From NCBI RefSeq assembly GCF_021025955.1, contig NZ_JAJNCL010000011.1, positions 124,001 through 188,000 on the forward strand: a stretch of 64,000 bases of DNA. Reading direction: 5' to 3'. A program made the position numbers and the translations under genes. The notes under the pieces are model-generated. The model saw only the letters and a program-made list of their open reading frames with translations. It had not been told where the DNA came from and did no database searches. This document shows positions 1 to 64,000 of this stretch, in pieces (the stretch's first letter is position 1; each line of letters starts with the position of its first letter). The stretch comes from Rhodococcus qingshengii. GTDB taxonomy: Bacteria; Actinomycetota; Actinomycetes; Mycobacteriales; Mycobacteriaceae.

Positions 1-321
1 CAGGCGAGCTGCGACGCAGTGGCCCAAACCTGTTGCGGTTTCGGCAAACCCGAGAACGACGACGTCGACGCCGTCACCGAGGGTGGTTCGCACCAAGTCC
101 CCGAGGTCGTCGGCAGCACCGATGACCACGGACGGCTCGGTAGGCACGTGCTTACCCAGCACGGTGGACACCAGCAGGTGCGCGCGGCGCGGATTCCGCC
201 GAAGTCCCGGGATCACCAGATCGGGTACCGAATGCCCGAGTGACGAATCGCCGTGAACGAGGTCCAAGCCGAATTCTGCTGTAGCCCAGGGAACGTCCCT
301 GTACTGGACAACCTCTGTCAT
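1..321 (-). CDS. Phosphoribosyltransferase of the Ter locus (partial, 3' end outside window)
   Basis: 107 codons are visible from an ATG whose last two bases overlap the TGA of the upstream aldolase gene (ATGA), so the two are translationally coupled. The translation begins MTEVVQYRDVPWATAEFGLD and later has VVIGAADDLGDLV and VLGFAETATGLGHCVA, which resemble the PRTase domain of the PRTase/TRSP proteins of Ter loci (family knowledge). These proteins are thought to take part in making a nucleoside-like metabolite with the neighbouring aldolase. The catalytic C-terminal part lies beyond the window, so the call rests on the N-terminal third. Confidence 0.72.
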   Translation of the reverse strand, partial: MTEVVQYRDVPWATAEFGLDLVHGDSSLGHSVPDLVIPGLRRNPRRAHLLVSTVLGKHVPTEPSVVIGAADDLGDLVRTTLGDGVDVVVLGFAETATGLGHCVAARL

Positions 322-1475
322 CGATCGACCAACGCCGTCAGCAACTCGACGAACGTGATTCCCTTGTTGGTCACACCGAACACGTGAGCGCGGAGCGCAG
401 TCTGACGAGCCCAATTGCGATGCGGCTTCATCTCGTTCATCTTGTTTCGGTAACCGGAGGCCTGAACTCCCCCGGCGTCGGCACCGAGAATGTCGAGGGC
501 ATCGTGATATTCCTCGTGCGTGACCGCAGACAGTGCATTGACCGCTGCGACGTGTGACGGGTGGATGACCGTCTTGCCTTGAATTCCGTTGGCTCGGTCC
601 AGCGCGATCTCACGGAGCAGGCCGTCGAGGTCGCGGCTGACCAGATGCTGACGGAACCGGACGGCGTCGTGTTCCTCGAACGGGGTGGCACGCAGCATCG
701 GCCGGAACATGCGTTCGTGATCGGCGAAGTACTCCCACACCGGCCCGGTGATGACAAAACCCGAACCGTCGGCGCGGCCGAGATAGTTGACGATGTCGGC
801 GATGACGTCGACCACCACGCGCACGTCGTAGATGGTCAGATCGCGGTCACGACGGATGCCGAAGGTGCTGCACATGTCGGTGGCGCCGATGCGAACGGCA
901 AGGATTCGATCGCGGTGTTGCGCGAGAATCCCACTGATGGTGCGCAATTCGAGATCACGCGTATCGCGGTGAACCAGCGCGGGTGATTCGAGCACCGGCA
1001 TCGCGTAGAGATGCTTACCCAGCAGCTCGGATGCGTCCGCTACAGCGTCGAGAAACACGGGGCCGGACTCGCTGCCGAACTTGGGGATGACGAACCCGGT
1101 GAGCGCGGCGCGCCCCTCGGTCAACGACGCGGCGACCTTGTGGATGTCCGCGACTTCACGAACCCGCACGAACAGCAGCATGCCGACGGCGTCGGTGGAC
1201 GCGATCTTGTCGAGAGCTTCGACCGCGTTCGCTCGCGCCGATTCGACCTCGTGATCTGCGACGGCGTCCTCGAGATCGAGCACCATCGAGCTGACGCCCT
1301 CGGACGCACGCTTGGACACGATGTCGGCCAACCCGGCCCGGGTGGCAGGAACGTAGAGAGTTGCACCCAGAGCAATCGCGAGCAGATCCCTCTCGTCGGA
1401 ATCCGCGAACGATCGAGGCGCGTGCAGGAACAGTTGCTCCCGCACGTCATCCTCGAGATGTTGAAAGTGCTGCAT
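318..1475 (-). CDS. HpcH/HpaI aldolase / citrate lyase beta-like enzyme (Ter-associated)
   Basis: A 385-aa protein starting MQHFQHLEDDVREQLFLHAP. It carries the barrel features of the HpcH/HpaI-CitE superfamily: SSMVLDLEDAVADHE (acidic metal-binding strand), a conserved LFVRV strand, PVLESPALV and an IRIGATDMCS-like stretch (AVRIGATDMCSTFG), ending near IQGKTVIHPSHVAAVN. Members cleave or form C-C bonds on acyl-CoA or keto-acid substrates; in Ter loci the substrate is unknown. It overlaps the next gene (phosphoribosyltransferase) by 4 bp. An alternative ATG at 1508 has a good AGGGGG ribosome site; the shorter start was chosen because the usual family N-terminus begins at MxHF. Confidence 0.85.
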   Translation of the reverse strand: MQHFQHLEDDVREQLFLHAPRSFADSDERDLLAIALGATLYVPATRAGLADIVSKRASEGVSSMVLDLEDAVADHEVESARANAVEALDKIASTDAVGMLLFVRVREVADIHKVAASLTEGRAALTGFVIPKFGSESGPVFLDAVADASELLGKHLYAMPVLESPALVHRDTRDLELRTISGILAQHRDRILAVRIGATDMCSTFGIRRDRDLTIYDVRVVVDVIADIVNYLGRADGSGFVITGPVWEYFADHERMFRPMLRATPFEEHDAVRFRQHLVSRDLDGLLREIALDRANGIQGKTVIHPSHVAAVNALSAVTHEEYHDALDILGADAGGVQASGYRNKMNEMKPHRNWARQTALRAHVFGVTNKGITFVELLTALVDR

Positions 1476-1567
1476 TTCTCTTCTCTCTGTAACCGCAATC
1501 AAGTCCATGAAACGACCCCCTGTGACAACGCGTCGAGCAACTCCGATCCCCCGATCGGCCCGACCAT

Positions 1568-2797
1568 TCAGTTTTTGCCGGCTCGCGCCCGCATCTTCTC
1601 GACAACTTCGGTGATGAACGTCGATACCGAGTCCAGCTGTAATACATACGACCAGTAGTCCGGATGAGTTCCCGACAGTGACGCACTCGCTCGCTCGATC
1701 CTTGCTAGTTGAGCATCGAGTACGGAGCCCCACTCCGCCACCAACCCTTGGTTAACAGCGAACATCTGGGCGTCTTTCAGCCGGAAACGAACCTCACGTT
1801 CCTTTTGGCTCGGATCTGCCCGAACTGCACGCAGAGTAGCGAGACGGTCCGTCACAGCGTCGGCACACGCTTCGGCGTCGGCGAGGTGCACGCGGGCTTC
1901 GGCCATCAAAGCGAGTGCATGTTCAGGGTTTCCCGCAGCCAGCGACTGCTTCGCTTCCTTGAGATCGATGTCAGCCTGATCGATATGCGCTCGACTGCGA
2001 CTGCTGTTGTCGACGAGGTCAGCGGAACTCGCGGCGTTGAACTCGCGCAGCAATGCGGAGTACGCCGGGTCGAGGCGGTCCACTCGAGTGCGCACTGCCG
2101 ACAACCTGGTCGATACCGAGGAGATCGTCATCTCGGCACGGTGCTGGGTCGACGGGGCTTCTGCCAATGCTTCCTCGAGCGCCGATACCGCTTCGCGGAC
2201 ACTCTCGGCCCGCGTGCGGACTGCGTCGGCGCGACCGGATGAGCGCGCATTGTCGAGCGCTGCAACCGCGTCGTCGAGGTGTTCGGAGGCCGTCACCACC
2301 GACGGGTACTCGCGATAGCGCTGATCGGTGGCAGCCAGTTTTTCCCGGACGGCGTTTGCCAGGGTTCGGGCCTGTTGGCCGAGGACGGGAATGGCGGACA
2401 TCGTGACCGTCGCCTGCTCGAGGTGCGCACGATGGCCGTTGTAGAAGGCGTCGACGCCCTTCGCTGCCTCGACGAGTTCGGCTACCGACTTTTCGAACGC
2501 CGCCCGAGCACCGTTCGGGTTCTGGTGGAGTACCTGATCGTTGCCGTAGCGCTCGGAGGTGTCGAGGTAGTCAGACGCAGCCTGGAAGCACCGATCCCGA
2601 ACGGGTTCCCACGCAGCGCGCAGCCCTCGCTCGGGATACAGCTCGGCGGAAGCGTCGACTGCTGCCGACGCGATGGTCTGCCGCTTGTCCATGTCGAGGA
2701 ACGCCGAAACCATGGCCGTCTGCGCCTCCCGCGCGCGACTGACCGACTCCCCCACTCTTGCCCCCCGATTGAAGCGCTCCGACCATCTTCCCACCAC
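1568..2797 (-). CDS. Helical/coiled-coil protein of the Ter locus, function unknown
   Basis: A 409-aa, Ala/Glu/Arg-rich protein predicted almost entirely helical, with long heptad-like stretches (for example around residues 150-330). No signal peptide, membrane segment or catalytic motif was recognised. The start is a GTG preceded by TAGGA about 8 bases upstream. It lies upstream of the aldolase and phosphoribosyltransferase genes on the same strand and is divergent from terD, so it is probably the first gene of the minus-strand Ter operon. A scaffolding role is possible but is inference only. Confidence 0.75.
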   Translation of the reverse strand: MVGRWSERFNRGARVGESVSRAREAQTAMVSAFLDMDKRQTIASAAVDASAELYPERGLRAAWEPVRDRCFQAASDYLDTSERYGNDQVLHQNPNGARAAFEKSVAELVEAAKGVDAFYNGHRAHLEQATVTMSAIPVLGQQARTLANAVREKLAATDQRYREYPSVVTASEHLDDAVAALDNARSSGRADAVRTRAESVREAVSALEEALAEAPSTQHRAEMTISSVSTRLSAVRTRVDRLDPAYSALLREFNAASSADLVDNSSRSRAHIDQADIDLKEAKQSLAAGNPEHALALMAEARVHLADAEACADAVTDRLATLRAVRADPSQKEREVRFRLKDAQMFAVNQGLVAEWGSVLDAQLARIERASASLSGTHPDYWSYVLQLDSVSTFITEVVEKMRARAGKN

Positions 2798-2956
2798 GAT
2801 TGAATCCTACGGGTCCAGCACTTCGCTTCTCGGTTCGTAATTCTGCTGTTACGGCGAACACACCGGAACTGCGGTTAGGGTGGTGGAGGTAAACACACTC
2901 CCAAGACGACTTCGCGTCGTAGTGGGCCTTGTCTCTCCTCTTGAAAGGACCCCTGA

Positions 2957-3532
2957 ATGGGCGTCAGCTTGACCAAAGGCGGCAATGTCTCTCTCACGAA
3001 GGAGGCCCCGAACCTGACTGCAGTGGTCGTCGGCCTGGGCTGGGACGCGCGTTCCACCACCGGAGCTGCTTTCGACCTCGACGCCAGCGCAATCGGCGCA
3101 GGCTCGAACAAGAAGGTCCTCTCCGACCAGCACTTCATCTTCTTCAACAACCTCCGTTCGCCCGACGGCTCGATCGAGCACAAGGGTGACAACACGGACG
3201 GCGAAGGCGAAGGCGACGACGAGCAGATCGACGTGAACCTCGCAGCGGTTCCCGCCGAGGTCGAGAGCGTTGTCTTCCCCGTCTCGATCTACGACGCAGA
3301 AGCTCGCTCGCAGTCCTTCGGCCAGGTCCGCAACGCGTACATCCGCGTCGTCGACAAGTCGAACGGCAACGAGCTCGCTCGTTACGACCTCTCCGAGGAC
3401 GCTTCCACCGAGACCGCCATGGTCTTCGGTGAGCTGTACCGCAACGGTGCAGAGTGGAAGTTCCGCGCAATCGGCCAGGGCTACGCGTCCGGCCTCGCGG
3501 GCATCGCGCGCGATTACGGCGTCAACGTCTGA
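2957..3532 (+). CDS. terD: TerD-family calcium-binding stress/tellurium resistance protein
   Basis: 191 aa, the usual TerD length. It shows the family signature: [20 protein letters not shown] at the N-terminus, the Ca2+-ligand strand FDLDASAI, an acidic loop ([15 protein letters not shown]), the [14 protein letters not shown] strand and the C-terminal [20 protein letters not shown]. TerD proteins bind Ca2+ and work with TerC-type membrane proteins in stress, phage and tellurite responses (family knowledge). GAAAGGA lies ahead of the ATG, and a terminator follows the stop. Confidence 0.95.
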
Positions 3533-3556
3533 TCTTCGCTCTCGACGAGCTGACTC

Positions 3557-3597
3557 GGGGAAGGTTCCGCAGTAGTCTGTGGAACCCTCCCCGTTTT
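3557..3597 (+). terminator. Rho-independent terminator after terD
   Basis: A 12-bp stem (GGGGAAGGTTCC with GGAACCCTCCCC, one mismatch) around a 12-base loop, followed by GTTTT. It separates terD from the downstream membrane gene. Confidence 0.85.
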
Positions 3598-3669
3598 CAC
3601 GTTCGGATGCGGTGAGAGACCGCTTGCAGTAACCACTCTGCATTGACCAACTAGAAAGGGCCACGCTCC

Positions 3670-4791
3670 GTGGTACTGCGAATATTCGGTTTATCCATCG
3701 CAATTTCGATCCTCGCGATGATCGTTGCGTTCATCTACGGCGGACCCGAGGCACTGTTCCTCGTCATCATCCTGTCGATTCTGGAAATCTCGCTTTCCTT
3801 CGACAACGCCGTCATCAACGCCACTGTTCTGCAAAGAATGAGTGAATTCTGGCAGAAGATCTTCCTCACCATCGGCGTCATCATCGCCGTCTTCGGTATG
3901 CGTCTGGTGTTCCCACTCGTGATCGTCTGGGCTGCATCCGGTCTCGGACCCGTAGCTGCACTCGATCTGGCATTGAACCCGCCTGCGGACGACGCCGCGT
4001 ACTTCGCCAACGGCGAGCCGAGCTACGAAACCATCCTCACCGACGCTCACCCGCAAATCGCTGCGTTCGGTGGCATGTTCCTGCTGATGCTCTTCCTCGG
4101 CTTCATCTTCGAAGAGCGTGAGATCACCTGGCTGTCCTGGCTGGAGAAGCCCCTCGCTCGCATCGGTAAGCTCGATCAGCTCTCCGTCGTCGTGGCCGGC
4201 ATCGTCCTGGTTCTCAGTGGATCCTTCCTCGCCGCTGACGACAAGGTTTCCACCGTCATGATCTCGGGCGTTCTGGGCATGATCACTTACATCGCGGTCA
4301 ACGGATTGGGTGAGCTGTTCAATCTGCCGGAAGAAGGCGAAGAGGAAGAAACCGCCAAGTCCGGCGGCCCCACGCAGCTCGCGAAGGCAACCGGTAAGGC
4401 CGGCTTCTTCCTGTTCCTCTACCTCGAGGTCCTCGACGCGTCCTTCTCGTTCGACGGCGTCATCGGCGCATTCGCCATCACGGCAGACCCGATCATCATC
4501 GCCCTCGGCCTCGGCTTCGTCGGCGCGATGTTCGTCCGTTCCATCACGGTCTTCCTGGTCCGCAAGGGCACGCTCTCCGATTACGTCTATCTCGAGCACG
4601 GTGCGCATTGGGCCATCGGCGCTCTGGCCGTCATCTTGATGGTGTCCATCGGCGTTCACATCAACGAGATCATCACCGGCCTGGTCGGTGTCTTCTTGAT
4701 CGGCGCTGCTTTCATCAGCAGCCTCATTCGCAACAAGCGAATCGCGAACGCAGATCCGAAGTTAGACGAGAACACTCCGGCAACTGTCTGA
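3670..4791 (+). CDS. TerC-superfamily (DUF475) integral membrane protein
   Basis: A 373-aa polytopic protein with about nine hydrophobic segments. It has the TerC-type paired acidic helices SFDNAVINATVL (residues about 40-51) and DASFSFDGVIGAFAI (about 257-271), each holding the Asp expected for metal coordination, plus a cytoplasmic Glu-rich loop (EEGEEEETAKSGG). The family is the membrane partner of TerD proteins and is related to Mn/Ca-handling TerC. GTG start with AAAGGG about 9 bases upstream. A strong terminator follows. Confidence 0.9.
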   Translation: MVLRIFGLSIAISILAMIVAFIYGGPEALFLVIILSILEISLSFDNAVINATVLQRMSEFWQKIFLTIGVIIAVFGMRLVFPLVIVWAASGLGPVAALDLALNPPADDAAYFANGEPSYETILTDAHPQIAAFGGMFLLMLFLGFIFEEREITWLSWLEKPLARIGKLDQLSVVVAGIVLVLSGSFLAADDKVSTVMISGVLGMITYIAVNGLGELFNLPEEGEEEETAKSGGPTQLAKATGKAGFFLFLYLEVLDASFSFDGVIGAFAITADPIIIALGLGFVGAMFVRSITVFLVRKGTLSDYVYLEHGAHWAIGALAVILMVSIGVHINEIITGLVGVFLIGAAFISSLIRNKRIANADPKLDENTPATV

Positions 4792-4803
4792 CGTTCTTTC
4801 TCG

Positions 4804-4840
4804 AAACGCCCGCGACCAATTGGTCGCGGGCGTTTTGTTT
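4804..4840 (+). terminator. Terminator after the TerC-like gene
   Basis: A perfect 16-bp inverted repeat (AAACGCCCGCGACCAA and its complement) followed by TGTTTG. Both strands have T-runs next to the stem, so it may work in both directions. Confidence 0.9.
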
Positions 4841-4882
4841 GTTATGACTGAATTGAAACTTTCCGAATACACAGCCGCGCGC

Positions 4883-4928
4883 CAATTGTTCATCCGCGCG
4901 CCAAATTCAGCCTGCGGGTGAACAATTG
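4883..4928. repeat. 15-bp inverted repeat upstream of the TerD-nuclease gene
   Basis: Left arm CAATTGTTCATCCGC (4883-4897) and right arm GCGGGTGAACAATTG (4914-4928) are complementary except for one G/T position, with a 16-base spacer. There is no T-run, and it sits about 90 bases ahead of the start codon, so a repressor site or an mRNA hairpin is likelier than a terminator. An 11-bp direct repeat (CCGCGCGCCAA) overlaps the left arm and spacer. Confidence 0.6.
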
Positions 4929-5019
4929 CCCTGCGGATTCGAAACCGCACAATTTTCGACCTACCCCGGCACAATCAAGAGGCGAAATCCGACTGTGCAC
5001 AGTAATGAGGGGGAAAGTC

Positions 5020-7014
5020 GTGGAAGACCAGTTTCTGTCCAAAGGCCAGAACATCGAGCTCCCCGACGAACTCGATCAGATCGACATCGTGATCACCTGG
5101 GACAACTCGGAATTCGGTGTCGATGCCTCGGCATTGCTTCTGGGCGCCGACGGAAAAGTCAGGTCCGACGCGGACTTCGTCTTCTACAACCAACAGGAAT
5201 CTGCTGACGGCTCAGTTCGATACCTCGGTCGCCGCGAAGCCGAATCCGGCCCGCACGAGCGACTCCTCGTCCACCTCGCTGCTGTACCCGATCAAGTCGA
5301 CGCGATCGCTTTAGTGGGCAGCGTCGACTCCGGTTCCTTCGGCGACCTTGGCAAACTTGCGCTCCAGCTGGTTGATTCCGGCGGCTCTCCTATTGCCGAG
5401 TACGTCACCGCCGACGCGTCCACCGAAACAGCATTCGTCTTCGGTCAGGTCTATCGACGTAACGGGAAGTGGAAACTTCGCGCAATCGGCCAAGGTTGGG
5501 CTTCAGGCCTCGCCGGTCTCGCCGAAGACTTCGGGGTCGACGTGAGCGCGGACGCACCCGTCGAGGAGCCTGGGTCGCCTGAAGTGGAGGCACCCCAACC
5601 GATATCGGAACGGGAACCGTCAGTCACCGAGCCCTCAACGCCCACGAAGCCCGTCCGACAGCGCGGGGTTCGAACAGCGAAGCCCGTGCCCAAGAAAGCC
5701 CCACTACCCGAATTCAAGCACGCCGAGTCCGAGGCCTGGCAACCTGCACGACTCTTCTCTGTGATCGGCGTCGGAACCGGTGAGGAACAAGAGCGTCGAA
5801 CGACGTCGGCATTGGTTTCCACGATGCAAGCGGTTCCCATGTTTGCGCGGGCAGTTTCGTCCCGTGTGGGGGCACCGGCCGGCTCGTTCGAGGGATACGT
5901 CGAAGTTCCCTACGTCAAAGGTGAATCTCGGGTGATCCCGGATGCGGTGTGGCGCATCGCCCGCGGAAGCCGACTCTGGACCGGCTTGCTCGAGGCAAAG
6001 ACTGGAGCAGGCACCCACACCCGAGAGCAGCTCGAGAACTATCTCGACGTCGCCAAGAAAAACAAGTACGACGTCGTGATCAGCCTGTCCAACGACTTGC
6101 CTGCCGGCGCCGGCGAATTACCCGTCGAAGTGGACAAGCGCAAGCTCACCAAAGTCGCGTTACGGCATCTCTCCTGGGCAGAAGTCATCCACGAGGCACG
6201 GATGGTGCTCTCGCACGGCGGAATCGACAATCCACTGCAAGGTTGGATTCTCAGCGAGTTTCTCCGGTACATCGAACATCCCAAGTCCGGGGCCGCGGAG
6301 TTCGTCGACATGGGTCGGCACTGGGTATCGATACGCGATTCCGTGAGTGCCGGAACGCTCCGTCCTGGAGATCCGAAAGCAGCGGCGGTCGCTCAGTCGT
6401 GGATCGCGCTCGCGCGGAACCTCGCGCTGCGGTTCACCGCAGATCTCGGTGTCGTCGTCAAACACGTGTTACCCCGACGGGTAGTCAACGATGCGGATGC
6501 GCGTACCGCGCTGACGGTCAACGAATTGGCGAACGACGGCACCTTCAGCGCCACCCTCCGAATCCCCGACGCAGCCGGAGAGCTACGGGTTACTGCTGAT
6601 TTGAGAACCAACAAAGTGAGCTGCAGTACGACGGTTTCTGCACCCGACGAAGGTACTTCGGGAAAACGAGTCACCTGGGCTTTGCGTCAGTTGAAGAATG
6701 CTCCTGCCGACTTGTTAGTCGAAGCGTTGTTCACCGGCCCAGCCTCGTCGACGTGCGAGACCATTGCATCCGCTCGCACAACGCCACGCCTGTTGACGGA
6801 CGGTCAAGGCGGCCAACTCAGTTCATTTGTACTGACGCAGTCCTTCACTCTCGGCAGCAAGCGTTCGGGTACTGCTGCGAGTTTTATCAACAGTGTGACC
6901 AGTTCGGCCGAAACCTTCTACTCCGAAGTCGTTCAACCGCTCCGTGAATGGGTCCCCGCTGCCCCAAAAGCGTCCGATCTCCCTCGCGACGAACAAGTCG
7001 ACAACGAAGACTGA
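5020..7014 (+). CDS. TerD domain fused to a probable PD-(D/E)XK nuclease-like domain
   Basis: About 664 aa. Residues 1-180 are a TerD domain (FGVDASALLLGADG, SFGDLGKLALQLVD, RAIGQGWASGLAGLAEDFGV), with the usual DLDAS acidic pair reduced to VDAS. A Pro/Glu-rich linker follows, then a segment containing VIPDAVW, WTGLLEAKTGAG and HTREQLENYLDVAKKNKYDVV: an Asp, then Glu-x-Lys on the next strand, then a helix with Gln, as in PD-(D/E)XK nucleases. The C-terminal 300 residues are unrecognised. The GTG start was chosen because GAGGGGG lies 7 bases upstream; an ATG at 5005 is the alternative. The nuclease assignment is inference from motif order. Confidence 0.78.
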   Translation: MEDQFLSKGQNIELPDELDQIDIVITWDNSEFGVDASALLLGADGKVRSDADFVFYNQQESADGSVRYLGRREAESGPHERLLVHLAAVPDQVDAIALVGSVDSGSFGDLGKLALQLVDSGGSPIAEYVTADASTETAFVFGQVYRRNGKWKLRAIGQGWASGLAGLAEDFGVDVSADAPVEEPGSPEVEAPQPISEREPSVTEPSTPTKPVRQRGVRTAKPVPKKAPLPEFKHAESEAWQPARLFSVIGVGTGEEQERRTTSALVSTMQAVPMFARAVSSRVGAPAGSFEGYVEVPYVKGESRVIPDAVWRIARGSRLWTGLLEAKTGAGTHTREQLENYLDVAKKNKYDVVISLSNDLPAGAGELPVEVDKRKLTKVALRHLSWAEVIHEARMVLSHGGIDNPLQGWILSEFLRYIEHPKSGAAEFVDMGRHWVSIRDSVSAGTLRPGDPKAAAVAQSWIALARNLALRFTADLGVVVKHVLPRRVVNDADARTALTVNELANDGTFSATLRIPDAAGELRVTADLRTNKVSCSTTVSAPDEGTSGKRVTWALRQLKNAPADLLVEALFTGPASSTCETIASARTTPRLLTDGQGGQLSSFVLTQSFTLGSKRSGTAASFINSVTSSAETFYSEVVQPLREWVPAAPKASDLPRDEQVDNED

Positions 7015-7016
7015 CA

Positions 7017-7493
7017 ATGGACGAGATCGTCATACAGAACGCAACGGACGAGGACGCCGCGGAAATCCTTGTTCTACAACGCTGTTGCTGGGTTTCGGAA
7101 GCAATCTCCAATAACAGCATGGATATTCCCCCACTCCACGAGGACTTTCCCACGGTCCGGGCCTGGGTTCAGGAGTCGACCGTCTGGACTGCACGGCGCA
7201 GCGGACGGCTCGTCGGGGCCGTCCGCGGCACAGCCGACGGAACCGCATGGCAGATAGGTCGCCTCATGGTCGCGCCGGACTTGGCGGGCAATGGCCTCGG
7301 CCGACGCCTCTTGCAGCACGTGGAACAGAATGCTCCCGAGCACATCACCAGTTTCGAGTTGTTCACCGGAAGCAGGAGCGTGCGGAACATTCGCCTCTAC
7401 ACCCAAGCGGGCTACGCTCAATTGCCGCCGGACCCCAGTCACATTCCCGGAGTTGTCTACCTGTCCAAGCCGAACGTAACCGCCTCAGCTTGA
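7017..7493 (+). CDS. GNAT-family N-acetyltransferase
   Basis: 158 aa with the GNAT acetyl-CoA binding strand and loop IGRLMVAPDLAGNGLGRRLL (about residues 79-98, Gly-rich pyrophosphate loop GNGLGRR) and the C-terminal NIRLYTQAGYAQL that forms the last strand. The ATG lies 2 bases after the stop of the TerD-fusion gene, so it is probably cotranscribed with it. The acetyl acceptor cannot be told from sequence. Confidence 0.88.
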   Translation: MDEIVIQNATDEDAAEILVLQRCCWVSEAISNNSMDIPPLHEDFPTVRAWVQESTVWTARRSGRLVGAVRGTADGTAWQIGRLMVAPDLAGNGLGRRLLQHVEQNAPEHITSFELFTGSRSVRNIRLYTQAGYAQLPPDPSHIPGVVYLSKPNVTASA

Positions 7494-7505
7494 ACGGCAA
7501 TACTG

Positions 7506-7961
7506 ATGTGTGTGGTGAACATTCGCGTCGCAGCGCAGACAGACTTGCCGTTCTTACGTGAGAACGACTCGCACATCGCAGACGAGGAACTCGTGTCGGT
7601 GGTCCGACGCGGCCGGATACTCGTCGCCGAGAACAGCGGTAATCCAATCGGATGGCTCCGTTGGGGCCTGTTCTGGGACGAGATTCCGTTCATGAATATG
7701 CTGACCGTCCAGTCTTCGAACCGCGGCCAAGGCATCGGGAGCGCGTTGGTCAGATATTGGGAAACACAGATGCGCCGTGCGGGATATTCGACGGTTCTCA
7801 CCTCCACACTCGCCGACGAATCAGCCCAGAACTTCTATCGCGCAATGGGATACGTCGATGCAGGAGTTTTGCTACTTCCCGGCGAGCCCTCCGAAATCTT
7901 TCTACGCCGAGAACTCGACACGGCGCCCGAGATGACCGATCCCCACATTACCCGCGAGTAA
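7506..7961 (+). CDS. GNAT-family N-acetyltransferase
   Basis: 151 aa. The core motif is MLTVQSSNRGQGIGSALVRY, with the pyrophosphate-binding loop RGQGIGSA, and the late motif is SAQNFYRAMGYVDAG. It lies 12 bases downstream of another GNAT gene and differs from it clearly, so the two are not a recent duplication. In-frame GTG codons at 7512 and 7515 are alternative starts. Substrate unknown. Confidence 0.86.
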   Translation: MCVVNIRVAAQTDLPFLRENDSHIADEELVSVVRRGRILVAENSGNPIGWLRWGLFWDEIPFMNMLTVQSSNRGQGIGSALVRYWETQMRRAGYSTVLTSTLADESAQNFYRAMGYVDAGVLLLPGEPSEIFLRRELDTAPEMTDPHITRE

Positions 7962-8025
7962 TATACGGTGGTCGTCACACCACGATCTCTGGGTGGGGCG
8001 TAGCACACCAATGTGGAGGACGAGT

Positions 8026-9387
8026 ATGTCGTCAAGGGTCTTATCTCGCGCAGTTGTCGGAGTACTCGCTGTTGCACTGACAGGCGTCGGCGCACCGGTA
8101 GCGCTCGCGCAGCCAGCCCTTGCCAAGTCCCCTGATGACGGTTTCTACAGCTACGACGGCGCGACGCCCCTCTCGTCGTACGCTCCCGGCGCAGTCCTCG
8201 AGACTCGCACCGTGCCGTACACGGTGCTCAACGTCCCGACCCCGATACAGGCAGTGCAGGTTCTCTATCGATCAACCGACGCCCTGGGACAGCCGTCCGC
8301 CAACGTCACCTCCATCCTGCGCCCGGCCAACGCTCAACCAGACAAAGTTGTTTCGTACCAATCCTTTTACGATTCACTGAACCCCGACGACAGTCCGTCG
8401 CGGGCCATCGCGGGTAACACCCCGATCGGTGACTGGACGCCGAGTGGACGCAACTTCAACATCGGCGGAACCTTCACGAGCATCGAAGCGGCTCTGTTCG
8501 GGCCGCTCTTCGCGCTGGGCTACACGATCGTCGTCCCGGACACCGAAGGCCCGGATGCGAACTTCGCTGCCGGACCCGAATACGGGATGATGACGCTCGA
8601 CGCTCTGCGTGCCGCTCGAGATGTCCCGGAAACCGGAATCACCGACGACGCCGAGATCGCACTGATGGGGTACTCCGGCGGAGCGATCGCCACCAACTGG
8701 GCTTCGATCCTCGCTCCCGCGTATGCACCGGAGATCAACGACAACTTGATCGGTGCCGCGCAGGGCGGCGTGCTGGTCAATCCGGCCAACAACCTTCGCT
8801 ACGCGAGCGGAAGCATCGGGTGGGGCGGCGTTGTCGGCATGGCAGTCGTCGGCGTTGCGCGTTCGTACGACATCGATTTCGGAAAGTATCTCAGCGACCG
8901 TGGACGCGACGTCATGGCTCGACTCGAAGACGCGTCCATCGGCAATGTGCTGGCGCAATACCCCGGACTGACCTGGCAGGATCTGGTCAAACCCGAGTAC
9001 GCCGATCCCAATACGGTTCCCGAGTACGTCGATGTCGTGAACAAGATCAACATGGGCACCGCGGCGACACCGACCATTCCGATGTTCATCGCGCAGGCAG
9101 CCAACGGCACCATCGAGGGCGCCCAACCCGGCGGCCCCGGCGTCGGAGCAGGAGACGGCGTCATGATCACGGGCGATGTCCGCGCCCTCGCACGCAAGTA
9201 CTGCGACGCCGGCCTGGCGATTCAGTACGACCAGTACGACACCATCAGCCACTTCCTCGGCGCCATGCTCTGGCTCCCCGGTGCGCTCGCCTGGGTCGAC
9301 GACCGATTGAACGGCAAGCCTGCACCGTCCAACTGCGCGAACATCGCACCGGGGAACTCACTTGCGCCGCAGGAACATGCGCGCTAG
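8026..9387 (+). CDS. Secreted triacylglycerol lipase (LIP family, alpha/beta hydrolase)
   Basis: About 453 aa. An N-terminal Sec signal peptide (MSSRVLSRAVVGVLAVALTG, cleavage probably after ALAQP or ALA) is followed by a secretory lipase domain: YTIVVPDTEGPDANF (oxyanion region), nucleophile elbow MGYSGGAIATNW with the catalytic Ser, a candidate acid in the GDVRALARKYCDAG region and the His in ISHFLGAMLW. Two C-terminal cysteines may form a disulfide. GGAGGA precedes the chosen ATG. Such enzymes release fatty acids from host or environmental lipids. Confidence 0.88.
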   Translation: MSSRVLSRAVVGVLAVALTGVGAPVALAQPALAKSPDDGFYSYDGATPLSSYAPGAVLETRTVPYTVLNVPTPIQAVQVLYRSTDALGQPSANVTSILRPANAQPDKVVSYQSFYDSLNPDDSPSRAIAGNTPIGDWTPSGRNFNIGGTFTSIEAALFGPLFALGYTIVVPDTEGPDANFAAGPEYGMMTLDALRAARDVPETGITDDAEIALMGYSGGAIATNWASILAPAYAPEINDNLIGAAQGGVLVNPANNLRYASGSIGWGGVVGMAVVGVARSYDIDFGKYLSDRGRDVMARLEDASIGNVLAQYPGLTWQDLVKPEYADPNTVPEYVDVVNKINMGTAATPTIPMFIAQAANGTIEGAQPGGPGVGAGDGVMITGDVRALARKYCDAGLAIQYDQYDTISHFLGAMLWLPGALAWVDDRLNGKPAPSNCANIAPGNSLAPQEHAR

Positions 9388-9405
9388 CTGACAGAGACCT
9401 CGAAT

Positions 9406-10110
9406 CTACTTCGACGGCTCCACCTCCCACCGAACGTGAGTCACCAACGGTTCCAGGCTCAACCGGCTGACGGCGGATTCCAGGAGTCCGTCGTCACGCT
9501 CCGCAGCAGCCAGTTCGGCCACCACCCGCACGCGGTCGCTGTCCGGGATATCGAAGGACTGCACTGACCGAAGTTGGAACTCCGGCCTCGAAATGGACTG
9601 CACGGTAAGCCCTCTGATGTGAGCTTCGGCGTCGCCGTGGCAGGTCACCTCGAAGGTGTAGTCCGCGGGCGGTTCCTCGCGTCCGGTGCGGGCAGGCTGG
9701 TGATCCATCATCCGACCCAACGGCCTCAACAGTGTGTTCGCCAACATGATCGCGCCGGCCCCGAACACCGCGACCCAGTACATTCCGCCGCCGGCCAGTG
9801 CGCCGACGGCGGCCGTGGCCCACAGAGTTGCGGCGGTGTTCAGGCCAGTGACCGAGGCCCCCTGCTTCATGATCACTCCAGCACCGAGAAAACCGATCCC
9901 CGAGACGATCTGCGCCGCGACGCGCGTCGGATCAGCGTCCGGCCCCTGAAAGCCGTACGCGCCCATGATGACGAAAAGAGTCGCACCCAAGCTCACCAAC
10001 GCATTGGTTCGCAGACCCGCCATCCTTGCGCGCCATTGCCTTTCGATCCCGACGGCAGCACCGAGGACGAGCCCGAGCGCTATCCGCACAAGGATGACGT
10101 GGATTTCCAC
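9406..10110 (-). CDS. mgtC: MgtC/SapB-family membrane protein
   Basis: 234 aa. Four to five N-terminal membrane segments carry the MgtC signature (ALGLVLGAAVGIERQWRARM, GLRTNALVSLGATLFV, SGIGFLGAGVIMKQG, VTGLNTAATLWATAAVG), followed by a soluble ACT-like C-terminal domain. MgtC proteins help cells grow at low Mg2+ and inside macrophages, partly by acting on ATP synthase or transporters (family knowledge). The gene starts 9 bases after the Mg2+ ATPase gene and should share its riboswitch control. Confidence 0.93.
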   Translation of the reverse strand: MEIHVILVRIALGLVLGAAVGIERQWRARMAGLRTNALVSLGATLFVIMGAYGFQGPDADPTRVAAQIVSGIGFLGAGVIMKQGASVTGLNTAATLWATAAVGALAGGGMYWVAVFGAGAIMLANTLLRPLGRMMDHQPARTGREEPPADYTFEVTCHGDAEAHIRGLTVQSISRPEFQLRSVQSFDIPDSDRVRVVAELAAAERDDGLLESAVSRLSLEPLVTHVRWEVEPSK

Positions 10111-10119
10111 GGTGAACTC

Positions 10120-12813
10120 CTAGAGCCAGGTCGCGAATCGACGGATGAACATTCCCTTGGCCACCTGCGTGACGACGCAGTATGCCGCGAGAGTGAGGAC
10201 CAGCCACGGGAAGTAGTTCCACGGCAGTGAAACCAACCCGAGGGAATGACCCCAGGACGTGAACGGGAACACCAGCGCGAAGACGCAGGCGGCGCCCGTG
10301 CTGAGCAGTACCGGCAGCGATGCACGCGACTGGATGAACGGGATCTTGCGGGTGCGGATCATGTGAACGATCAGCGTCTGCGAGATCAATGACTCGATGA
10401 ACCAACCCGATTGGAACAGGGCTGCGTGCTCGGGAGAGTTGGCGGCGAACACGAACCACATCAGCGCGAACGTCGAGATGTCGAAGATCGAACTGATCGG
10501 GCCGATGAACACCATGAACCGGCGAAGGCTCTTGGTCTCCCACTTCCGCGGCTTCGCGAGGAAGTCGTCGTCGACGCGGTCCCACGGGATCGTGAGCATC
10601 GAGAGATCGTAAATCAGGTTCTGCAACAACAGAACTACGGGAATCATGGGGATGAACGGCAGCAAGGCGCTTGCGACGAGCACCGAGAACACGTTCCCGA
10701 AGTTCGACGACGCAGTCATCTTGATGTACTTCTGGATGTTCCCGAAGGTCCGACGCCCTTCGATGACTCCCTGTTCGAGTACACCGAGGTCCTTCTCCAG
10801 CAAGATGATGTCCGCGGATTCGCGCGCGATGTCCGCTGCGGTGTCGACAGAGATGCCGACGTCCGCCGCCCGCAGTGCGGGTGCGTCGTTGACACCGTCG
10901 CCGAGGAAGCCGACCGTGTGGCCGACCCGGCGTAGCGATTCGACAATGCGTGCTTTCTGCATCGGATCCGTCTTTGCGAAGACAGTTGTCCGTTGCACCA
11001 ACTCGTCGAGGGCCTCGTCGCTCAACGCTTCGATCTCAGCCCCGGATACCACGGTTCCCACATCGATACCGACTTTGCCGCAGACGGTTTCGGCTACCAG
11101 TTCGTTGTCACCCGTCACCACCTTGACGGCGACGCCATGGTTCGCGAGCGCTTCGATCGCCCCGGCCGCAGATTCCTTCGGCGGGTCGAGGAAGGCGAGC
11201 AACCCGACCAGGGTCATGCCTTCTTCGTCGGCAGTGGAGTATTCCCGTCGCTGCTCGTCGGCAACGACCTTGGTTGCCACCGCAAGCACTCGCTTGCCCT
11301 GACCGTTCAGCTCCGCGACCAGACGGTCGACGCGGGCCAGCCATCCCGGTGTCAACTGGTGGGTGACCCCGTCCAGTTCCACCGATTCGCAGACCGAAAG
11401 GAGCTCTTCCACTGCACCTTTGGTGACGATCAGATCGGCGTCGCCGTGGTCGACCACCACGGAGAGTCGACGGCGCTTGAAGTCGAAGGGAATCTCGTCC
11501 ACCAACCCGTGCCGACGCGAGATCTCCTCGACCACTTCGGGACCGGCGGCTTCGATCACCGCGTCGTCGAGAAGACTGCGCAATCCGGTCTGATTCACGG
11601 AATTGACCGCCGCGAGCCGCAACACGTCCTCGGACTTACGTCCGGCGGTATCGAGATGCTCACCGAGAACGATACGGTCCTCGGTCAGAGTTCCGGTCTT
11701 GTCCGTGCACAGAACGTCCATAGCGCCGAAGTTCTGAATCGCGTTGATCTGCTTGACGATCACCTTCTTGCGCGACATGTGCAGCGCACCCTTGGCCAGA
11801 TTCGCAGTCACGATGAGCGGCAACATTTCCGGTGTCAACCCCACTGCGGTGGCGACGCCGAAGAGTAGTGCCTGGCTCCAGTCCTTGGTCAGTCCGTTGA
11901 TGATGAACACCGCGGGAACCATGATCAGCATGAACTTGATCAGCAGGTAGCTGACGCTGCGCACCCCGACGTCGAAGCTGGTTTCGGGTCGCTTGGACGC
12001 CAATTGTGCTGTCATGGCACCGAAGTAAGTCCGCTTGCCGGTGTGTACCGCAACGGCGGTGCCGCTGCCCGACACGACGGAAGTACCCATGAATCCGATA
12101 TTCTCGGCTTCGAGCAGTCGATCGACGTCGATCCCCGAGGATGGTTCCGCCGACTTCTCGGCCGGCATCGATTCACCGCTGAGCATGGACTGATTGATCT
12201 GTAGATCTTTGGCCCGGATGATGCGGACATCGGCCGGGATCATGTCGCCGGCGGCAAGCTGGACTACATCGCCTGGCAGTAGTTGCTCGATCGGAATCTC
12301 CGCCGTGACCACAGTGTTGTTGATCTTGCGGGTGGCTGCAACTGTTGTCGTGACCATCGCCTTGAGCGCCTCGGCGGCCCGACTCGAACGGTATTCCTGC
12401 CAGAACCTCAGTGACACACTGACAAAGATCATCAACCCGAGGGTGATGATCCCCTCGTAGGAAGGTCCGTCTTCCGGGTCCGCCCACACCACGTCGGTCG
12501 CGACCATGATCAGGGCGAGGAACACCAGGATCAGGATGAACGGGTTCTTGAACGCCCCCGCGAACTGCACGATTGCCGGGGCCGGGCGGTCGTGGCGGAC
12601 GTCGTTGCGCCCGTATTGCCGGCGAAGATCGTCGATCTGATCCTCACGAAGCCCGTTGGTCGTCGTGGTCAGATCTGCGAGAACGGTGCGCGTGTCCGCG
12701 GTCGAGTAGTCGACCAATTCCTGTGCGCTTTCCTTGGCCAGGACTGTTGAATGTGTTTGTTGTGCATTGTTTCTCGTGGGCCGTGGCCGCAATGCGAGAA
12801 CGGAAAATGACAT
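10120..12813 (-). CDS. mgtA: Magnesium-translocating P-type ATPase
   Basis: 897 aa, the usual MgtA/MgtB size. It shows the N-terminal cytosolic region, the TGES-equivalent MLSGESMPAEK, the phosphorylation site CTDKTGTLTEDRIVLGEH, the nucleotide-binding domain with KGAVEELL, TGDNE, and the hinge GFLGDGVNDAPALRAADVGI, with C-terminal transmembrane helices (MTASSNFGNVFSVLVAS, NLIYDLSML). It imports Mg2+ from the periplasmic side. The ATG has GGAG upstream. mgtC follows in the same operon; the long leader holds an M-box and a leader ORF. Confidence 0.95.
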   Translation of the reverse strand: MSFSVLALRPRPTRNNAQQTHSTVLAKESAQELVDYSTADTRTVLADLTTTTNGLREDQIDDLRRQYGRNDVRHDRPAPAIVQFAGAFKNPFILILVFLALIMVATDVVWADPEDGPSYEGIITLGLMIFVSVSLRFWQEYRSSRAAEALKAMVTTTVAATRKINNTVVTAEIPIEQLLPGDVVQLAAGDMIPADVRIIRAKDLQINQSMLSGESMPAEKSAEPSSGIDVDRLLEAENIGFMGTSVVSGSGTAVAVHTGKRTYFGAMTAQLASKRPETSFDVGVRSVSYLLIKFMLIMVPAVFIINGLTKDWSQALLFGVATAVGLTPEMLPLIVTANLAKGALHMSRKKVIVKQINAIQNFGAMDVLCTDKTGTLTEDRIVLGEHLDTAGRKSEDVLRLAAVNSVNQTGLRSLLDDAVIEAAGPEVVEEISRRHGLVDEIPFDFKRRRLSVVVDHGDADLIVTKGAVEELLSVCESVELDGVTHQLTPGWLARVDRLVAELNGQGKRVLAVATKVVADEQRREYSTADEEGMTLVGLLAFLDPPKESAAGAIEALANHGVAVKVVTGDNELVAETVCGKVGIDVGTVVSGAEIEALSDEALDELVQRTTVFAKTDPMQKARIVESLRRVGHTVGFLGDGVNDAPALRAADVGISVDTAADIARESADIILLEKDLGVLEQGVIEGRRTFGNIQKYIKMTASSNFGNVFSVLVASALLPFIPMIPVVLLLQNLIYDLSMLTIPWDRVDDDFLAKPRKWETKSLRRFMVFIGPISSIFDISTFALMWFVFAANSPEHAALFQSGWFIESLISQTLIVHMIRTRKIPFIQSRASLPVLLSTGAACVFALVFPFTSWGHSLGLVSLPWNYFPWLVLTLAAYCVVTQVAKGMFIRRFATWL

Positions 12814-12875
12814 GACGAATCTCCTCGGCTGCCCGAACACATCAGACCATGTCAGTGCATCAGGGCAGCAGAATG

Positions 12876-12920
12876 CGCTGAACGACAACGAAAGTCGTCA
12901 GCGGACGCGGCAAAGCCGCG
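12876..12920 (-). other. Two consecutive hairpins in the mgtA leader
   Basis: Read on the minus strand, a 6-bp GC stem (CGCGGC with GCCGCG) is followed by a second stem (CGCTGACGAC with GTCGTTCAGCG, one bulge). Neither has a T-run after it. They lie between the leader ORF stop and the mgtA ribosome site, so they could affect Rho loading, attenuation or access to the start (inference). Confidence 0.5.
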
Positions 12921-12946
12921 CAGATGAAACCGAGGGTGCAAAAAGG

Positions 12947-13033
12947 TCAGAGGCTGACGAGCGAAAGACCGGGGTGAGCACCGTCGGTAAGAGCAGAGGG
13001 CTGGGTCGAATATCGACTCGGCGGGTCGTCCAC
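12947..13033 (-). CDS. Putative Mg2+-responsive leader peptide (28 aa) upstream of mgtA
   Basis: A GTG start stands 8 bases after a perfect AGGAGGTGA ribosome site, giving VDDPPSRYSTQPSALTDGAH followed by PGLSLVSL. It lies downstream of the M-box and 133 bases before mgtA. The opening Asp-Asp-Pro-Pro resembles the acidic/proline start of the enterobacterial MgtL leader (Glu-Pro-Asp-Pro), where such residues destabilise translating ribosomes at low Mg2+ (established for MgtL). A regulatory role here is inference. Confidence 0.6.
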   Translation of the reverse strand: MDDPPSRYSTQPSALTDGAHPGLSLVSL

Positions 13034-13117
13034 GATGGTCACCTCCTGAAAGTTCGGGGCGTCTGATGACGCCACACGATTGCATGCGCACAGCACACGC
13101 CAGGAGAACCGAATATC

Positions 13118-13336
13118 GACGTACTCTCGCCTTCGCCGGAAGAAACCGGCATCAAGCTGCGAAAACACCTCCACGTCCGAGTTTTGGCACTGCACGACGT
13201 GTCCCGATCCAAACCGGGAAGCCACTTTGGATCACCCCTTAAGCCGGGGAGATCTGTCCTAACCTTGGGCGTCTCTCGACGTCGTGAGATCAGTGGCCTG
13301 TGTTCGTGCAGAAGCCTCACCTAACGAGGTACTGCA
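13118..13336 (-). promoter_or_regulatory. M-box (ykoK-type) Mg2+ riboswitch
   Basis: On the minus strand the leader contains CGTTAGGTGAGGCTTCTGCA, the near-invariant M-box opening, then GTCGAGAGACGCCCAAGG, a match to the conserved GUC-AAAGACGCCAA block, then GCAGCTTGATGCC, matching the conserved GCAGCUGGAUGC block. The ends (GCAGTACCTCG and CGAGAGTAC) can pair as P1. M-boxes fold with Mg2+ and switch off Mg2+ transporter genes; here mgtA and mgtC lie downstream. Boundaries are approximate. Confidence 0.85.
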
Positions 13337-13380
13337 CCCAGAGGGTAGTTCTCAAATCTGTTGCCTGTCAACCGAGCAAC

Positions 13381-14022
13381 TCAGACGGCGGGCAATCCCG
13401 CCCGTGCGACGGCACCGGCGAAGAGTGCCGTCACAGCGGCGCCCATCACGCCCTGGTCAACTTCTTCAGGATCCACGGAGTGCTCGAGGACGAGCCCGGA
13501 TATCAAGGCCATCAACGAGATTGCGGTGGTTCGCACATCGAAAGAATCGTCCACTCCCCATTCCCGGGCACGTTCGCCGATCAACTCCACCAACTGACTG
13601 CGCAAGTGGCGACGCTCACGCAAGTACGCCTGAGCGATCTGCGGATCACGCCCGGCGAGGACTCCGAATTCGAGAACGAGCAGTGACCATCCCGGATCGT
13701 CGACCATCCACGTTGCAATGGCCTCGCCGCCTTTGCCCGCCGCGTCGGACGGGTTCATCCCGGCGATCTCGGCGAGCACACGGCCGGCCAGTTCGAGAGA
13801 CCGTTGCGCGAACAGTTCGGCGAACAGATCTTGTTTCGACTCGAAGTTGGAGTAGACAGCCCCCTTGGTGAAGCCCGCTCGGCGAGCAACTTCAGTGAGA
13901 CGTGCAGCACTGAATCCGCGCTCCGCAAACTCTTCCGCCGCAGCGTCGAGCAGTCTTTGCCGCACCACGTCACGTCCGGGGCGGGTTACCGGAGTCCAGT
14001 CCGGTTGACGAGATTCAGTCAC
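13381..14022 (-). CDS. TetR/AcrR-family transcriptional regulator
   Basis: 213 aa. The N-terminal HTH is RLLDAAAEEFAERGFSAARL, TEVARRAGFTKGAVYSNFES, KQDLFAELF (about residues 24-70), typical of TetR repressors; the C-terminal ligand domain is unspecific. The GTG start was chosen because it gives the standard short N-terminus before the HTH. It is divergent from an exporter-like gene 70 bp away, with two palindromes between them, so it probably represses itself and that gene. Confidence 0.92.
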   Translation of the reverse strand: MTESRQPDWTPVTRPGRDVVRQRLLDAAAEEFAERGFSAARLTEVARRAGFTKGAVYSNFESKQDLFAELFAQRSLELAGRVLAEIAGMNPSDAAGKGGEAIATWMVDDPGWSLLVLEFGVLAGRDPQIAQAYLRERRHLRSQLVELIGERAREWGVDDSFDVRTTAISLMALISGLVLEHSVDPEEVDQGVMGAAVTALFAGAVARAGLPAV

Positions 14023-14055
14023 GATACCTAGAGTATTCAATACCTCGGGTATTGA
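14023..14055. promoter_or_regulatory. Palindromic TetR operator(s)
   Basis: A perfect 8-3-8 palindrome TCAATACC-TCG-GGTATTGA occupies 14037-14055. An imperfect copy, GATACC-TAG-AGTATT, lies directly beside it towards the tetR start. Both fall in the divergent intergenic region. Confidence 0.7.
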
Positions 14056-14091
14056 CAAGCTCTTTACTTTCGACAAGATCAGGACTCTTTC

Positions 14092-15195
14092 GTGACCACT
14101 ACGCATCCGGCACACGCCGCACCAGACAACAGCCCCACCCACGACGAACACCACCACGACAATCTGCTGGTGAAATACGGCGCACCCAAGGTGATGGCCG
14201 CGTTGTTCGTCGGCGTGCTCCTGCTGCAGATGGGCTTCATCCTCAGCTACGTCGCCGCCTTCCATCAGCCGACTCCGCGAGACATCGAAATCGCGGTCAT
14301 CGCCGATCAGGGCACACCCGACGGCATGGATCAGCAGATCGCCGACAAACTCAACGCCATCGACGGCAGCCCGCTCGACGCTCAGGTGGTCGACAGCACG
14401 GCGACCGCTCGCCGCATGATCAACGACCGCGAGATCCAGGGCGCCTTTGTCATCAACCCGGCCGGACCGGACACCCTGATCACCGCGAGCGCGGGCGGCA
14501 GTTCCATCGCGACGTCACTCGAAGCGGTTTTCACGAAGGTCGAGGCGACACAGGACCGACAGTTCGTCGTACGCGACGAGATCCCCGTCGGAGCACACGA
14601 CAACCGCGGCCTCTCCGGCTTCTACCTCTCGGTCGGCTGGGTCGTCGGCGGCTATTTACTCGCGGCAGCCATCGGCCTGTTCATTGGCGCGCCGAAGACC
14701 CTCCGCCAGGCAAGCGCACACACCGGCGTGATCGCGATCTACTCGATCATCTCGGGAGCCCTCGGCGCCCTCATCACCTCACACGTGCTCGGAACTTTCG
14801 CGGGCCACTGGTTCCCGCTCTGGATCCTGGGAACAGCCGTGGTGTTCGGCACTGCCATGTTCACACTCGGATTGCGTGCCGCCATCGGCGTTCTGGCAGT
14901 CCCGTTGGCTATCGCCGTCTTCGTGATCCTCGGCAATCCCAGTGCGGGAGGCGCATTCGGCTCCAACGTGATTCCCTCGTTCTACGCCGCCATCGGCCGA
15001 TGGATCACACCCGGCGCCGGCACCGAGGGCGTCCGGAGCATCGTCTACTTCAACAACGTCGGCGTCGGCCAGCCTGCCCTGACGCTCTTCCTGTACGCGC
15101 TGATCGGTGCGGTCATGCTATTCGGCTTCACGATCCGTCGTAACCGAAAGTCCACCGACACGACGCCGACTCCAGCTGTGGCGAACGCCGACTAG
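14092..15195 (+). CDS. Membrane exporter-like protein (ABC-2 / YhgE-type, DUF3533-like)
   Basis: 367 aa with a His-rich N-terminus (HDEHHHDN), one membrane helix near residues 35-57, an extracytoplasmic domain of about 130 residues, then five or six helices ending at VMLFGFTIRR. This one-TM, exodomain, multi-TM plan is typical of YhgE/Pip and ABC-2 permease-like proteins found beside TetR repressors, which export lipids or drugs. No ATPase gene is adjacent. GTG start. Confidence 0.75.
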   Translation: MTTTHPAHAAPDNSPTHDEHHHDNLLVKYGAPKVMAALFVGVLLLQMGFILSYVAAFHQPTPRDIEIAVIADQGTPDGMDQQIADKLNAIDGSPLDAQVVDSTATARRMINDREIQGAFVINPAGPDTLITASAGGSSIATSLEAVFTKVEATQDRQFVVRDEIPVGAHDNRGLSGFYLSVGWVVGGYLLAAAIGLFIGAPKTLRQASAHTGVIAIYSIISGALGALITSHVLGTFAGHWFPLWILGTAVVFGTAMFTLGLRAAIGVLAVPLAIAVFVILGNPSAGGAFGSNVIPSFYAAIGRWITPGAGTEGVRSIVYFNNVGVGQPALTLFLYALIGAVMLFGFTIRRNRKSTDTTPTPAVANAD

Positions 15196-15210
15196 TCCTA
15201 GTCTGAACTC

Positions 15211-15684
15211 ATGACGAGCCTCCTCCACCCCAACGCCTCGCACGTCGCCGAAACACTGATCTCACGGGGTCACCACGGCGTCATCGTCACGCAGCCCGAC
15301 GCCACGCACACCGCGGCCGAGGCAGCGGCGGCCGTCGGGGTGGAGGTAGGCGCGATCACCAAGTCACTGGTGTTCCTTCTCGACGACGATCCGGTCCTGC
15401 TGCTGGTCTCCGGCGCACATCAGGTCAACCTGAAGGCCACCGGCGAACGCCTCGAAGGCAAGCTCACGCGGGCGCCGCTGGAAATGGCGAAGTCCGCGAC
15501 GGGCCAGCCGATCGGTGGGGTCGCTCCGCTCGGACATCCCACCAACCTGCCCACGTACATCGATATTGCCCTCGAGCAGTACCCCGAGTTGTGGGCTGCT
15601 GCCGGGCACCCGAACACAGTCTTTCGCACGACGTACTCCGAACTCCTCCGAATCACCGCCGGCCTCGCCGTCGACATGGACTGA
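15211..15684 (+). CDS. YbaK/EbsC-family aminoacyl-tRNA deacylase
   Basis: 157 aa. It has the YbaK fold markers: VGVEVGAITKSLVFLLDDDP with the catalytic Lys, LLVSGAHQVNLKATGERLEG, and the GQPIGGVAPLGHP loop. These proteins hydrolyse mischarged tRNAs such as Cys-tRNA(Pro) in trans. It starts 15 bases after the exporter gene stop and may be read through from it. Confidence 0.93.
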   Translation: MTSLLHPNASHVAETLISRGHHGVIVTQPDATHTAAEAAAAVGVEVGAITKSLVFLLDDDPVLLLVSGAHQVNLKATGERLEGKLTRAPLEMAKSATGQPIGGVAPLGHPTNLPTYIDIALEQYPELWAAAGHPNTVFRTTYSELLRITAGLAVDMD

Positions 15685-15732
15685 AGCGCTCCCGGGCAGG
15701 CCGGTCCGAACCCACTCGTACGTGCGTCCACC

Positions 15733-15738
15733 TATAGT
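15733..15738 (+). promoter_or_regulatory. Probable -10 element of the cysteine leader/flavin reductase transcript
   Basis: TATAGT lies 10 bases before the ATG of the cysteine-rich leader ORF, placing the transcript start at or just before that ATG. No clear -35 was seen. Confidence 0.5.
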
Positions 15739-15748
15739 TGGACGCACC

Positions 15749-15901
15749 ATGTGCACTGCAACAAGGACCCCGGCCGGCAACCACTGGCGACGACGGCACG
15801 TAGATCTGTGCCGCACCGACGCATGTCTGTGTATGCCGCGCGCAGTCACCTCGACCACACCGCACACCTCGAGTTCCAGCCGGAGAGTTCCCGTTGTCTG
15901 A
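15749..15901 (+). CDS. Cysteine-rich leader peptide (50 aa) upstream of flavin reductase
   Basis: The translation runs [20 protein letters not shown], then [20 protein letters not shown], then [10 protein letters not shown]. The [15 protein letters not shown] core matches the actinobacterial cysteine-responsive leader peptides known from mycobacteria, which are often leaderless and attenuate sulfur genes when cysteine is plentiful (family knowledge). The ATG is close to the predicted transcript start. Its stop overlaps the TTG start of the flavin reductase gene by 8 bases in another frame, so coupled translation is likely. Confidence 0.72.
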
Positions 15902-16472
15902 CAAGCCGAATGCCGTTTCCAGCCACACCACCCCCGACGTCCCCGAAGTAGCAGCGACGCCCGAGTTGTCCACCGGCATCTGCGCCGGCGACTACCGTGC
16001 AGCGCTTCGCCGCCACCCCGCCGGTGTCACCGTCGTGACCCTCGATTCGGGTACCGGCCCGGTGGGTTTCACCGCCACCTCGTTCTCGTCCGTCTCCCTC
16101 GAGCCGCCGCTCGTCTCGTTCAACATCGCGGAGACGTCGTCGAGCATCAATGCGCTCAAGGCCGCCGAGTCCTTGGTGATCCACCTTCTCGGCGAACATC
16201 AGCAGCATCTGGCCCAGCGCTTTGCGCGTAGCGCCGATCAGCGTTTTGCAGACGAGTCGCTGTGGGCGGTACTCGACACTGGGGAACCGGTTCTGCACGG
16301 CACCCCCAGTTGGATGCGCGTCAAGGTCGACCAGCTGATCCCCGTCGGGGATCACACACTGGTCATTGGACTTGTCACCCGAGTTCACGCCGAAGAGGAC
16401 GACGAATCCGCTGCCGCACCCCTGCTCTACCACGAGGGCAAGTACTACCGCCCGACTCCGTTAGGTCAGTAG
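15894..16472 (+). CDS. Flavin reductase / FMN-binding split-barrel oxidoreductase
   Basis: 192 aa. The flavin reductase-like domain shows [60 protein letters not shown] and the C-terminal [11 protein letters not shown]. Such proteins reduce FMN/FAD for two-component monooxygenases, including desulfonation enzymes. TTG start with CGGAGAG 6 bases upstream. The cysteine-rich leader peptide in front implies control by sulfur supply, so a role in sulfur scavenging is inferred. Confidence 0.88.
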
Positions 16473-16478
16473 ATACAA

Positions 16479-16522
16479 CTGTGCGCCTTTATTAACCGCC
16501 CGCGGTTAATAAAGGCGCACAG
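16479..16522. terminator. Bidirectional terminator between flavin reductase and gabD
   Basis: A perfect 20-bp stem (CTGTGCGCCTTTATTAACCG and its complement) with a 4-base loop, placed between two convergent genes. Confidence 0.85.
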
Positions 16523-16526
16523 CAAG

Positions 16527-17972
16527 TTAGAGCGCTACATACTTGGTATCGAGGTACTCGTCGATACCCTCGGTTCCGCCTTCACGGCCGAAGCCCGATT
16601 CCTTGACGCCACCGAACGGTGCCGCAGCATCGGAGATCGCGCCGCGGTTGACGCCCACCATGCCGGTGTCCAGCTTGGCCGAGACACGCATCGCACGGTC
16701 GATGTCGCGGGTGTAGAAGTACGCCACGAGACCGTACTCGGTGTTGTTCGCTGCCGCGATCGCCTCGTCTTCGGTGTCGAAACCGACCACTGCCGCAACG
16801 GGTCCGAAGATCTCTTCCTTCAGCAGGCGCGCATCGGCGGGCACCTGATCCAGAACGGTCGGGGTGAAGAAGAACCCGGGGCCTTCGGGTGCCGATCCAC
16901 CGGTGCGAACGCGAGCGCCCTTGGACACGGCGTCGTCGACGAGTCCGGTGACGGTTGCGAGCTGCTTGGTGTTGATCAGCGGTCCGATGTTGGTGCCCTC
17001 GGCGTCACCGGCGCCTACCTTCAAGGCCGCAACCTTGGCGGTGAACTTGTCTGTGAACTCTTCGCGCACGGAGTTGGCGACGTAGATGCGGTTGGCCGCG
17101 GTGCAGGCCTCGCCGCCGTTGCGCATCTTCGCGAGCATTGCGCCGTCGACAGCCGCGTCGATGTCGGCGTCGTCGAAGACGATGAACGGTGCATTGCCAC
17201 CGAGTTCCATCGACGTGCGGAGCAGCTTGTCAGCGGCATTGCGCACCAACAGCTTTCCGACGCCGGTGGAGCCGGTGAAGGTGACCTTGCGCAGACGCGC
17301 ATCTTCCATCAACGGTCCGCTGATGGAAGCCGCGTCGGACGTCGGGAGGATCGAGAGCACACCGTCGGGCAGACCCGCGTCGGCAAACACCTGACCGAGG
17401 AGCTGCATGGTCAGCGGCGTGTCCTCGGCGGGCTTGACGATGATGGTGCAACCGGCAGCCAGCGCCGGTCCGATCTTGCGCGTGCCCATTGCGAGCGGGA
17501 AGTTCCACGGGGTGATCGCGAGGACCGGTCCAACGGCTTCCTTGGTGACCAGGATGCGACCGTTGCCGGCCGGAGCCTGCGTGAAACGGCCACCGATGCG
17601 GACTGCTTCCTCACTGAACCAGCGCAGGAATTCGCCGCCGTAGTTAACCTCACCGCGGCTCTCTGCCAACGACTTACCCATTTCCAGGGTCATCATCAGC
17701 GCGAAGTCCTCGGCGCGGGCGTGCAGCAATTCGAAGGCGGTGCGCAGGATCTCGCCGCGTACACGTGCCGGAGTGGCCGCCCAGTCTTCCTGCGCCGCAG
17801 CGGCGAGGTCGAGCGCGCGGATACCGTCGGCAGCGGTGGCGTCGGCCACCTGGGCGAGTTCCTCACCCGTGGCCGGGTTGTAGACCGCAAAGGTCTTCTC
17901 GGCCGGGACGAGTTTGCCGCCGAGCCAGAGACCCCTGGGTACCGAGTCGAGAAGATCCGAGACGTTGGACAT
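16527..17972 (-). CDS. gabD: Succinate-semialdehyde / glutarate-semialdehyde dehydrogenase
   Basis: 481 aa NAD(P)-dependent aldehyde dehydrogenase. Seen: ITPWNFPLAM with Asn157, TFTGSTGVGK nucleotide loop, catalytic Glu256 in MELGGNAPFIVF, catalytic Cys290 in GGEACTAANR, and the GFGREGGTEGIDEYLDTKYV end typical of GabD. It oxidises succinic semialdehyde from GABA to succinate, or the C5 homologue to glutarate. It begins 1 base after gabT in the same operon. Confidence 0.93.
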   Translation of the reverse strand: MSNVSDLLDSVPRGLWLGGKLVPAEKTFAVYNPATGEELAQVADATAADGIRALDLAAAAQEDWAATPARVRGEILRTAFELLHARAEDFALMMTLEMGKSLAESRGEVNYGGEFLRWFSEEAVRIGGRFTQAPAGNGRILVTKEAVGPVLAITPWNFPLAMGTRKIGPALAAGCTIIVKPAEDTPLTMQLLGQVFADAGLPDGVLSILPTSDAASISGPLMEDARLRKVTFTGSTGVGKLLVRNAADKLLRTSMELGGNAPFIVFDDADIDAAVDGAMLAKMRNGGEACTAANRIYVANSVREEFTDKFTAKVAALKVGAGDAEGTNIGPLINTKQLATVTGLVDDAVSKGARVRTGGSAPEGPGFFFTPTVLDQVPADARLLKEEIFGPVAAVVGFDTEDEAIAAANNTEYGLVAYFYTRDIDRAMRVSAKLDTGMVGVNRGAISDAAAPFGGVKESGFGREGGTEGIDEYLDTKYVAL

Positions 17973-17973
17973 G

Positions 17974-19338
17974 TCAGTTCCCCTGTGCTGCAGTGCGGAT
18001 GGCGGTCTCGAGGACGGTCAGCGCGTCATCGAGCAGCTCTTCGGAGATGACCAGCGGCGGGAGCAGACGGATGACGTTGCCGTAGGTACCGCAGGTGAGG
18101 ATCACGACGCCGGCCGCGAGGCAGTCCGCGGCGATCTTCTTGGTGATGTCGGCATCCGGCTCCTGTCCACCGGGCTTGACGAGCTCGATGGCGAGCATGG
18201 CGCCGCGACCGCGAACGTCACCGATGGCGTCGAGTTCCTTTGCCAATGCGTTCATTCGGCCGACGACGGTCGATTCGATGGTGCGCGCACGGCCACAGAG
18301 GTCGAGCTCACGCATCTGGTCGATGGACGCCAATGCAGCGGCGCAGGCGACGGGGTTACCGCCGTAGGTTCCACCGAGGCCGCCGGGGTGGACGGCGTCG
18401 ATGAGCTCGGCGCGGCCCGTGACAGCGGCCAGCGGCATGCCGCCGGCGATGCCCTTGGCGAGCGTGACCAGGTCGGGGACGATTCCCTCGTGATCGCTGG
18501 CGAACCAGGCGCCGGTTCGAGCAAAGCCTGCCTGAACCTCGTCGGCGATGAAGACGACGCCGTTCTCCTTGGCCCACGCGACGAGCGTCGGGAGGAATCC
18601 TTCTGCGGGAACGATGAATCCGCCCTCGCCCTGAATGGGCTCGATGAGGATAGCGGCAGTGTTGGCAGCGCCGACCTGCTTCTCGATCATCGTGATGGCG
18701 CGCTGTGCGGCCTGCTCACCGGTGATCTTGGAGCCGTCGACATTGAGGCCCTCGCGGTACGGGTAGGACATCGGGACGCGGTAGACCTCGGGGGCGAACG
18801 GACCGAAACCACTCTTGTACGGCATGGACTTCGAGGTCAGTGCCATCGTGAGGTTGGTGCGACCGTGGTACGCGTGGTCGAAGACGACGACTGCGTCGCG
18901 ACCGGTTGCGTGACGGGCGATCTTGACGGCGTTCTCGACAGCCTCTGCGCCGGAGTTGAACAGCACGGAACGCTTCTCGTGGTCACCGGGGGTGAGTTCG
19001 GCGAGACGCTCGGCGACCTCGACGTAGCCCTCGTACGGAGCGACCATGAAACAGGTGTGGGTGAAGTGCGCGACCTGATCCTGAACTGCGGACACGACGG
19101 CCGGGTTGGAGGCGCCGACGCTGGTCACCGCGATACCGGCACCGAGGTCGATCAGCGAGTTGCCGTCGACGTCGACGATGACTCCGCCGTCTGCGTCGGC
19201 GACATAGACCGGGAGGGTGGATGCGACGCCTGCGCCGACGACCTTCTTACGACGTTCGGCGAGCGCAGCCGAGCGCGGGCCCGGGAACTCCGTGACGATG
19301 CGACGCTCCTGCGGAAGCCGGTATTCGATTGCACTCAT
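17974..19338 (-). CDS. gabT: 4-aminobutyrate (5-aminovalerate) aminotransferase
   Basis: 454 aa class III aminotransferase. Visible: VLFNSGAEAVENAVKIARH, FDHAYHGRTNLTM, IEPIQGEGGF, IADEVQAGFARTG with Asp266 for the pyridine nitrogen, and LVTLAKGIAGGMPLA with Lys295 for PLP. It moves the amino group of GABA (or 5-aminovalerate) to 2-oxoglutarate. GAGGGTGG precedes the ATG. It is followed at once by gabD and is divergent from a PucR regulator. Confidence 0.93.
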   Translation of the reverse strand: MSAIEYRLPQERRIVTEFPGPRSAALAERRKKVVGAGVASTLPVYVADADGGVIVDVDGNSLIDLGAGIAVTSVGASNPAVVSAVQDQVAHFTHTCFMVAPYEGYVEVAERLAELTPGDHEKRSVLFNSGAEAVENAVKIARHATGRDAVVVFDHAYHGRTNLTMALTSKSMPYKSGFGPFAPEVYRVPMSYPYREGLNVDGSKITGEQAAQRAITMIEKQVGAANTAAILIEPIQGEGGFIVPAEGFLPTLVAWAKENGVVFIADEVQAGFARTGAWFASDHEGIVPDLVTLAKGIAGGMPLAAVTGRAELIDAVHPGGLGGTYGGNPVACAAALASIDQMRELDLCGRARTIESTVVGRMNALAKELDAIGDVRGRGAMLAIELVKPGGQEPDADITKKIAADCLAAGVVILTCGTYGNVIRLLPPLVISEELLDDALTVLETAIRTAAQGN

Positions 19339-19466
19339 GTGACCACCCTCTCGGTTGTGTATTGCATTCGAGTATGCGACGCGCGAGGCATCGCAAGCAC
19401 TGCCGAAATGGATACCCAAAGCTTCAGGACTACTCCATATCGGCAACGACAGCTAGCCTTGATCAG

Positions 19467-20984
19467 GTGACGGTTCCGATCTCGTGGCTCTTGCGCCAGA
19501 AACACCTCTCGCTGGCTCTGCTCACCGACCGAGCAGCTGCCACCCACCCCGTCACGTTTGCGCAGGCCACAGAGCTGACGGACCCCACCCCGTGGCTTTC
19601 CGGCGGCGAATTGGTGCTCACCACCGGGCTGGCACTGGTGGGCGCGGATGCCACCGACTACAGCGAGTACATCGACCGTCTGGCCGCCGCAGAAGTATCG
19701 GCTCTGGGTTTCGGGACCGGCCTTTCCCACGAGAGTGTGCCCGCAGACCTGATTGCCGCCGCCCGCGGTCGCGGACTCCCCCTGCTGGAAGTGCCGTTCA
19801 CGACCCCGTTCGCGGCGGTCACTCGCGCGGTGATGACCCGCCTGAGCCAGCAGGAATACGAATCGGTACTCCGCGCGGCAGAAGTACAGACTCGCATCAC
19901 CCGCGTTGCGCTGCGCGGTGGCGTGTCGGCGATCGTGCGCGAACTGGCCACGGCCACAAAAACTTCGGTGGCGTTTGTCGGAGATCGGATCACCGCGGTG
20001 CATCCGGCAAACCAGAAGTCGTTGATCACCGAGGTTCGCGCGGTCGCGGCCACAACCCGCGATCCCAACGCTCCGGCGTCGATCTCGCAGAGCACACCCG
20101 AACGGACGCTGACACTGTCCCCCGTCGGCGTCACCGACAGCTGGCACGGCTACCTCGCTATGGCGGGCGCCGGGCCCCTGAGCAATATCGACAGAGTGTT
20201 GCTCGGGCATGCGGTCTCGTTGCTCACTCTCGAACTCGAGAAACCGGTTCGACTACGGGCCGAGCGAACTCGACTCAACGCCATGGCTTTCGGGCTCTTA
20301 CTCGACGGCCGAATCCCCGAGGACGGTGTGCCGTCGTACTTGGATGAAGCGAGCGACACGCACGGCAACGTCCGTGTCGTCCACGTTCGCGGATCCGGAC
20401 TCGGCCCCGTTCTCCGCGAACTCGACAACGCTCTCGCGCGAGCAGGCCGGCCGTTGTTCGCGCAATCCGAGGACGGTTCGCTGACCGTACTCCTTCGCGG
20501 AACCGACACAATCGACACTGCCAAAACACTACTGGCGCAGCTCTCCCCCACCGAGGCGAAGACGGTGCGTGCCGGAATCAGCACCCCTCACCGTCTTCTG
20601 GACGCACCGCGCGCACTGGTCCAGGCCCGCGCCGCGGCCAATCTCACGACGGCCACTGCCCGCATTCTCGAGTTCGACGCTCTGAGTGGTTCGACGATTC
20701 TGGCATCCGAACCTGCCCGTGAGGCACTGATCGCAATGGCTGCGGACACCATCCCGGTGCTGACCGAACACGACCAGGCACACGGGACCGCACTGGTCGC
20801 GTCATTGCGCGCCTATCTCGAGGCAAACGGCCAATGGGAATCGGCCGCAGCCGAACTCGGCGTTCACCGGCACACCCTCCGAGGTCGCATCGCACGCATC
20901 GAGGAACTGCTGCAATGCGACCTCGGACAGGCCAGGGTCAGAGCCGAACTGCTGCTCTCGCTACTCGCCTGGGAGGGTCGCTGA
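19467..20984 (+). CDS. PucR-family transcriptional regulator (probable GABA operon regulator)
   Basis: 505 aa. The N-terminal PucR domain (VPISWLLRQKHLSLALLTDR, GGELVLTTGLAL, GFGTGLSHESVPADLI) is followed by a middle GGDEF-like region and a C-terminal HTH (YLEANGQWESAAAELGVHRH, TLRGRIARIEELL). The GTG start fits the family N-terminus. It is divergent from gabT with about 130 bp between, which implies control of gabTD; related regulators respond to GABA in corynebacteria-type operons. Confidence 0.88.
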   Translation: MTVPISWLLRQKHLSLALLTDRAAATHPVTFAQATELTDPTPWLSGGELVLTTGLALVGADATDYSEYIDRLAAAEVSALGFGTGLSHESVPADLIAAARGRGLPLLEVPFTTPFAAVTRAVMTRLSQQEYESVLRAAEVQTRITRVALRGGVSAIVRELATATKTSVAFVGDRITAVHPANQKSLITEVRAVAATTRDPNAPASISQSTPERTLTLSPVGVTDSWHGYLAMAGAGPLSNIDRVLLGHAVSLLTLELEKPVRLRAERTRLNAMAFGLLLDGRIPEDGVPSYLDEASDTHGNVRVVHVRGSGLGPVLRELDNALARAGRPLFAQSEDGSLTVLLRGTDTIDTAKTLLAQLSPTEAKTVRAGISTPHRLLDAPRALVQARAAANLTTATARILEFDALSGSTILASEPAREALIAMAADTIPVLTEHDQAHGTALVASLRAYLEANGQWESAAAELGVHRHTLRGRIARIEELLQCDLGQARVRAELLLSLLAWEGR

Positions 20985-23900
20985 ACGCTCCGCGGCGTGC
21001 ACCGAAGCGAAACCGGACGCACCGCGAACGAGTAGTTCGAGTTCGGCGTCGACCGTGCAGAGACGGGCGGTGTCCAGCGCTCCACTGCGGCTCACGCTCG
21101 ACATCAAAGCCGTGAACCGGCGCACCGCTTGCGGATTGGCGGCGATCCACAACTCGACCACCTCCGGAATACCTTCTCCGAGCGCTCCGGACACGAGGTC
21201 CGCGAAACGCGCCGTCAACCTGGCATGGACGGCAGCGCTGCCCATGACCTCCCAATGCGAGGCACCGACGGCAACGTCGACGCCCCCGAGAACGTCGCCC
21301 AGATCGAGGGTGTCGGAGAGTTCCCGGTAGATCGCGGCCGCGGCCTGAACCGTCGTATTCTCCTGCAACGCAATGTCAGCCAGGGCGAGCGCCCCGAAAG
21401 ACGCCTCGATGCGGTCGCTTGCCGACAGCCCTTCGGTGAGAGCCCGCACGGGCGCGGCCCATCGATCGATGTCGGCTCGCGGGTTCACGGTGAACCGGCC
21501 GGCTGCTCCCGGACGACGCAACACCCAGCTCATCTCGGATTCCAACAACTGCTGCAAGCGATCGAGAGCCTGCAACTGCTCGGTGGCGCGGAGCTCCGAG
21601 TTCAAGATCTCGTGCCGAAGTTCCTCGGTGCCGAGCACTTCGCTGACCACCGCGTAGGCCAGAGCCGCTTCCGGACTGTGGACTCCGAGGTGTTCCTCGA
21701 GCCGGAACAGCACGCCGGGGCCGACGCGGTTGACCAGTTCGTCGACCACCGAGGTGATGATGATGTCGCGGCCCAACCGATGTGCGCGGACCGCGTCCGG
21801 TGCTGCCTCGACGACGGAGAGCGGGAAGTACTGAGGAAGGCGATCGGCGAAGATCTGATTGTCCGGGACGGTCGACGCCCCCAATTCCGCCGTCAGCACG
21901 TTCTTCGACTGCGCCACCAGCACAGCAAGTTCCGGTCGCAGGAGACCCTGCCCGGCACGCGCCCTGACCGCCAGCGCCTTGGCGTCGGGTAGCGATTCTT
22001 CGAGGCGCTTCATCGCGCCCGCCGAGACCAGATTCTCGATCAACCGCTCGTGCTGATCGAGTAGGGCGGGAGCGCGGTGCTCGGCCAGGCTGATCGCGAG
22101 GGTCTGATCTTCACTGGCCTCGAGTACCGATGCGGCTACCTCGTCCTGAGCCGCCGCAAGTAGTTCATTGCGCGAGGTCGCGTCCAACGCTGCGAGTGCG
22201 ATCTTGATGTTGACCTCACGGTCCGAGGTAGCCACGCCTGCCGCGTTGTCGATGAAGTCGGCGTTGATTCGGCCTCCGCCAGCGGCATATTCGATGCGGG
22301 CACGCTGGGTGAAACCGAGATTACCGCCCTCACCCACGACGGTTGCACGCAACTCGTCAGCGCTGACGCGAACTGCGTCGTTGGACGGATCGGCCGCGTC
22401 GACGTTGCTTTCGGTCGACGCCTTCACGTAGGTACCGACGCCACCGTTCCACAACAGGTCCACCGGAGCGCACAGGATCGCTCGGATCAGTTCCTGCGGA
22501 GTCAGCTTCTCCTCGGTGATACCGAGGACCTGACGCGCCTCGAGCGGAAGACGGATCGACTTCGCGCTGCGCGGCCAGACGCCACCGCCAGGCGACATCA
22601 CGGTGCGGTCGAAGTCGTCCCAGGACGAGCGCGGCACGGTGAAGAGACGAGCGCGTTCGGCAAACGTCGTCTCGGTGTCGGGGTTCGGGTCGATGAAGAT
22701 GTGGCGGTGGTCGAATGCCGCGACCAGACGGATCTTGTGCGAGAGCAACATTCCGTTACCGAACACATCGCCGGACATGTCACCGATGCCCGCGACGGTG
22801 AACGGATCTGTGTCGACGTCGAGGTCGCGCTCGGCGAAGTGGCGCCGCACCGCTACCCAGGCGCCGCGAGCGGTGATGCCCATCGCCTTGTGGTCGTAGC
22901 CGGCCGAACCGCCGGAAGCAAAAGCGTCGCCGAGCCAGAAACCACGCTCGACGGCGATGCCGTTCGCGACATCGGAGAACCGTGCGGTCCCCTTGTCCGC
23001 CGCCACGACGAGGTAGGAGTCTTCACCGTCGTACTCGATTACTTCTGCCGGGTGCACCGCTGCGCCGTCGACGATGTTGTCCACCACGTCCAGCAAGCCG
23101 CGGATGAAGGTGCTGTACGACTCCTGCACCTGCGCCGGGGTCGGTGACGACGTGCCCCGAACCACGAACGCACCCTTGGCTCCCGAGGGAACGATCGGCG
23201 AATTCTTCACGCTCTGGGTCTTCATCAGACTCAGAGCCTCGGTGCGGAAGTCCTCGTATCGATCCGACCAACGCAGGCCACCACGGGCGACGGAGGAGCT
23301 ACGCAGATGCACGCCTTCGACATTGGGTGCGCTGACGTAGATCTCGCGGAATGGAACTGTCTTCTGCGGGGTGGAGAGCAACTGCGAGTCGATCTTGAAC
23401 GACGCGTACGGCAGCGGCTCGCCGGACTCACCGCGCAGGTACCAGTTGGTGCGCAGAGTCGCCTGCAAGAATGAACGCACACCGCGCAAGACGCGATCCT
23501 CGTCGAGAGTGTCTGCACCGTCGACTGATTCGTCGATGGCCGCCGCCGCGGTGGCCACGGCCGTCTCACGCGAACCTGCTACTGCGGGATCGAAACGCGC
23601 GGTGAAGAGTTCGATTGCCTGCCGTACGAAGAGCGGCTTCGCTGCCAACACTCCGACGATGTAGCTCTCGGACAACCCGATACGAGCCTGAGCGAGGAAA
23701 CGGCACGCAGCGCGCAGCAACTCTGCGTCGCGCCACGTGATGTCTGCTCGTCCGATCAGACTGGAGAATGCGTCCATCCGGGTCTGTCCGGCGATGACGG
23801 CTTCGAAGGCGTCCGCCATCTTCTCCAGCGCACTGCCGTCAAAGGTGCTCGGCTCGAAGGTGAAGTAGTGTGCCGAACCCAGAACGGTCGGAAGCGGGCG

Positions 23901-24152
23901 GTGCGTCGAAACTCGGAGTCCGAGGGACTCGAAGTTCTCGCACAGATCGGAGAGGGAGGGCTCTCCGGACGGCCACAGCACCACACAGGTCAGATCGTCA
24001 CTGTTCAGGGCATCGCCCTGACGGAAGACGAGTCGCTGGCCCGCTGCTGCCAATTCGGCGACCAGTTCGAGCGCCGGGTCACCGGATCGATCACCGCCCG
24101 CGGGTCTCGATTCTGCAGCTGCGGTCTTGGTCGCCGATGATGTGCTCGCCAT
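20961..24152 (-). CDS. gdh: NAD-dependent glutamate dehydrogenase, short (about 115 kDa) type
   Basis: 1063 aa. Markers of the large NAD-GDH family: SVARGGLRWSDRYEDFRTEA, PIVPSGAKGAFVV with the catalytic-type Lys, GDMSGDVFGNGMLLS, AAFDHRHIFIDPNPD and DLLWNGGVGTYVKAS. It deaminates glutamate to 2-oxoglutarate. Actinobacterial members are often about 1600 aa; this one lacks the extra N-terminal regulatory part. AGGAGGG precedes the ATG. It sits beside amino-acid degradation genes that load nitrogen onto glutamate. Its 3' end overlaps pucR by 24 bp. Confidence 0.93.
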   Translation of the reverse strand: MASTSSATKTAAAESRPAGGDRSGDPALELVAELAAAGQRLVFRQGDALNSDDLTCVVLWPSGEPSLSDLCENFESLGLRVSTHRPLPTVLGSAHYFTFEPSTFDGSALEKMADAFEAVIAGQTRMDAFSSLIGRADITWRDAELLRAACRFLAQARIGLSESYIVGVLAAKPLFVRQAIELFTARFDPAVAGSRETAVATAAAAIDESVDGADTLDEDRVLRGVRSFLQATLRTNWYLRGESGEPLPYASFKIDSQLLSTPQKTVPFREIYVSAPNVEGVHLRSSSVARGGLRWSDRYEDFRTEALSLMKTQSVKNSPIVPSGAKGAFVVRGTSSPTPAQVQESYSTFIRGLLDVVDNIVDGAAVHPAEVIEYDGEDSYLVVAADKGTARFSDVANGIAVERGFWLGDAFASGGSAGYDHKAMGITARGAWVAVRRHFAERDLDVDTDPFTVAGIGDMSGDVFGNGMLLSHKIRLVAAFDHRHIFIDPNPDTETTFAERARLFTVPRSSWDDFDRTVMSPGGGVWPRSAKSIRLPLEARQVLGITEEKLTPQELIRAILCAPVDLLWNGGVGTYVKASTESNVDAADPSNDAVRVSADELRATVVGEGGNLGFTQRARIEYAAGGGRINADFIDNAAGVATSDREVNIKIALAALDATSRNELLAAAQDEVAASVLEASEDQTLAISLAEHRAPALLDQHERLIENLVSAGAMKRLEESLPDAKALAVRARAGQGLLRPELAVLVAQSKNVLTAELGASTVPDNQIFADRLPQYFPLSVVEAAPDAVRAHRLGRDIIITSVVDELVNRVGPGVLFRLEEHLGVHSPEAALAYAVVSEVLGTEELRHEILNSELRATEQLQALDRLQQLLESEMSWVLRRPGAAGRFTVNPRADIDRWAAPVRALTEGLSASDRIEASFGALALADIALQENTTVQAAAAIYRELSDTLDLGDVLGGVDVAVGASHWEVMGSAAVHARLTARFADLVSGALGEGIPEVVELWIAANPQAVRRFTALMSSVSRSGALDTARLCTVDAELELLVRGASGFASVHAAERSATLPGE

Positions 24153-24218
24153 TGAACACCCTCCTGGAAATTATTGGATCCGAACACTTTCCAGTGTTGC
24201 GTGGATCACCGGAAAGAG

Positions 24219-24258
24219 GTCGTGCCCGATAGGAGTACCAACCCCCATCGGGCACGAC
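24219..24258 (-). terminator. Terminator after the monooxygenase/amidase operon
   Basis: A 12-bp perfect stem (GTCGTGCCCGAT and complement) with a 16-base loop; on the minus strand it is followed by CTCTTTCC. It lies between the monooxygenase gene and gdh. Confidence 0.65.
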
Positions 24259-24279
24259 ATTTCGGCAGTTGCGGTGAGC

Positions 24280-25968
24280 TCAGTCGCCCAACCTGATCGG
24301 AGCGAGCTCCTCGAACACGTCGCCGGGTCCGGGATTCTCGGTAGGCGCAGCGCCGCCGAGATGGTTGACGACGCCCCATACCGCGTTGATCGCGGTCTGA
24401 ATCGCGCCCTCGGCCCAGCCGGCAGTCCACGACACGTCGTCTCCGGCGAGGAAGATTCCCCGGTGACGCGGTTCGAGATCATTCTGCACGAAGTGAGAGA
24501 ACAGGCGCTCCTGGTACCGGTAGTGCCCCGGAAGGTTCGCCTTGAATGCACCCATGAAGTCGCGCTCGGTTTCCCACGACAGCGTCACCGGGCTCGAGAT
24601 GATGTGGCTGCGGAAGTCCACGCCGGGGTAGATCTCTTCGAGAGAGCGCAGCATGATGTTCATGCGCTCGGTGGCGTCGAGCGCCAGCAGCTTCAGCGAA
24701 TCGTCCGACCAGGTGTACGACAAGCAGATCAGGCCTGGCTTGCCTTCGCCCTGATCGAGCAGGTAGGTGCCGCGACTCATACGGTCGGTCAGTGTCATCG
24801 ACACCGAATCACGGCCGGTCACGGGGTCCTTGTCCTTCCAGAACGGGCGGTCGACGAGAACGAACACCTTGGTCGAACCCATGTAGTGAGTGCGCTCGAT
24901 CGCAGTCCAGTGATCGATCGGGAACAGATCGTCGTCACACCTGATGTTGTTGAGCAGCATCCAACTCTGCACTGTCACAACGGCACTCGCATACGTGCGA
25001 ATGAAACCTTCGGAGTCCGTGACCGTGATGTTGCCGGGCTCGGTACGCCGGAGTTCGGTGACGCGGGGACGCGTCTCGCCGTCGTTGAGCGAAGCGACCG
25101 TAGTACCGGCAGGCCAGTGCGCCATGTTCGCCGGTGCGCGGTTCCACAACCGCATCGGCAGCTGCTGCGATCCGCCGACGATGCCGCGGTGGTCGTCGTC
25201 GGCGGCCGTGATGACCACACGAAGGATTTCGAGAATCGAGTTGGGGTAGTCGGTATCCCAACCGCCCGTACCGAATCCGACCTGCCCGAACACTTCCCGC
25301 ATGTGGAAGGACTTGAAATGCTTCGACGCGGCGAGGAATCCGTAGAACGTCTGGTCGTCGTAGCGCACCACGAGGTCGTTCCAGATCCGCTTGATTTCTG
25401 CGGTGTCGCGGTCACGAATGGCCTGCTGCAACGGAATCAGATCGGCATGCTCTTCGAGAGTGCGCTGCCAGGCTTGCGCCACCTCGGTGTAGATCGGCGG
25501 CAGATCCTCGAGAGTGTGCGCGTAGTGGCTCTCACCCTTGAGGTCGATGACCGTGCTTGGTGTGACCTCGGCAAGAGGATTGGGGAACTCTTCGGTCTGC
25601 AGACCCAGTTCGTTCAGGTAGTGGAACAACGTCGTCGACGACGGTGGGAAACGCATTGCGCCCATCTCGGCGACCACCCCGGGGTGCCCGTCGAACTCGA
25701 CCGACCGCATCCGGCCACCGATCTGATCAGCTTCGTAGACAATCGGTTTGAGACCGACCTTGAGCAACTCGTAGGCCGCGATCATGCCGGAGAGTCCACC
25801 ACCGATCACGGCAACTTCTGTACCCAGTGCCAGATCGGGCACCGAGCCGAGTCCCGCCGGACTGGAAACGTAGTCGTCGTACGGGAACGGAAAATCCGGT
25901 CCGAACATCGTGAGGGGCGGCTGCTTGCCGGGTTCCGAGGAACTGTCCGGAGCTACTGGGATGGTCAT
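24280..25968 (-). CDS. davB: Flavin-dependent L-lysine/L-arginine 2-monooxygenase (DavB-like)
   Basis: 562 aa, close to the 560 aa of Pseudomonas lysine 2-monooxygenase as recalled. The start FGPDFPFPYDDY, the FAD Rossmann motif EVAVIGGGLSGMIAAYELLK (51-70), EMGAMRFPPSS, HMREVFGQVGFGTGGWDTDY, DRPFWKDKDPVTGRD, and the C-terminal GIFLAGDDVSWTAGWAEGAI follow that family through its length. The enzyme decarboxylates and oxygenates a basic amino acid to an amide. It overlaps davA by 4 bp (ATGA). Lysine or arginine cannot be told apart by eye; the nearby ureohydrolase favours arginine. Confidence 0.85.
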   Translation of the reverse strand: MTIPVAPDSSSEPGKQPPLTMFGPDFPFPYDDYVSSPAGLGSVPDLALGTEVAVIGGGLSGMIAAYELLKVGLKPIVYEADQIGGRMRSVEFDGHPGVVAEMGAMRFPPSSTTLFHYLNELGLQTEEFPNPLAEVTPSTVIDLKGESHYAHTLEDLPPIYTEVAQAWQRTLEEHADLIPLQQAIRDRDTAEIKRIWNDLVVRYDDQTFYGFLAASKHFKSFHMREVFGQVGFGTGGWDTDYPNSILEILRVVITAADDDHRGIVGGSQQLPMRLWNRAPANMAHWPAGTTVASLNDGETRPRVTELRRTEPGNITVTDSEGFIRTYASAVVTVQSWMLLNNIRCDDDLFPIDHWTAIERTHYMGSTKVFVLVDRPFWKDKDPVTGRDSVSMTLTDRMSRGTYLLDQGEGKPGLICLSYTWSDDSLKLLALDATERMNIMLRSLEEIYPGVDFRSHIISSPVTLSWETERDFMGAFKANLPGHYRYQERLFSHFVQNDLEPRHRGIFLAGDDVSWTAGWAEGAIQTAINAVWGVVNHLGGAAPTENPGPGDVFEELAPIRLGD

Positions 25969-26810
25969 CTACGGTTCTCCTTGGAGACAGTCGTGACAGA
26001 AAGGTCTGGATACAGATCGAGGCGTCGATCGTCGAGATGCGTGTTGAGGGTGCGCGATTGCGCGACGGTGGCGGCGGCGATATCCGCGAAGAGCAATTCC
26101 TGGCCGCCCCCTGCCCGCGCCAACTCGGCACCGTCGGGCGCGATGGCGCACGAGAGACCGCAGTAGGTCAGCTCGGTTTCGGCGCCGCAGCGATTGACGT
26201 AGGTGACAAACATCTGACTCTCGTATGCGCGGGCCGGAACCACTTGCTGCGCAATGTGTTCGTACGGAGTCATCAACCCCGTCGGCACGATGAGCCATTC
26301 GGTACCGGCGTCGGCATGGGCCCGAACCGCTTCGGGAAATTCCACGTCGTAGCAGATCAACAATCCGCAGCGGATGCCCTCGAAATCGAACCCGACCACC
26401 AGGGTCTCACCTGGCCGGAAATATTCGCGGTCGAGCGTGCCGAACAGGTGCGTCTTGCGGTAGTGCGCAAGCGAAGTGCCGTCGCGGTCCACCACCTGCA
26501 CGCTGTTGTAGACGTCTCCCCCGTCGAGTTCGGGGTAACCGTAGACGACGGCAATGCCTGCGCTGCGAGCCATCTCGGCGACGGAATCGAAGATCGGGCC
26601 GTCGGCCGGTTCCGCGCGCAGCGACACCAGTTCGCCGATGTCGTAGCCGGTTGCAGACATCTCCGGCGTCACCAGGATCTTCGCACCGGATGCCGCGGCC
26701 TCGCGGGCAGCGGTGTCGATTGCAGCGAGGTTGAACTCCACCGACGCAAAGGTGTCCGGGGTGGTGAGCGGACCTTGGAACAGGCCAACTCGAACTGAAT
26801 CGACATGCAT
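25965..26810 (-). CDS. davA: Nitrilase-family omega-amidase (DavA-like; 5-aminovaleramide or 4-guanidinobutyramide hydrolase)
   Basis: 281 aa carbon-nitrogen hydrolase. The catalytic triad is seen as Glu50 (ILVTPEMSATGYDIG), Lys119 (YRKTHLFG) and Cys153 (GLLICYDVEFPE). YGYPELDGGDVYNSVQVVD matches delta-aminovaleramidases. AAGGAG precedes the chosen ATG, which removes 20 non-homologous residues. It would hydrolyse the amide made by the overlapping monooxygenase gene, giving an omega-amino or omega-guanidino acid. Confidence 0.85.
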   Translation of the reverse strand: MHVDSVRVGLFQGPLTTPDTFASVEFNLAAIDTAAREAAASGAKILVTPEMSATGYDIGELVSLRAEPADGPIFDSVAEMARSAGIAVVYGYPELDGGDVYNSVQVVDRDGTSLAHYRKTHLFGTLDREYFRPGETLVVGFDFEGIRCGLLICYDVEFPEAVRAHADAGTEWLIVPTGLMTPYEHIAQQVVPARAYESQMFVTYVNRCGAETELTYCGLSCAIAPDGAELARAGGGQELLFADIAAATVAQSRTLNTHLDDRRLDLYPDLSVTTVSKENRR

Positions 26811-26908
26811 GGTGCGCTCCTTCAGGAGTTCCGTGACGCCAATTTTCGACGGTGTGTGTGACGGGGACAACTACCAGCGTGACGGGTGCCGCCAATCATG
26901 TCAACTCT

Positions 26909-26920
26909 TGTTTCCTAAGA
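26909..26920. promoter_or_regulatory. Candidate XRE-cupin box upstream of the amidase operon
   Basis: GTTTCCTAAG lies about 100 bases upstream of the amidase start. A closely similar sequence, CTTTCAGGAAAC (the reverse complement of GTTTCCTGAAAG), lies in the regulator/ureohydrolase divergent region at 27610-27621. Confidence 0.35.
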
Positions 26921-26943
26921 ATCAACATTCACGGATTCGAGTC

Positions 26944-27579
26944 TCACGAAGGCGACGCGCGTGGCCCTTCCGGCAATGCCGGATTCAAGACCCACAGAAC
27001 CTTCGCCAGAACCGAGCCTTCGGCCTGAAAACTATGGTTGTGCGTCGGCGTGAATGTAAAGGAATCGCCCGCCGCAAGCACGACGTCTTCGGCATCGACG
27101 GCCTCACCGTTCGGATCCGTCCGACCGCCCTCGAACGAGACCCGCAAGCCGCCCTCCAACACGTGCACGAAGTTCACGTCGATCGGCAGACTGTAGAACT
27201 CCTGACCACTTCCGCCGCCTGGTTCCAGCTCGCCGAGCAGCACCTGAATTCGACGCTCGTTGGTAGGCGTGAGCAGGTACTCCGTCATCTTTTCGCCACC
27301 GAAGCTGATTTGCGGCATGGCGTCGGCGCGGACCACTTCACCGGCGGACGCATTCTCGAACAGGGATCCGACGGGGATCTCGAGCACTGCGCACACCTTG
27401 ATCAGGGTCGCCACCGACGCGTTGACGTGATCGCGCTCGAGTTTCGAGAGGTACCCCTTCGTCACACCACATGCCTCGGCCAGGTCGTCGAGGGTCAACC
27501 GCTTCGACTGACGTGCCGCCTTGAGCCTCGCCCCGATGCGCGGTCCGACCGGCTCGACCGCTTCCTTCGCCTTGGCCAC
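26944..27579 (-). CDS. XRE-family regulator with C-terminal cupin domain
   Basis: 211 aa. The N-terminal HTH is [40 protein letters not shown] (about 15-55); the C-terminal half is a cupin ([37 protein letters not shown]). This pairing is common in regulators of polyamine and amino-acid breakdown such as PuuR. The second GTG was chosen because GAAGGAG is 8 bases ahead of it and abuts the first. It is divergent from the ureohydrolase gene and upstream of the amidase/monooxygenase pair. Confidence 0.87.
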
Positions 27580-27609
27580 TGAACCCACTCCTTCACGACC
27601 GCCGTGTCC

Positions 27610-27621
27610 CTTTCAGGAAAC
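27610..27621. promoter_or_regulatory. Candidate XRE-cupin box in the divergent region
   Basis: CTTTCAGGAAAC sits between the start of the XRE-cupin gene and that of the ureohydrolase, and its complement resembles the box upstream of the amidase operon. Confidence 0.35.
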
Positions 27622-27725
27622 AGGGGTTGACAACCGAGCCTCTTGAAGAAACCATACTTGCTCAGAGAGCTACATCACTGAAGGGCGCCCGGTGTGCGCC
27701 GAATCGAGAGCAGGGACCTCTGCAC

Positions 27726-28682
27726 ATGGCTACCAACAACCCCGGATCGTTCATCGGACCCGTCGACGCCACGCGCGTCCCCCGCTACGCCGAGCCGACC
27801 ACTTTTGCGCGTCTGCCGCGCCTCGACGAGGTCTCGCGCGCCGACGTGACAATCCTCGGCATCCCCTTCGATTCGGGTGTCAGCTACCGCCCCGGCGCTC
27901 GGTTCGGTCCGGGACACATCCGCGCTGCGTCGAAGCTGCTGCGTCCGTACAACCCCGCGCTCAAGGTCTCGCCCTTCGCCAACCAGCAGGTTGCCGATTT
28001 CGGTGACATCGGCGTCAACCCCTTCGACATTCAGGAAGCTCTCACGACGGTCCAGTCCGCCGTCACCGACCTGCGCGCCGACGGTTCCTCCGTGCTCACG
28101 CTCGGCGGCGACCACACCATCGCACTGCCGATCCTGCGCTCACTGGCCCGCGATCACGGCCCGATCGCCGTCCTGCACTTCGACGCTCACCTCGACACCT
28201 GGGACACCTACTTCGGTCAGCCTTTCACCCACGGCACCCCCTTCCGCCGCGCCAGCGAAGAAGGCCTGATCGATATGGAGCGCTCGCAGCACATCGGCAT
28301 CCGTGGACCGCTCTACAGCGAGAAAGACCTCGAAGACGACCGCGTCCTCGGCTTCCAGGTGATCCGCAGTGACGACTACGAGGTCGACGGCGTCGCCAGC
28401 ATCGTCGAGCGCATGCGTAAGCGCCTCGACGGTGGCCCGGTGTACGTCTCCGTCGACATCGACGTGCTCGATCCTGCCCACGCTCCGGGTACCGGAACAC
28501 CCGAAGCGGGCGGCATGACCTCTCGCGAATTGTTGAACACACTGCGCGGGTTGGTGGGACTCAACGTGGTCGGCGCCGACATCGTCGAGGTAGCGCCGGC
28601 GTACGACCACGCCGAGATCACCGGTATCGCAGCGGCTCACGTCGCTTACGAGTTGCTGTCGGTGCTCGCACTCAATCGCTGA
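27726..28682 (+). CDS. speB: Agmatinase-family ureohydrolase (agmatinase or guanidinobutyrase)
   Basis: 318 aa. The binuclear Mn2+ ligands are all present: the His of [12 protein letters not shown], the Asp/His set of [12 protein letters not shown], and the pair in [20 protein letters not shown]. The family splits guanidino compounds into urea and an amine. Next to an amide-forming monooxygenase, an amidase and gabTD, 4-guanidinobutyrate is a sensible substrate and the product GABA would enter gabT; agmatine is the default annotation. The ATG was chosen at the start of homology-like sequence ([20 protein letters not shown]). Confidence 0.88.
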
Positions 28683-29320
28683 AGCAGCACAACGGTATCC
28701 GTGGTGTGATGCATCTCGGGGTTCGCGGGAAGATCACGTTCCCGCGACTCCGAGACCAACACCTTCCAACCATCGGTGAACAACGACTCCACATATTCCG
28801 GGGTATGCAGCATGGCCCGATGATGTTCGGTGGGCGACTCGTGGGGTGAGTGGCCCACTATCAGAAGATGCCCATCCGGCGCGACCAAATCACCGAGCGC
28901 CCGGAACAATTCCCCGCGCGCGGGTTCGAGCATGTGGAAGAACTGCGCGGACACCAGATCGAACGAGCGCCCCTGCGGATCCCACTTCGTCAAGTCGGCT
29001 TCCAGCCATTCGATGTCGACGCCCTCGCCTTCGACGTGCGCCTGGGCGCGACCGAGCGCAACCGACGAGATGTCGGTGCCGGTGACCTGCCACCCGCGAC
29101 GCGCCAACCACAAAGCGTCGGCGCCTTCACCGCAACCGACGTCCAGTGCGGTGCCCGGCTCGAGGCCGGAGGCCTCGGCAATCAACTGTGGGTTGGGATT
29201 TCCGCTCCACCGCGCTGGGCGTTCTTCGTACAGCGAGTTCCAGAATTGTGCGTCCGCCTTGGCGTACGGGTTCTCGGTAGTGTCGGAGTTCTCGTGGTGA
29301 TCGTGGTGTTCGTGGCTCAT
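28646..29320 (-). CDS. SAM-dependent methyltransferase
   Basis: 224 aa class I methyltransferase. After a His-rich start ([13 protein letters not shown]) it has SAM-binding motif [21 protein letters not shown] (about 58-77), [29 protein letters not shown] and [12 protein letters not shown]. The [20 protein letters not shown] opening is common in tellurite/thiopurine-methyltransferase-like actinobacterial proteins. Substrate unknown. It converges with and overlaps the ureohydrolase gene by 37 bp. Confidence 0.9.
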
Positions 29321-29414
29321 TCATCCAGGATGAACGACCTTCCACAACTCACGCAACCATCTTTGCTGAAACAGCAATTTCTCCATTTTCGACGCTCTGC
29401 TAACGTCACGCTTC

Positions 29415-29870
29415 GTGGCAGGTGGATTTCCCGTGTTTCGTCTCTACTGCAACTCAGAGGGCTCACACGTTTTGTGTTGTGCGCATTTCCCCGAGTTCAG
29501 CGGTTCGAACGCGGACGAAGAGTTCACCACCCAGCAGAGTTTCGACCGCGCAGTCGAGAAGATGCTGCGCGAGGCGTCCTTCGAACCAACAACCCTGACG
29601 TTGGTGGGCGAGCAACAGGGATATCCAGTCGGAGACCACCTGTTCGATGCGACGGTTCCGCGAACCGGCAGCGTCTCCTTTGCCTTTCAAGAAGCCGGAC
29701 CGCCGTGGATCGTTCTCGGCCTCGATGTTTCTTCTGAAAAATTCTGGTCCGAGATCGACGAAGACGAAGATCTCCTCGCCCTCGGCCCGATCTCTCCGTT
29801 GACGTCGGTCCCTGCTGTTGTACTCACTGCAACCGGGTGGCCACAGCGAAATGACCTCGACTCACCTTGA
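29415..29870 (+). CDS. Hypothetical protein, 151 aa
   Basis: Unrecognised soluble acidic protein (GTG start, MAGGFPVFRLYCNSEGSHVL) with two Cys-containing strands near the N-terminus and an acidic C-terminal part (SEIDEDEDLLALGP). No signal peptide or membrane helix. Divergent from the methyltransferase gene. Coding base composition is like its neighbours. Confidence 0.65.
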   Translation: MAGGFPVFRLYCNSEGSHVLCCAHFPEFSGSNADEEFTTQQSFDRAVEKMLREASFEPTTLTLVGEQQGYPVGDHLFDATVPRTGSVSFAFQEAGPPWIVLGLDVSSEKFWSEIDEDEDLLALGPISPLTSVPAVVLTATGWPQRNDLDSP

Positions 29871-30038
29871 GCTGAACTGGTTCATCACCCCGGTTCTCGT
29901 GAGATCGAACAAAAATCGGCATGATTTTCGTGAAGATCGACCGAGATGCCCGTCACGTCCTACGCCAAGATTTAGCGGTCACACTCGACTGCGCCCTCAC
30001 GAATTTCGCTCGGGCCCTGGCTCCTTCACGGAGGCACA

Positions 30039-31640
30039 ATGAAACACCGCTCTTATCCGGCACTTGCAACGGCCGCGGGGCTCGCACTCGTGTTGTCGGC
30101 TTGCAGCTCGGGAGGCACGTCCTCGGGCTCCGACGGCGGTGAACCTCTGACAGACGGAACCTTCCGTTATGCGTTGCAAGCCGATCCGGGTGCACTCAAC
30201 CCGATCATGTCCGGCTCCGCGGCAACCGCTGACATCTCGAGGCTGGCCTACGACTCCCTGGTCTACCAGGATCCTGACACCAGCGAATTCAAACCATGGT
30301 TGGCAGAAAAATGGGAAGAGACGCCCACCTCCGCTTCCTTCACCATCCGCGAAGGAGTGACCTGTACCGACGGGTCGACGCTGAACGCACAGACCGTCGC
30401 GAACAACATCAACTTCGTGGCCGATCCGGCCAACGGTTCACAACAGCGCGGCACTACGGTCCCCGTAGGCGCTTCGGCGACTGCCGATCCCGCGACCCGC
30501 ACCATCACGGTCACCACTCCGGCACCGAGCCCCTTCCTCCTCCTCACAGTCAGTCGCCTCCCGATCATGTGCGACGCCGGACTCGCGGACCCGACCGCCT
30601 CGAACAAGAAGTCCCTCGGTTCCGGGATGTTCGAAGTCACCGAAGTCGCCGCCAACGACCACTACACGTTCGAGCGTCGTGACGGCTACAACTGGGGCCC
30701 CGACGACACCACCTCCGACACACCGGGCGTCCCCAAGACCGTCATCGCTGTCATGGCGCCCAATGTCAGCACCGCCGCAAACCAGCTTCTCTCCGGCGAA
30801 CTCAACGCATCTCCGATCGCCGGTCCGGACAAGGACCGGATCGAAGCCGCCAATTTCACCTCGATCAATCGCCCGATGCCGTCCGGTCAGATGTACTTCA
30901 ACCAGATCGCGAGTAATCCCACCAGCGATCCCGCTGTTCGCAAAGCACTCATCCAGGGAGTCAATCTCGACGATCTGGCAGAAGTTATCACTGCCGGCCA
31001 GGGCACCCGCGCTACAAGTCTTGTCGGCGTAGAGCCCCGCGCCTGCGTGTACGACTCCGTCACCGGCAACATTCCGGACTACGACGTCAGTGCGGCTAAG
31101 GCAACTTTGGATGCTGCCGGCTGGACCGCGGGGCCGGACGGAAAACGAAGCAAAGACGGAAACCCGTTGACACTCCGCCTCTTCTACGCGGGAGGCGAAG
31201 AAGCTCGCAGCGCAGCAGCCGAACTCGCTCAGGCCGCATGGTCGGATCTCGGCGCAACCGTCGAGGTGACGGGAGCCGACCAGAACAAGGTTGTCGACGT
31301 CATGCTCAGCGGTAAAGACAACAATCAGTGGGACATCGCATGGATCCAGATCAACAATTCGATTCCCAGCGGGTTCACCCCGTTCTTCACCGGGCCCGCT
31401 CCGGCAGCAGGTAAGAACTTCTCTTCGATCAACAACCACGCCTACGAAGCAGCAGTGGCCAAGGCCTCCGGCTTGACCGGCGACGCGGCTTGCGCAGAGT
31501 GGGCGGACGCCGAGTCGCAGATCACCAAGACGGTGTCCGCGGTGCCGTTTGCGAATACGAACATGAGCTTCTACTTCAACAAGGCCGGGCTCGCATTCGG
31601 TAAGTCCTTCATCGGGTCTGCACTGCGTCTCTACCAGTAG
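30039..31640 (+). CDS. ABC transporter substrate-binding lipoprotein (peptide/OppA, SBP family 5)
   Basis: 533 aa. The lipoprotein signal MKHRSYPALATAAGLALVLS is followed by lipobox LSAC. The SBP-5 fold shows in LTDGTFRYALQADPGALNPI, FKPWLAEKWEETPTSASFTI, DPAVRKALIQGVNLDDLAEV and a long C-terminal lobe. No permease or ATPase genes are adjacent, so it must share a transporter encoded elsewhere. A paralog lies about 10 kb downstream on the other strand. GGAGG precedes the ATG; a strong terminator follows. Confidence 0.9.
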   Translation: MKHRSYPALATAAGLALVLSACSSGGTSSGSDGGEPLTDGTFRYALQADPGALNPIMSGSAATADISRLAYDSLVYQDPDTSEFKPWLAEKWEETPTSASFTIREGVTCTDGSTLNAQTVANNINFVADPANGSQQRGTTVPVGASATADPATRTITVTTPAPSPFLLLTVSRLPIMCDAGLADPTASNKKSLGSGMFEVTEVAANDHYTFERRDGYNWGPDDTTSDTPGVPKTVIAVMAPNVSTAANQLLSGELNASPIAGPDKDRIEAANFTSINRPMPSGQMYFNQIASNPTSDPAVRKALIQGVNLDDLAEVITAGQGTRATSLVGVEPRACVYDSVTGNIPDYDVSAAKATLDAAGWTAGPDGKRSKDGNPLTLRLFYAGGEEARSAAAELAQAAWSDLGATVEVTGADQNKVVDVMLSGKDNNQWDIAWIQINNSIPSGFTPFFTGPAPAAGKNFSSINNHAYEAAVAKASGLTGDAACAEWADAESQITKTVSAVPFANTNMSFYFNKAGLAFGKSFIGSALRLYQ

Positions 31641-31663
31641 TCCGTCGACCGAACCTTGTGCCC

Positions 31664-31706
31664 CAACGAGATACGTCAGATCAGTGCGATCTGACGTATC
31701 TCGTTG
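31664..31706. terminator. Perfect 19-bp hairpin after the binding-lipoprotein gene
   Basis: CAACGAGATACGTCAGATC, a 5-base loop, and its exact complement. It also contains the stop and last codons of a small convergent gene on the minus strand. Confidence 0.8.
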
Positions 31707-31975
31707 CCACGCCTATTGTCTAAAACCTCCGGCCAGACACCGCTCGCCGATCGCTCGGCACATCGATTGACGGACTCGTCCAGAGCGTCCGTGTCGACAA
31801 ACCATCGACGTTCTCCGAGTTGGTCGTCCTCGAACGAGAACGCCTTTCGCATCGTCACGCGAAATCCCTCGGCAGGCATCAGCGGCGGAAAGTCTTTCTC
31901 GTCCCGCACCGGTTTCGGAAGTCCTTGCCTCACAGCGAATGTACGACGGATCTCGATGCTGAACATGACGACCAC
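31676..31975 (-). CDS. Small protein with weak resemblance to 6-pyruvoyl-tetrahydropterin synthase/QueD
   Basis: 99 aa (or 96 from an inner ATG). MFSIEIRRTFAVRQGLP, then FRVTMRKAFSFEDDQLGERR and WFVDTDALDESV, follows the strand pattern of the T-fold QueD/PTPS family (MVVDFGDLK-like strand), but the Zn-binding His residues are absent. The last ten codons form one side of the terminator hairpin. It may be a degenerate or divergent family member; no clear ribosome site was found. Confidence 0.45.
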   Translation of the reverse strand: MVVMFSIEIRRTFAVRQGLPKPVRDEKDFPPLMPAEGFRVTMRKAFSFEDDQLGERRWFVDTDALDESVNRCAERSASGVWPEVLDNRRGNEIRQIALI

Positions 31976-32001
31976 GGTATTAATGCAAATGTAGCGACGC
32001 T

Positions 32002-32355
32002 CTAGGAACGGACGAGCCTCGCAATCGCGTCGGTCGCTTCCTTCACCTTTGCCTCCGCCTCGGGACCACCGTCAACGGCAGCTTTGACGACGCAATGGCT
32101 GATGTGGTCCTCGAGCAGTCCCATGGCCACCGCGTGGAGAGCCTTGGTCATCGCCGAGACCTGCGTGAGAATGTCGATGCAGTACTTGTCCTCGTCGACC
32201 ATGCGCTGCAGGCCGCGAGCTTGACCCTCTATGCGACGCAGACGCCCCAGGTAGTCGCCCTTGGCGGTGATGTAGCCGTGCGAATCACTCGTGCAGCATG
32301 CATCGCCGGCCGTATCGCTGCTTGGAGCACTGCCTACTTCTGTCGCTTCCAACAT
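32002..32355 (-). CDS. csoR: CsoR/RcnR-family metal-sensing repressor
   Basis: 117 aa. The DUF156 core YLGRLRRIEGQARGLQRMVD, KYCIDILTQVSAMTKALHAV, LEDHISHCVV holds the Cys, His and Cys that bind Cu(I) in CsoR, spaced as Cys ... His-x3-Cys. The N-terminal tail adds Cys-Cys and His. Metal binding releases the protein from DNA (family knowledge). AGGAGG lies 7 bases from the ATG. Three candidate operators lie nearby at 33392, 37357 and 37493. Confidence 0.92.
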   Translation of the reverse strand: MLEATEVGSAPSSDTAGDACCTSDSHGYITAKGDYLGRLRRIEGQARGLQRMVDEDKYCIDILTQVSAMTKALHAVAMGLLEDHISHCVVKAAVDGGPEAEAKVKEATDAIARLVRS

Positions 32356-32553
32356 TCGATGTCCTCCTGTTCGTCAACGCGTGACTTCGCAACAATTCTC
32401 GTTTCCGGGGCGATGTGCGGATACTCTTCGGCTTCCGTTGTCCTGCAGAGCAATCACTGCGCACATCGCCAGGCACTTCGCTACTGCACGAACAGATGGG
32501 TGCATGGTGATCGCCCATGCCCGTTTTCCCGTTGCTGCGAGACTCATTCGGTC

Positions 32554-33384
32554 TCAGTGCCCGTGGCGCGAGTGGCTCGAGTGTTCGACCCCAGGAGTGG
32601 TCGCATTGTCGGCAGTCAGAGTGAATTCCGCCGTACGCACCACTTCGCCATGTTTGAAGTCCAGGAACAACCGGTAGTCCTCAGCGCTCGGCATGTTGGC
32701 GTCGAAGGTGATTGCCGGTCCAGCCGGCGTGACACCGTCACCGGGATGACCGTCCGGATGCACATGGAGATATGCGAGGTCGGAAGCACGCAACGCGACC
32801 AGATGCCCGTACGCGGCAAGGTAGGGCTGCAAGTCCGTGACCGGGATTCCGTCACGACTGACCGAGAGCGTGAGCTTCGATGTCTGGCCGGCATGGGCCG
32901 CACCTTCGAGAGAGACGGTATAGCCGTCGACCGTCGTGGCGGCAGCAGCGGCGGGCAACGGCCGAGGATCATAGGAGCCGGCGACGCGTACATCCGCACT
33001 CAGCGTCATTCCGTCACCGCCGTCCGGGGTGAAGTCAGCGAAGACTCGGTAGTCTCCCGCGTGATCGAAATCGACTGACACACGCCAGTTTCCGTTCTCG
33101 TCCAATTCGGGATGCACGTGCTGGAATCCGGTCAGGTCCAGACCGACCACGATCAGATGCAACTGCTTGTCGTGGGTGTCCGTGTACCGGGTCAACGGAG
33201 TTCCAACCGAATCCAGGATCCGGAACTGCAAGGGGACATGGCTGCCGACGGCCGCCTCCGACGTTGCCAATTCCAGTGTGTAGCCGTTGTCGCTGAACAT
33301 CTTGCCCTCCAAAGATTGGGTCGGCAGCACTTCCGTTGCCGTCTGCGTCGGGTTCGACACTCCTTGAAATCGAACCTGTTGCAA
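32554..33384 (-). CDS. Metal-type HVHP-repeat protein, His-rich C-terminus
   Basis: Up to 276 aa from a TTG; an ATG at 33300 with GGAGGG 5 bases upstream gives 248 aa. Two beta-sandwich-like halves each contain a HVHP motif (LTGFQHVHPELDENG and LAYLHVHPDGHPGDG), and the end is EHSSHSRHGH. Relatives in actinobacteria are copper-associated, usually exported, proteins. Here neither start gives a signal peptide, so the N-terminus may be lost or the protein cytoplasmic. It reads out from a CsoR-type operator. Confidence 0.7.
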   Translation of the reverse strand: MQQVRFQGVSNPTQTATEVLPTQSLEGKMFSDNGYTLELATSEAAVGSHVPLQFRILDSVGTPLTRYTDTHDKQLHLIVVGLDLTGFQHVHPELDENGNWRVSVDFDHAGDYRVFADFTPDGGDGMTLSADVRVAGSYDPRPLPAAAAATTVDGYTVSLEGAAHAGQTSKLTLSVSRDGIPVTDLQPYLAAYGHLVALRASDLAYLHVHPDGHPGDGVTPAGPAITFDANMPSAEDYRLFLDFKHGEVVRTAEFTLTADNATTPGVEHSSHSRHGH

Positions 33385-33391
33385 TTTGTAC

Positions 33392-33410
33392 CATACCCCC
33401 CTAGGGTATG
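33392..33410. promoter_or_regulatory. Candidate CsoR operator 1
   Basis: CATACCC-CCCTA-GGGTATG, a perfect 7-bp inverted repeat around a C-rich centre, placed between the His-rich protein gene and the divergent small ORF/MFS operon. The form matches operators of CsoR-family repressors. Confidence 0.7.
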
Positions 33411-33454
33411 CAACGAACTACTCGAACACCCTGAATTCACTCGAAGGAGATCCG

Positions 33455-33601
33455 ATGCGCATCTACGCAGAGCGCCGGCCGAATGAGTTCCAAGAACAGC
33501 ATTTCCCCGCGCACCTCGACGAAGCGCTGCGCCGATGTCGCCCAGGCTCGCTTTCGACACCCCTTGACCACACGAGCATCACCTATACCCCGTACAGGTA
33601 A
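33455..33601 (+). CDS. Small ORF, 48 aa, first in the MFS operon
   Basis: An ATG stands 4 bases after GAAGGAGA and opens MRIYAERRPNEFQEQHFPAH, ending with THSITYTPYR-like residues (TSITYTPYR). It has one Cys, several His and Arg, and no membrane segment. The stop is 10 bases ahead of the MFS gene, so it is the first cistron after the CsoR-type operator. It is not recognised and could be a leader or a small metal-related protein. Confidence 0.45.
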   Translation: MRIYAERRPNEFQEQHFPAHLDEALRRCRPGSLSTPLDHTSITYTPYR

Positions 33602-33611
33602 GGAACTCAGA

Positions 33612-35042
33612 ATGTCCACACAACCGAAATCCACCCGTAAGTGGTGGGCGTTGGCGTTGATCGCCGCCGCTCAGTTCATGGTCATCATGGACACCTCCAT
33701 CATCGGTGTCGCTCTCCCCCAGATGCAGAGCGATCTCGGCTTTTCCCAAGAAGGCCTGACCTGGGTCTTCAATGCGTACGTCATCGCGTTCGGCGGGCTA
33801 CTCCTACTCGGCGGCCGCCTGTCCGACCTGTTCGGCGCCCGCAGAGTGTTCTCCGCTGGTTGGCTGATCCTGCTGATCGGCTCCGTTGTCGCCGGTGCCG
33901 CCGGTAACGTGGCGGTCGAACTTGCGGGCCGCGCAGTTCAGGGCGCAGGCGCCGCACTCATCGCGCCCTCGGCGCTCACCCTGCTGATGATGCTGTTCGG
34001 CAGCACGCAAAAGGAAATGACCAAGGCGCTGTCCATCTACGGCGCTGCCGCCCCGGCAGGCGGTACGGCCGGCGTGTTCCTCGGCGGCGTCATCACCGAA
34101 TACACCAGCTGGCCTTGGGTGTTCTATCTCAACATTCCCATCGCTGTCATCGCACTGATCGCCACGCCCTTCCTGATGCCGAACGCACCGGCGCGTACCG
34201 GGTCGATCGACTTCCTCGGCGCACTGGCCGTCACCGCAGGCCTCGCTGTCGGAGTCTTCGGCATCGTCAGGGCACCTGACGTCGGATGGGGATCCGGGCA
34301 GACGTGGCTGGCACTCGCCGTTTCGGCCGCTCTGCTGGGTGCATTCGTATTGATCCAGTCGAAGCGTCGTGAGCCTCTGGTGCGTCTGGGAATCTTCAAG
34401 GCGCCCAACCTCGGTGCCGCGAACATCGCTCAGCTCGTGCTCGGCGCCGCCTGGATACCGATGTGGTTCTTCCTGAACCTGTATCTGCAGCAAGTGCTCG
34501 GATACAGCGCCTTCCCGGCCGGCGCGGCGCTGCTGCCGATGACGATCTTCGTCATGCTCGGCATGGTCGTCGTAGCACCACGGGCCATGGCGCGCTTCGG
34601 TGCAAAAGCAATGATCGTAACCGGATTGCTGGTACTGGGAATAGGTTTGGGTTGGATGTCGCTGATCCGGCCCACCGGCAACTTCTGGGTCGACGTACTG
34701 CCGGCGTCTCTGGTGGCTGCCGCAGGTATGACGCTGGCGTTCATTCCTTCACTCGGTACGGCGATTTCGGCCGCGCGTCCGGAAGAGGGCGGATTGGCCT
34801 CCGGCATCGTCAACGTCAGTTACCAGGTCGGCTCGGCTGTCGGCCTCGCGGTGATGACCGCGATCGCAGCAGTGTTCGGCGCTGATCAACTCGGTGACCT
34901 GACGGAGTTGACGAACGGTTTCTCCGCCGTATTCCTCGGAGCAGCCGCCATCGCAGTGGTGGGCGCAGCAATCACCGCTGTCGTGATGCGGTCGACCAAG
35001 GTCGAGGATCCTCGAACCGTTCAATCCACCGTCAATTCTTGA
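33612..35042 (+). CDS. MFS transporter, DHA2 (14-TM, EmrB/QacA-like) family
   Basis: 476 aa with about 14 hydrophobic helices. Motifs: MVIMDTSIIGVALPQMQSDL (motif D1-type), GGRLSDLFGARRVF (motif A), RAVQGAGAALIAPSALTLLM and GGTAGVFLGGVI (motif C). A proton-driven drug or toxicant exporter. It lies in a run small ORF-MFS-AhpD-MFS under a CsoR-type operator, so it may be metal-induced. AAGGA precedes the ATG. Confidence 0.9.
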   Translation: MSTQPKSTRKWWALALIAAAQFMVIMDTSIIGVALPQMQSDLGFSQEGLTWVFNAYVIAFGGLLLLGGRLSDLFGARRVFSAGWLILLIGSVVAGAAGNVAVELAGRAVQGAGAALIAPSALTLLMMLFGSTQKEMTKALSIYGAAAPAGGTAGVFLGGVITEYTSWPWVFYLNIPIAVIALIATPFLMPNAPARTGSIDFLGALAVTAGLAVGVFGIVRAPDVGWGSGQTWLALAVSAALLGAFVLIQSKRREPLVRLGIFKAPNLGAANIAQLVLGAAWIPMWFFLNLYLQQVLGYSAFPAGAALLPMTIFVMLGMVVVAPRAMARFGAKAMIVTGLLVLGIGLGWMSLIRPTGNFWVDVLPASLVAAAGMTLAFIPSLGTAISAARPEEGGLASGIVNVSYQVGSAVGLAVMTAIAAVFGADQLGDLTELTNGFSAVFLGAAAIAVVGAAITAVVMRSTKVEDPRTVQSTVNS

Positions 35043-35114
35043 CCAACTCCGGTGGTGGGGTGGGCCGGCGACCCCCGGCCGAACCCACCACCGGCGGAAC
35101 ACTTAGGACTCGTT

Positions 35115-35642
35115 ATGTCGCGCCTTGCATCTCTCACTCCCGCCACAGCTGTCGGTACATCGAAAGACCTTCTCGCCGAACTCGTCAACCGTCACGGACA
35201 GGTCGGTGACATGGTCGCGGCGATGGCTCATTCGCCCGCCGTGCTGGGTGGCTATCTGCAACTCAGCCGGGCAATGAAGCGAGCGAAACTCAGCCGCAAG
35301 ATCACCGAGCGAATCTCTATCGCTGTGCAGGTCCAGCAAGGTTGCGCTGTTTGCCTCGAAGCCCACGTCGTCGCCGCGCACGCCAACAGGGTCGAGGCGG
35401 ACGAGATCGAGCGTGCCCGCGCGGGCACATCGGCCGATCCCGCCATCGCGGCAATGATCGAATTCGGACTTCGCGTCTATCGGGAGCCTGCCTCGATTTC
35501 CGACGAACACATCGCGGGCATTCGAGCGCACGGCTACGGTGATCGCGAGATCGCTGACGTAGTCGGAATCGTCGCCCTCAATGTCCTGACCGGAGCTTTC
35601 AATCTTGTCGCGGGAGTGAAACCAGATGAACCGGACCGCTAG
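35115..35642 (+). CDS. AhpD-like carboxymuconolactone decarboxylase-family protein
   Basis: 175 aa. RKITERISIAVQVQQGCAVC followed by LEAHVVAAHANRV gives the Cys-x-x-Cys ... His active site of AhpD-type peroxidases. These proteins reduce peroxides or organic substrates by thiol exchange. It follows the MFS gene and overlaps the next MFS gene by 17 bp, so all three are one operon, in line with defence against metal or redox stress. Confidence 0.88.
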   Translation: MSRLASLTPATAVGTSKDLLAELVNRHGQVGDMVAAMAHSPAVLGGYLQLSRAMKRAKLSRKITERISIAVQVQQGCAVCLEAHVVAAHANRVEADEIERARAGTSADPAIAAMIEFGLRVYREPASISDEHIAGIRAHGYGDREIADVVGIVALNVLTGAFNLVAGVKPDEPDR

Positions 35643-36948
35643 GACCGCACCGGTACGGAACAGCATGCACCTGTTCTTGATTCGCGACTATCGCCTGCTC
35701 TTCAGCGCCCAGATCATTGCGTTGTTCGGTACCGGGTTGGCGACGGTTGCGCTGGGTCTACTCGCCTACGAACTCGCCGGACCGAGCGCCGGAGCTGTGC
35801 TGGCCACCGCGCTGACGATCAAGATGTCCCTGTACGTCGTGATCGCTCCACTCGCGGCGGCATACGTAGACCGGTTGCCGAGACGGGCTTTCCTCGTCGC
35901 GCTCGACGCCATACGCGCAGCGGTTGTGCTCGCCTTGCCCTTCGTCAGCGAGATCTGGCACATCTACGTGCTGGTAGGCGTTCTGCAAGCTGCGTCGGCA
36001 GCGTTCACTCCCACGTTCCAGGCAGTGATTCCCGACATCGTGACCGACGAGGCCGATTTCACCCGCGCGCTGTCGGCGTCGCAGGTCGCCTACACGATGG
36101 AGAGCCTGCTCAGCCCCGTTCTCGCCGCGATCGCGCTTTCCTTCATGACATTCAATCTGTTGTTCGTCGCCACCTCCGCGGGCTTTGCCGTCTCGGCGCT
36201 GCTCGTGCTGGCCACCCGAATCCCCGACGCTCGTACCAGTACTCACCGCAAGGCGTGGGATCGGATCGCGTCAGGAGTGCGGATCTTCGTGACCACGCCG
36301 CGACTGCGCGGCATCATGGCACTCAATCTCGTGGTGGCAGCAGCCGGTTCGATCGTCGTGGTCAACACCGTCAACTACGTCCGCGACAAGCTCGGTGGAA
36401 CCCAATCCGACGTGGCGTGGATGCTTGCCGCGTCAGGCACCGGCACGTTGGTAACCGCGCTGCTTCTCCCCCGCGTTCTCGACCGAACCGCCGAACGCAC
36501 TGTGATGACAGCAGGTTCCGTTGTCCTGGTCTTCAGTGCCGGCGCCGCAGCCTCCCTCGCCGTGGCAGGAATATTCACGTGGATACTGACTGCCGCAGTG
36601 TGGGCACTCGTCGGCGCCGGGATGGCAATGATCGTCACTCCGACCGGAAAAGTACTTCGGCGCTCCGTCGACCCCGCAGGTATACCGGAGGTGTTCGCAG
36701 CCCAGTTCTCCCTGTCACACCTCGCCTGGCTTGTCACCTATCCGATCGCCGGATGGGTTGGTTCGAGCGCGGGATTTGCGGTCACCTGGAGCATCCTTGC
36801 AGCGCTTGCCGCAGTGGGAGCCGTTGCAGGATTTGCACTTTGGCATCGGGAGACAGTTGCTGAATTGCCCGTACAGGCGACCTACGAAACCACGCGAGGC
36901 GAATGCACCTTGGCGGCTACCCAGTGCGCGTGCGCTCGCGCCGTCTGA
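35626..36948 (+). CDS. MFS transporter (12-TM) with Cys-containing C-terminus
   Basis: 440 aa with 12 hydrophobic segments; LFLIRDYRLLFSAQIIALFG at the start and PLAAAYVDRLPRRAFLVALD (motif A) place it with the EntS/NreB-like MFS exporters. The C-terminal tail carries three cysteines (GECTLAATQCACARAV), unusual for the family and possibly metal-binding (inference). Its start overlaps the AhpD-like gene. Confidence 0.87.
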   Translation: MNRTARTAPVRNSMHLFLIRDYRLLFSAQIIALFGTGLATVALGLLAYELAGPSAGAVLATALTIKMSLYVVIAPLAAAYVDRLPRRAFLVALDAIRAAVVLALPFVSEIWHIYVLVGVLQAASAAFTPTFQAVIPDIVTDEADFTRALSASQVAYTMESLLSPVLAAIALSFMTFNLLFVATSAGFAVSALLVLATRIPDARTSTHRKAWDRIASGVRIFVTTPRLRGIMALNLVVAAAGSIVVVNTVNYVRDKLGGTQSDVAWMLAASGTGTLVTALLLPRVLDRTAERTVMTAGSVVLVFSAGAAASLAVAGIFTWILTAAVWALVGAGMAMIVTPTGKVLRRSVDPAGIPEVFAAQFSLSHLAWLVTYPIAGWVGSSAGFAVTWSILAALAAVGAVAGFALWHRETVAELPVQATYETTRGECTLAATQCACARAV

Positions 36949-37026
36949 TGTCGACGGTCCGCCCGAACCCCGACCGCGCTACAACGAAGTGTTGGTGCAG
37001 ACATCGCCTGCACCACCACTTTTGAC

Positions 37027-37296
37027 TCAGCTCACGGCTGCGTACTTGCTCGGATTTGCGTCGAATCGAGGACCACATCCCTTGCAGCAGAACCAGTACC
37101 GATTGCCTTCGAAGTCACGGAACAGTCCTTCCGCTTCGGCACGCGCCTTCTCGATCACACTGCCGGGCATGACCCGGCATTCGACGAGTTCACTACCCCC
37201 AGAGTTCAGTAGGTCTTTCCCGCCGGTCGGCATCGCCGTACCGACAGCGCCATTGACGTCAGCTTTCGGGGTATTTCCACAGCCACAACTACTCAT
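37027..37296 (-). CDS. YHS-domain small metal-binding protein
   Basis: 89 aa. The start MSSCGCGNTPKADVNG holds a Cys-x-Cys; the C-terminal YHS-like domain is VECRVMPGSVIEKARAEAEG, FRDFEGNRYWFCCKGCGPRF, with further Cys-Cys-x-x-Cys. YHS domains bind Cu or other soft metals and occur beside copper pumps. AGGA is 7 bases before the ATG. A CsoR-type palindrome lies about 60 bases upstream. Confidence 0.82.
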   Translation of the reverse strand: MSSCGCGNTPKADVNGAVGTAMPTGGKDLLNSGGSELVECRVMPGSVIEKARAEAEGLFRDFEGNRYWFCCKGCGPRFDANPSKYAAVS

Positions 37297-37356
37297 TGAG
37301 ATTCCTGTTCTCTTGCGGAACGGATGTGGCCCGCAAAGCGAGCCTGACACCACCAA

Positions 37357-37375
37357 TATACCCCCCATAGGTATA
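37357..37375. promoter_or_regulatory. Candidate CsoR operator 2
   Basis: TATACC-CCCCATA-GGTATA, a 6-bp inverted repeat around a C-tract, upstream of the YHS-domain gene. Confidence 0.6.
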
Positions 37376-37492
37376 GTATATAGATCCCGAAGATGCGCGT
37401 GGCTCGACAACTCGCCCTATAAACCATTGCGGGAGAATAAGTAATCCGTCGCATGATCCCCCACGACCTGCAGCATCACGACACAACTAACT

Positions 37493-37513
37493 CTATACCC
37501 ACTGGGGGTATAG
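37493..37513. promoter_or_regulatory. Candidate CsoR operator 3
   Basis: CTATACCC-ACTGG-GGGTATAG, a perfect 8-bp inverted repeat about 55 bases upstream of the EamA transporter gene and on the other side of the divergent region from operator 2. Confidence 0.7.
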
Positions 37514-37568
37514 GATAGGTCGGGGCATCGACCATCCATGTCCGCAAGGTCGTCGACGAAGAGGCTCA

Positions 37569-38528
37569 ATGAAGAACTGGACAGCAATCGGTAGCAGCCG
37601 ATTCGCCGTGGTTGGAGCTTTGCTGTTGGTTGGCGTGCTCTGGGGAAGCTCGTTTCCCCTGGTTGCCGTGGCAGCACCAACTCTCGGCGCCGTCGGCACG
37701 ACGCACGGCCGCTTCATTGTTGCAGCGTTGGTTCTCGCGCTGATAACGGCTTCCAGCAGATCGACTTGGCGCGCGGTCGGTCACCGATTTCCTGCATTCC
37801 TACTGCTGGCAGCCCTCAACGTCGCTGGGCCCCTGACGCTTGTCGCAACTGCGATCGTCGGCCTCAACTCGTCGACGGCGTCGATCCTGAATGCCACGAC
37901 GCCGATGTTCACCGTATTCGTCGCCGCTTTCTGGCTTCGACAAAAGATCACCTGGCAAAAACTCTCGGGGGTCGCGATCGGCATTGCCGGTGTCTCGGTG
38001 CTCGTCGGCGGAATTCCGTCGGCGATCGACAGCCGCGCAATGCTGGCCATCGGCGCATCTTTGACTGCGGCGTTGCTGTACGCAGTCGGAGGTGTCTACG
38101 CACGAAAGTCGTTCCAGGACACTCCGCCGATGACACTCGCCCTCGGCCAGCAACTTGCCGCAGTTACCCTCTTGATGCCTGTGTCCGCCGTCGCTCCCCC
38201 ACCGGGGCCCATAACCGTCGGTCCACTCATCGCCGTGGCAGCCCTGGGACTGGGGGCTACCGCCGGTGGCTACCTGGTCTACTTCTGGATCATTCGTCAG
38301 GCGGGTCCAGTCGCGGCATCCGCAGTCACTCTTCTCGTTCCGATTTCGGCATCAGCTATCGGAGTGCTGTGGTTGGACGAGCCTGTCACCTTCGCACTCG
38401 TCGGCGGGCTTGTCATCATTCTGGCCGGAGTCGGCTTGCTCCTGGATCTTCCACCGACGCGAGATTCATCCCGCAGGGTTGCCCCGGAACGGGTGGTCAG
38501 CGAGGACGAACGGACGGTCAGCGGCTGA
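37569..38528 (+). CDS. EamA/DMT-family transporter
   Basis: 319 aa, ten hydrophobic helices in two EamA halves (VLWGSSFPLVAVAAPTLGAV at the start; GATAGGYLVYFWIIRQAGPV and LVPISASAIGVLWLDEPVTF in the second). Such transporters export metabolites or amino acids. GAGG precedes the ATG. The 3' end overlaps the convergent tetR gene by 11 bp. It may be under CsoR-type control from the palindrome upstream. Confidence 0.9.
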   Translation: MKNWTAIGSSRFAVVGALLLVGVLWGSSFPLVAVAAPTLGAVGTTHGRFIVAALVLALITASSRSTWRAVGHRFPAFLLLAALNVAGPLTLVATAIVGLNSSTASILNATTPMFTVFVAAFWLRQKITWQKLSGVAIGIAGVSVLVGGIPSAIDSRAMLAIGASLTAALLYAVGGVYARKSFQDTPPMTLALGQQLAAVTLLMPVSAVAPPPGPITVGPLIAVAALGLGATAGGYLVYFWIIRQAGPVAASAVTLLVPISASAIGVLWLDEPVTFALVGGLVIILAGVGLLLDLPPTRDSSRRVAPERVVSEDERTVSG

Positions 38529-39192
38529 TCGGAGCAGTCCAAAGACCCACCAGTGCGTCGACGAGGTCGGTCGTGAAGTCCTCCCACGACGTGACCTCGT
38601 CCTGCCCTTCTTCGGCAAGCGCGCGCTCACGTTCGGCGAACATGTGCACGATCGCATTGCGTCCGATGTCCGCGCGAGCGCGTCGAACACTCATCGGCAT
38701 GTCAGTGAGACAGGCTGAAAGTCCGCGAAGCGTCTCCTGCAGGGTGGGCGAGGCCAGTACTTCGTCGTAGACGATTTTCCGCAGGACTGGATCGGCGAGA
38801 ATCTGCGCGCTGAACCGCGCGTACCAGGTCGGGCCACCCATTTCGGCGTAGTGATCGGTCGACGCCCGAACCAGACACGAAATCCAGTCACGAACGTTTG
38901 TGGACCCTTCGATCTCACGCAGCAGTTCGCCACGCTTCTTCTCGACCTGCTGGGAATGCTTGTTCACGATCGCCCGGACCAGGTCGGTCTTGGTCCCGAA
39001 GTGATATCCGACGGCGGCATTGTTGCCCTGACCTGCCGCCTCGCTCACCTGACGATTCGAAACCGCGAAGACTCCATGCTCGGCGAACAACTGCTCGGCG
39101 ACGGAGAGAATGCGGTCTCGGGTTGCAGCAGAGCGCGCGGAATTTGCGGCGCCGCCGACGTCGGCCGACGCATCCTCAGTCCTCGTAGTCAT
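38518..39192 (-). CDS. TetR-family transcriptional regulator
   Basis: 224 aa. The HTH is RDRILSVAEQLFAEHGVFAV, SNRQVSEAAGQGNNAAVGYH, FGTKTDLVRAIV (about 24-75), followed by a C-terminal dimer/ligand domain (PTWYARFSAQILADPVLRKI). It is divergent from an MFS exporter gene, which it probably represses. The ATG for MTTRTED was chosen; ATGs 9 and 39 bases upstream are alternatives. Confidence 0.9.
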   Translation of the reverse strand: MTTRTEDASADVGGAANSARSAATRDRILSVAEQLFAEHGVFAVSNRQVSEAAGQGNNAAVGYHFGTKTDLVRAIVNKHSQQVEKKRGELLREIEGSTNVRDWISCLVRASTDHYAEMGGPTWYARFSAQILADPVLRKIVYDEVLASPTLQETLRGLSACLTDMPMSVRRARADIGRNAIVHMFAERERALAEEGQDEVTSWEDFTTDLVDALVGLWTAPISR

Positions 39193-39270
39193 GAACACCA
39201 TCATCGTCGACCATCCGAAGCTGCTCGGCACCGGAGATGTTCGTCACGATCGAAGGCACACCCTTCCGTT

Positions 39271-39320
39271 CAGTCAGTCACTTGATTTAACTTTAGTTCA
39301 AGCAACTGACTTAAATCACT
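39271..39320. promoter_or_regulatory. Candidate operator region between tetR and MFS
   Basis: An AT-rich stretch holds an inverted repeat CTTGA ... TCAAG (39281-39302) and related direct elements, TTGATTTAACT and GACTTAAATCACT. It is the likely binding region of the adjacent TetR protein. Confidence 0.4.
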
Positions 39321-39350
39321 TTTCTTTCTTCCTCCGATGGAGTTACCGCA

Positions 39351-40853
39351 ATGTCGTCAAACACTTCTCCACCACCGACAACGCCGCCACAAACCTCGAA
39401 GTCACCAGCCACCACCGCAGTGGTGGCGGTTCTGGCATTCTCCGGCATCGTCGTCTCGCTCATGCAGACGCTGGTCATCCCGATCATCCCGCACCTCCCG
39501 GAGTACTTGAACGCTCCCGCGTCCGATACCGCGTGGGCGGTGACCGCCACCCTGCTCGCAGCTGCCGTCGCCGTCCCAACCATGGGCCGCTTGGGCGACA
39601 TGTTCGGCAAACGGCGTCTTCTTCTGATCAGCATGGCGCTGTTGGTAACCGGTTCGGTGGTCGGAGCCCTCAGTTCGAGCGTTATCCCCCTCGTTGCTGG
39701 CCGAATCCTCCAGGGCCTTGCGGCCGGCGTCATTCCGCTGGGCATCAGCGTGATGCGCGACGTGCTTCCGCCCAAGAAGCTCGCCGGCGCTGTTGCGATG
39801 ATGAGTGCTTCGCTGGGAGTCGGTGGCGCTCTGGGGCTTCCGATCGCGGCTTTGATCGCCGAGTACGCCGACTGGCACGTCCTGTTCTGGGCGTCAGCCG
39901 TGCTCGGCGCTCTTGCGGCCGTTCTTGTTGTCGTCCTGGTCCCCGAATCGACGGTTCGCACAGGTGGAACGTTCGACTTCGGCGGGGCAATCTCGCTCTC
40001 AGCCTCCCTCATCGCTCTACTACTGGCCATTTCCAAGGGGGGCGACTGGGGTTGGACAAGCACGCTCACGCTTTCCCTGTTCGGCGCCGCGATCCTGATG
40101 TTCGGATTCTGGGCTTGGTGGGAACTACGCACCCCCAAGCCGCTGGTGGATCTACGCGTATCCATCCGCCGCCAGGTGCTCTTCACCAACCTCGCATCCA
40201 TCGTGTTCGGATTCGCGATGTTCGCCGCCAGCATGGTCTTTCCCCAGGTAGTCCAGTTGCCTGAAGTCACTGGTTACGGCCTAGGCGGTTCGATGCTCAC
40301 CGCAGGTCTGGTCATGGCTCCCTCCGGCATCATCATGATGCTCGTCTCTCCACTGTCCTCACGCATCACCAATTCGCACGGCCCCAAGGTGACGCTCATG
40401 CTCGGCGCCGTTGTGGTCGCAATCGGTTACGGCATCGGCATTTTCGCCATGCACTCTATCTGGGAACTGATCGTGATCGCAGTGATCATCGGTGCCGGTA
40501 CCGGTATGGCTTACGGCGCGATGCCCGCTCTCATCATGGGGGCTGTTCCTCCGTCCGAGACCGGTGCAGCCAACAGCTTCAACACCCTGATGCGCTCCCT
40601 CGGTACATCATTCGCCAGCGCCATCGCGGGTGTCGTCATCGCCCAGATGACCATGTCCATCGGTGGGGCAACGCTGCCGTCGGAGAACGCTTTCCGCGTC
40701 GTCATGGCCCTCGCTGCCGGATCCGCCGTCATCGCACTCGTCCTGGCCGGTTTCCTCCCTCGGTTCAACAGCTCCAACTCCCGCAAGGAGATTGGAAGCG
40801 AACACACCGACACGTCCCGGACCGCGTCGAAGGATTCCGTCCCGACACACTGA
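39351..40853 (+). CDS. MFS transporter, DHA2-type drug exporter
   Basis: 500 aa with 14 hydrophobic helices. Markers: VSLMQTLVIPIIPHLPEYLN, GRLGDMFGKRRLLLISMALL (motif A), GRILQGLAAGVIPLGISVMR and SLGVGGALGLPIAALIAEY (motif C). The N-terminus is Pro/Thr-rich and cytoplasmic. GGAG stands about 9 bases before the ATG. Divergent tetR implies inducer-driven efflux. Confidence 0.9.
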   Translation: MSSNTSPPPTTPPQTSKSPATTAVVAVLAFSGIVVSLMQTLVIPIIPHLPEYLNAPASDTAWAVTATLLAAAVAVPTMGRLGDMFGKRRLLLISMALLVTGSVVGALSSSVIPLVAGRILQGLAAGVIPLGISVMRDVLPPKKLAGAVAMMSASLGVGGALGLPIAALIAEYADWHVLFWASAVLGALAAVLVVVLVPESTVRTGGTFDFGGAISLSASLIALLLAISKGGDWGWTSTLTLSLFGAAILMFGFWAWWELRTPKPLVDLRVSIRRQVLFTNLASIVFGFAMFAASMVFPQVVQLPEVTGYGLGGSMLTAGLVMAPSGIIMMLVSPLSSRITNSHGPKVTLMLGAVVVAIGYGIGIFAMHSIWELIVIAVIIGAGTGMAYGAMPALIMGAVPPSETGAANSFNTLMRSLGTSFASAIAGVVIAQMTMSIGGATLPSENAFRVVMALAAGSAVIALVLAGFLPRFNSSNSRKEIGSEHTDTSRTASKDSVPTH

Positions 40854-40873
40854 GCCAGCATGCAAGACGCATT

Positions 40874-40910
40874 GTCGGCCCCGGCGGAGTTGAACTCCGC
40901 CGGGGCCGAC
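40874..40910. terminator. Hairpin after the MFS gene
   Basis: An almost continuous 18-bp GC-rich inverted repeat centred on 40892 (GTCGGCCCCGGCGGAGTT and complement). The T-run afterwards is short (GTTT). Confidence 0.7.
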
Positions 40911-40961
40911 GCGTTTCATGCCTTTTGCTGTTGATACACCTGCGGACTGCAGTTTCGTGAC

Positions 40962-41177
40962 ATGCTCCGTTGAGATGGGTGCTCGTTCGATACTCGGGGA
41001 AAGGATGCCGCGATCGCCGCTCCTCGTGCTGACGTCGCCCTTGCCGTCGCCACTGCTGCCGTTCTAGGCATAGGCGTCGGTGTTCTTCTTGCCGATGTCA
41101 TCGCCGGCCTGGCTGCAGGTGCGGGTGCTGCGGTGGTATTTCGGTTTGCACTTCGGATGATCAATACCCGAAGGTGA
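40962..41177 (+). pseudogene. Possible remnant of a small membrane protein gene
   Basis: Reading from an ATG, the fourth codon is TGA; beyond it the same frame stays open for about 67 codons and encodes a hydrophobic run (LAVATAAVLGIGVGVLLADV, then IAGLAAGAGAAVVF) ending RMINTRR and a stop. No usable start codon follows the TGA. This looks like a small membrane protein lost by a nonsense change, but chance cannot be excluded. Confidence 0.3.
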
Positions 41178-41193
41178 GCGTTTGCCGAGGGTC

Positions 41194-42813
41194 CTACTTC
41201 AGGACACGGATCGCCGAGCCAGGAAGGATTCCGCTCGATGGCGGGTAGATCGACGTTGCGCCGTTGAAGAACATGTGAGCGGGAGTCGTGGATACCGGCA
41301 GCAGGTCGATGTCGTTGAACAATGCCCGCTCACTTTCCTCCCAGACCTTGCAGGACTCATCACCGGGAAGAAGCGAAGCCTCAGTGGACAATTCGATGTA
41401 CTTCTTGTTGTCGAGGGAAGCGAAGTTCACTCCTTCAGGCTTCGGTGGGCCAGTAAAGTACTTGGCAAAGATACTCGGCGTATCGCTCCCCAGCGTCAAA
41501 CCGATGGAAACGTCCCACGACGACAGATCGGTGGTGCTGAATGTGTTGGCGATGACGAAACTGTAGTCGCCACCGGTCAGTTTCACCTTCGCGCCCAGTC
41601 CTTCCCACTGGGTTGCCACGTATTCCGCGGCGGCAGAGTTCGTATCGCGTGAGTTGTTGAAAATCACGTTGAGGGCAAGCGGTCGCCCGTCCTTCGTCAG
41701 GACGCCGTCGGCCCCCGCCTTCCAGCCTGCGTCGGACAATGTCTTCTTTGCTGCATCGACGTCGAACTCGGGGATCGTCCCTTCGACACTGTTGTAGTCG
41801 CAGGCAAGGGGTTCCGAAACCGCGAGGGCGCGTGCGCGGGTTCCTTTTCCGCCGGTGGTGATCTCGGTGTAGTCGTCCAGATCGACTGCTTGAACGAGCG
41901 CCTGCCGCACAGCACGGTCCGACGTGGGTAGAGATGAGAAATGGTTGAAGATGAACTCGCCGGACAGCGTGGTGTAGGTCTTCGAATCCAGACCCGCGGC
42001 CAAGACTCGTTCCTCGTCCGAACCTGTCACTGCCGCGGCATTCACTCCGCCGGTGAGAACAAGATTCGCAGTCGTACTCGGATCAGTGACAATCTTGATC
42101 GTCACCGTCTTCGGCACCCCGAGAGTGTCGGAAGTGGTCTCCCCGTTCGGACTCCAGGTGTAGCCGTCGCGGCGTTCCATCGTGATGTGATCATTGGGAA
42201 CGACTTCGGTGACCTTGAACAGACCCGTTCCGTTACTACTCGAACGGATACTGGCCGGGTCGTCGAGCGTCGCAGCGCACGGAAGCCGCATCGAGCCTAT
42301 TCGAGAGAGCAAGAAGGGTGCCGGTTCGGCTGTAGTGACCGTCAGTTGGTCACCGTCCGCGGACGCGACCGTCGACGACGGCACGGTGGATCCGCGTAGC
42401 GGTGAAGCGTTTTCAGGGTCCATGACCCAGTTGATGTCATCGGCCGCGGTCTGTGCGGTGAACGAAGTGCCGTCGGCACAAGTAATGCCCTTCTTGAGCA
42501 CGAACTTCAGCGTGTTCCCTTCTTCACTCCAGCTCTCCGCCAGATAGGGACGCACAGTGCGTGTTTGCGCGTCGATGTCGATCAACGAATCGTACGAGTA
42601 CGCGTTCACGATCTGAGTCGACGTGAGGTTGGTGATCAGAGGGTGGAGATTTCCGGGATCGGCGTTGATGACAGTCGTGAAACTGCCGTCCTGTGCATAC
42701 TCACCGACCGAACCTTCGGGACTGGATGCGCCGCCACACCCGGCCAGGGTAAATACGCCAACGCTGATAACTGCTGTCGCGGAGACAGAACGGGCTTTCA
42801 TACGAGCCGCCAT
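41194..42813 (-). CDS. ABC transporter substrate-binding lipoprotein (SBP family 5), paralog
   Basis: 539 aa. Signal MKARSVSATAVISVGVFTLA with lipobox LAGC, then an SBP-5 fold (FTTVINADPGNLHPLITNLT, VRPYLAESWSEEGNTLKFVL, DRAVRQALVQAVDLDDYTEI). ERRDGYTWSPNGETTSDTLG closely follows the matching region of the binding protein encoded at 30039, so the two are paralogs. No permease or ATPase is adjacent. An inner ATG at 42801 also gives a normal lipoprotein signal and may be the true start. Confidence 0.88.
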   Translation of the reverse strand: MAARMKARSVSATAVISVGVFTLAGCGGASSPEGSVGEYAQDGSFTTVINADPGNLHPLITNLTSTQIVNAYSYDSLIDIDAQTRTVRPYLAESWSEEGNTLKFVLKKGITCADGTSFTAQTAADDINWVMDPENASPLRGSTVPSSTVASADGDQLTVTTAEPAPFLLSRIGSMRLPCAATLDDPASIRSSSNGTGLFKVTEVVPNDHITMERRDGYTWSPNGETTSDTLGVPKTVTIKIVTDPSTTANLVLTGGVNAAAVTGSDEERVLAAGLDSKTYTTLSGEFIFNHFSSLPTSDRAVRQALVQAVDLDDYTEITTGGKGTRARALAVSEPLACDYNSVEGTIPEFDVDAAKKTLSDAGWKAGADGVLTKDGRPLALNVIFNNSRDTNSAAAEYVATQWEGLGAKVKLTGGDYSFVIANTFSTTDLSSWDVSIGLTLGSDTPSIFAKYFTGPPKPEGVNFASLDNKKYIELSTEASLLPGDESCKVWEESERALFNDIDLLPVSTTPAHMFFNGATSIYPPSSGILPGSAIRVLK

Positions 42814-42939
42814 CTACTAGGAGTTGCCATGGCGACAATCGTGCGGGACTGACGTGGTCTGTATCTCGTTGAAGTTCCCCATACAGTCGGCCGTACTCTG
42901 TTCGATTGTCACTATCGACCGGGCAAGCGCAGACGCTAG

Positions 42940-42984
42940 GTACGACGCTCTCGTTGACGACTAAGTACGACGCTGTCGTTGACG
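42940..42984. repeat. 20-bp direct repeat across the 3' end of the CGNR gene
   Basis: GTACGACGCTCTCGTTGACG and GTACGACGCTGTCGTTGACG (one difference) at a 25-base period. The second copy codes the last residues of the CGNR protein and the first lies just past its stop. Confidence 0.75.
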
Positions 42985-43539
42985 GTGATTCGCGACGTTT
43001 ATTCGGTTGCCGCACAACGCCGGCATGCAGTATCTGCGTCGCCCTCCCCTGCTCGTATCGACAAACACCCCGTTGCACGTCGGCGATGCGCATGGGCGGA
43101 ATCGTTCGTACCCCAATGTGCGCAGAGTCCCCAGCAACGAGTAGCCGATCAACAACGTAAGTTCACCGGAGAGGTCGATCCTGCTGTCCGGTAACGCATT
43201 CCATCGATAGTCGTCCTGGGAATCAGGCACGAGTCGAACCTGATGCGGGACGGTCTGCAGGAGCCGATGGGTGCGATCAACAAGCTTGTCGGAGGTCGGA
43301 GCATCGAGAATCGAACGAATCTCGTCTCTGAGTTCCTTGACGTCTGCAAGTTCACCACTGGTAGGCCGACGCCCGCCGCCGAGTGCATCCGGCGAGAGTC
43401 CATGTTCATCCAGTAGATCGTGAAGCGCCTGGGGGTCAGCCAACGCGTCACCGGCCTCCACCCACACGCGGGGCGAGGTGTTGACCAGGTCGGTCGCAAA
43501 CGGCGCACCGGCGACGTAATCGTCTAAAACTACTTGCAT
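42961..43539 (-). CDS. CGNR zinc-finger (ABATE-type) regulator-like protein
   Basis: 192 aa. An N-terminal stress-induced ABATE-like region (DLVNTSPRVWVEAGDALADP) leads to a C-terminal zinc finger: RFRPCASPTCNGVFVDTSRG then RRRYCMPALCGNRINVANHR, with four Cys and the CGNR signature. Such proteins are presumed DNA-binding regulators. Divergent from a small unknown gene. The tail RQRQRRT lies within a short duplication. Confidence 0.9.
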   Translation of the reverse strand: MQVVLDDYVAGAPFATDLVNTSPRVWVEAGDALADPQALHDLLDEHGLSPDALGGGRRPTSGELADVKELRDEIRSILDAPTSDKLVDRTHRLLQTVPHQVRLVPDSQDDYRWNALPDSRIDLSGELTLLIGYSLLGTLRTLGYERFRPCASPTCNGVFVDTSRGGRRRYCMPALCGNRINVANHRQRQRRT

Positions 43540-43602
43540 CCCTTACCGCCCTGCTTTACCGTAATTGAATAACCTAACTTTACACCTTACGGAGGCGGCG
43601 GG

Positions 43603-43980
43603 ATGGAACATTGCGCAGACCACAGACTGCCCGAGATACTCCGAGACACCCACCACCGATTGCGCCGCGCCGGCACCGTGGCATCGCAGACACCCGTCGT
43701 TGCTGCCGATCTCTACTGGTCGATCGGCGCGCTCGCCCAGTGTCTGACCGCGATGGACGAGGTCATTTCACAACTTGGAATCAATGCCCGAAAGCAGTTG
43801 CGCGCTGGAAAGTTCGACGTCGAGAGCGGACCATTTGAAGGACAACCCGACGCCGCCCTGCTCACCGCAGTTCTTGCGCTCGCCAGAGCATCGAGCAGTT
43901 GTGAAACAGTTCAGTCGGCAATCGGCAATGCCCAGATCGCGGTGAGCGATCTCGTCGTCGCGAGGACTACTAGCGCCTGA
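43603..43980 (+). CDS. Hypothetical helical protein, 125 aa
   Basis: Start MEHCADHRLPEILRDTHHRL with GGAGG 7 bases upstream of the ATG. Mostly helical, with a hydrophobic-amphipathic stretch around VVAADLYWSIGALAQCLTAM and no membrane helix. It is not recognised. Divergent from the CGNR gene, with a 60-bp AT-richer region between. Confidence 0.65.
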   Translation: MEHCADHRLPEILRDTHHRLRRAGTVASQTPVVAADLYWSIGALAQCLTAMDEVISQLGINARKQLRAGKFDVESGPFEGQPDAALLTAVLALARASSSCETVQSAIGNAQIAVSDLVVARTTSA

Positions 43981-44072
43981 CACTCGGGCGAGCAAACCGC
44001 TCCAATAGAGACTGTATGGTTGGTTTTCGGCATCCGCCGAGAGCGTCGAACAGCAGGGACCGGGTTTTCACT

Positions 44073-44426
44073 GTGAGTACAGGGACATCAACGATCTACG
44101 AGGACAGGACCGTCCGGATCGACGATCAGGGCGTCACGATCCGCCACTATTACTTCCCGTACTTCCCGTTTGTCAGCAAGTTCGTTCCGTACTCGCAGAT
44201 CGAATCCGTCGACCTCGGAGTCATGTCATGGCTGAGTGGACGCTTACGAATCTGGGGAACAACAGATTTCAGCTCGTGGTACAGCCTGGATCTTTCACGC
44301 CCGTGGAAGGAGACCGCGGTGGTACTCACCCTCGCCGGTCGCGGAGCGCCTTCGTTCAGCCCCAAAGACCCGGATCGCGTCGAGACCGAAATCCGAAGTC
44401 GCATCGGATCACACGCCGCGAACTGA
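44073..44426 (+). CDS. Small PH-like-domain protein
   Basis: About 117 aa from a GTG. TVRIDDQGVTIRHYYFPYFP, then FVPYSQIESVDLGVMSWLSG and RLRIWGTTDFSSWYSLDL, resembles bacterial PH-like domains (strand-rich, with a helix near the end). Soluble, function unknown. Its stop abuts the convergent stop of the next gene. Confidence 0.6.
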   Translation: MSTGTSTIYEDRTVRIDDQGVTIRHYYFPYFPFVSKFVPYSQIESVDLGVMSWLSGRLRIWGTTDFSSWYSLDLSRPWKETAVVLTLAGRGAPSFSPKDPDRVETEIRSRIGSHAAN

Positions 44427-45638
44427 CTAGCGGAACTCGGATTCGACGGTCACGATCTCGCTCCAGTCGGTTCGATCGAACAACCGCGCCAGTGCAGTGA
44501 ACAGAACTTGTGGGTCGATGACGCTCTCAGCTGAGTGCACACCGACCCGATCCGAAATCGTTCCGTCGGCCAGCCGGGAAACCACCTGAGCAAGGCCCAG
44601 CGCCAAGGGGATTCCCGTTGCACCGGCCATGTCCGACAGCAACTCCGATACCGGTGAATTATCAGCGATCCGTGCCACGACGCGCGTCTTTTGTCCATCG
44701 AGCACCCCTGTGGCCGAGGCGAAGAACGACGGCAAGGAGCCGTGGTCGGCGCGCGTGAGCATTCGAGGCGCAGCACGGATCATCCGCCTGAGCGAGGGCT
44801 TGCCCAATTCTTCAGCGGCCGAGTCGAGATCGATTCTGCCCTTGTCGATATCCGAACGTAGAACGTCGAGAAACGCGACGGTTTCCGGTGTGATCACCAT
44901 CAGATTTGCCGAATGACATGAGGGGCGGAAGGTTCGATGAAACATGACCGGCTCCGGATGCCCGACCACATAAGCGTTTCCGCGGCATCCACCGGGTAGT
45001 TCCAGTGCGATGGAACGCAACGGTGCTTCTGTGACTATCCGTCCCGCACCAACCACTGGCACCTTGCCGCTGATCTGCTGCATCCAGTGAACGGCAGCGG
45101 CACTCACCGTTCCTACCGACGCCCCCTCGCCGTCGACATCAACCGGCCAGGCCGTATATAGGTCGACGATCACGTCCAACCGCGAGACTGCAATCGCGGC
45201 CAGGAGGTTACTCATTCCGGGACTTGCGCCCATTCCGACGACCGCACAAATTCCGGCTTCTTGCGCAGCGCAATCCAATTCCAGCATGTCGATTGCCGGC
45301 TCCCAGTCGTCGCAGATGTCGAGATAGTGAGTTCCGGTCTCGATCGCTGCCTGGAGAATACCGACACCGAAACGGAAGAACGGGCCGACGGTATTGACGA
45401 CCACGTCTGCGCCGTCAAGCAATTCACGTAGCGAGCGACTGTCCGTGACGTCGATACTGCAGGACTCGACTTCCGCTGATTCCTGAGCCAGTTCAACTGA
45501 AAGTCGCGCCGCAGCGTCTACATCGCGATCGGCAACTACCACTGTGCCGACACCCGGCATTGTTGCAGCCAGACGAACTGCGACCGATCCCATGGCGCCG
45601 GCACCACCCAGAGCAACGACTGTGATTCCGTCAGCCAT
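44427..45638 (-). CDS. Saccharopine dehydrogenase/reductase-like NAD(P)-binding protein
   Basis: 403 aa. An N-terminal Rossmann fold VVALGGAGAMGSVAVRLAAT with VVVADRDVDAAARLS, then DVTDSRSLRELLDGADVVVN and GPFFRFGVGILQAAIETGTH followed by YLDICDD, as in saccharopine reductase-like proteins. A true lysine-pathway role is not implied; many members are of unknown function. It overlaps the upstream hydrolase gene by 8 bp. Confidence 0.85.
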   Translation of the reverse strand: MADGITVVALGGAGAMGSVAVRLAATMPGVGTVVVADRDVDAAARLSVELAQESAEVESCSIDVTDSRSLRELLDGADVVVNTVGPFFRFGVGILQAAIETGTHYLDICDDWEPAIDMLELDCAAQEAGICAVVGMGASPGMSNLLAAIAVSRLDVIVDLYTAWPVDVDGEGASVGTVSAAAVHWMQQISGKVPVVGAGRIVTEAPLRSIALELPGGCRGNAYVVGHPEPVMFHRTFRPSCHSANLMVITPETVAFLDVLRSDIDKGRIDLDSAAEELGKPSLRRMIRAAPRMLTRADHGSLPSFFASATGVLDGQKTRVVARIADNSPVSELLSDMAGATGIPLALGLAQVVSRLADGTISDRVGVHSAESVIDPQVLFTALARLFDRTDWSEIVTVESEFR

Positions 45639-46683
45639 GAATTCCCTCCAAAAATGCAGTCTGATCCGCTAGATACCCGGGAGCGAAGATCGAACGGGGT
45701 GCAAGGACGGCCACCAGAGCCGACATCACTTCCGAGTCTTCGAGATCCTTGTCCACGATCGAATGAGTTGCGTCGGGATACTTCTTGACCACCAATTGCC
45801 CTGGCGATTCCAGTAATTCGCGGTACACACTTTCGGTATCGGCCACGTCGACGTTGACGTCTTGTCCGCCGATGATCAAGAGCACCGGAACCTTCACGGT
45901 TTCGAGATCGGCTCGCGCATCCGAGAGGTAGTTCTTTCGGATGAAGTTCCACCGGTCTTCGGTGAGACCGTCAGCCTCGCCGGAGGCCACGAGATCGTCG
46001 AACGATGCATCACGTGCCAACTGATCCAAGTTCTTCGCACGATCGACCCGCGCTTTCTCGAACTCGTCGGCCGACGCATTTCTCTCGGAAAGCTCGGCAA
46101 GGGTGTTGAATTCACCTTGTTGGAGCCAGTTGATAGCGGGACCCACGGCAATGACGAACGCGACGTCCGGGTCGAGGTTCACCACCTTGGGCATCACCCA
46201 TCCTGCCTGGCTGGCACCCCACAGACCGATACGAGACGGATCGATGTCCGAACGGCCCCGTGCCCACTCGATTGCCGCTTCCGTTTCCGCCGCCCGATCG
46301 TCCATGCTCTGATCGAGCCAATTGCCCGGTGCCCCATTCACCCCCGGCTTGTCCCAGGAGAGTGACGCGTACCCGGCCTTGGCGAACGCCTCCCAGACCG
46401 GCCTGTAAAAGGTCTCGTGTGTTGCATCGACCGGCCCGTCTCCGTGGACGAAAACCACGAGCCCGAAGGGACCGTCACCGTGTTCGGGCAGTGCAAGGAC
46501 TCCCTGGAGCGGCACCGATCCCCCAGCGATCGTCACTTTTTCCTCACGGATGTCGTAGGTGTTCTGGTACAGCGTCCAGCCCACCAGACCCACGATCAGA
46601 ACAACGACCACTGCCAGGGAAGTAACCATCCACCTGCGTAAACGATGGCCACTCTTCCTCTCACTCACCGACCCCACTGCCAT
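45631..46683 (-). CDS. Membrane-anchored alpha/beta hydrolase
   Basis: 350 aa. One N-terminal membrane helix (VTSLAVVVVLIVGLVGWTLY) acts as an anchor or uncleaved signal. The hydrolase domain has LVVFVHGDGPVDAT (oxyanion), nucleophile elbow IGLWGASQAGWVMPK with Ser, the acid in IIGGQDVNVD and the His in YPDATHSIVD. It belongs with acyl-peptide/ester hydrolases. GGCGGGAAG precedes the ATG. It is first in a two-gene operon and divergent from a PaaX-like regulator. Confidence 0.88.
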   Translation of the reverse strand: MAVGSVSERKSGHRLRRWMVTSLAVVVVLIVGLVGWTLYQNTYDIREEKVTIAGGSVPLQGVLALPEHGDGPFGLVVFVHGDGPVDATHETFYRPVWEAFAKAGYASLSWDKPGVNGAPGNWLDQSMDDRAAETEAAIEWARGRSDIDPSRIGLWGASQAGWVMPKVVNLDPDVAFVIAVGPAINWLQQGEFNTLAELSERNASADEFEKARVDRAKNLDQLARDASFDDLVASGEADGLTEDRWNFIRKNYLSDARADLETVKVPVLLIIGGQDVNVDVADTESVYRELLESPGQLVVKKYPDATHSIVDKDLEDSEVMSALVAVLAPRSIFAPGYLADQTAFLEGIHG

Positions 46684-46704
46684 CTTCCCGCCTAACGTAC
46701 GAAT

Positions 46705-46732
46705 TTGAAACGATCGTATTGCATTCGATAGT
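46705..46732 (+). promoter_or_regulatory. Promoter of the PaaX-like gene (leaderless)
   Basis: TTGAAA (46705-46710), a 16-base spacer and GATAGT (46727-46732) end 6 bases before the ATG at 46739, which suggests a leaderless mRNA. An ACGA ... TCGT inverted motif overlaps it and could be the regulator's site. Confidence 0.5.
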
Positions 46733-46738
46733 ACAGTT

Positions 46739-47647
46739 ATGGGCGAAGATGTCGAGAGGCGAGGAAAGGACACGGCAATGACGGACAGGGACGTCGATGT
46801 GCCCACGAGGATCTTGATCGAGGGACTACTGCGCACGGACGGAACTGTCGACGGGCACACCCTCTATGCCACCGCCGACGCCCTCGACAAAACAGATCAA
46901 CAGGTTCGGCTGTGCATCAAGCGGTTGGTCACCGAGGGGAAGTTCACTCAAGAAGGTCGCGGGCGGCAGGCCACGCTACGAGCAACGCCGAAAGCCGTGC
47001 GCGAGATGGAACCCGACGTCGAATTCGTTCGGCTGGCCTATCAACAAGACCGCAACACTGCGACACCGTGGGACGGGTATTGGCATCTGGTCGGATTCGC
47101 AATTCCGGAGTCGTCACGGAAAGCACGAGATGCGCTGCGCACCAGGGTCGTTTACCTCGGCGGCGCGCTCGTCCAAGGCGGTCTGTACGTCTCGCCGCAC
47201 GCCTGGGAACCGTACGTACTCGATGCGGCCGCCGAACTCGACGTCGAACAGCACCTGTCTTCTCTCACCACTCGAGATCTGAAAGTGGGCAGGCTCGAAG
47301 ACCCCGTGAAAATTGCCGCACAGTTGTGGCCGCTGGACGAGATCGCAGCCGGATACGAACGACTGCTCGACGTAGCGACTGTGCGCCTGGAGAAACTGCA
47401 GAACACTCCGGGCACCGATGCTGTCACGGTGACCATCGAACTCGCGGCGGAATTCACGCGAGCCATGGAGCCGGACCCTCTGCTGCCGCCGGAACTGCTG
47501 CCCACCAACTGGATCGGCACGCGGGCGCGCTTCGTCACGGCACAGTGCTGGGCGCTTCTGGCACAGGTGGACGGTGCAGACGACTTACCGTCGCTGTTCC
47601 ACCTGTACGCAGATGCGATCGGTGATCAGGACGCGAGCGTGCGCTGA
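46739..47647 (+). CDS. PaaX-like transcriptional regulator
   Basis: 302 aa (289 from an inner ATG at 46778 that has GGAAAGGA ahead). An N-terminal winged-helix region (YATADALDKTDQQVRLCIKR, LVTEGKFTQEGRGRQATLRA) is followed by the PaaX middle domain (DGYWHLVGFAIPESSRKARD, LRTRVVYLGGALVQGGLYVS) and the C-terminal domain (TRARFVTAQCWALL). PaaX proteins repress aromatic-acid or related genes. The promoter supports the outer start. Confidence 0.85.
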   Translation: MGEDVERRGKDTAMTDRDVDVPTRILIEGLLRTDGTVDGHTLYATADALDKTDQQVRLCIKRLVTEGKFTQEGRGRQATLRATPKAVREMEPDVEFVRLAYQQDRNTATPWDGYWHLVGFAIPESSRKARDALRTRVVYLGGALVQGGLYVSPHAWEPYVLDAAAELDVEQHLSSLTTRDLKVGRLEDPVKIAAQLWPLDEIAAGYERLLDVATVRLEKLQNTPGTDAVTVTIELAAEFTRAMEPDPLLPPELLPTNWIGTRARFVTAQCWALLAQVDGADDLPSLFHLYADAIGDQDASVR

Positions 47648-48240
47648 CGGGGCGGCAGTCCGAAACGACCGAGCACTTCGTCGACTGCGGTGGACGGTGT
47701 GACAAGTCCGCGATCCTGAAGCCACGGAATGGTGCTGTCCACCAGATGTTCGAGCGTGCGAGGCAAGGCGAGCGGGAGCAACGTAACGCCGTCGGCGACC
47801 TCGGCAGCTCGGATATCGGCGATCAAACTGCCGAGCCCGGAGGGTGTTCCGACGTAGTGAAGCGAAACCGGGACCCGCGGAGCAGTCAACGCACTGTCCA
47901 ACTGTGCAAGCTCTTTTCGGGCGGAGCGAGCTTCCGGTGCGATCAGAATCTCGAGATCGACCAGCACTGCGACGCTGTCGGGATCGCGTCCTTCTTCGGC
48001 GACAGCAGCGCGTATCCGTGCACGTTCGAGCTGTGCCTCACGCAGGTCCGCAGCGCGAATCCGAACCACATTGGTAGGGAATGAAGCTAAATCGAGAGCC
48101 TTTTCGCCCTCGGTGAGGTCCACCCAGTAGTCGCCGCCGATGATGGGCAGGTTGCCGGGTGCGCCCTCAGCTGCCGGATGGTGACCAGATCCGGTCAACT
48201 CGACCGCTACGTGCAGAGAATGCGAAGCGCGTGAAGACAT
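47626..48240 (-). CDS. Short luciferase-like (LLM) flavin-dependent oxidoreductase, C-terminal type
   Basis: 204 aa. RIRAAVAEEGRDPDSVAVLV, YVGTPSGLGSLIADIRAAEV and ADGVTLLPLALPRTLEHLVD, followed by IPWLQDRGL, match the C-terminal half of LLM monooxygenases such as SsuD/NtaA types; the usual N-terminal half (about 180 aa) is missing. GGAGG stands 6 bases before the ATG, so the short form looks deliberate. A cysteine leader peptide precedes it, pointing to sulfur metabolism. Its 3' end overlaps the PaaX-like gene by 22 bp. Confidence 0.6.
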   Translation of the reverse strand: MSSRASHSLHVAVELTGSGHHPAAEGAPGNLPIIGGDYWVDLTEGEKALDLASFPTNVVRIRAADLREAQLERARIRAAVAEEGRDPDSVAVLVDLEILIAPEARSARKELAQLDSALTAPRVPVSLHYVGTPSGLGSLIADIRAAEVADGVTLLPLALPRTLEHLVDSTIPWLQDRGLVTPSTAVDEVLGRFGLPPRQRTLAS

Positions 48241-48288
48241 GTAAGACCTCCGAAAATCAGAAAAGTATGGGATGAGCGAGACGAATCG

Positions 48289-48402
48289 TCAGCTCGAACA
48301 CATTCCTGACGAGGTGCGGCACAGATCGACATGGCGACGGCACCACTGACCGAGAGTGATGCTCACTCTCGAAGGGGTGGCGGGAAAATCCGCTGGTGCC
48401 AT
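48289..48402 (-). CDS. Cysteine-rich leader peptide (37 aa) upstream of the LLM gene
   Basis: The translation is MAPADFPATPSRVSITLGQW followed by [17 protein letters not shown]. The CRRHVDLCR core is the same as in the leader at 15749. TAGCAT (48415-48410) ends 7 bases before the ATG, so the mRNA is probably leaderless, as for mycobacterial cysteine-responsive leaders. The stop is 48 bases before the LLM gene. Confidence 0.72.
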   Translation of the reverse strand: MAPADFPATPSRVSITLGQWCRRHVDLCRTSSGMCSS

Positions 48403-48450
48403 GGCTGCCATGCTAGTTGTCCGTTCGAGTTTTCGGGGACCGAGCTCAGC

Positions 48451-49776
48451 TCAGACGCACTCGGCTGCCCCGGCATTGTCGTCGGCGGCTCCGAGGAAGG
48501 GGCGGGTCTCGGGCACTGGGTTCCACGCACCGGCCGTCTTCGCGTACTTCCAATCACGCTGATTCGAAACCAGGATGTTCACGGCGTCGACCAACCGCGT
48601 GACGTCATCCGAGCTGCTACCGAGGCCGAGGCTGGCGCGAACGGCACCGCCGGAGAGGCCGAGGCGTGCGAGAACCGGATGTGCGCAGAAGCGACCGTCG
48701 CGAACTCCGATGCCGTGCTCCGCGGAGAGGAATGCGGCGATCTCGCCCGCTTCGAATCCGTCGACGGTGAAGGTGACGATTCCGACGGCGTCAGGAGCGT
48801 CGTTCCACAGTCGCACGAGTGAGACGCCCTCGATGGCGGACAAGCCGTCAGTGAGCTGGGCGGTGAGCGCCTTCTCATGCTCGGCGATGACGTCGAAGTC
48901 CAGGGCGTGCAGGGTTTCGCAGGCGGTCGCGATGGCTGCCGCGCCGAGCACGTTGGGGGAGCCCGCCTCGTGGCGTGCGGGCGCGCAAGCCCACTCGGTG
49001 GATTCGATGGTCACCTCACGCACGGCGCCGCCGCCGGCGAGGTACGGCTGAGCTTCGTCGAGCCAGTCACGGCGGCCGACCAGAACGCCGGCGCCGAAGG
49101 GCGCGTACAGCTTATGGCCCGAGAACGCTACGTAGTCGACGCCGCATTCCTGCAGGTCGATGCGACGGTGGGGAGCCAACTGAGCAGCGTCGACGAGAAT
49201 ACGTGCGCCGCAACGGTGAGCGATGTCAGCCAAACGTGCAATCGGCAGGATCTCACCGGTCACGTTGGAGGCCCCAGTGATTGCGAGCAGCGCAGCAGGC
49301 TTGGTGCACAGTTCACCGATCAGACGCTCGATCGTTTCTTCGATGGTGTCTGCAGCGGTGACGATACGAGCGTCGTTCCACGGCAACAGGTTTGCGTGAT
49401 GCTCGACGTCGAGGACGACGGTGCTGCCGGGGACGCACTGTGCAAGCAGGTTCAGCGAATCGGTGGTATTCCGGGTGAAGACGACAACCTGATCGTCGGC
49501 ACAGTTCACGAAACGAGCAACGGATTCACGAGCGTTCTCGTAGGTGAGCGTGGAGATCCGGGACGCGTAGCCGGCACCGCGGTGGACGCTGGCGTACGTG
49601 GGCAACAATTCGGCGATACGGTCGGTGACCTGGGCCAATGCCGGCGCGCTGGCCGCGTAGTCGAAGTTGGCGTAGGAGCATTCGCCGCCCTGAACCAATG
49701 GAACCTGCAGGTCAGCACCCGAAACCTTGGCAATCGCGGTGGTGCAGCAGGTGTCGGCACTCAATACAGCAGTCAT
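48451..49776 (-). CDS. SufS/CsdA-like PLP-dependent class V aminotransferase (cysteine desulfurase-like)
   Basis: 441 aa. Seen: FDYAASAPALAQVTDRIAEL, VVFTRNTTDSLNLLAQCV, VEHHANLLPWND, LLAITGASNVTGEILPIARL, ARILVDAAQLAPHRRIDLQE with Asp, and VDYVAFSGHKLYAPFGAGVL with the PLP Lys. The C-terminal half has GIGVRDGRFCAHPVLARLG, with a Cys where SufS enzymes place the persulfide residue. A SAM-IV riboswitch upstream ties it to sulfur/methionine supply. The ATG was taken over an upstream TTG because GAGGA fits it. Confidence 0.85.
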   Translation of the reverse strand: MTAVLSADTCCTTAIAKVSGADLQVPLVQGGECSYANFDYAASAPALAQVTDRIAELLPTYASVHRGAGYASRISTLTYENARESVARFVNCADDQVVVFTRNTTDSLNLLAQCVPGSTVVLDVEHHANLLPWNDARIVTAADTIEETIERLIGELCTKPAALLAITGASNVTGEILPIARLADIAHRCGARILVDAAQLAPHRRIDLQECGVDYVAFSGHKLYAPFGAGVLVGRRDWLDEAQPYLAGGGAVREVTIESTEWACAPARHEAGSPNVLGAAAIATACETLHALDFDVIAEHEKALTAQLTDGLSAIEGVSLVRLWNDAPDAVGIVTFTVDGFEAGEIAAFLSAEHGIGVRDGRFCAHPVLARLGLSGGAVRASLGLGSSSDDVTRLVDAVNILVSNQRDWKYAKTAGAWNPVPETRPFLGAADDNAGAAECV

Positions 49777-49825
49777 CGAAGACAATCCTCACGTTCAAGG
49801 ACTCGTTCGTCGGGTGATGGCCCCG

Positions 49826-49945
49826 GAAGAGTCCGCGCTTGCCGCATTCGTTTTCGAACGCAGCCGGGTCGTCACCCGGAGCACCCCACCGCGGAGGAGG
49901 GTTGCCGACCAGCAAGCCGGGGCTGAACACTGGTACTCGTGACCT
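49826..49945 (-). promoter_or_regulatory. SAM-IV riboswitch
   Basis: On the minus strand the leader has GGTCACGAGTACCAG, GCCCCGGCTTGCTGG, CGGCAACCCTCC, CGCGGTGGGGTGC, CCGGGTGACGACC and, after a hairpin, CGGCAAGCGCGGACTC. These blocks in this order and spacing are those of the actinobacterial SAM-IV aptamer, which turns genes off when S-adenosylmethionine is high. The cysteine desulfurase-like gene begins about 50 bases downstream. Confidence 0.85.
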
Positions 49946-49978
49946 GGCAACGAGGATGGCAGGAACGTCCCGTGCTTG

Positions 49979-50371
49979 TCAAGACGAAGCTGCGAAGGCC
50001 GTCTTCACCGCGTAATCGTCCGGCAGGCGAGGTGGAGTGCAAGCCTGGGTTTCCGGATCGGCCAGATCCACCGAGAGAAGGCGCTGAATTCGATCGATTC
50101 GACTCGATACGGTGTTGCGGCGCAAGCCCATTCATTTTGCGGTGTGCGCCAGAGACGATTCTTCGTCGAGGTACGTCGAGAGAGTCTCGAGCAACTCTCC
50201 ATTCGAATCTCGTAGCGGCGCGAGCCGTGTCGCGGCGGCAGGCTGAAACGTGTCGGCCCGCGTCCATGCCTCCACTGTGGGTTCCACTTGCGGGTTCCAA
50301 TTGTGGGTTCCAACCGAGCTCGAGCTGCGCGAATACGCTCGGCGATCCTGCGCAGAACGCACAGATTTCAC
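49979..50371 (-). pseudogene. Broken PucR/CdaR-type regulator (C-terminal part)
   Basis: Read on the minus strand, RLAPLRDSNGELLETLSTYL, DEESSLAHTAK, a TGA at 50134-50132, then MGLRRNTVSSRIDRIQRLLS, VDLADPETQ gives the HTH end of a PucR/CdaR regulator; family members have a residue such as Arg where the TGA stands (CGA to TGA). Upstream, a 13-bp unit is present three times; reducing it to one copy joins the frame RRIAERIRAARARLEPTVEA to the rest. The N-terminal part is gone. Confidence 0.65.
50280..50318. repeat. 13-bp tandem repeat, three copies
   Basis: Units of the form TTGTGGGTTCCAA (with CTGTGGGTTCCAC and TTGCGGGTTCCAA as variants) follow each other in the broken regulator gene. Two extra units add 26 bases and shift the frame. 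Confidence 0.75.
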
Positions 50372-50591
50372 TACCGCACGATGCTAAGTATCCAAACTCC
50401 GCCGATGGAGTTTGCCCCGGCAAGTCGTAATCGCACCCGTTGCCATCCGCCGCCCCCGAAGATCTCACTTGACGACGTTTGCTGAGTCGAAACTGCAATC
50501 ACATCTACTCCTCCTTCGAGTTCGCTTGTAACAAAACAACTCCCACGACCGAAAAGGTCTTTGAACCACAACAGCGAAGGGACGAAAGACT

Positions 50592-50732
50592 ATGGGATCA
50601 GCAGACGTAATGGCCTGGCTCGCCGAGGGTTACCTCGCCGGCGATCCGGTTCGCTATCCGCTCTACGTCGGATCGATGTTCCTGGCAATGCCGTTCCAGC
50701 TGATCGGCGTAATTCTGGGTCACCCCTTCTGA
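50592..50732 (+). CDS. Small hydrophobic protein, 46 aa
   Basis: The translation is MGSADVMAWLAEGYLAGDPV then RYPLYVGSMFLAMPFQLIGV then ILGHPF. The second half is one likely membrane helix. AAGGGA lies about 11 bases before the ATG. Its stop is 1 base from the stop of the convergent next gene. Not recognised. Confidence 0.55.
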   Translation: MGSADVMAWLAEGYLAGDPVRYPLYVGSMFLAMPFQLIGVILGHPF

Positions 50733-50733
50733 G

Positions 50734-51060
50734 TCACCCCTTCCGAATCGTCACATCAGGCCAGGGCGGTCGACGTAGAACGGCCAGAGTTGCGATCACC
50801 GCGGCCGCCAACCCGATGAACTCCCCCATCAAAGCCACCCTGGTGTGATCGACAGCCGGTGACCACGACGGCTCACCCTCGTGGATCGAGAACACTCCCA
50901 CTGGCACCGGTATGGGGTCTCCGCGCCACCGCCGATGCAGACGCGAAACCGTGATGATCATTGATCCGTCGCTGGTCTGGTGCGGTTCACCGAAGATCAT
51001 CGAGGTCCCGGAATCCCCTCGAAGTCGCTCTACCGCATCACGAATCTCCATGATCTCCAT
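50734..51060 (-). CDS. GerW/YtfJ-like small protein with C-terminal membrane helix
   Basis: 108 aa. MIFGEPHQTSDGSMIITVSR, DPIPVPVGVFSIHEGEPSWS and PAVDHTRVALMGEFIGLAAA resemble the GerW (YtfJ) family, whose members end in a helix near the membrane; VIATLAVLRRPPWPD closes it. In non-sporulating actinomycetes the function is unknown. Confidence 0.6.
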   Translation of the reverse strand: MEIMEIRDAVERLRGDSGTSMIFGEPHQTSDGSMIITVSRLHRRWRGDPIPVPVGVFSIHEGEPSWSPAVDHTRVALMGEFIGLAAAVIATLAVLRRPPWPDVTIRKG

Positions 51061-51099
51061 CGTCGCACCGAAACAGCAGCCCTGTGCGAGTATCGATCG

Positions 51100-51504
51100 A
51101 TGGCCGAGTGGTGGGTACCGAGCAGGCGCGTCGAGCGATGGTGGCAGACGATCGTGCTGGCCTGGCTACTCGTTTTCTTCGGCCCAAGCACCATCGACAA
51201 GGTCATCACAGAACCCACAGCTTGGAATTGGACACGGTTCGCGATCTGGCTCTTCGCGACGGTCGGATCTGCTTACTACACCGTCCAAGCCTGGCGAAAC
51301 AGGAACAATCCTCAGGCAGTGTGGTGGGAAGGGACAACTGCACCCTCCGAAATACCCGCCGACGATGTCCGTAGCGCACTCGCGTCGACTGACGACCGTA
51401 TTTCGGCAATCAAGGCACTACGCGAACTACATCCGGGCTTGGGCCTGAAGGATGCGATGGATCTCATCGACGCCCAGCGGGGCGAACAGGGCCCGCATCA
51501 CTGA
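51100..51504 (+). CDS. Membrane protein with L7/L12 C-terminal-like domain
   Basis: 134 aa from an ATG opening MAEWWVPSRRVERWWQTIVL. Two hydrophobic helices (IVLAWLLVFFGPSTIDKVI; FAIWLFATVGSAYYTVQAW) lead to a cytoplasmic tail: DDRISAIKALRELHPGLGLK then DAMDLIDAQ. That tail follows the pattern of the ribosomal L7/L12 C-terminal domain (KIxVIKxLRxxTGLGLKEAK). Such fused or stand-alone domains occur in actinobacteria with unknown roles. Confidence 0.65.
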   Translation: MAEWWVPSRRVERWWQTIVLAWLLVFFGPSTIDKVITEPTAWNWTRFAIWLFATVGSAYYTVQAWRNRNNPQAVWWEGTTAPSEIPADDVRSALASTDDRISAIKALRELHPGLGLKDAMDLIDAQRGEQGPHH

Positions 51505-51932
51505 TAGTTGCGACCATCACAATCACAGTTAGATATCGACACCTTACCGCCACGATCGAACGAGCACGCCAGGAGTTAACCACCTGACAGACAGGCTGTT
51601 TCGCCGAGTTTGACAATTGCGATCAATCGGTGAGCGTCGACCCGACCGATTCAACTCAACGTACCAATCGAATTCGTCGTTCAGCCTTCTACTTGTGACC
51701 CAATGCCACTATTGCCCAATGGTTTACAACCGGAACAACGGTATTCAGTGGGAATTTTCGCGGCAGTACAGCATCTTTCGTCCAGTTGAGTTGACCGAAA
51801 CTTGACGTTACGTTGAATTCCAAAGCAATAGCCCGGTCTTGACCTGCGATGGTGTGAGCGAAACGCCCACCTACGCGTGACACGTGGCCGCCCTAATGGG
51901 CGCTGTGAATGCCTGAATGTTCGAGGAGTGGA
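51505..51932. other. 428-bp intergenic stretch, no gene seen
   Basis: Lower in GC than its surroundings, with no open frame of convincing composition, no clear terminator and no repeat. It presumably holds the promoter of the BCCT transporter gene. Confidence 0.6.
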
Positions 51933-53786
51933 ATGACTGCGGTCAAAACTGCGTGGCGTGAACTACGGAAACCCGTGTTCATCCCCGCATCGATAGTGAT
52001 CTTTGCCCTGATCGCCTTTGCCGTGATCTACGCGGGAACCGCCGCGGATGCTTTCGAAACACTCAACAACGTGATCAGCGACGGCGTCGGCTGGTGGTAC
52101 ATCCTCTCCGCGACCGGTTTCGTGATTTTTGCTCTGTACTGCGGAATCAGCCGCATCGGCAACATCCGATTGGGACGTGACGACGAGCAGCCCGAATTCG
52201 GGATGCTCTCGTGGTTCGCGATGCTCTTCAGTGCCGGTATGGGCATCGGCCTCGTGTTCTACGGAGTAGCCGAACCGCTTTCGCACTACGTGACCCCTCC
52301 CGTCGCCGGGCAGGTCGCCGGATCCACGGACGCCGCGGCCAATCAAGCAATGGAACTGACGATGTTCCACTGGGGCCTGCATGCATGGGCGATCTACGTC
52401 GTCGTCGGCCTGGGTCTGGCGTACATGACCTACCGAAAGGGCCGCCCGCTGTCGATCCGTTGGCTGCTCGAGCCACTGCTCGGACGTGCTCGCATCGAGG
52501 GAAAGATCGGCCACGCCATCGACGTCGTCGCCATCGTCGGCACGCTCTTCGGTGTCGCCACGTCGCTGGGTTTCGGTGTCCAGCAGATCTCGGCCGGCCT
52601 CGACTACCTCGGCTGGGTGGAGACCGACAACTGGTTGGTCATCACCATCATCGTCATCGTGACGGGTATGGCCACCTTCTCAGTCGTCTCCGGCGTCACC
52701 AAGGGCCTCAAGTGGCTCTCCAACATCAACATGATGCTCGCTGCAGCGCTAGCCCTGTTCGTCCTGATTCTGGGACCGACGCTGTTCCTCATGCAGTCGT
52801 GGGTGCAGAACCTCGGCGGATACGTCCAGGCCGTGCCCGAACTGATGCTGCGCACGTCCCCGTTCGCCGAAGACGGCTGGCAGGGCGCCTGGACCATCTT
52901 CTACTGGGGTTGGTGGATGAGCTGGGCACCGTTCGTCGGCATGTTCATCGCGCGCATCTCACGCGGCCGCACCATCCGCGAATTCGTCTTCGGTGTACTG
53001 CTGGCCCCGACGCTGGTCGGGTCGTTGTGGTTCACGATCTTCGGTAACTCCGGCATCCTGCGTCAGCGCAACGAGGGCACGATGCTCGACGCATCCGGCG
53101 CCGTGGACACCAACACGTCACTGTTCACGCTTCTCGACGGACTTCCGCTCGGAACGATTTCGAGTGTCCTCGCGATCGTCGTGATCGTGTTCTTCTTCGT
53201 CACGTCCGCGGATTCCGGCTCGATCGTCATCGACATCCTTGCGACCGGTGGCAGCTTGGAGACCTCCAAGATCACGCGTGTCTACTGGACGTTCCTCTCC
53301 GGTGCCGCCGCCGCGGTTCTCCTCATCGTGGGTGGCAGTGGATCGCTGACCGCGCTGCAGACCGTTGCCATCGCCACCGCTGTGCCGTTCTCGGTCATCA
53401 TGGTGCTCGCGTGCCTGTCGATGCTGAAGGCGTTCCGGTACGAGGTCGCTTCGGCACCTCGCTACCTGCGAGTTTCGACTAATACCCCGGCGTCGACCGA
53501 CGTTCCACAACCCACCGAGAAGCGGCTCCGCGATCTGAAGATCTCGTCGACCTTCGCCGGTCTGACCCCGTCGCAAAACGGGATCACGACGGAACCCTCC
53601 GACGCCCACATGCTCTTCGCGGTCCACGAAGTTCCCGCCCATGCGGTCAATATCGACCCGGATACCGGCGCCGTCGACTTCTCCGAGGAATCGAAGGTTG
53701 TCGATCCACTGGGCGGAGAGGTGTTCGACACACCCGAGTTCGCCGACTCGGCAGAAGGCCACGCCCAAGCTGCCAGTACGGACTGA
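51933..53786 (+). CDS. betP: BCCT-family betaine/carnitine/choline transporter
   Basis: 617 aa with 12 hydrophobic helices. Signature regions: FSAGMGIGLVFYGVAEPLSH, the aromatic-rich WTIFYWGWWMSWAPFVGMFI with ARISRGRTIREFVFGVL, and LGFGVQQISAGLDYLGWVE. It imports quaternary ammonium compounds such as glycine betaine, usually with Na+. A cytoplasmic C-terminal tail of about 100 residues may be an osmosensor as in BetP. GAGGAG precedes the ATG. The symbol is by family only. Confidence 0.9.
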   Translation: MTAVKTAWRELRKPVFIPASIVIFALIAFAVIYAGTAADAFETLNNVISDGVGWWYILSATGFVIFALYCGISRIGNIRLGRDDEQPEFGMLSWFAMLFSAGMGIGLVFYGVAEPLSHYVTPPVAGQVAGSTDAAANQAMELTMFHWGLHAWAIYVVVGLGLAYMTYRKGRPLSIRWLLEPLLGRARIEGKIGHAIDVVAIVGTLFGVATSLGFGVQQISAGLDYLGWVETDNWLVITIIVIVTGMATFSVVSGVTKGLKWLSNINMMLAAALALFVLILGPTLFLMQSWVQNLGGYVQAVPELMLRTSPFAEDGWQGAWTIFYWGWWMSWAPFVGMFIARISRGRTIREFVFGVLLAPTLVGSLWFTIFGNSGILRQRNEGTMLDASGAVDTNTSLFTLLDGLPLGTISSVLAIVVIVFFFVTSADSGSIVIDILATGGSLETSKITRVYWTFLSGAAAAVLLIVGGSGSLTALQTVAIATAVPFSVIMVLACLSMLKAFRYEVASAPRYLRVSTNTPASTDVPQPTEKRLRDLKISSTFAGLTPSQNGITTEPSDAHMLFAVHEVPAHAVNIDPDTGAVDFSEESKVVDPLGGEVFDTPEFADSAEGHAQAASTD

Positions 53787-53884
53787 CCGGCACGTTCGGC
53801 ATGTTGCATTAGGCATATCTGTTCACCAACTCGCAAACTTGTCATGAGACTTTCAACTCGACAGTTCGCAGGACTCTAAGTTTC

Positions 53885-56800
53885 GTGAGTAGAACAGGAC
53901 CAACGGGTTTGCCACTCCAGTCGCAGTCGGAGACGGAACAATCTTTCGGGATACCGTCCGTATTCCTACGGTCGGCGCATGCACCTGCGCCGCGCACGCT
54001 CATCGACATCGTGCGGGCCTCAGCCGAGGCCAACCCGGAAGCACCTGCCATCGACGACGGCGACACCACACTGTCGTACTCGGAGTTGCTCGACGAGATC
54101 GAGCTCGGTGCGCGCTGGCTCGGCGATGCCGGCGTCGGCGCAGGTGACCGCGTCGGCATCAGGATGCCGTCAGGTTCACGTTCGCTGTACGTGGCGATCC
54201 TGTCCATCCTCGCGGCGGGCGCCGCGTACGTGCCCGTCGACGCCGACGATCCGGAAGAGCGCGCCGAGCTGGTCTTCGGTGAGGCGCAGGTAGCGGCGAT
54301 CATCACCGGCGACGGTATCCAGCCAGGTACGGCAGCTAAGCGGCTCGAACATCCACCGGTTCGCGAACCCGAACCCGAGGACGACGCCTGGATCATCTTC
54401 ACCTCAGGATCCACGGGCACCCCCAAGGGCGTCGCGGTCACTCACCTCAATGCCGCGGCGTTCGTCGACGCCGAGGCGCGCATGTTCCTCCAGGACGAGC
54501 CCATCGGACCTGGTGATCGCGTCCTTGCAGGGTTGTCCGTGGCATTCGACGCGTCCTGCGAGGAGATGTGGCTCGCGTGGCGCCACGGCGCCTGCCTCGT
54601 CCCGGCACCTCGTTCGCTGGTTCGCAGCGGCATGGACCTCGGCCCGTGGCTGGTCTCGCGTGACGTCAGCATCGTCTCCACCGTGCCGACCCTTGCGTCT
54701 CTGTGGCCGGCCGAAGCTCTCGAAGCCGTTCGACTGCTGATCTTCGGCGGCGAAGCCTGCCCACCCGAACTGGCCGAGCGCCTGGCTGTCGAGGGTCGCG
54801 AGGTCTGGAACACTTACGGCCCCACCGAGGCAACCGTCGTCGCCTGCGGCGCACTGATGGACGGCAAGAGCCCCGTCAGCATCGGCCTCCCCCTCGACGG
54901 CTGGGACCTTGCCGTCGTCGACGCCCAGAGCAATCCCGTAGCGGTCGGTGAGGTGGGCGAGCTGGTGATCGGCGGCGTCGGCCTGGCCCGCTACCTCGAT
55001 CCCGCGAAGGACGCCGAGAAGTACGCGTCGATGCCTTCGATCGGGTGGGAACGCGCCTACCGGAGCGGCGACCTGGTCCGACTCGAGACCACCGGCCTGA
55101 TGTTCCAAGGCCGCGCGGACGATCAGGTCAAGCTCGGCGGCAGGCGCATCGAACTCGGTGAGGTCGACAACGCCTTACAGAACCTGCCGGGCGTCAGCGG
55201 CGCTGCCGCAGCCGTGAAGAAGACGGCGGCCGGCAATCAACTCCTCGTCGGATACATCGCGAGCACGGATCCCGACTTCGATCTCAAGGCCGCTCATGCA
55301 CTGCTCAGCGAGCAACTACCAGCAGCGCTCGTGCCGCGTCTGGCCCTGATGGACGAACTTCCGACGCGTACGTCAGGCAAGGTAGACCGAAATGCACTGC
55401 CATGGCCATTGCCCGGCGCCGGTGAAGATGCCGGGGCTGCGTTGGGGCTCGACGGCACCGCCGCCTGGGTTGCCGGTCTGTGGGGTTCGATCCTGGGCGC
55501 GCAGATCACCGGACTCGACGACGACTTCTTCGAAGTGGGCGGCGGATCCCTCTCTGCTGCTCAGTTGGTGACCGCCCTGCGCGAGCGGTTCCCCGAAGTG
55601 ACCGTCGCACAGCTCTACGACCATCCACGGTTGGGATCGCTCGCCGAATATCTCGACGAATTGGCACCCACCGAAACTGTCGAGCCGCGCACCGTCGCCC
55701 CCACGCCCTTGAAGACTCAGCTCGCGCAGATCGCCGTCACCGTTCCACTCACGACGCTCACCGGACTGCAGTGGGTGACGTGGCTGGCGATCGCGAACAA
55801 CGTCCTCGGCTGGTTCGTCGACGTCAGCTGGGCGCCCACTGTCTCGTGGTGGTGGATCCTGTTGGCGTTCATCGTGTTCATCACGCCGATCGGCCGTATG
55901 ACCATCGCCGTCGTCGGGGCACGAGTGCTCCTACGCAAGTTGAAGCCAGGGACGTACCCGCGAGGTGGTAGTGAACATCTGCGTCTGTGGATAGCGCTGC
56001 GACTCACCGAAGCCAGTGGCGCAGCCAACCTTTCGGGCGCGCCGTGGATGCTCTATTACGCCCGCGCCCTCGGCGCCGATATCGGCAGCGGCGTCGATCT
56101 CCACACACTTCCCCCGATCACCGGCATGCTCGAGCTCGGTGACGGCTGCTCCGTCGAACCCGAAGTCGACCTCTCCGGCCACTGGATCGACGGCGACGTC
56201 ATTCACATCGGCGAGATCAAGATCGGCGACGGCGCTTCCGTCGGTTCACGCTCGACGCTTCTGCCCGGCGCGCGTATCGGTCGGGACGCCGTCGTCGAAC
56301 CCGGATCTGCGGTGTTCGGCCGAGTGAAGGCAAACCAGCAGTGGGCCGGCTCCCCCGCCACCAAGGTCGGGAAAGCGAATCATCCTTGGCCTGCTGAACA
56401 TCCGAAGCGCGCACCCGGCTGGGTACCGGTATACGGCGTCACCTCGGTCTTCCTGGCCGGTATGCCGATCTTTGCTCTGATGGTCGGGATCGCGTTGATC
56501 GGTTGGTGGATTCGCGACACCGACACGCTCGCGAGTGCAGTGCTCCAATCGTTGATCATGCTTCCCGTCGCAACCGTCCTGAGTTTGCTCGTCTTCGCAG
56601 TCATCACACTGGTGGCAGTTCGTCTTCTCTCGATCGGGCTGACCCCCGGCTACCACCCCGTCCGCAGCCGCATCGGCTGGCAGGTGTGGGCGACCGAACG
56701 CCTGCTCGACTCGGCCAGAACCTTCCTCTTCCCGCTCTACGCGAGCCTGCTGACGCCGGGATGGCTCCGCCTCCTCGGCGCCAAGATCGGCAAGAACGTC

Positions 56801-57802
56801 GAAGCATCCACCGTGCTCCTCCTTCCCAAGTTCACGACGGTCGCCGACGGCGCATTCCTCGCCGACGACACCATGGTTGCGAGCTACGGCCTCGGCGGCG
56901 GCTGGATGCACATCGAACAGGCGAAGATCGGCAAGCGCGCGTTCCTCGGCAACTCCGGTATGACCGCTCCCGGTCGACGCGTTCCCAAGAACGGTCTCGT
57001 CGCGGTTCTATCGGCTACCCCGTCCAAAGCGAAGTCCGGATCATCGTGGCTGGGTAGTCCACCGGTGCGTCTGAGAAGGGCTGCTGGAGACACCGACGCC
57101 GCCCGCACGTTCAATCCGCCGATGCGCCTCAAGATCGCCCGCGGAGTGGTCGAAACCTGCCGACTGATCCCCGTGATGGTCACGTTCGGCATCGGTCTCG
57201 GTGTTCTGTTTGCACTCGAAGCACTGGTCGGTGCAGTCGGATTCTGGTTCGCAGCGCTGCTGAGCGGCGTAATTCTGCTCGTCGCCGGAGCAGTGGCGGG
57301 CGCGATCACCATCGCCGCCAAGTGGATCGTCGTCGGACGCATCGCCAAGGTCGAGCATCCGTTGTGGAGTTCGTTCGTCTGGCGCAACGAGGTGGCCGAC
57401 GCGTTCGTCGAGACCGTCGCGGCGCCGTGGTTCGCTCGCGCGGCGACTGGTACTGCCGTACTGAACATCTTCTTGCGTGGACTCGGGGCCAAGATCGGCA
57501 AGGGCGTTTGGTGTGAGTCGTACTGGCTACCCGAGGCAGATCTTGTGACTTTGGGCGACGGAGCGACAGTGGAACGGGGGTGCGTCGTGCAAACTCATCT
57601 CTTCCATGATCGGATCATGTCCATGGATACCGTCACTCTGGGAGCAGGAGCAACGCTGGGACCGCATTGTGTCGCGCTACCCGCAGCCGGCATCGGCGCG
57701 GGAGCGACAGTCGGGCCCGCATCTCTGGTGATGCGAGGTGACACCGTTCCGCCTTCCACGCGCTGGCAGGGCAACCCGATTGCACCGTGGGCGGCCTCGT
57801 GA
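53885..57802 (+). CDS. Pls/PosA-family single-module non-ribosomal peptide synthetase
   Basis: 1305 aa, close to the 1319 aa recalled for Streptomyces epsilon-poly-lysine synthetase. Adenylation domain (about 35-505): IFTSGSTGTPKGVAVTH, FDASCEEMW, YGPTEATVV, YRSGDLVRL and catalytic Lys499 in RTSGKVDRNAL. Carrier domain with Ser555 in EVGGGSLSAAQ. Then six or so membrane helices alternate with three left-handed beta-helix-like hexapeptide regions. A hand-read specificity code DAESIGTVVK (Asp222, Glu226) suggests a basic amino acid. No condensation domain. It overlaps a metallopeptidase gene by 4 bp. Confidence 0.88.
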   Translation: MSRTGPTGLPLQSQSETEQSFGIPSVFLRSAHAPAPRTLIDIVRASAEANPEAPAIDDGDTTLSYSELLDEIELGARWLGDAGVGAGDRVGIRMPSGSRSLYVAILSILAAGAAYVPVDADDPEERAELVFGEAQVAAIITGDGIQPGTAAKRLEHPPVREPEPEDDAWIIFTSGSTGTPKGVAVTHLNAAAFVDAEARMFLQDEPIGPGDRVLAGLSVAFDASCEEMWLAWRHGACLVPAPRSLVRSGMDLGPWLVSRDVSIVSTVPTLASLWPAEALEAVRLLIFGGEACPPELAERLAVEGREVWNTYGPTEATVVACGALMDGKSPVSIGLPLDGWDLAVVDAQSNPVAVGEVGELVIGGVGLARYLDPAKDAEKYASMPSIGWERAYRSGDLVRLETTGLMFQGRADDQVKLGGRRIELGEVDNALQNLPGVSGAAAAVKKTAAGNQLLVGYIASTDPDFDLKAAHALLSEQLPAALVPRLALMDELPTRTSGKVDRNALPWPLPGAGEDAGAALGLDGTAAWVAGLWGSILGAQITGLDDDFFEVGGGSLSAAQLVTALRERFPEVTVAQLYDHPRLGSLAEYLDELAPTETVEPRTVAPTPLKTQLAQIAVTVPLTTLTGLQWVTWLAIANNVLGWFVDVSWAPTVSWWWILLAFIVFITPIGRMTIAVVGARVLLRKLKPGTYPRGGSEHLRLWIALRLTEASGAANLSGAPWMLYYARALGADIGSGVDLHTLPPITGMLELGDGCSVEPEVDLSGHWIDGDVIHIGEIKIGDGASVGSRSTLLPGARIGRDAVVEPGSAVFGRVKANQQWAGSPATKVGKANHPWPAEHPKRAPGWVPVYGVTSVFLAGMPIFALMVGIALIGWWIRDTDTLASAVLQSLIMLPVATVLSLLVFAVITLVAVRLLSIGLTPGYHPVRSRIGWQVWATERLLDSARTFLFPLYASLLTPGWLRLLGAKIGKNVEASTVLLLPKFTTVADGAFLADDTMVASYGLGGGWMHIEQAKIGKRAFLGNSGMTAPGRRVPKNGLVAVLSATPSKAKSGSSWLGSPPVRLRRAAGDTDAARTFNPPMRLKIARGVVETCRLIPVMVTFGIGLGVLFALEALVGAVGFWFAALLSGVILLVAGAVAGAITIAAKWIVVGRIAKVEHPLWSSFVWRNEVADAFVETVAAPWFARAATGTAVLNIFLRGLGAKIGKGVWCESYWLPEADLVTLGDGATVERGCVVQTHLFHDRIMSMDTVTLGAGATLGPHCVALPAAGIGAGATVGPASLVMRGDTVPPSTRWQGNPIAPWAAS

Positions 57803-59115
57803 AGCCGAACCGCATGCTCGAGGAGCCGCTCGATCCGTACCTGCCGCTCAACGGCAACCGCGGCTACCGCGTGTCCCGGTACGAACTGGAACTGACGTAC
57901 AAGGTCTTCAGCAACCGTCTCGCCGGCAAAGCTGTCGTCACCGCTGTGACCACCGAGAGCCGATCCAAGTTCAGCTTCGACCTCGCGCAGAACCTGCAGG
58001 TGTCCAAGGTGTCCGTCAACGGTGCCCGCGGCACCAAGTACGCGCACTTGAACAACAAGCTGATCCTCACGCCGTCTACCAAGATCCCCGCGGGCGGTGC
58101 CCTGTCGGTCACCATCGCGTACAGCGGCAACCCCGAGCCGATCAAGAGCCTGTGGGGCGAAGTCGGCTGGGAGGAACTCGACGAAGGAACTTTGGTCGCA
58201 AGTCAGCCCAACGGCGCGGCGTCCTGGTTCCCGTGCGACGACCATCCGATTTCCAAAGCGTCGTACCGCATCTCGATCACCACCGATTCCCCGTTCTATG
58301 CCCTCGCCAACGGCAAGCTGATCCGCAAGCAGACCCGTGCGAGTCAGACGACGTGGGTCTACGAGCAGACCGAACCGATGGCAACCTACCTCGCCACCAT
58401 TCAGATCGGCCAGTATGAACACAGGCAGGTGAGCGCTGGTCCGGTGCCGGTTTTCGCCGTTCACCCGCCCCGACTGCGCGCCGCGTTCGACGTCGACTTC
58501 GGCCGCCAACCGCAGATGCTGGAGGTCTTCGGAAAACTCTTCGGCCCGTACCCTTTTGCCGACTACACAGCTGTGGTCACCGACGACGAGCTCGAAATCC
58601 CCATCGAAGCGCAGGGTCTATCCATCTTCGGCTCTAACCACTGCACGGGTAGGCGCGGTTCCGAACGGCTTGTCGCACATGAGCTTGCACACCAGTGGTT
58701 CGGCAACAGCCTTACACTCGGGCAGTGGTGCGACATCTGGTTGCACGAAGGCTTCGCCTGTTACGCGGAGTGGATCTGGTCCGAGAATTCCGGTGGCCCG
58801 TCCTCGAATCAATTAGCCACCAACGCCTATCAAGGGCTGGGGCGGAAATCTCAGGACTTGATCGTCTGCAATCCCGGACCCACCCTGATGTTCGACGATC
58901 GCATCTACAAGCGGGGCGCATTGACTCTGCACGCCCTGCGCGGCGTCCTCGGCGACGAGAAGTTCTTCGAACTGATCCGTCAGTGGACCACGAAGCATCG
59001 GCACAGCACGGTCAGCACCGAGCAATTCACCGATCTCGCTTCGCGTTTCACCGATACTCCGCTCCGCCCGTTGTGGGACTCGTGGCTGAATCAGCGCTCT
59101 CTGCCTCGTCTCTGA
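57799..59115 (+). CDS. M1-family zinc metallopeptidase
   Basis: 438 aa, with no signal peptide. The zinc site is His294-Glu295-x-x-His298 and Glu317 in LVAHELAHQWFGNSLTLGQW then CDIWLHEGFACYAEW. The GAMEN exopeptidase loop of classic M1 enzymes reads IPIEAQGLSIFG, and a conserved Tyr is in IYKRGALTLHALRG. Shorter than full M1 aminopeptidases (lacks the C-terminal helical domain). The GTG start shares GTGA with the synthetase stop, so the pair is coupled; degradation or trimming of the synthetase product is inferred. Confidence 0.9.
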   Translation: MKPNRMLEEPLDPYLPLNGNRGYRVSRYELELTYKVFSNRLAGKAVVTAVTTESRSKFSFDLAQNLQVSKVSVNGARGTKYAHLNNKLILTPSTKIPAGGALSVTIAYSGNPEPIKSLWGEVGWEELDEGTLVASQPNGAASWFPCDDHPISKASYRISITTDSPFYALANGKLIRKQTRASQTTWVYEQTEPMATYLATIQIGQYEHRQVSAGPVPVFAVHPPRLRAAFDVDFGRQPQMLEVFGKLFGPYPFADYTAVVTDDELEIPIEAQGLSIFGSNHCTGRRGSERLVAHELAHQWFGNSLTLGQWCDIWLHEGFACYAEWIWSENSGGPSSNQLATNAYQGLGRKSQDLIVCNPGPTLMFDDRIYKRGALTLHALRGVLGDEKFFELIRQWTTKHRHSTVSTEQFTDLASRFTDTPLRPLWDSWLNQRSLPRL

Positions 59116-59263
59116 CGCTTTCTCACCGCGATGTCACCACGCCGAAACATTCCGAATGCGCCGATTAGCTTTGTCTTACCTTTACTATAGAGGTGGGCCG
59201 AGGGACGACCCCGACAACACAATTTTCAGGGCACACTTCCTCGACAGGCAGATCGGGGGATCG

Positions 59264-59779
59264 ATGTTCGTTGTATTCACAATATGTTTCGTGGTCGGGG
59301 TTGTCGCCCTGATCGGAGCCTTTGCCGTCGGCGAGGTTGCGGATCTGGGCGGGGGCCACGCAGACGGACTGCCATTTCTGAGCCTGACAACTTTGGCCAC
59401 AGCACTTTTCGGCTTCGGTGCCGGCGGCGTAGCTGCCACTCTCGCGGACGCTCCGACGTTGGCAGCGGTGACTGCAGCACTCGCACTCGCCGCCGTTCTC
59501 GTTGTCGTCACGCGCGGACTTCTTCTTCCCTATCTCCTTAAACAACAAGATAATTCGCACATTGGGCGAGGTTCATACCCCGGACTGTTGGGCACGGTCA
59601 CCCTCACCATCGCAGCCGAAGGTTGGGGAGAAGTCTCGTTCGTCGACGCCGAAGGCAATCGCGTGCAAGCCAAGGCCGTCAGTGCACAGCCGATGACGCT
59701 CACCACCGGCACCACCGTCTACATCGCCGATGTAGACGATCAATACCTTCACGTCGTCACGGTTGACGACGCGATCTAA
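59264..59779 (+). CDS. NfeD-like membrane protein
   Basis: 171 aa. Two to three N-terminal hydrophobic helices (FVVFTICFVVGVVALIGAFA; TTLATALFGFGAGGVAATL; LAAVTAALALAAVLVVVTRG) and a C-terminal OB-fold-like domain (GLLGTVTLTIAAEGWGEVSF and TTVYIADVDDQYLHVVTVDD). NfeD proteins partner flotillins in membrane microdomains. GGGGG precedes the ATG; the flotillin gene follows after 11 bases. Confidence 0.85.
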   Translation: MFVVFTICFVVGVVALIGAFAVGEVADLGGGHADGLPFLSLTTLATALFGFGAGGVAATLADAPTLAAVTAALALAAVLVVVTRGLLLPYLLKQQDNSHIGRGSYPGLLGTVTLTIAAEGWGEVSFVDAEGNRVQAKAVSAQPMTLTTGTTVYIADVDDQYLHVVTVDDAI

Positions 59780-59790
59780 GGACTCGATAC

Positions 59791-61362
59791 ATGCTGGCAA
59801 TCATCATCATTGCGGTTGTAGTCGCAGTAATCATCTTCATCGTTCTCCCCGCGATCTACGTGAAGAACTACGTCAAGGTCCCGCCGAACGAAGTGGCGGT
59901 CTTCACCGGTCGAGGCAAGCCGAAAGTCGTCCGCGGCGGTGCCCGGTTCAAGATTCCCGGCATCGAACGCGTCGACATCATGTCGCTCGAGCCGTTCAAC
60001 GTCAGCATCAACCTCAAGAATGCGCTCTCCAACGACGGTGTTCCGGTCAACGTCGAGGCAGTGGGCCTGGTGCGGATCGGTTCGGCCGACGAAGCGGTTC
60101 AGACAGCGGTGCAACGATTCCTGACCTCCGATCTCGACGAGCTCCAACAGCAGATCAACGAAATCCTCGCGGGCAGTCTTCGCGGAATCACCGCGACCAT
60201 GACGGTCGAGGATCTGAACTCCAACCGCGATTCGCTCGCGCGCAGTGTGGTCGAGGAGGCAGGCGGCGACCTCGCGCGCATCGGCATGGAAGTCGATGTC
60301 ATCAAGATCGCGGGAATCTCCGACTTCAACGGCTATCTCGAATCGCTGGGTCAGCGCCGGATCGCCGAGGTCAAGCGTGATGCCGCGATCGGAACTGCTG
60401 AAGCAGAGCGTGATTCGCAGATCCAGTCGGCAAAAGCGCGTCAGGCAGGCTCCGTCGCACAGGCCGAGGCCGACACTGCGATCGCCAGTGCAAATCAGAA
60501 GCGCGACGTCGAACTCGCTCGCCTTCGAGCACAGACCGAAGCCGAGAACGCCGAAGCCGACCAGGCCGGACCTCTCGCTCAGGCAACGGCCGAGAAGGCC
60601 GTCGGAATCGCACGTGAGCAGGCAGAGGCGGCCCGCGTCGAAGCTCGCACCGAGGTCGAGCGTCGTCGCGCCCAGCAATCGGAAGCGGCATTGCAGGCAG
60701 ATGTCATTGCACCGGCCGAGGCCGAACGCCAAGCCTCCATCGCACGTGCGGAGGGTGAACGACAGGCCGCGATCCTGCGGGCCCAGGCACAGGCCGAGTC
60801 CGCAAGGCAGGCCGGCGGGGCTCAGGCCGATGCACGAAAGCTCGTCGCCGACGCCGTTCGTTCTGAGCAGCAGGCTGACGCCGACGGCCTTCGGGCACGT
60901 CTGGAAGCCGAGGCCGACGGCCGCAAGGTAGCGGCCGACGCCGTTCGCGCCGAACAGCAAGCTGAAGCGGATGGTTTGCGCGCCAAGCTCGAAGCCGAGG
61001 CTGCCGGTAAGCGTCAGATCGCCGAGGCGCTCAATTCCTACACCCCGCAGGCCGCGCAGTTGCTCACTCTGCCCGACGTTCTGGCAGCTCTGGTCGACGC
61101 CACCGCAGCGGCGGCGAAGCCGGTCGGCGACATCGATCGGATCTCCATCGTCGGCGGCAGCGACGGGGCGCAGGGTTCGATCGGCTCGATCCTGGGCATC
61201 AGTCCCCAGGTGATCGCCGGTGTCATCGAAACTCTCGAAAGCTCAGGCGTCGATATCACCGGACTGCTCAACGGCCTGAACAAGACCGCATCGGTTCCGG
61301 TTGGTTCGGTAGACAATTCGGTTCACAGTTCGAAAAACGGTTCCGCAACCGTAGACGCGTGA
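59791..61362 (+). CDS. Flotillin-like SPFH (band 7) protein
   Basis: 523 aa. An N-terminal membrane anchor (MLAIIIIAVVVAVIIFIVLP) is followed by the SPFH domain (VPPNEVAVFTGRGKPKVVRG to VDVIKIAGISDFNGYLESLG) and a long Ala/Glu/Gln coiled-coil. Inside the coil a segment of about 30 residues is duplicated (SEQQADADGLRARLEAEADG and AEQQAEADGLRAKLEAEAAG). The end is a Gly/Ser-rich tail. It scaffolds membrane microdomains together with NfeD. Confidence 0.92.
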   Translation: MLAIIIIAVVVAVIIFIVLPAIYVKNYVKVPPNEVAVFTGRGKPKVVRGGARFKIPGIERVDIMSLEPFNVSINLKNALSNDGVPVNVEAVGLVRIGSADEAVQTAVQRFLTSDLDELQQQINEILAGSLRGITATMTVEDLNSNRDSLARSVVEEAGGDLARIGMEVDVIKIAGISDFNGYLESLGQRRIAEVKRDAAIGTAEAERDSQIQSAKARQAGSVAQAEADTAIASANQKRDVELARLRAQTEAENAEADQAGPLAQATAEKAVGIAREQAEAARVEARTEVERRRAQQSEAALQADVIAPAEAERQASIARAEGERQAAILRAQAQAESARQAGGAQADARKLVADAVRSEQQADADGLRARLEAEADGRKVAADAVRAEQQAEADGLRAKLEAEAAGKRQIAEALNSYTPQAAQLLTLPDVLAALVDATAAAAKPVGDIDRISIVGGSDGAQGSIGSILGISPQVIAGVIETLESSGVDITGLLNGLNKTASVPVGSVDNSVHSSKNGSATVDA

Positions 61363-61369
61363 TTTCGCC

Positions 61370-61405
61370 CCGGTCCGCCGACTCTCGCAGGAGTCGGCGG
61401 ACCGG
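61370..61405. terminator. Terminator between the flotillin gene and convergent MFS gene
   Basis: A perfect 15-bp stem (CCGGTCCGCCGACTC and complement) with a 6-base loop. It lies between convergent stops. Confidence 0.8.
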
Positions 61406-61410
61406 CGGCA

Positions 61411-62685
61411 TCAGGCAGTCGGAAGATGTGAACGCGACTTGAAGAGGATCAGCACAAGGCAAGCAGCCGCGGCAACGGACCCGAACAGAAGTGTCACTGT
61501 ATAGGTCAGCGCCGGAATACTTTCCGACAGCATCGCCAGCAACGCAGGCACTGCAAACCCGATGTAGGTGATCGAGTAGAACACCGCAGTCAGTCCTGCC
61601 AGATCGTCCGGCCCCGCGATTCGCTGGATCTCCAGCAACCCGGACACCAATGCCATGCCGTACCCGCAACCAAGGATCGCTGCAGCCACGATCGCGATCG
61701 CCACGGTCAGCGTCGACGCAACCAGAGCAGCGCCGGCCATACCGACCACCAGAAACACCAGAGCCACAACGGCGCCGCGCGCGCTGCGGTCGGTATCGAT
61801 CTTGCGTCCCAACGACTGAATCGCGAATCCGCATGTCAGCGCGACCATGCACAGCAGAGCCGAAAAGGCCACGGGCGCATCACCACTGTGCCCGGTCATG
61901 AGCGCCGGAATAACTGCATACGCGACACTCGCAGCACCGAACACCCACGGCGCCAACGGAACAACGACGTAGAGGAATCTGCGATGACCTGCTGAGGGGA
62001 TCTTGAGGTCGTCGATCAACCTGCGACGGTCGGATTTCGCCTGTGCCGGTCGTGTTTCGGGCGCACGCCACAGCGCTACGGCGGCGAGGACGGTGATCGC
62101 GATGTGCAGCACATAGGCCAACACACTCGGCATGGGCGCCCATTGCGCCAAGATTCCCGCAGCACCCGCCCCCAAGGCGAAGCCCGCGGTCAGACTCATC
62201 GCCGCTCGCCTAGCACCTGCGCCTTCCGAAGCCGTCGAATCCCAAGGTTGCGTGGACAACTCCTTGACCCAGGAACCGCCGACTGCCATACCGATACCCA
62301 AGGCGATGCCACAGAGGATTCTTCCCAGGATGAGAGCAGCCGCGGAGTCCGCCCCGAAAGCGAGCAGCGTCGAACCGGCGATCGCGATGATCGGCGCGGG
62401 GAGCATGATCGGGCGTCGACCCAATCGATCGGAGAGCGGGCCGCCGAGCAGCAGGGCTGGCACGATTCCGACGACGTAGGCGAAGAGGAAGAAGTCGACC
62501 ATCACTGGCGAATAGCCGTGGTCGAGTCGGTACATCACCAGCAGCGGCGTGAACTCGTTACCGCCCCACGCTGCGGCGAACATGCTGGCGGCAACGGTCA
62601 GCCACAGCCATTTTCCGCCGGTGCCACGTTCACTGCATGGACGATGTTCGGCCGCGGTCCCAACGCCCATCGTTTGGGTGCTCAT
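61411..62685 (-). CDS. MFS transporter (sugar/aromatic-acid-porter-like)
   Basis: 424 aa with 12 hydrophobic helices. LLLGGPLSDRLGRRPIMLPA is motif A; GRILCGIALGIGMAVGGSWV and AGFALGAGAAGILAQWAPMP lie in the first half. The start GNEFTPLLVMYRL is shared with transporters found beside GntR regulators. The ATG overlaps the TGA of the gntR gene (ATGA), so they are one operon. Substrate unknown. Confidence 0.88.
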   Translation of the reverse strand: MSTQTMGVGTAAEHRPCSERGTGGKWLWLTVAASMFAAAWGGNEFTPLLVMYRLDHGYSPVMVDFFLFAYVVGIVPALLLGGPLSDRLGRRPIMLPAPIIAIAGSTLLAFGADSAAALILGRILCGIALGIGMAVGGSWVKELSTQPWDSTASEGAGARRAAMSLTAGFALGAGAAGILAQWAPMPSVLAYVLHIAITVLAAVALWRAPETRPAQAKSDRRRLIDDLKIPSAGHRRFLYVVVPLAPWVFGAASVAYAVIPALMTGHSGDAPVAFSALLCMVALTCGFAIQSLGRKIDTDRSARGAVVALVFLVVGMAGAALVASTLTVAIAIVAAAILGCGYGMALVSGLLEIQRIAGPDDLAGLTAVFYSITYIGFAVPALLAMLSESIPALTYTVTLLFGSVAAAACLVLILFKSRSHLPTA

Positions 62686-63335
62686 CACAGAGCGCCTTCG
62701 AAGCCGAGGCCGTGCACCTGGCGCATGTGTGTGAGTACGGCAGCGTTGTATCCGTCGGCATCGCCTGTTTCGACGAGGTCGGTCAGCGCGGTGTGATCGG
62801 CAAGGATGCGAGACAGTTGGCCGGGGTCGCGTGAGATCGACCGGGCTGTCATCCGTCGTTGCCTGTCGCGCAGACTCGCGTAGAACGAGTCGAGCAGTGG
62901 ATTCCCACCCGCCGCGACGATCATCTTGTGAAAGTCGGCATCGATCGCGCTGAACGCGGCCACGTCCCCGCGATCAGCAATCTCACGTTGCTCGATCAGA
63001 TTCGCACGCAACGCCTCGACAAGCGCTTCGCGTGCGTGAGGTCGGACCGACACCACTCGAACGCTCTGAGTCTCGACGAGCTGCCTGGCACTGACCACTT
63101 GTTCCGCTTCGCCGTCCGCGACCGGGACGATCAACGCCCCCTTCTTCGGGTAGAGGCGCATCCACCCTTCCGCTTCGAGTCGCAGAAATGCCTCACGCAC
63201 CGGCGTTCGGCTCACACTGGTCCGTGCGGCGATGTCACCCTCGCTGATCAACTCCCCTCCGGCGAGCTCGCCGGACAGGATCAGTTCCTTGACTTCGCGG
63301 AAGACGGTTTCAGAAGCGGAATACAACATAGACAC
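62685..63335 (-). CDS. GntR-family (FadR/VanR-type) transcriptional regulator
   Basis: 216 aa. The winged HTH is FREVKELILSGELAGGELIS, EGDIAARTSVSRTPVREAFL, RLEAEGWMRLYPKKGALIVP (about 12-72), with a helical FCD ligand domain (DADFHKMIVAAGGNPLLDSF, with metal-site Asp/His). A GTG start gives MSMLYS; an ATG two codons on is possible. It precedes and overlaps an MFS transporter gene it presumably controls. Confidence 0.9.
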   Translation of the reverse strand: MSMLYSASETVFREVKELILSGELAGGELISEGDIAARTSVSRTPVREAFLRLEAEGWMRLYPKKGALIVPVADGEAEQVVSARQLVETQSVRVVSVRPHAREALVEALRANLIEQREIADRGDVAAFSAIDADFHKMIVAAGGNPLLDSFYASLRDRQRRMTARSISRDPGQLSRILADHTALTDLVETGDADGYNAAVLTHMRQVHGLGFEGAL

Positions 63336-63346
63336 AAGATGTATTC
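63319..63346. promoter_or_regulatory. Inverted repeat at the gntR start (probable autoregulatory operator)
   Basis: GAATACA (63319-63325) and TGTATTC (63340-63346) are exact complements 14 bases apart. The repeat spans the start codon region and the likely promoter of the gntR-MFS operon. Confidence 0.55.
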
Positions 63347-63504
63347 ATACTCCACGCTGGCTCAACCCAGACATTCGGGTCACCGATCCGAACATCTCAG
63401 TCCAATGCGGCATCGATCCAGTTAGCATTGCAAGGTGCCAGACAGACGAGGAGTCAGTTCGCGATGAATGGCGCACGCTCCCGCCATCGCAGACTGAAGC
63501 ACTT

Positions 63505-64000
63505 ATGACGTCGCAGATGAAGTCCATGAGGACGCTGACCCGCGAGTGGCTGGTTCTTCCCGATCAATACGATCGCTTCACTCGCTATCTTCGCGACAAC
63601 GGCCTCACTACTGCCACCCGGCTATTACTTGGCATCATCGTCATGGGGTTGGGAGTATGCGCGCTACTCAACAGGTTCAGCCCGTCGGGTCCGTCGAGCA
63701 CGATTGCATTGTTCTTCAACACTGTTGTCGTGATCTCGTGCTTCATGGTCGGAGTCTCATGGTGGGTCTTCGGCCCCACAAAGCGTCGCTCGTCCGGATT
63801 CGTGGTGTTCTGCGATATCGCAGTCACAATTTCCGTGGTCGGAGATTCCTCGCCGCTTGCACGATTGCTCACCTGCGTCATTTTTGCCCTGATCGGCATT
63901 TACATCGCCTACTTCCACAACCCGAAGCTGCAGGTTGCCCACCTGGTCTTTTCAGTCGCGATAATCGGGGTCGCGGCACAGCCGATACTGTTCGGCCCGG
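63505..64000 (+). CDS. Multi-pass membrane protein, N-terminal part (possibly GGDEF protein), partial
   Basis: 165 codons are open to the window edge. After MTSQMKSMRTLTREWLVLPD and QYDRFTRYLRDNGL come at least five hydrophobic segments (LLLGIIVMGLGVCALL; TIALFFNTVVVISCFMVGVS; FVVFCDIAVTISVVG; LTCVIFALIGIYIAYF; VFSVAIIGVAAQPILF). Actinobacterial diguanylate cyclases often have this short cytosolic start plus six-helix sensor, but the catalytic part lies outside the window, so the function is a guess. Confidence 0.55.
   Translation, partial: MTSQMKSMRTLTREWLVLPDQYDRFTRYLRDNGLTTATRLLLGIIVMGLGVCALLNRFSPSGPSSTIALFFNTVVVISCFMVGVSWWVFGPTKRRSSGFVVFCDIAVTISVVGDSSPLARLLTCVIFALIGIYIAYFHNPKLQVAHLVFSVAIIGVAAQPILFGP

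Follow-up and report, generated by a model that had tools for sequence, protein, structure and literature searches.

The mgtA-mgtC operon of Rhodococcus qingshengii is preceded by an M-box (Mg2+) riboswitch and, between this aptamer and mgtA, by a short leader ORF (uORF) with a strong ribosome site, and uORFs in the same place follow most of the actinobacterial M-boxes that we read. The Rhodococcus version starts with Asp-[Asp/Glu]-Pro-Pro, and these codons are apparently constrained at the amino-acid level. We consider the chances about even that this is a riboswitch-gated leader ORF whose translation shields a Rho-loading site and whose D-[D/E]-P-P start is slow.

In a covariance search of the window, by which we mean the whole 64-kb stretch of DNA analysed, the RF00380 match covers the full model (1–169), and the genome search returned no M-box match besides this one. 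The leader ORF that follows (Table 1) begins with GTG at 13033–13031, so that residue 1 would be fMet, continues on the minus strand with GAC GAC CCG CCG AGT CGA TAT TCG, and ends after 28 codons with a TGA stop at 12949–12947. mgtA has an SD of its own, AGGAG (12825–12821, minus strand). No stop interrupts the frame of the leader ORF back to a GTG at 13225 inside the aptamer, 92 codons in all for 13225–12947; thus, the SD is what defines the 28-codon ORF. Among relatives, the uORF1 frame of leader L002 runs into D-D-P, and the corresponding frame of L004 is broken by a stop. The sequence and the 149.1-bit aptamer confirm the preliminary description in its central point, a 28-codon ORF with a strong SD between an M-box and mgtA-mgtC. 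Elsewhere, the same genome encodes a second MgtA-like P-type ATPase (contig C22, 152397–154877; 43% identical), and the window contains a SAM-IV riboswitch (49944–49830, minus strand, 116 bits).

Table 1. Features of the mgtA-mgtC operon and its leader, in window coordinates.
Feature	Position	Strand	Basis
M-box (Mg2+) riboswitch aptamer, RF00380	13335-13162	minus	cmscan 149.1 bits; gathering score 44
SD1-like GGAGGTG, 3' strand of aptamer	13172-13166	minus	sequence
CTCCTG, candidate anti-SD 5' of the uORF	13106-13101	minus	pairs with CAGGAG of SD2 in the minimum-energy fold
SD2 AGGAGGTG, predicted ribosome site of the leader ORF	13047-13040	minus	6-nt spacing to GTG; conserved
Leader ORF (uORF) VDDPPSRYSTQPSALTDGAHPGLSLVSL	13033-12947	minus	sequence and conservation
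Codons 2-5, Asp-Asp-Pro-Pro	13030-13019	minus	apparent amino-acid-level constraint in Rhodococcus
Codon 6, AGT (Ser), family-wide signature codon	13018-13016	minus	codon counts
Small hairpin GTCGA-TAT-TCGAC, codons 6-10 of the ORF	13017-13005	minus	helix 2 of the A3 consensus, 94% of cells paired
Anti-start segment, ORF codons 16-21	12987-12973	minus	predicted pairing with SD2 and start codon (13043-13030); helix 1 of the A3 consensus
C-over-G, rut-like stretch over the ORF body	13009-12932	minus	C/G 2.43 in the best 78 nt
Two hairpins between leader ORF and mgtA	12921-12876	minus	predicted folds
mgtA, Mg2+-importing P-type ATPase	12813-10120	minus	TIGR01524 1204.7 bits, cut-off 610.75
mgtC-family gene	10110-9406	minus	NF011912 175.3 bits, under the equivalog cut-off of 255

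Overlapping samples of genomes were searched at four ranks, and an M-box was present in 7 of 28 genomes of the genus, 92 of 401 of the family, 33 of 397 of the order and 26 of 394 of the class. A hand count gave 163 different M-box matches (149 + 3 + 11), of which 145 were read and 18 left out. Under a fixed rule (an SD with AGGAGG or GGAGGT, a start 3–12 nt further on, 5–50 codons, and at most 200 nt from the aptamer), 132 of the 145 leaders contain a uORF. In dinucleotide-shuffled leaders, the mean was 1.8 and the maximum 4 (20 rounds; leaders with N skipped), and control positions at +700 and +1000 of the same leaders gave 2 and 0 of 145, respectively. The uORFs are 6 to 47 codons long, their later parts differ strongly between genera, and, as judged by eye, they stand before differing genes. 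Thirteen leaders lack a uORF under the rule; judged by eye, four of these (L084, L088, L061 and L062) have the SD immediately 5' of an mgtC-like frame, so that the target of the riboswitch seems to be the first ribosome site that is met. Such an M-box directly before an mgtC-like ribosome site fits a translational riboswitch output.

The uORF starts are of several kinds. The common start, M-S-[P/S]-[G/S]-D-S-P-Y-P, occurs in Mycobacterium-like, Nocardia-like and other genera (these genus labels are tentative), while V-D-[D/E]-P-P-S-R belongs to Rhodococcus in the wide sense. Further starts are M-P-D-D-S-H-S, M-S-D-G-S-H and the Nocardia-like V-P-D-G-S-D-R-V-P-L-A-N-R-S, and family f34 has a quite different one, M-R-x-R-S-S. 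In a scan of one genome per species (84,980 species), SD2 followed by GTG-GAY-GAN-CCN-CC matched 10 stretches; nine are from Rhodococcus, each directly 3' of an M-box, and the tenth is from Streptomyces and does not lie behind an M-box. Similarly, an SD-start-GAY-AGT-CC pattern was found at 24 places in 14 of 201 genomes, all 24 just 3' of an M-box when coordinates were compared by hand, and its reversed control had no match among the matches listed. Both patterns were drawn from M-box leaders, so what can be learned from the scans is that other places lack such starts. R. oryzae (L162, 631–804 (-) and 1049–1222 (+)) and R. maanshanensis (L164, 2910–3083 (-) and 3310–3483 (+)) each have two divergent M-boxes, about 227–245 bp apart, and in R. 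oryzae a V-D-E-P-P leader (L081) lies opposite a V-S-I-S-D-S-P leader (L083), which places both kinds of uORF in one intergenic region. In a Nocardia-like genus, the uORF start of L053–L057, L059 and L071 is nucleotide-identical (GTTCCGTTAGCCAATCGTTCAC) and includes the very rare Leu codon TTA; an mgtC-like frame lies downstream of the uORF in L054–L057 and L071.

The V-D-[D/E]-P-P starts of Rhodococcus comprise seven distinct haplotypes. Within codons 2–5, all four third positions vary among these haplotypes and none of the eight first and second positions does (p 0.002 if sites are exchangeable), and the encoded residues differ only at codon 3 (Asp to Glu). Moreover, these codons sit in the loop of the consensus RNA structure, save for the first base of codon 2, so constraint on the peptide is the simplest reading. 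Codons 2–5 are thus apparently under amino-acid-level constraint in Rhodococcus, as far as haplotype comparison goes; the group was itself selected by its peptide, which introduces circularity into the test. A set defined instead by the aptamer ends (GCAG.. and ACGTGGAG..) also takes in L032, L038, L084, L085 and L088. L032 and L038 start M-D-D-V-R and M-D-D-P-A, with Asp2-Asp3 kept and Pro4-Pro5 not both kept, and the SD of L085 lies before a frame of 17 codons that starts like MgtC. Six of the 28 genomes of the genus carry mgtA, and exactly these six have an M-box and D[D/E]PP; the seventh M-box genome is without mgtA and has a uORF that starts M-S-D-G-S-H. In L005, from a single-contig Rhodococcus genome, the frame stops after six codons (VDEPPQ); a run of seven C (1790–1796) follows GTG GAC GAA, one base off the other D[D/E]PP frames. 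We did not adopt L005 as a six-codon ORF, since it hangs on this one-base difference in a C run, either a real change or a sequencing error. The expectation that the Asp/Pro start would be conserved across relatives thus holds within Rhodococcus, where frame start, ribosome site and D[D/E]PP are kept in the seven haplotypes (with the short frame of L005), and fails beyond it, as the uORFs of Nocardia-like and Mycobacterium-like genera (e.g., M-S-x-G-D-S-P-Y-P) do not match it codon for codon.

The uORF also occurs before mgtA where no M-box is detectable. In 296 genomes of the class, with at most three MgtA candidates scored per genome, a TIGR01524 match exceeded the cut-off in 28, and it surpassed 1180 bits in three, the genome of the window, G850 and G912. 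G850 and G912 gave no M-box match even at E up to 1; their leaders carry AGGAGGTG followed by M-S-P-D-R-S-P-C-S-A-L-V-R or V-S-D-D-H-S-R-L-T..., with AGT at codon 6. A close MgtA is present in 15 of 111 genomes of the Streptomyces-type genus to which G850 belongs; the uORF was found in all 14 of their mgtA leaders with enough upstream DNA (the fifteenth is cut at 236 nt), and an M-box at the gathering score in none of the 15. The family of G912 has MgtA in 1 of 17 genomes, G912 itself. Additionally, Streptomyces sp. BHT-5-2 has a 72.8% identical MgtA, and its leader encodes M-S-P-E-G-S-P-C-R-S-A-A-A-S and gives no Rfam match. None of 25 lower-scoring P-type ATPases (L175–L199) has this uORF start in the stretch scanned. 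Other SD-led short ORFs do precede ATPases, in L186 (M-P-A-V-P-L-P...) and in L193 (V-Y-Y-I-D-D-P-D-I...); the latter has 39 codons, unrelated to those of the leader uORF, and lies about 217 nt before the ATPase match. By eye, the Streptomyces-type leader seems to have a 5' hairpin of its own, and an unknown aptamer would be compatible with the lack of an Rfam match. Retention of the uORF before Streptomyces-type mgtA without a detectable M-box suggests that it has a role of its own, apart from the riboswitch.

A serine codon marks the uORF starts. Among 114 distinct starts behind M-boxes, 62% of the 336 Ser codons at codons 2–11 are AGT, versus 3% of 265 later in the uORF and 5% of 2959 in downstream frames. 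Serine at codon 6 is encoded by AGT 73 times, by TCT six times and never by AGC. Within nucleotides 4–45 of these leaders, 215 AGT triplets are in frame and 17 are not, and 14 of the 114 uORFs have no in-frame AGT at codons 4–15. TAT (95% vs 15%) and CAT (86% vs 30%) are also raised in the uORF starts.

The body of the uORF is rich in C over G. The C/(C+G) share peaks over the ORF body and not before it, with a mean of 0.60 in 60-nt windows at +20 and +40; there, 50–52% of 146 leaders exceed 0.6, compared with 8% of 1752 control windows (mean 0.50). From +80 to +400, the share is 0.52–0.54, and 9–23% of leaders exceed 0.6. A C-over-G stretch is a weak mark of a rut site, and the genome encodes Rho (662.6 bits).

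Based on consensus folding of ten Rhodococcus leaders, SD2 and the start codon can pair with codons 16–21, with the hairpin of codons 6–10 lying between. This helix has 13 pairs with about 95% of cells paired (95.0%, 95.4%) and both-side changes in 2 pairs. It shows 5 double-change cells versus 1.6 in shuffles (3 of 500 reach this value), and slid versions pair at 22–60%; four of the ten sequences are near-identical. By other counts, the helix is unexceptional, with 3 both-side-changed pairs versus 1.4 (36 of 500) and 10 further pair types versus 10.1. In the single-sequence fold of the window leader, SD2 is paired instead to the upstream CTCCTG (whole-leader z −4.44). There is moderate evidence that the predicted start-region pairing is one of two alternative folds in Rhodococcus. 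Across all leaders, duplexes between start region and body are on the whole stronger than those of shuffles (median z −0.55), with 52 of 143 below −1 and 8 above +1. In the 14 Streptomyces-type leaders, the SD and start codon are predicted to pair with codons 2–4 and 6–9 (97.5% of cells paired), with 6 double-change cells versus 2.6 (6 of 500), slid versions at 35–51%, 2 both-side-changed pairs versus 1.4, and 6 further types versus 6.6. These 14 leaders (L202–L213, L215 and L216), which match no Rfam family at the gathering score, would have SD and start codon of the leader ORF in this conserved hairpin, about 257–430 nt before the MgtA match. The predicted pairing accounts for AGT in these Streptomyces-type leaders, and this account does not extend to the others: the 33 x-S-x-x-D-S-P leaders yielded no consensus fold, so a common RNA structure behind AGT was set aside.

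Upstream, a CTCC-type anti-SD motif is present in 73 of 128 leaders, versus 35.7 expected, and the energies of anti-SD duplexes with SD2 are not above those of shuffles (median z 0.08). When the aptamer strand was freed, SD2 was predicted to be more open in 44 leaders and less open in 8 (25 up and 5 down with a shuffled strand); relative to a shuffled upstream stretch, SD2 was less open in 46 and more open in 17. For the D[D/E]PP leaders, no opening of SD2 was predicted upon release of the aptamer strand. With energies equal to those of shuffles and accessibility shifts that are modest and absent from the D[D/E]PP clade, upstream pairing was dropped as a general explanation, and support in these leaders for an upstream anti-SD as in the M. 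tuberculosis model is weak. An intrinsic terminator at the stop codon was likewise rejected, as terminator-like hairpins over the ORF stop codon occur at chance level (1 found, 0.8 expected) and the U tract behind it is kept in L006 and lost in L002–L004. The two hairpins before mgtA, proposed earlier as the output, appear in the folds of L001–L004 and L006 and are not recognisable in L005; that proposal is unsupported, since they are confined to close relatives and have neither usable covariation nor a U tract.

The nearest described counterpart is uORF2 of mycobacterial M-boxes (Rv1805A, Rv1535A and Rv0115A), which D'Halluin et al. (2026; PMC12810186), in the excerpts on which we draw here, describe as mycobacteria-specific and of unknown function. 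The same excerpts state that the counterpart uORF of M. tuberculosis is under M-box control through a translational platform with Rho termination, and that the main termination peak lies upstream of uORF2; thus, Rho there need not depend on uORF2 translation. They also cite an earlier study by the same group from 2023, and Rv0115A is mentioned in PMC10824437. The Rhodococcus uORF resembles uORF2, as excerpted, in its place between the M-box and the first gene, its strong SD2, the SD1 in the 3' end of the aptamer, its short ORF with a conserved start and a variable end, and mgtC in the operon. In contrast, it starts V-D-[D/E]-P-P-S-R and not M-S-P-x-D-S-P, it is followed by mgtA, and its start region has a possible pairing partner within the ORF. 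In particular, Pro at position 7 is reported in PMC12810186 to be conserved in most or all of the mycobacterial peptides, whereas position 7 is Arg, or Gly in L120 and L165, in those V-D-[D/E]-P-P leaders whose codon 7 is intact; the Rhodococcus uORF is therefore a positional counterpart, and not a member, of the uORF2 (Rv1805A) family. As far as listings and abstracts show, with subscription journals and preprints mostly uncovered, PMC12810186 is the only account of this uORF in print. Control of an actinomycete uORF by an M-box is thus already known from M. tuberculosis, as the excerpts of that paper state; this material holds no printed account of the uORF outside mycobacteria, in further genera and families, or of its D[D/E]PP form, its M-box-free form, the AGU signature or the rut-like body, all of which are new here, as is the possible pairing of the start region with later codons of the ORF.

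Enterobacterial MgtL likewise comes from a short ORF in an mgtA leader and opens with acidic residues and prolines; Rho, which takes part in the MgtL system, may do so in the Rhodococcus leader. Unlike MgtL, the Rhodococcus ORF stands behind an M-box, and its prolines come after the acidic residues, whereas the two alternate in MgtL; the window ORF starts D-D-P-P and not with an EPDP-type alternation. Across the uORF set, acidic residues make up 15.9% of residues 2–9 versus 5.0% from residue 12 on, and Pro 21.7% versus 9.1%; both occur in the starts of 115 of 137 distinct peptides. The positional match of the set to residues 2–9 of MgtL (sequence from NC_000913) is not significant, its score being reached by 4186 of 20000 permutations, and positional homology was rejected. 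The earlier suggestion of an mgtL-like leader is thus in agreement with the composition of the start and not with the positions of its residues. In comparison with B. subtilis, the aptamer belongs to the same ykoK-type family (149 bits), while the expression platform does not resemble an intrinsic terminator, no conserved hairpin with a U tract having been found.

In the mechanism that we propose, the M-box would decide whether SD2 is open. At high Mg2+, SD2 would be closed, the ORF would go untranslated, and Rho would load on its C-rich body and terminate transcription before mgtA. At low Mg2+, the ORF would be translated, ribosomes would cover the C-rich stretch, and transcription would proceed into mgtA-mgtC. 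The D-[D/E]-P-P start would slow ribosomes just past SD2, which would prevent the start region from folding onto its partner segment within the ORF; a slow start may also add direct sensitivity to ribosome fitness, and hence to Mg2+. We infer the direction of gating, the involvement of Rho, the slow start and any ribosomal sensing of Mg2+. The M. tuberculosis case, as excerpted, supports gating and Rho in that organism, with the termination site upstream of uORF2 as a reservation. Against a shield alone stands the conserved N-terminus, which a pure shield would not need; excerpts of work in E. coli report that Asp before Pro-Pro stalls ribosomes (PMC4176338).

A rival reading is a leader working like MgtL, in which ribosomes would drop off or stall at D-[D/E]-P-P at low Mg2+, the start region would pair with codons 16–21 and hide the Rho site, and mgtA would be transcribed, so that M-box and ribosome would form two Mg2+ sensors in series. 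The acidic and Pro enrichment at residues 2–9, the codon constraint on D[D/E]PP, the persistence of the uORF before mgtA in the 14 Streptomyces-type leaders and G912, and the start-region helix, which would serve as the alternative fold, all favour it. According to excerpts of PMC11282234, early acidic residues destabilise E. coli ribosomes, an effect that EttA counters, and MgtL is one example; E. coli MgtL operates in the manner of this reading and depends on EttA. The genome of the window encodes a protein scoring as EttA (878.9 bits). Even so, we regard this reading as unlikely, given the insignificant positional match to MgtL; moreover, the same excerpts report that a di-acidic pair alone is not enough for an EttA-dependent reporter in E. 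coli, where a DPEE context is needed, and those of PMC12810186 that full-length uORF2-lacZ fusions are well expressed in M. smegmatis (about 650 Miller units). Alternatively, the N-terminal conservation could lie at the RNA level, the first codons being part of the start-region hairpin and the peptide irrelevant. The Streptomyces-type pairing would indeed account for AGT CCC GAN and AGT CCT in those leaders, and AGT is kept rather than AGC. This reading is improbable in our view, because codons 2–5 in Rhodococcus are looped but for one base and vary in third positions only, the x-S-x-x-D-S-P leaders lack a consensus structure, start regions of the Streptomyces type do not beat shuffled bodies by duplex energy (14 leaders, median z 0.11), and AGT keeps so strictly to the reading frame.

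D'Halluin et al. suggest a trans-acting small protein for Rv1805A, and a homologue, Rv0115A, exists outside an M-box, both according to the excerpts of PMC12810186. For the leader ORF we hold a product acting in trans to be very unlikely: what is conserved lies mostly within about the first ten residues of ORFs that differ widely in length, the uORF precedes different genes (by eye), and expression had no visible effect in the biofilm assay described in those excerpts. Finally, short ORFs are common in such GC-rich DNA, as a chance ORF or an annotation artefact would suppose, and conservation has already refuted this, with 132 of 145 leaders versus 1.8 in shuffles and nine of ten pattern matches behind an M-box; we give it practically no credence.

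Beyond the riboswitch-gated shield, we tentatively raise the rather less probable idea that the leader ORF of several families of Actinomycetes is a ribosome-level Mg2+ sensor, which would act with an M-box in Rhodococcus, Mycobacterium and others, and alone before Streptomyces mgtA, where a hairpin with its own codons would lock the ribosome site. If this were true, the D-[D/E]-P-P version of Rhodococcus would be a true two-layer Mg2+ sensor of RNA plus ribosome. What had been described as a mycobacterial peptide without a known role becomes an element of several actinobacterial families with definite, testable parts, namely, a start constrained at the amino-acid level, a fixed AGU codon, a hairpin in the start region and a body resembling a rut site. 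In the Streptomyces-type mgtA leaders without a detectable M-box, the contribution of the ORF could be measured apart from a riboswitch, and in laboratory species that are harmless. If the ribosome part senses Mg2+, the leader would be an actinobacterial counterpart of enterobacterial MgtL, probably convergent, stacked on a riboswitch.
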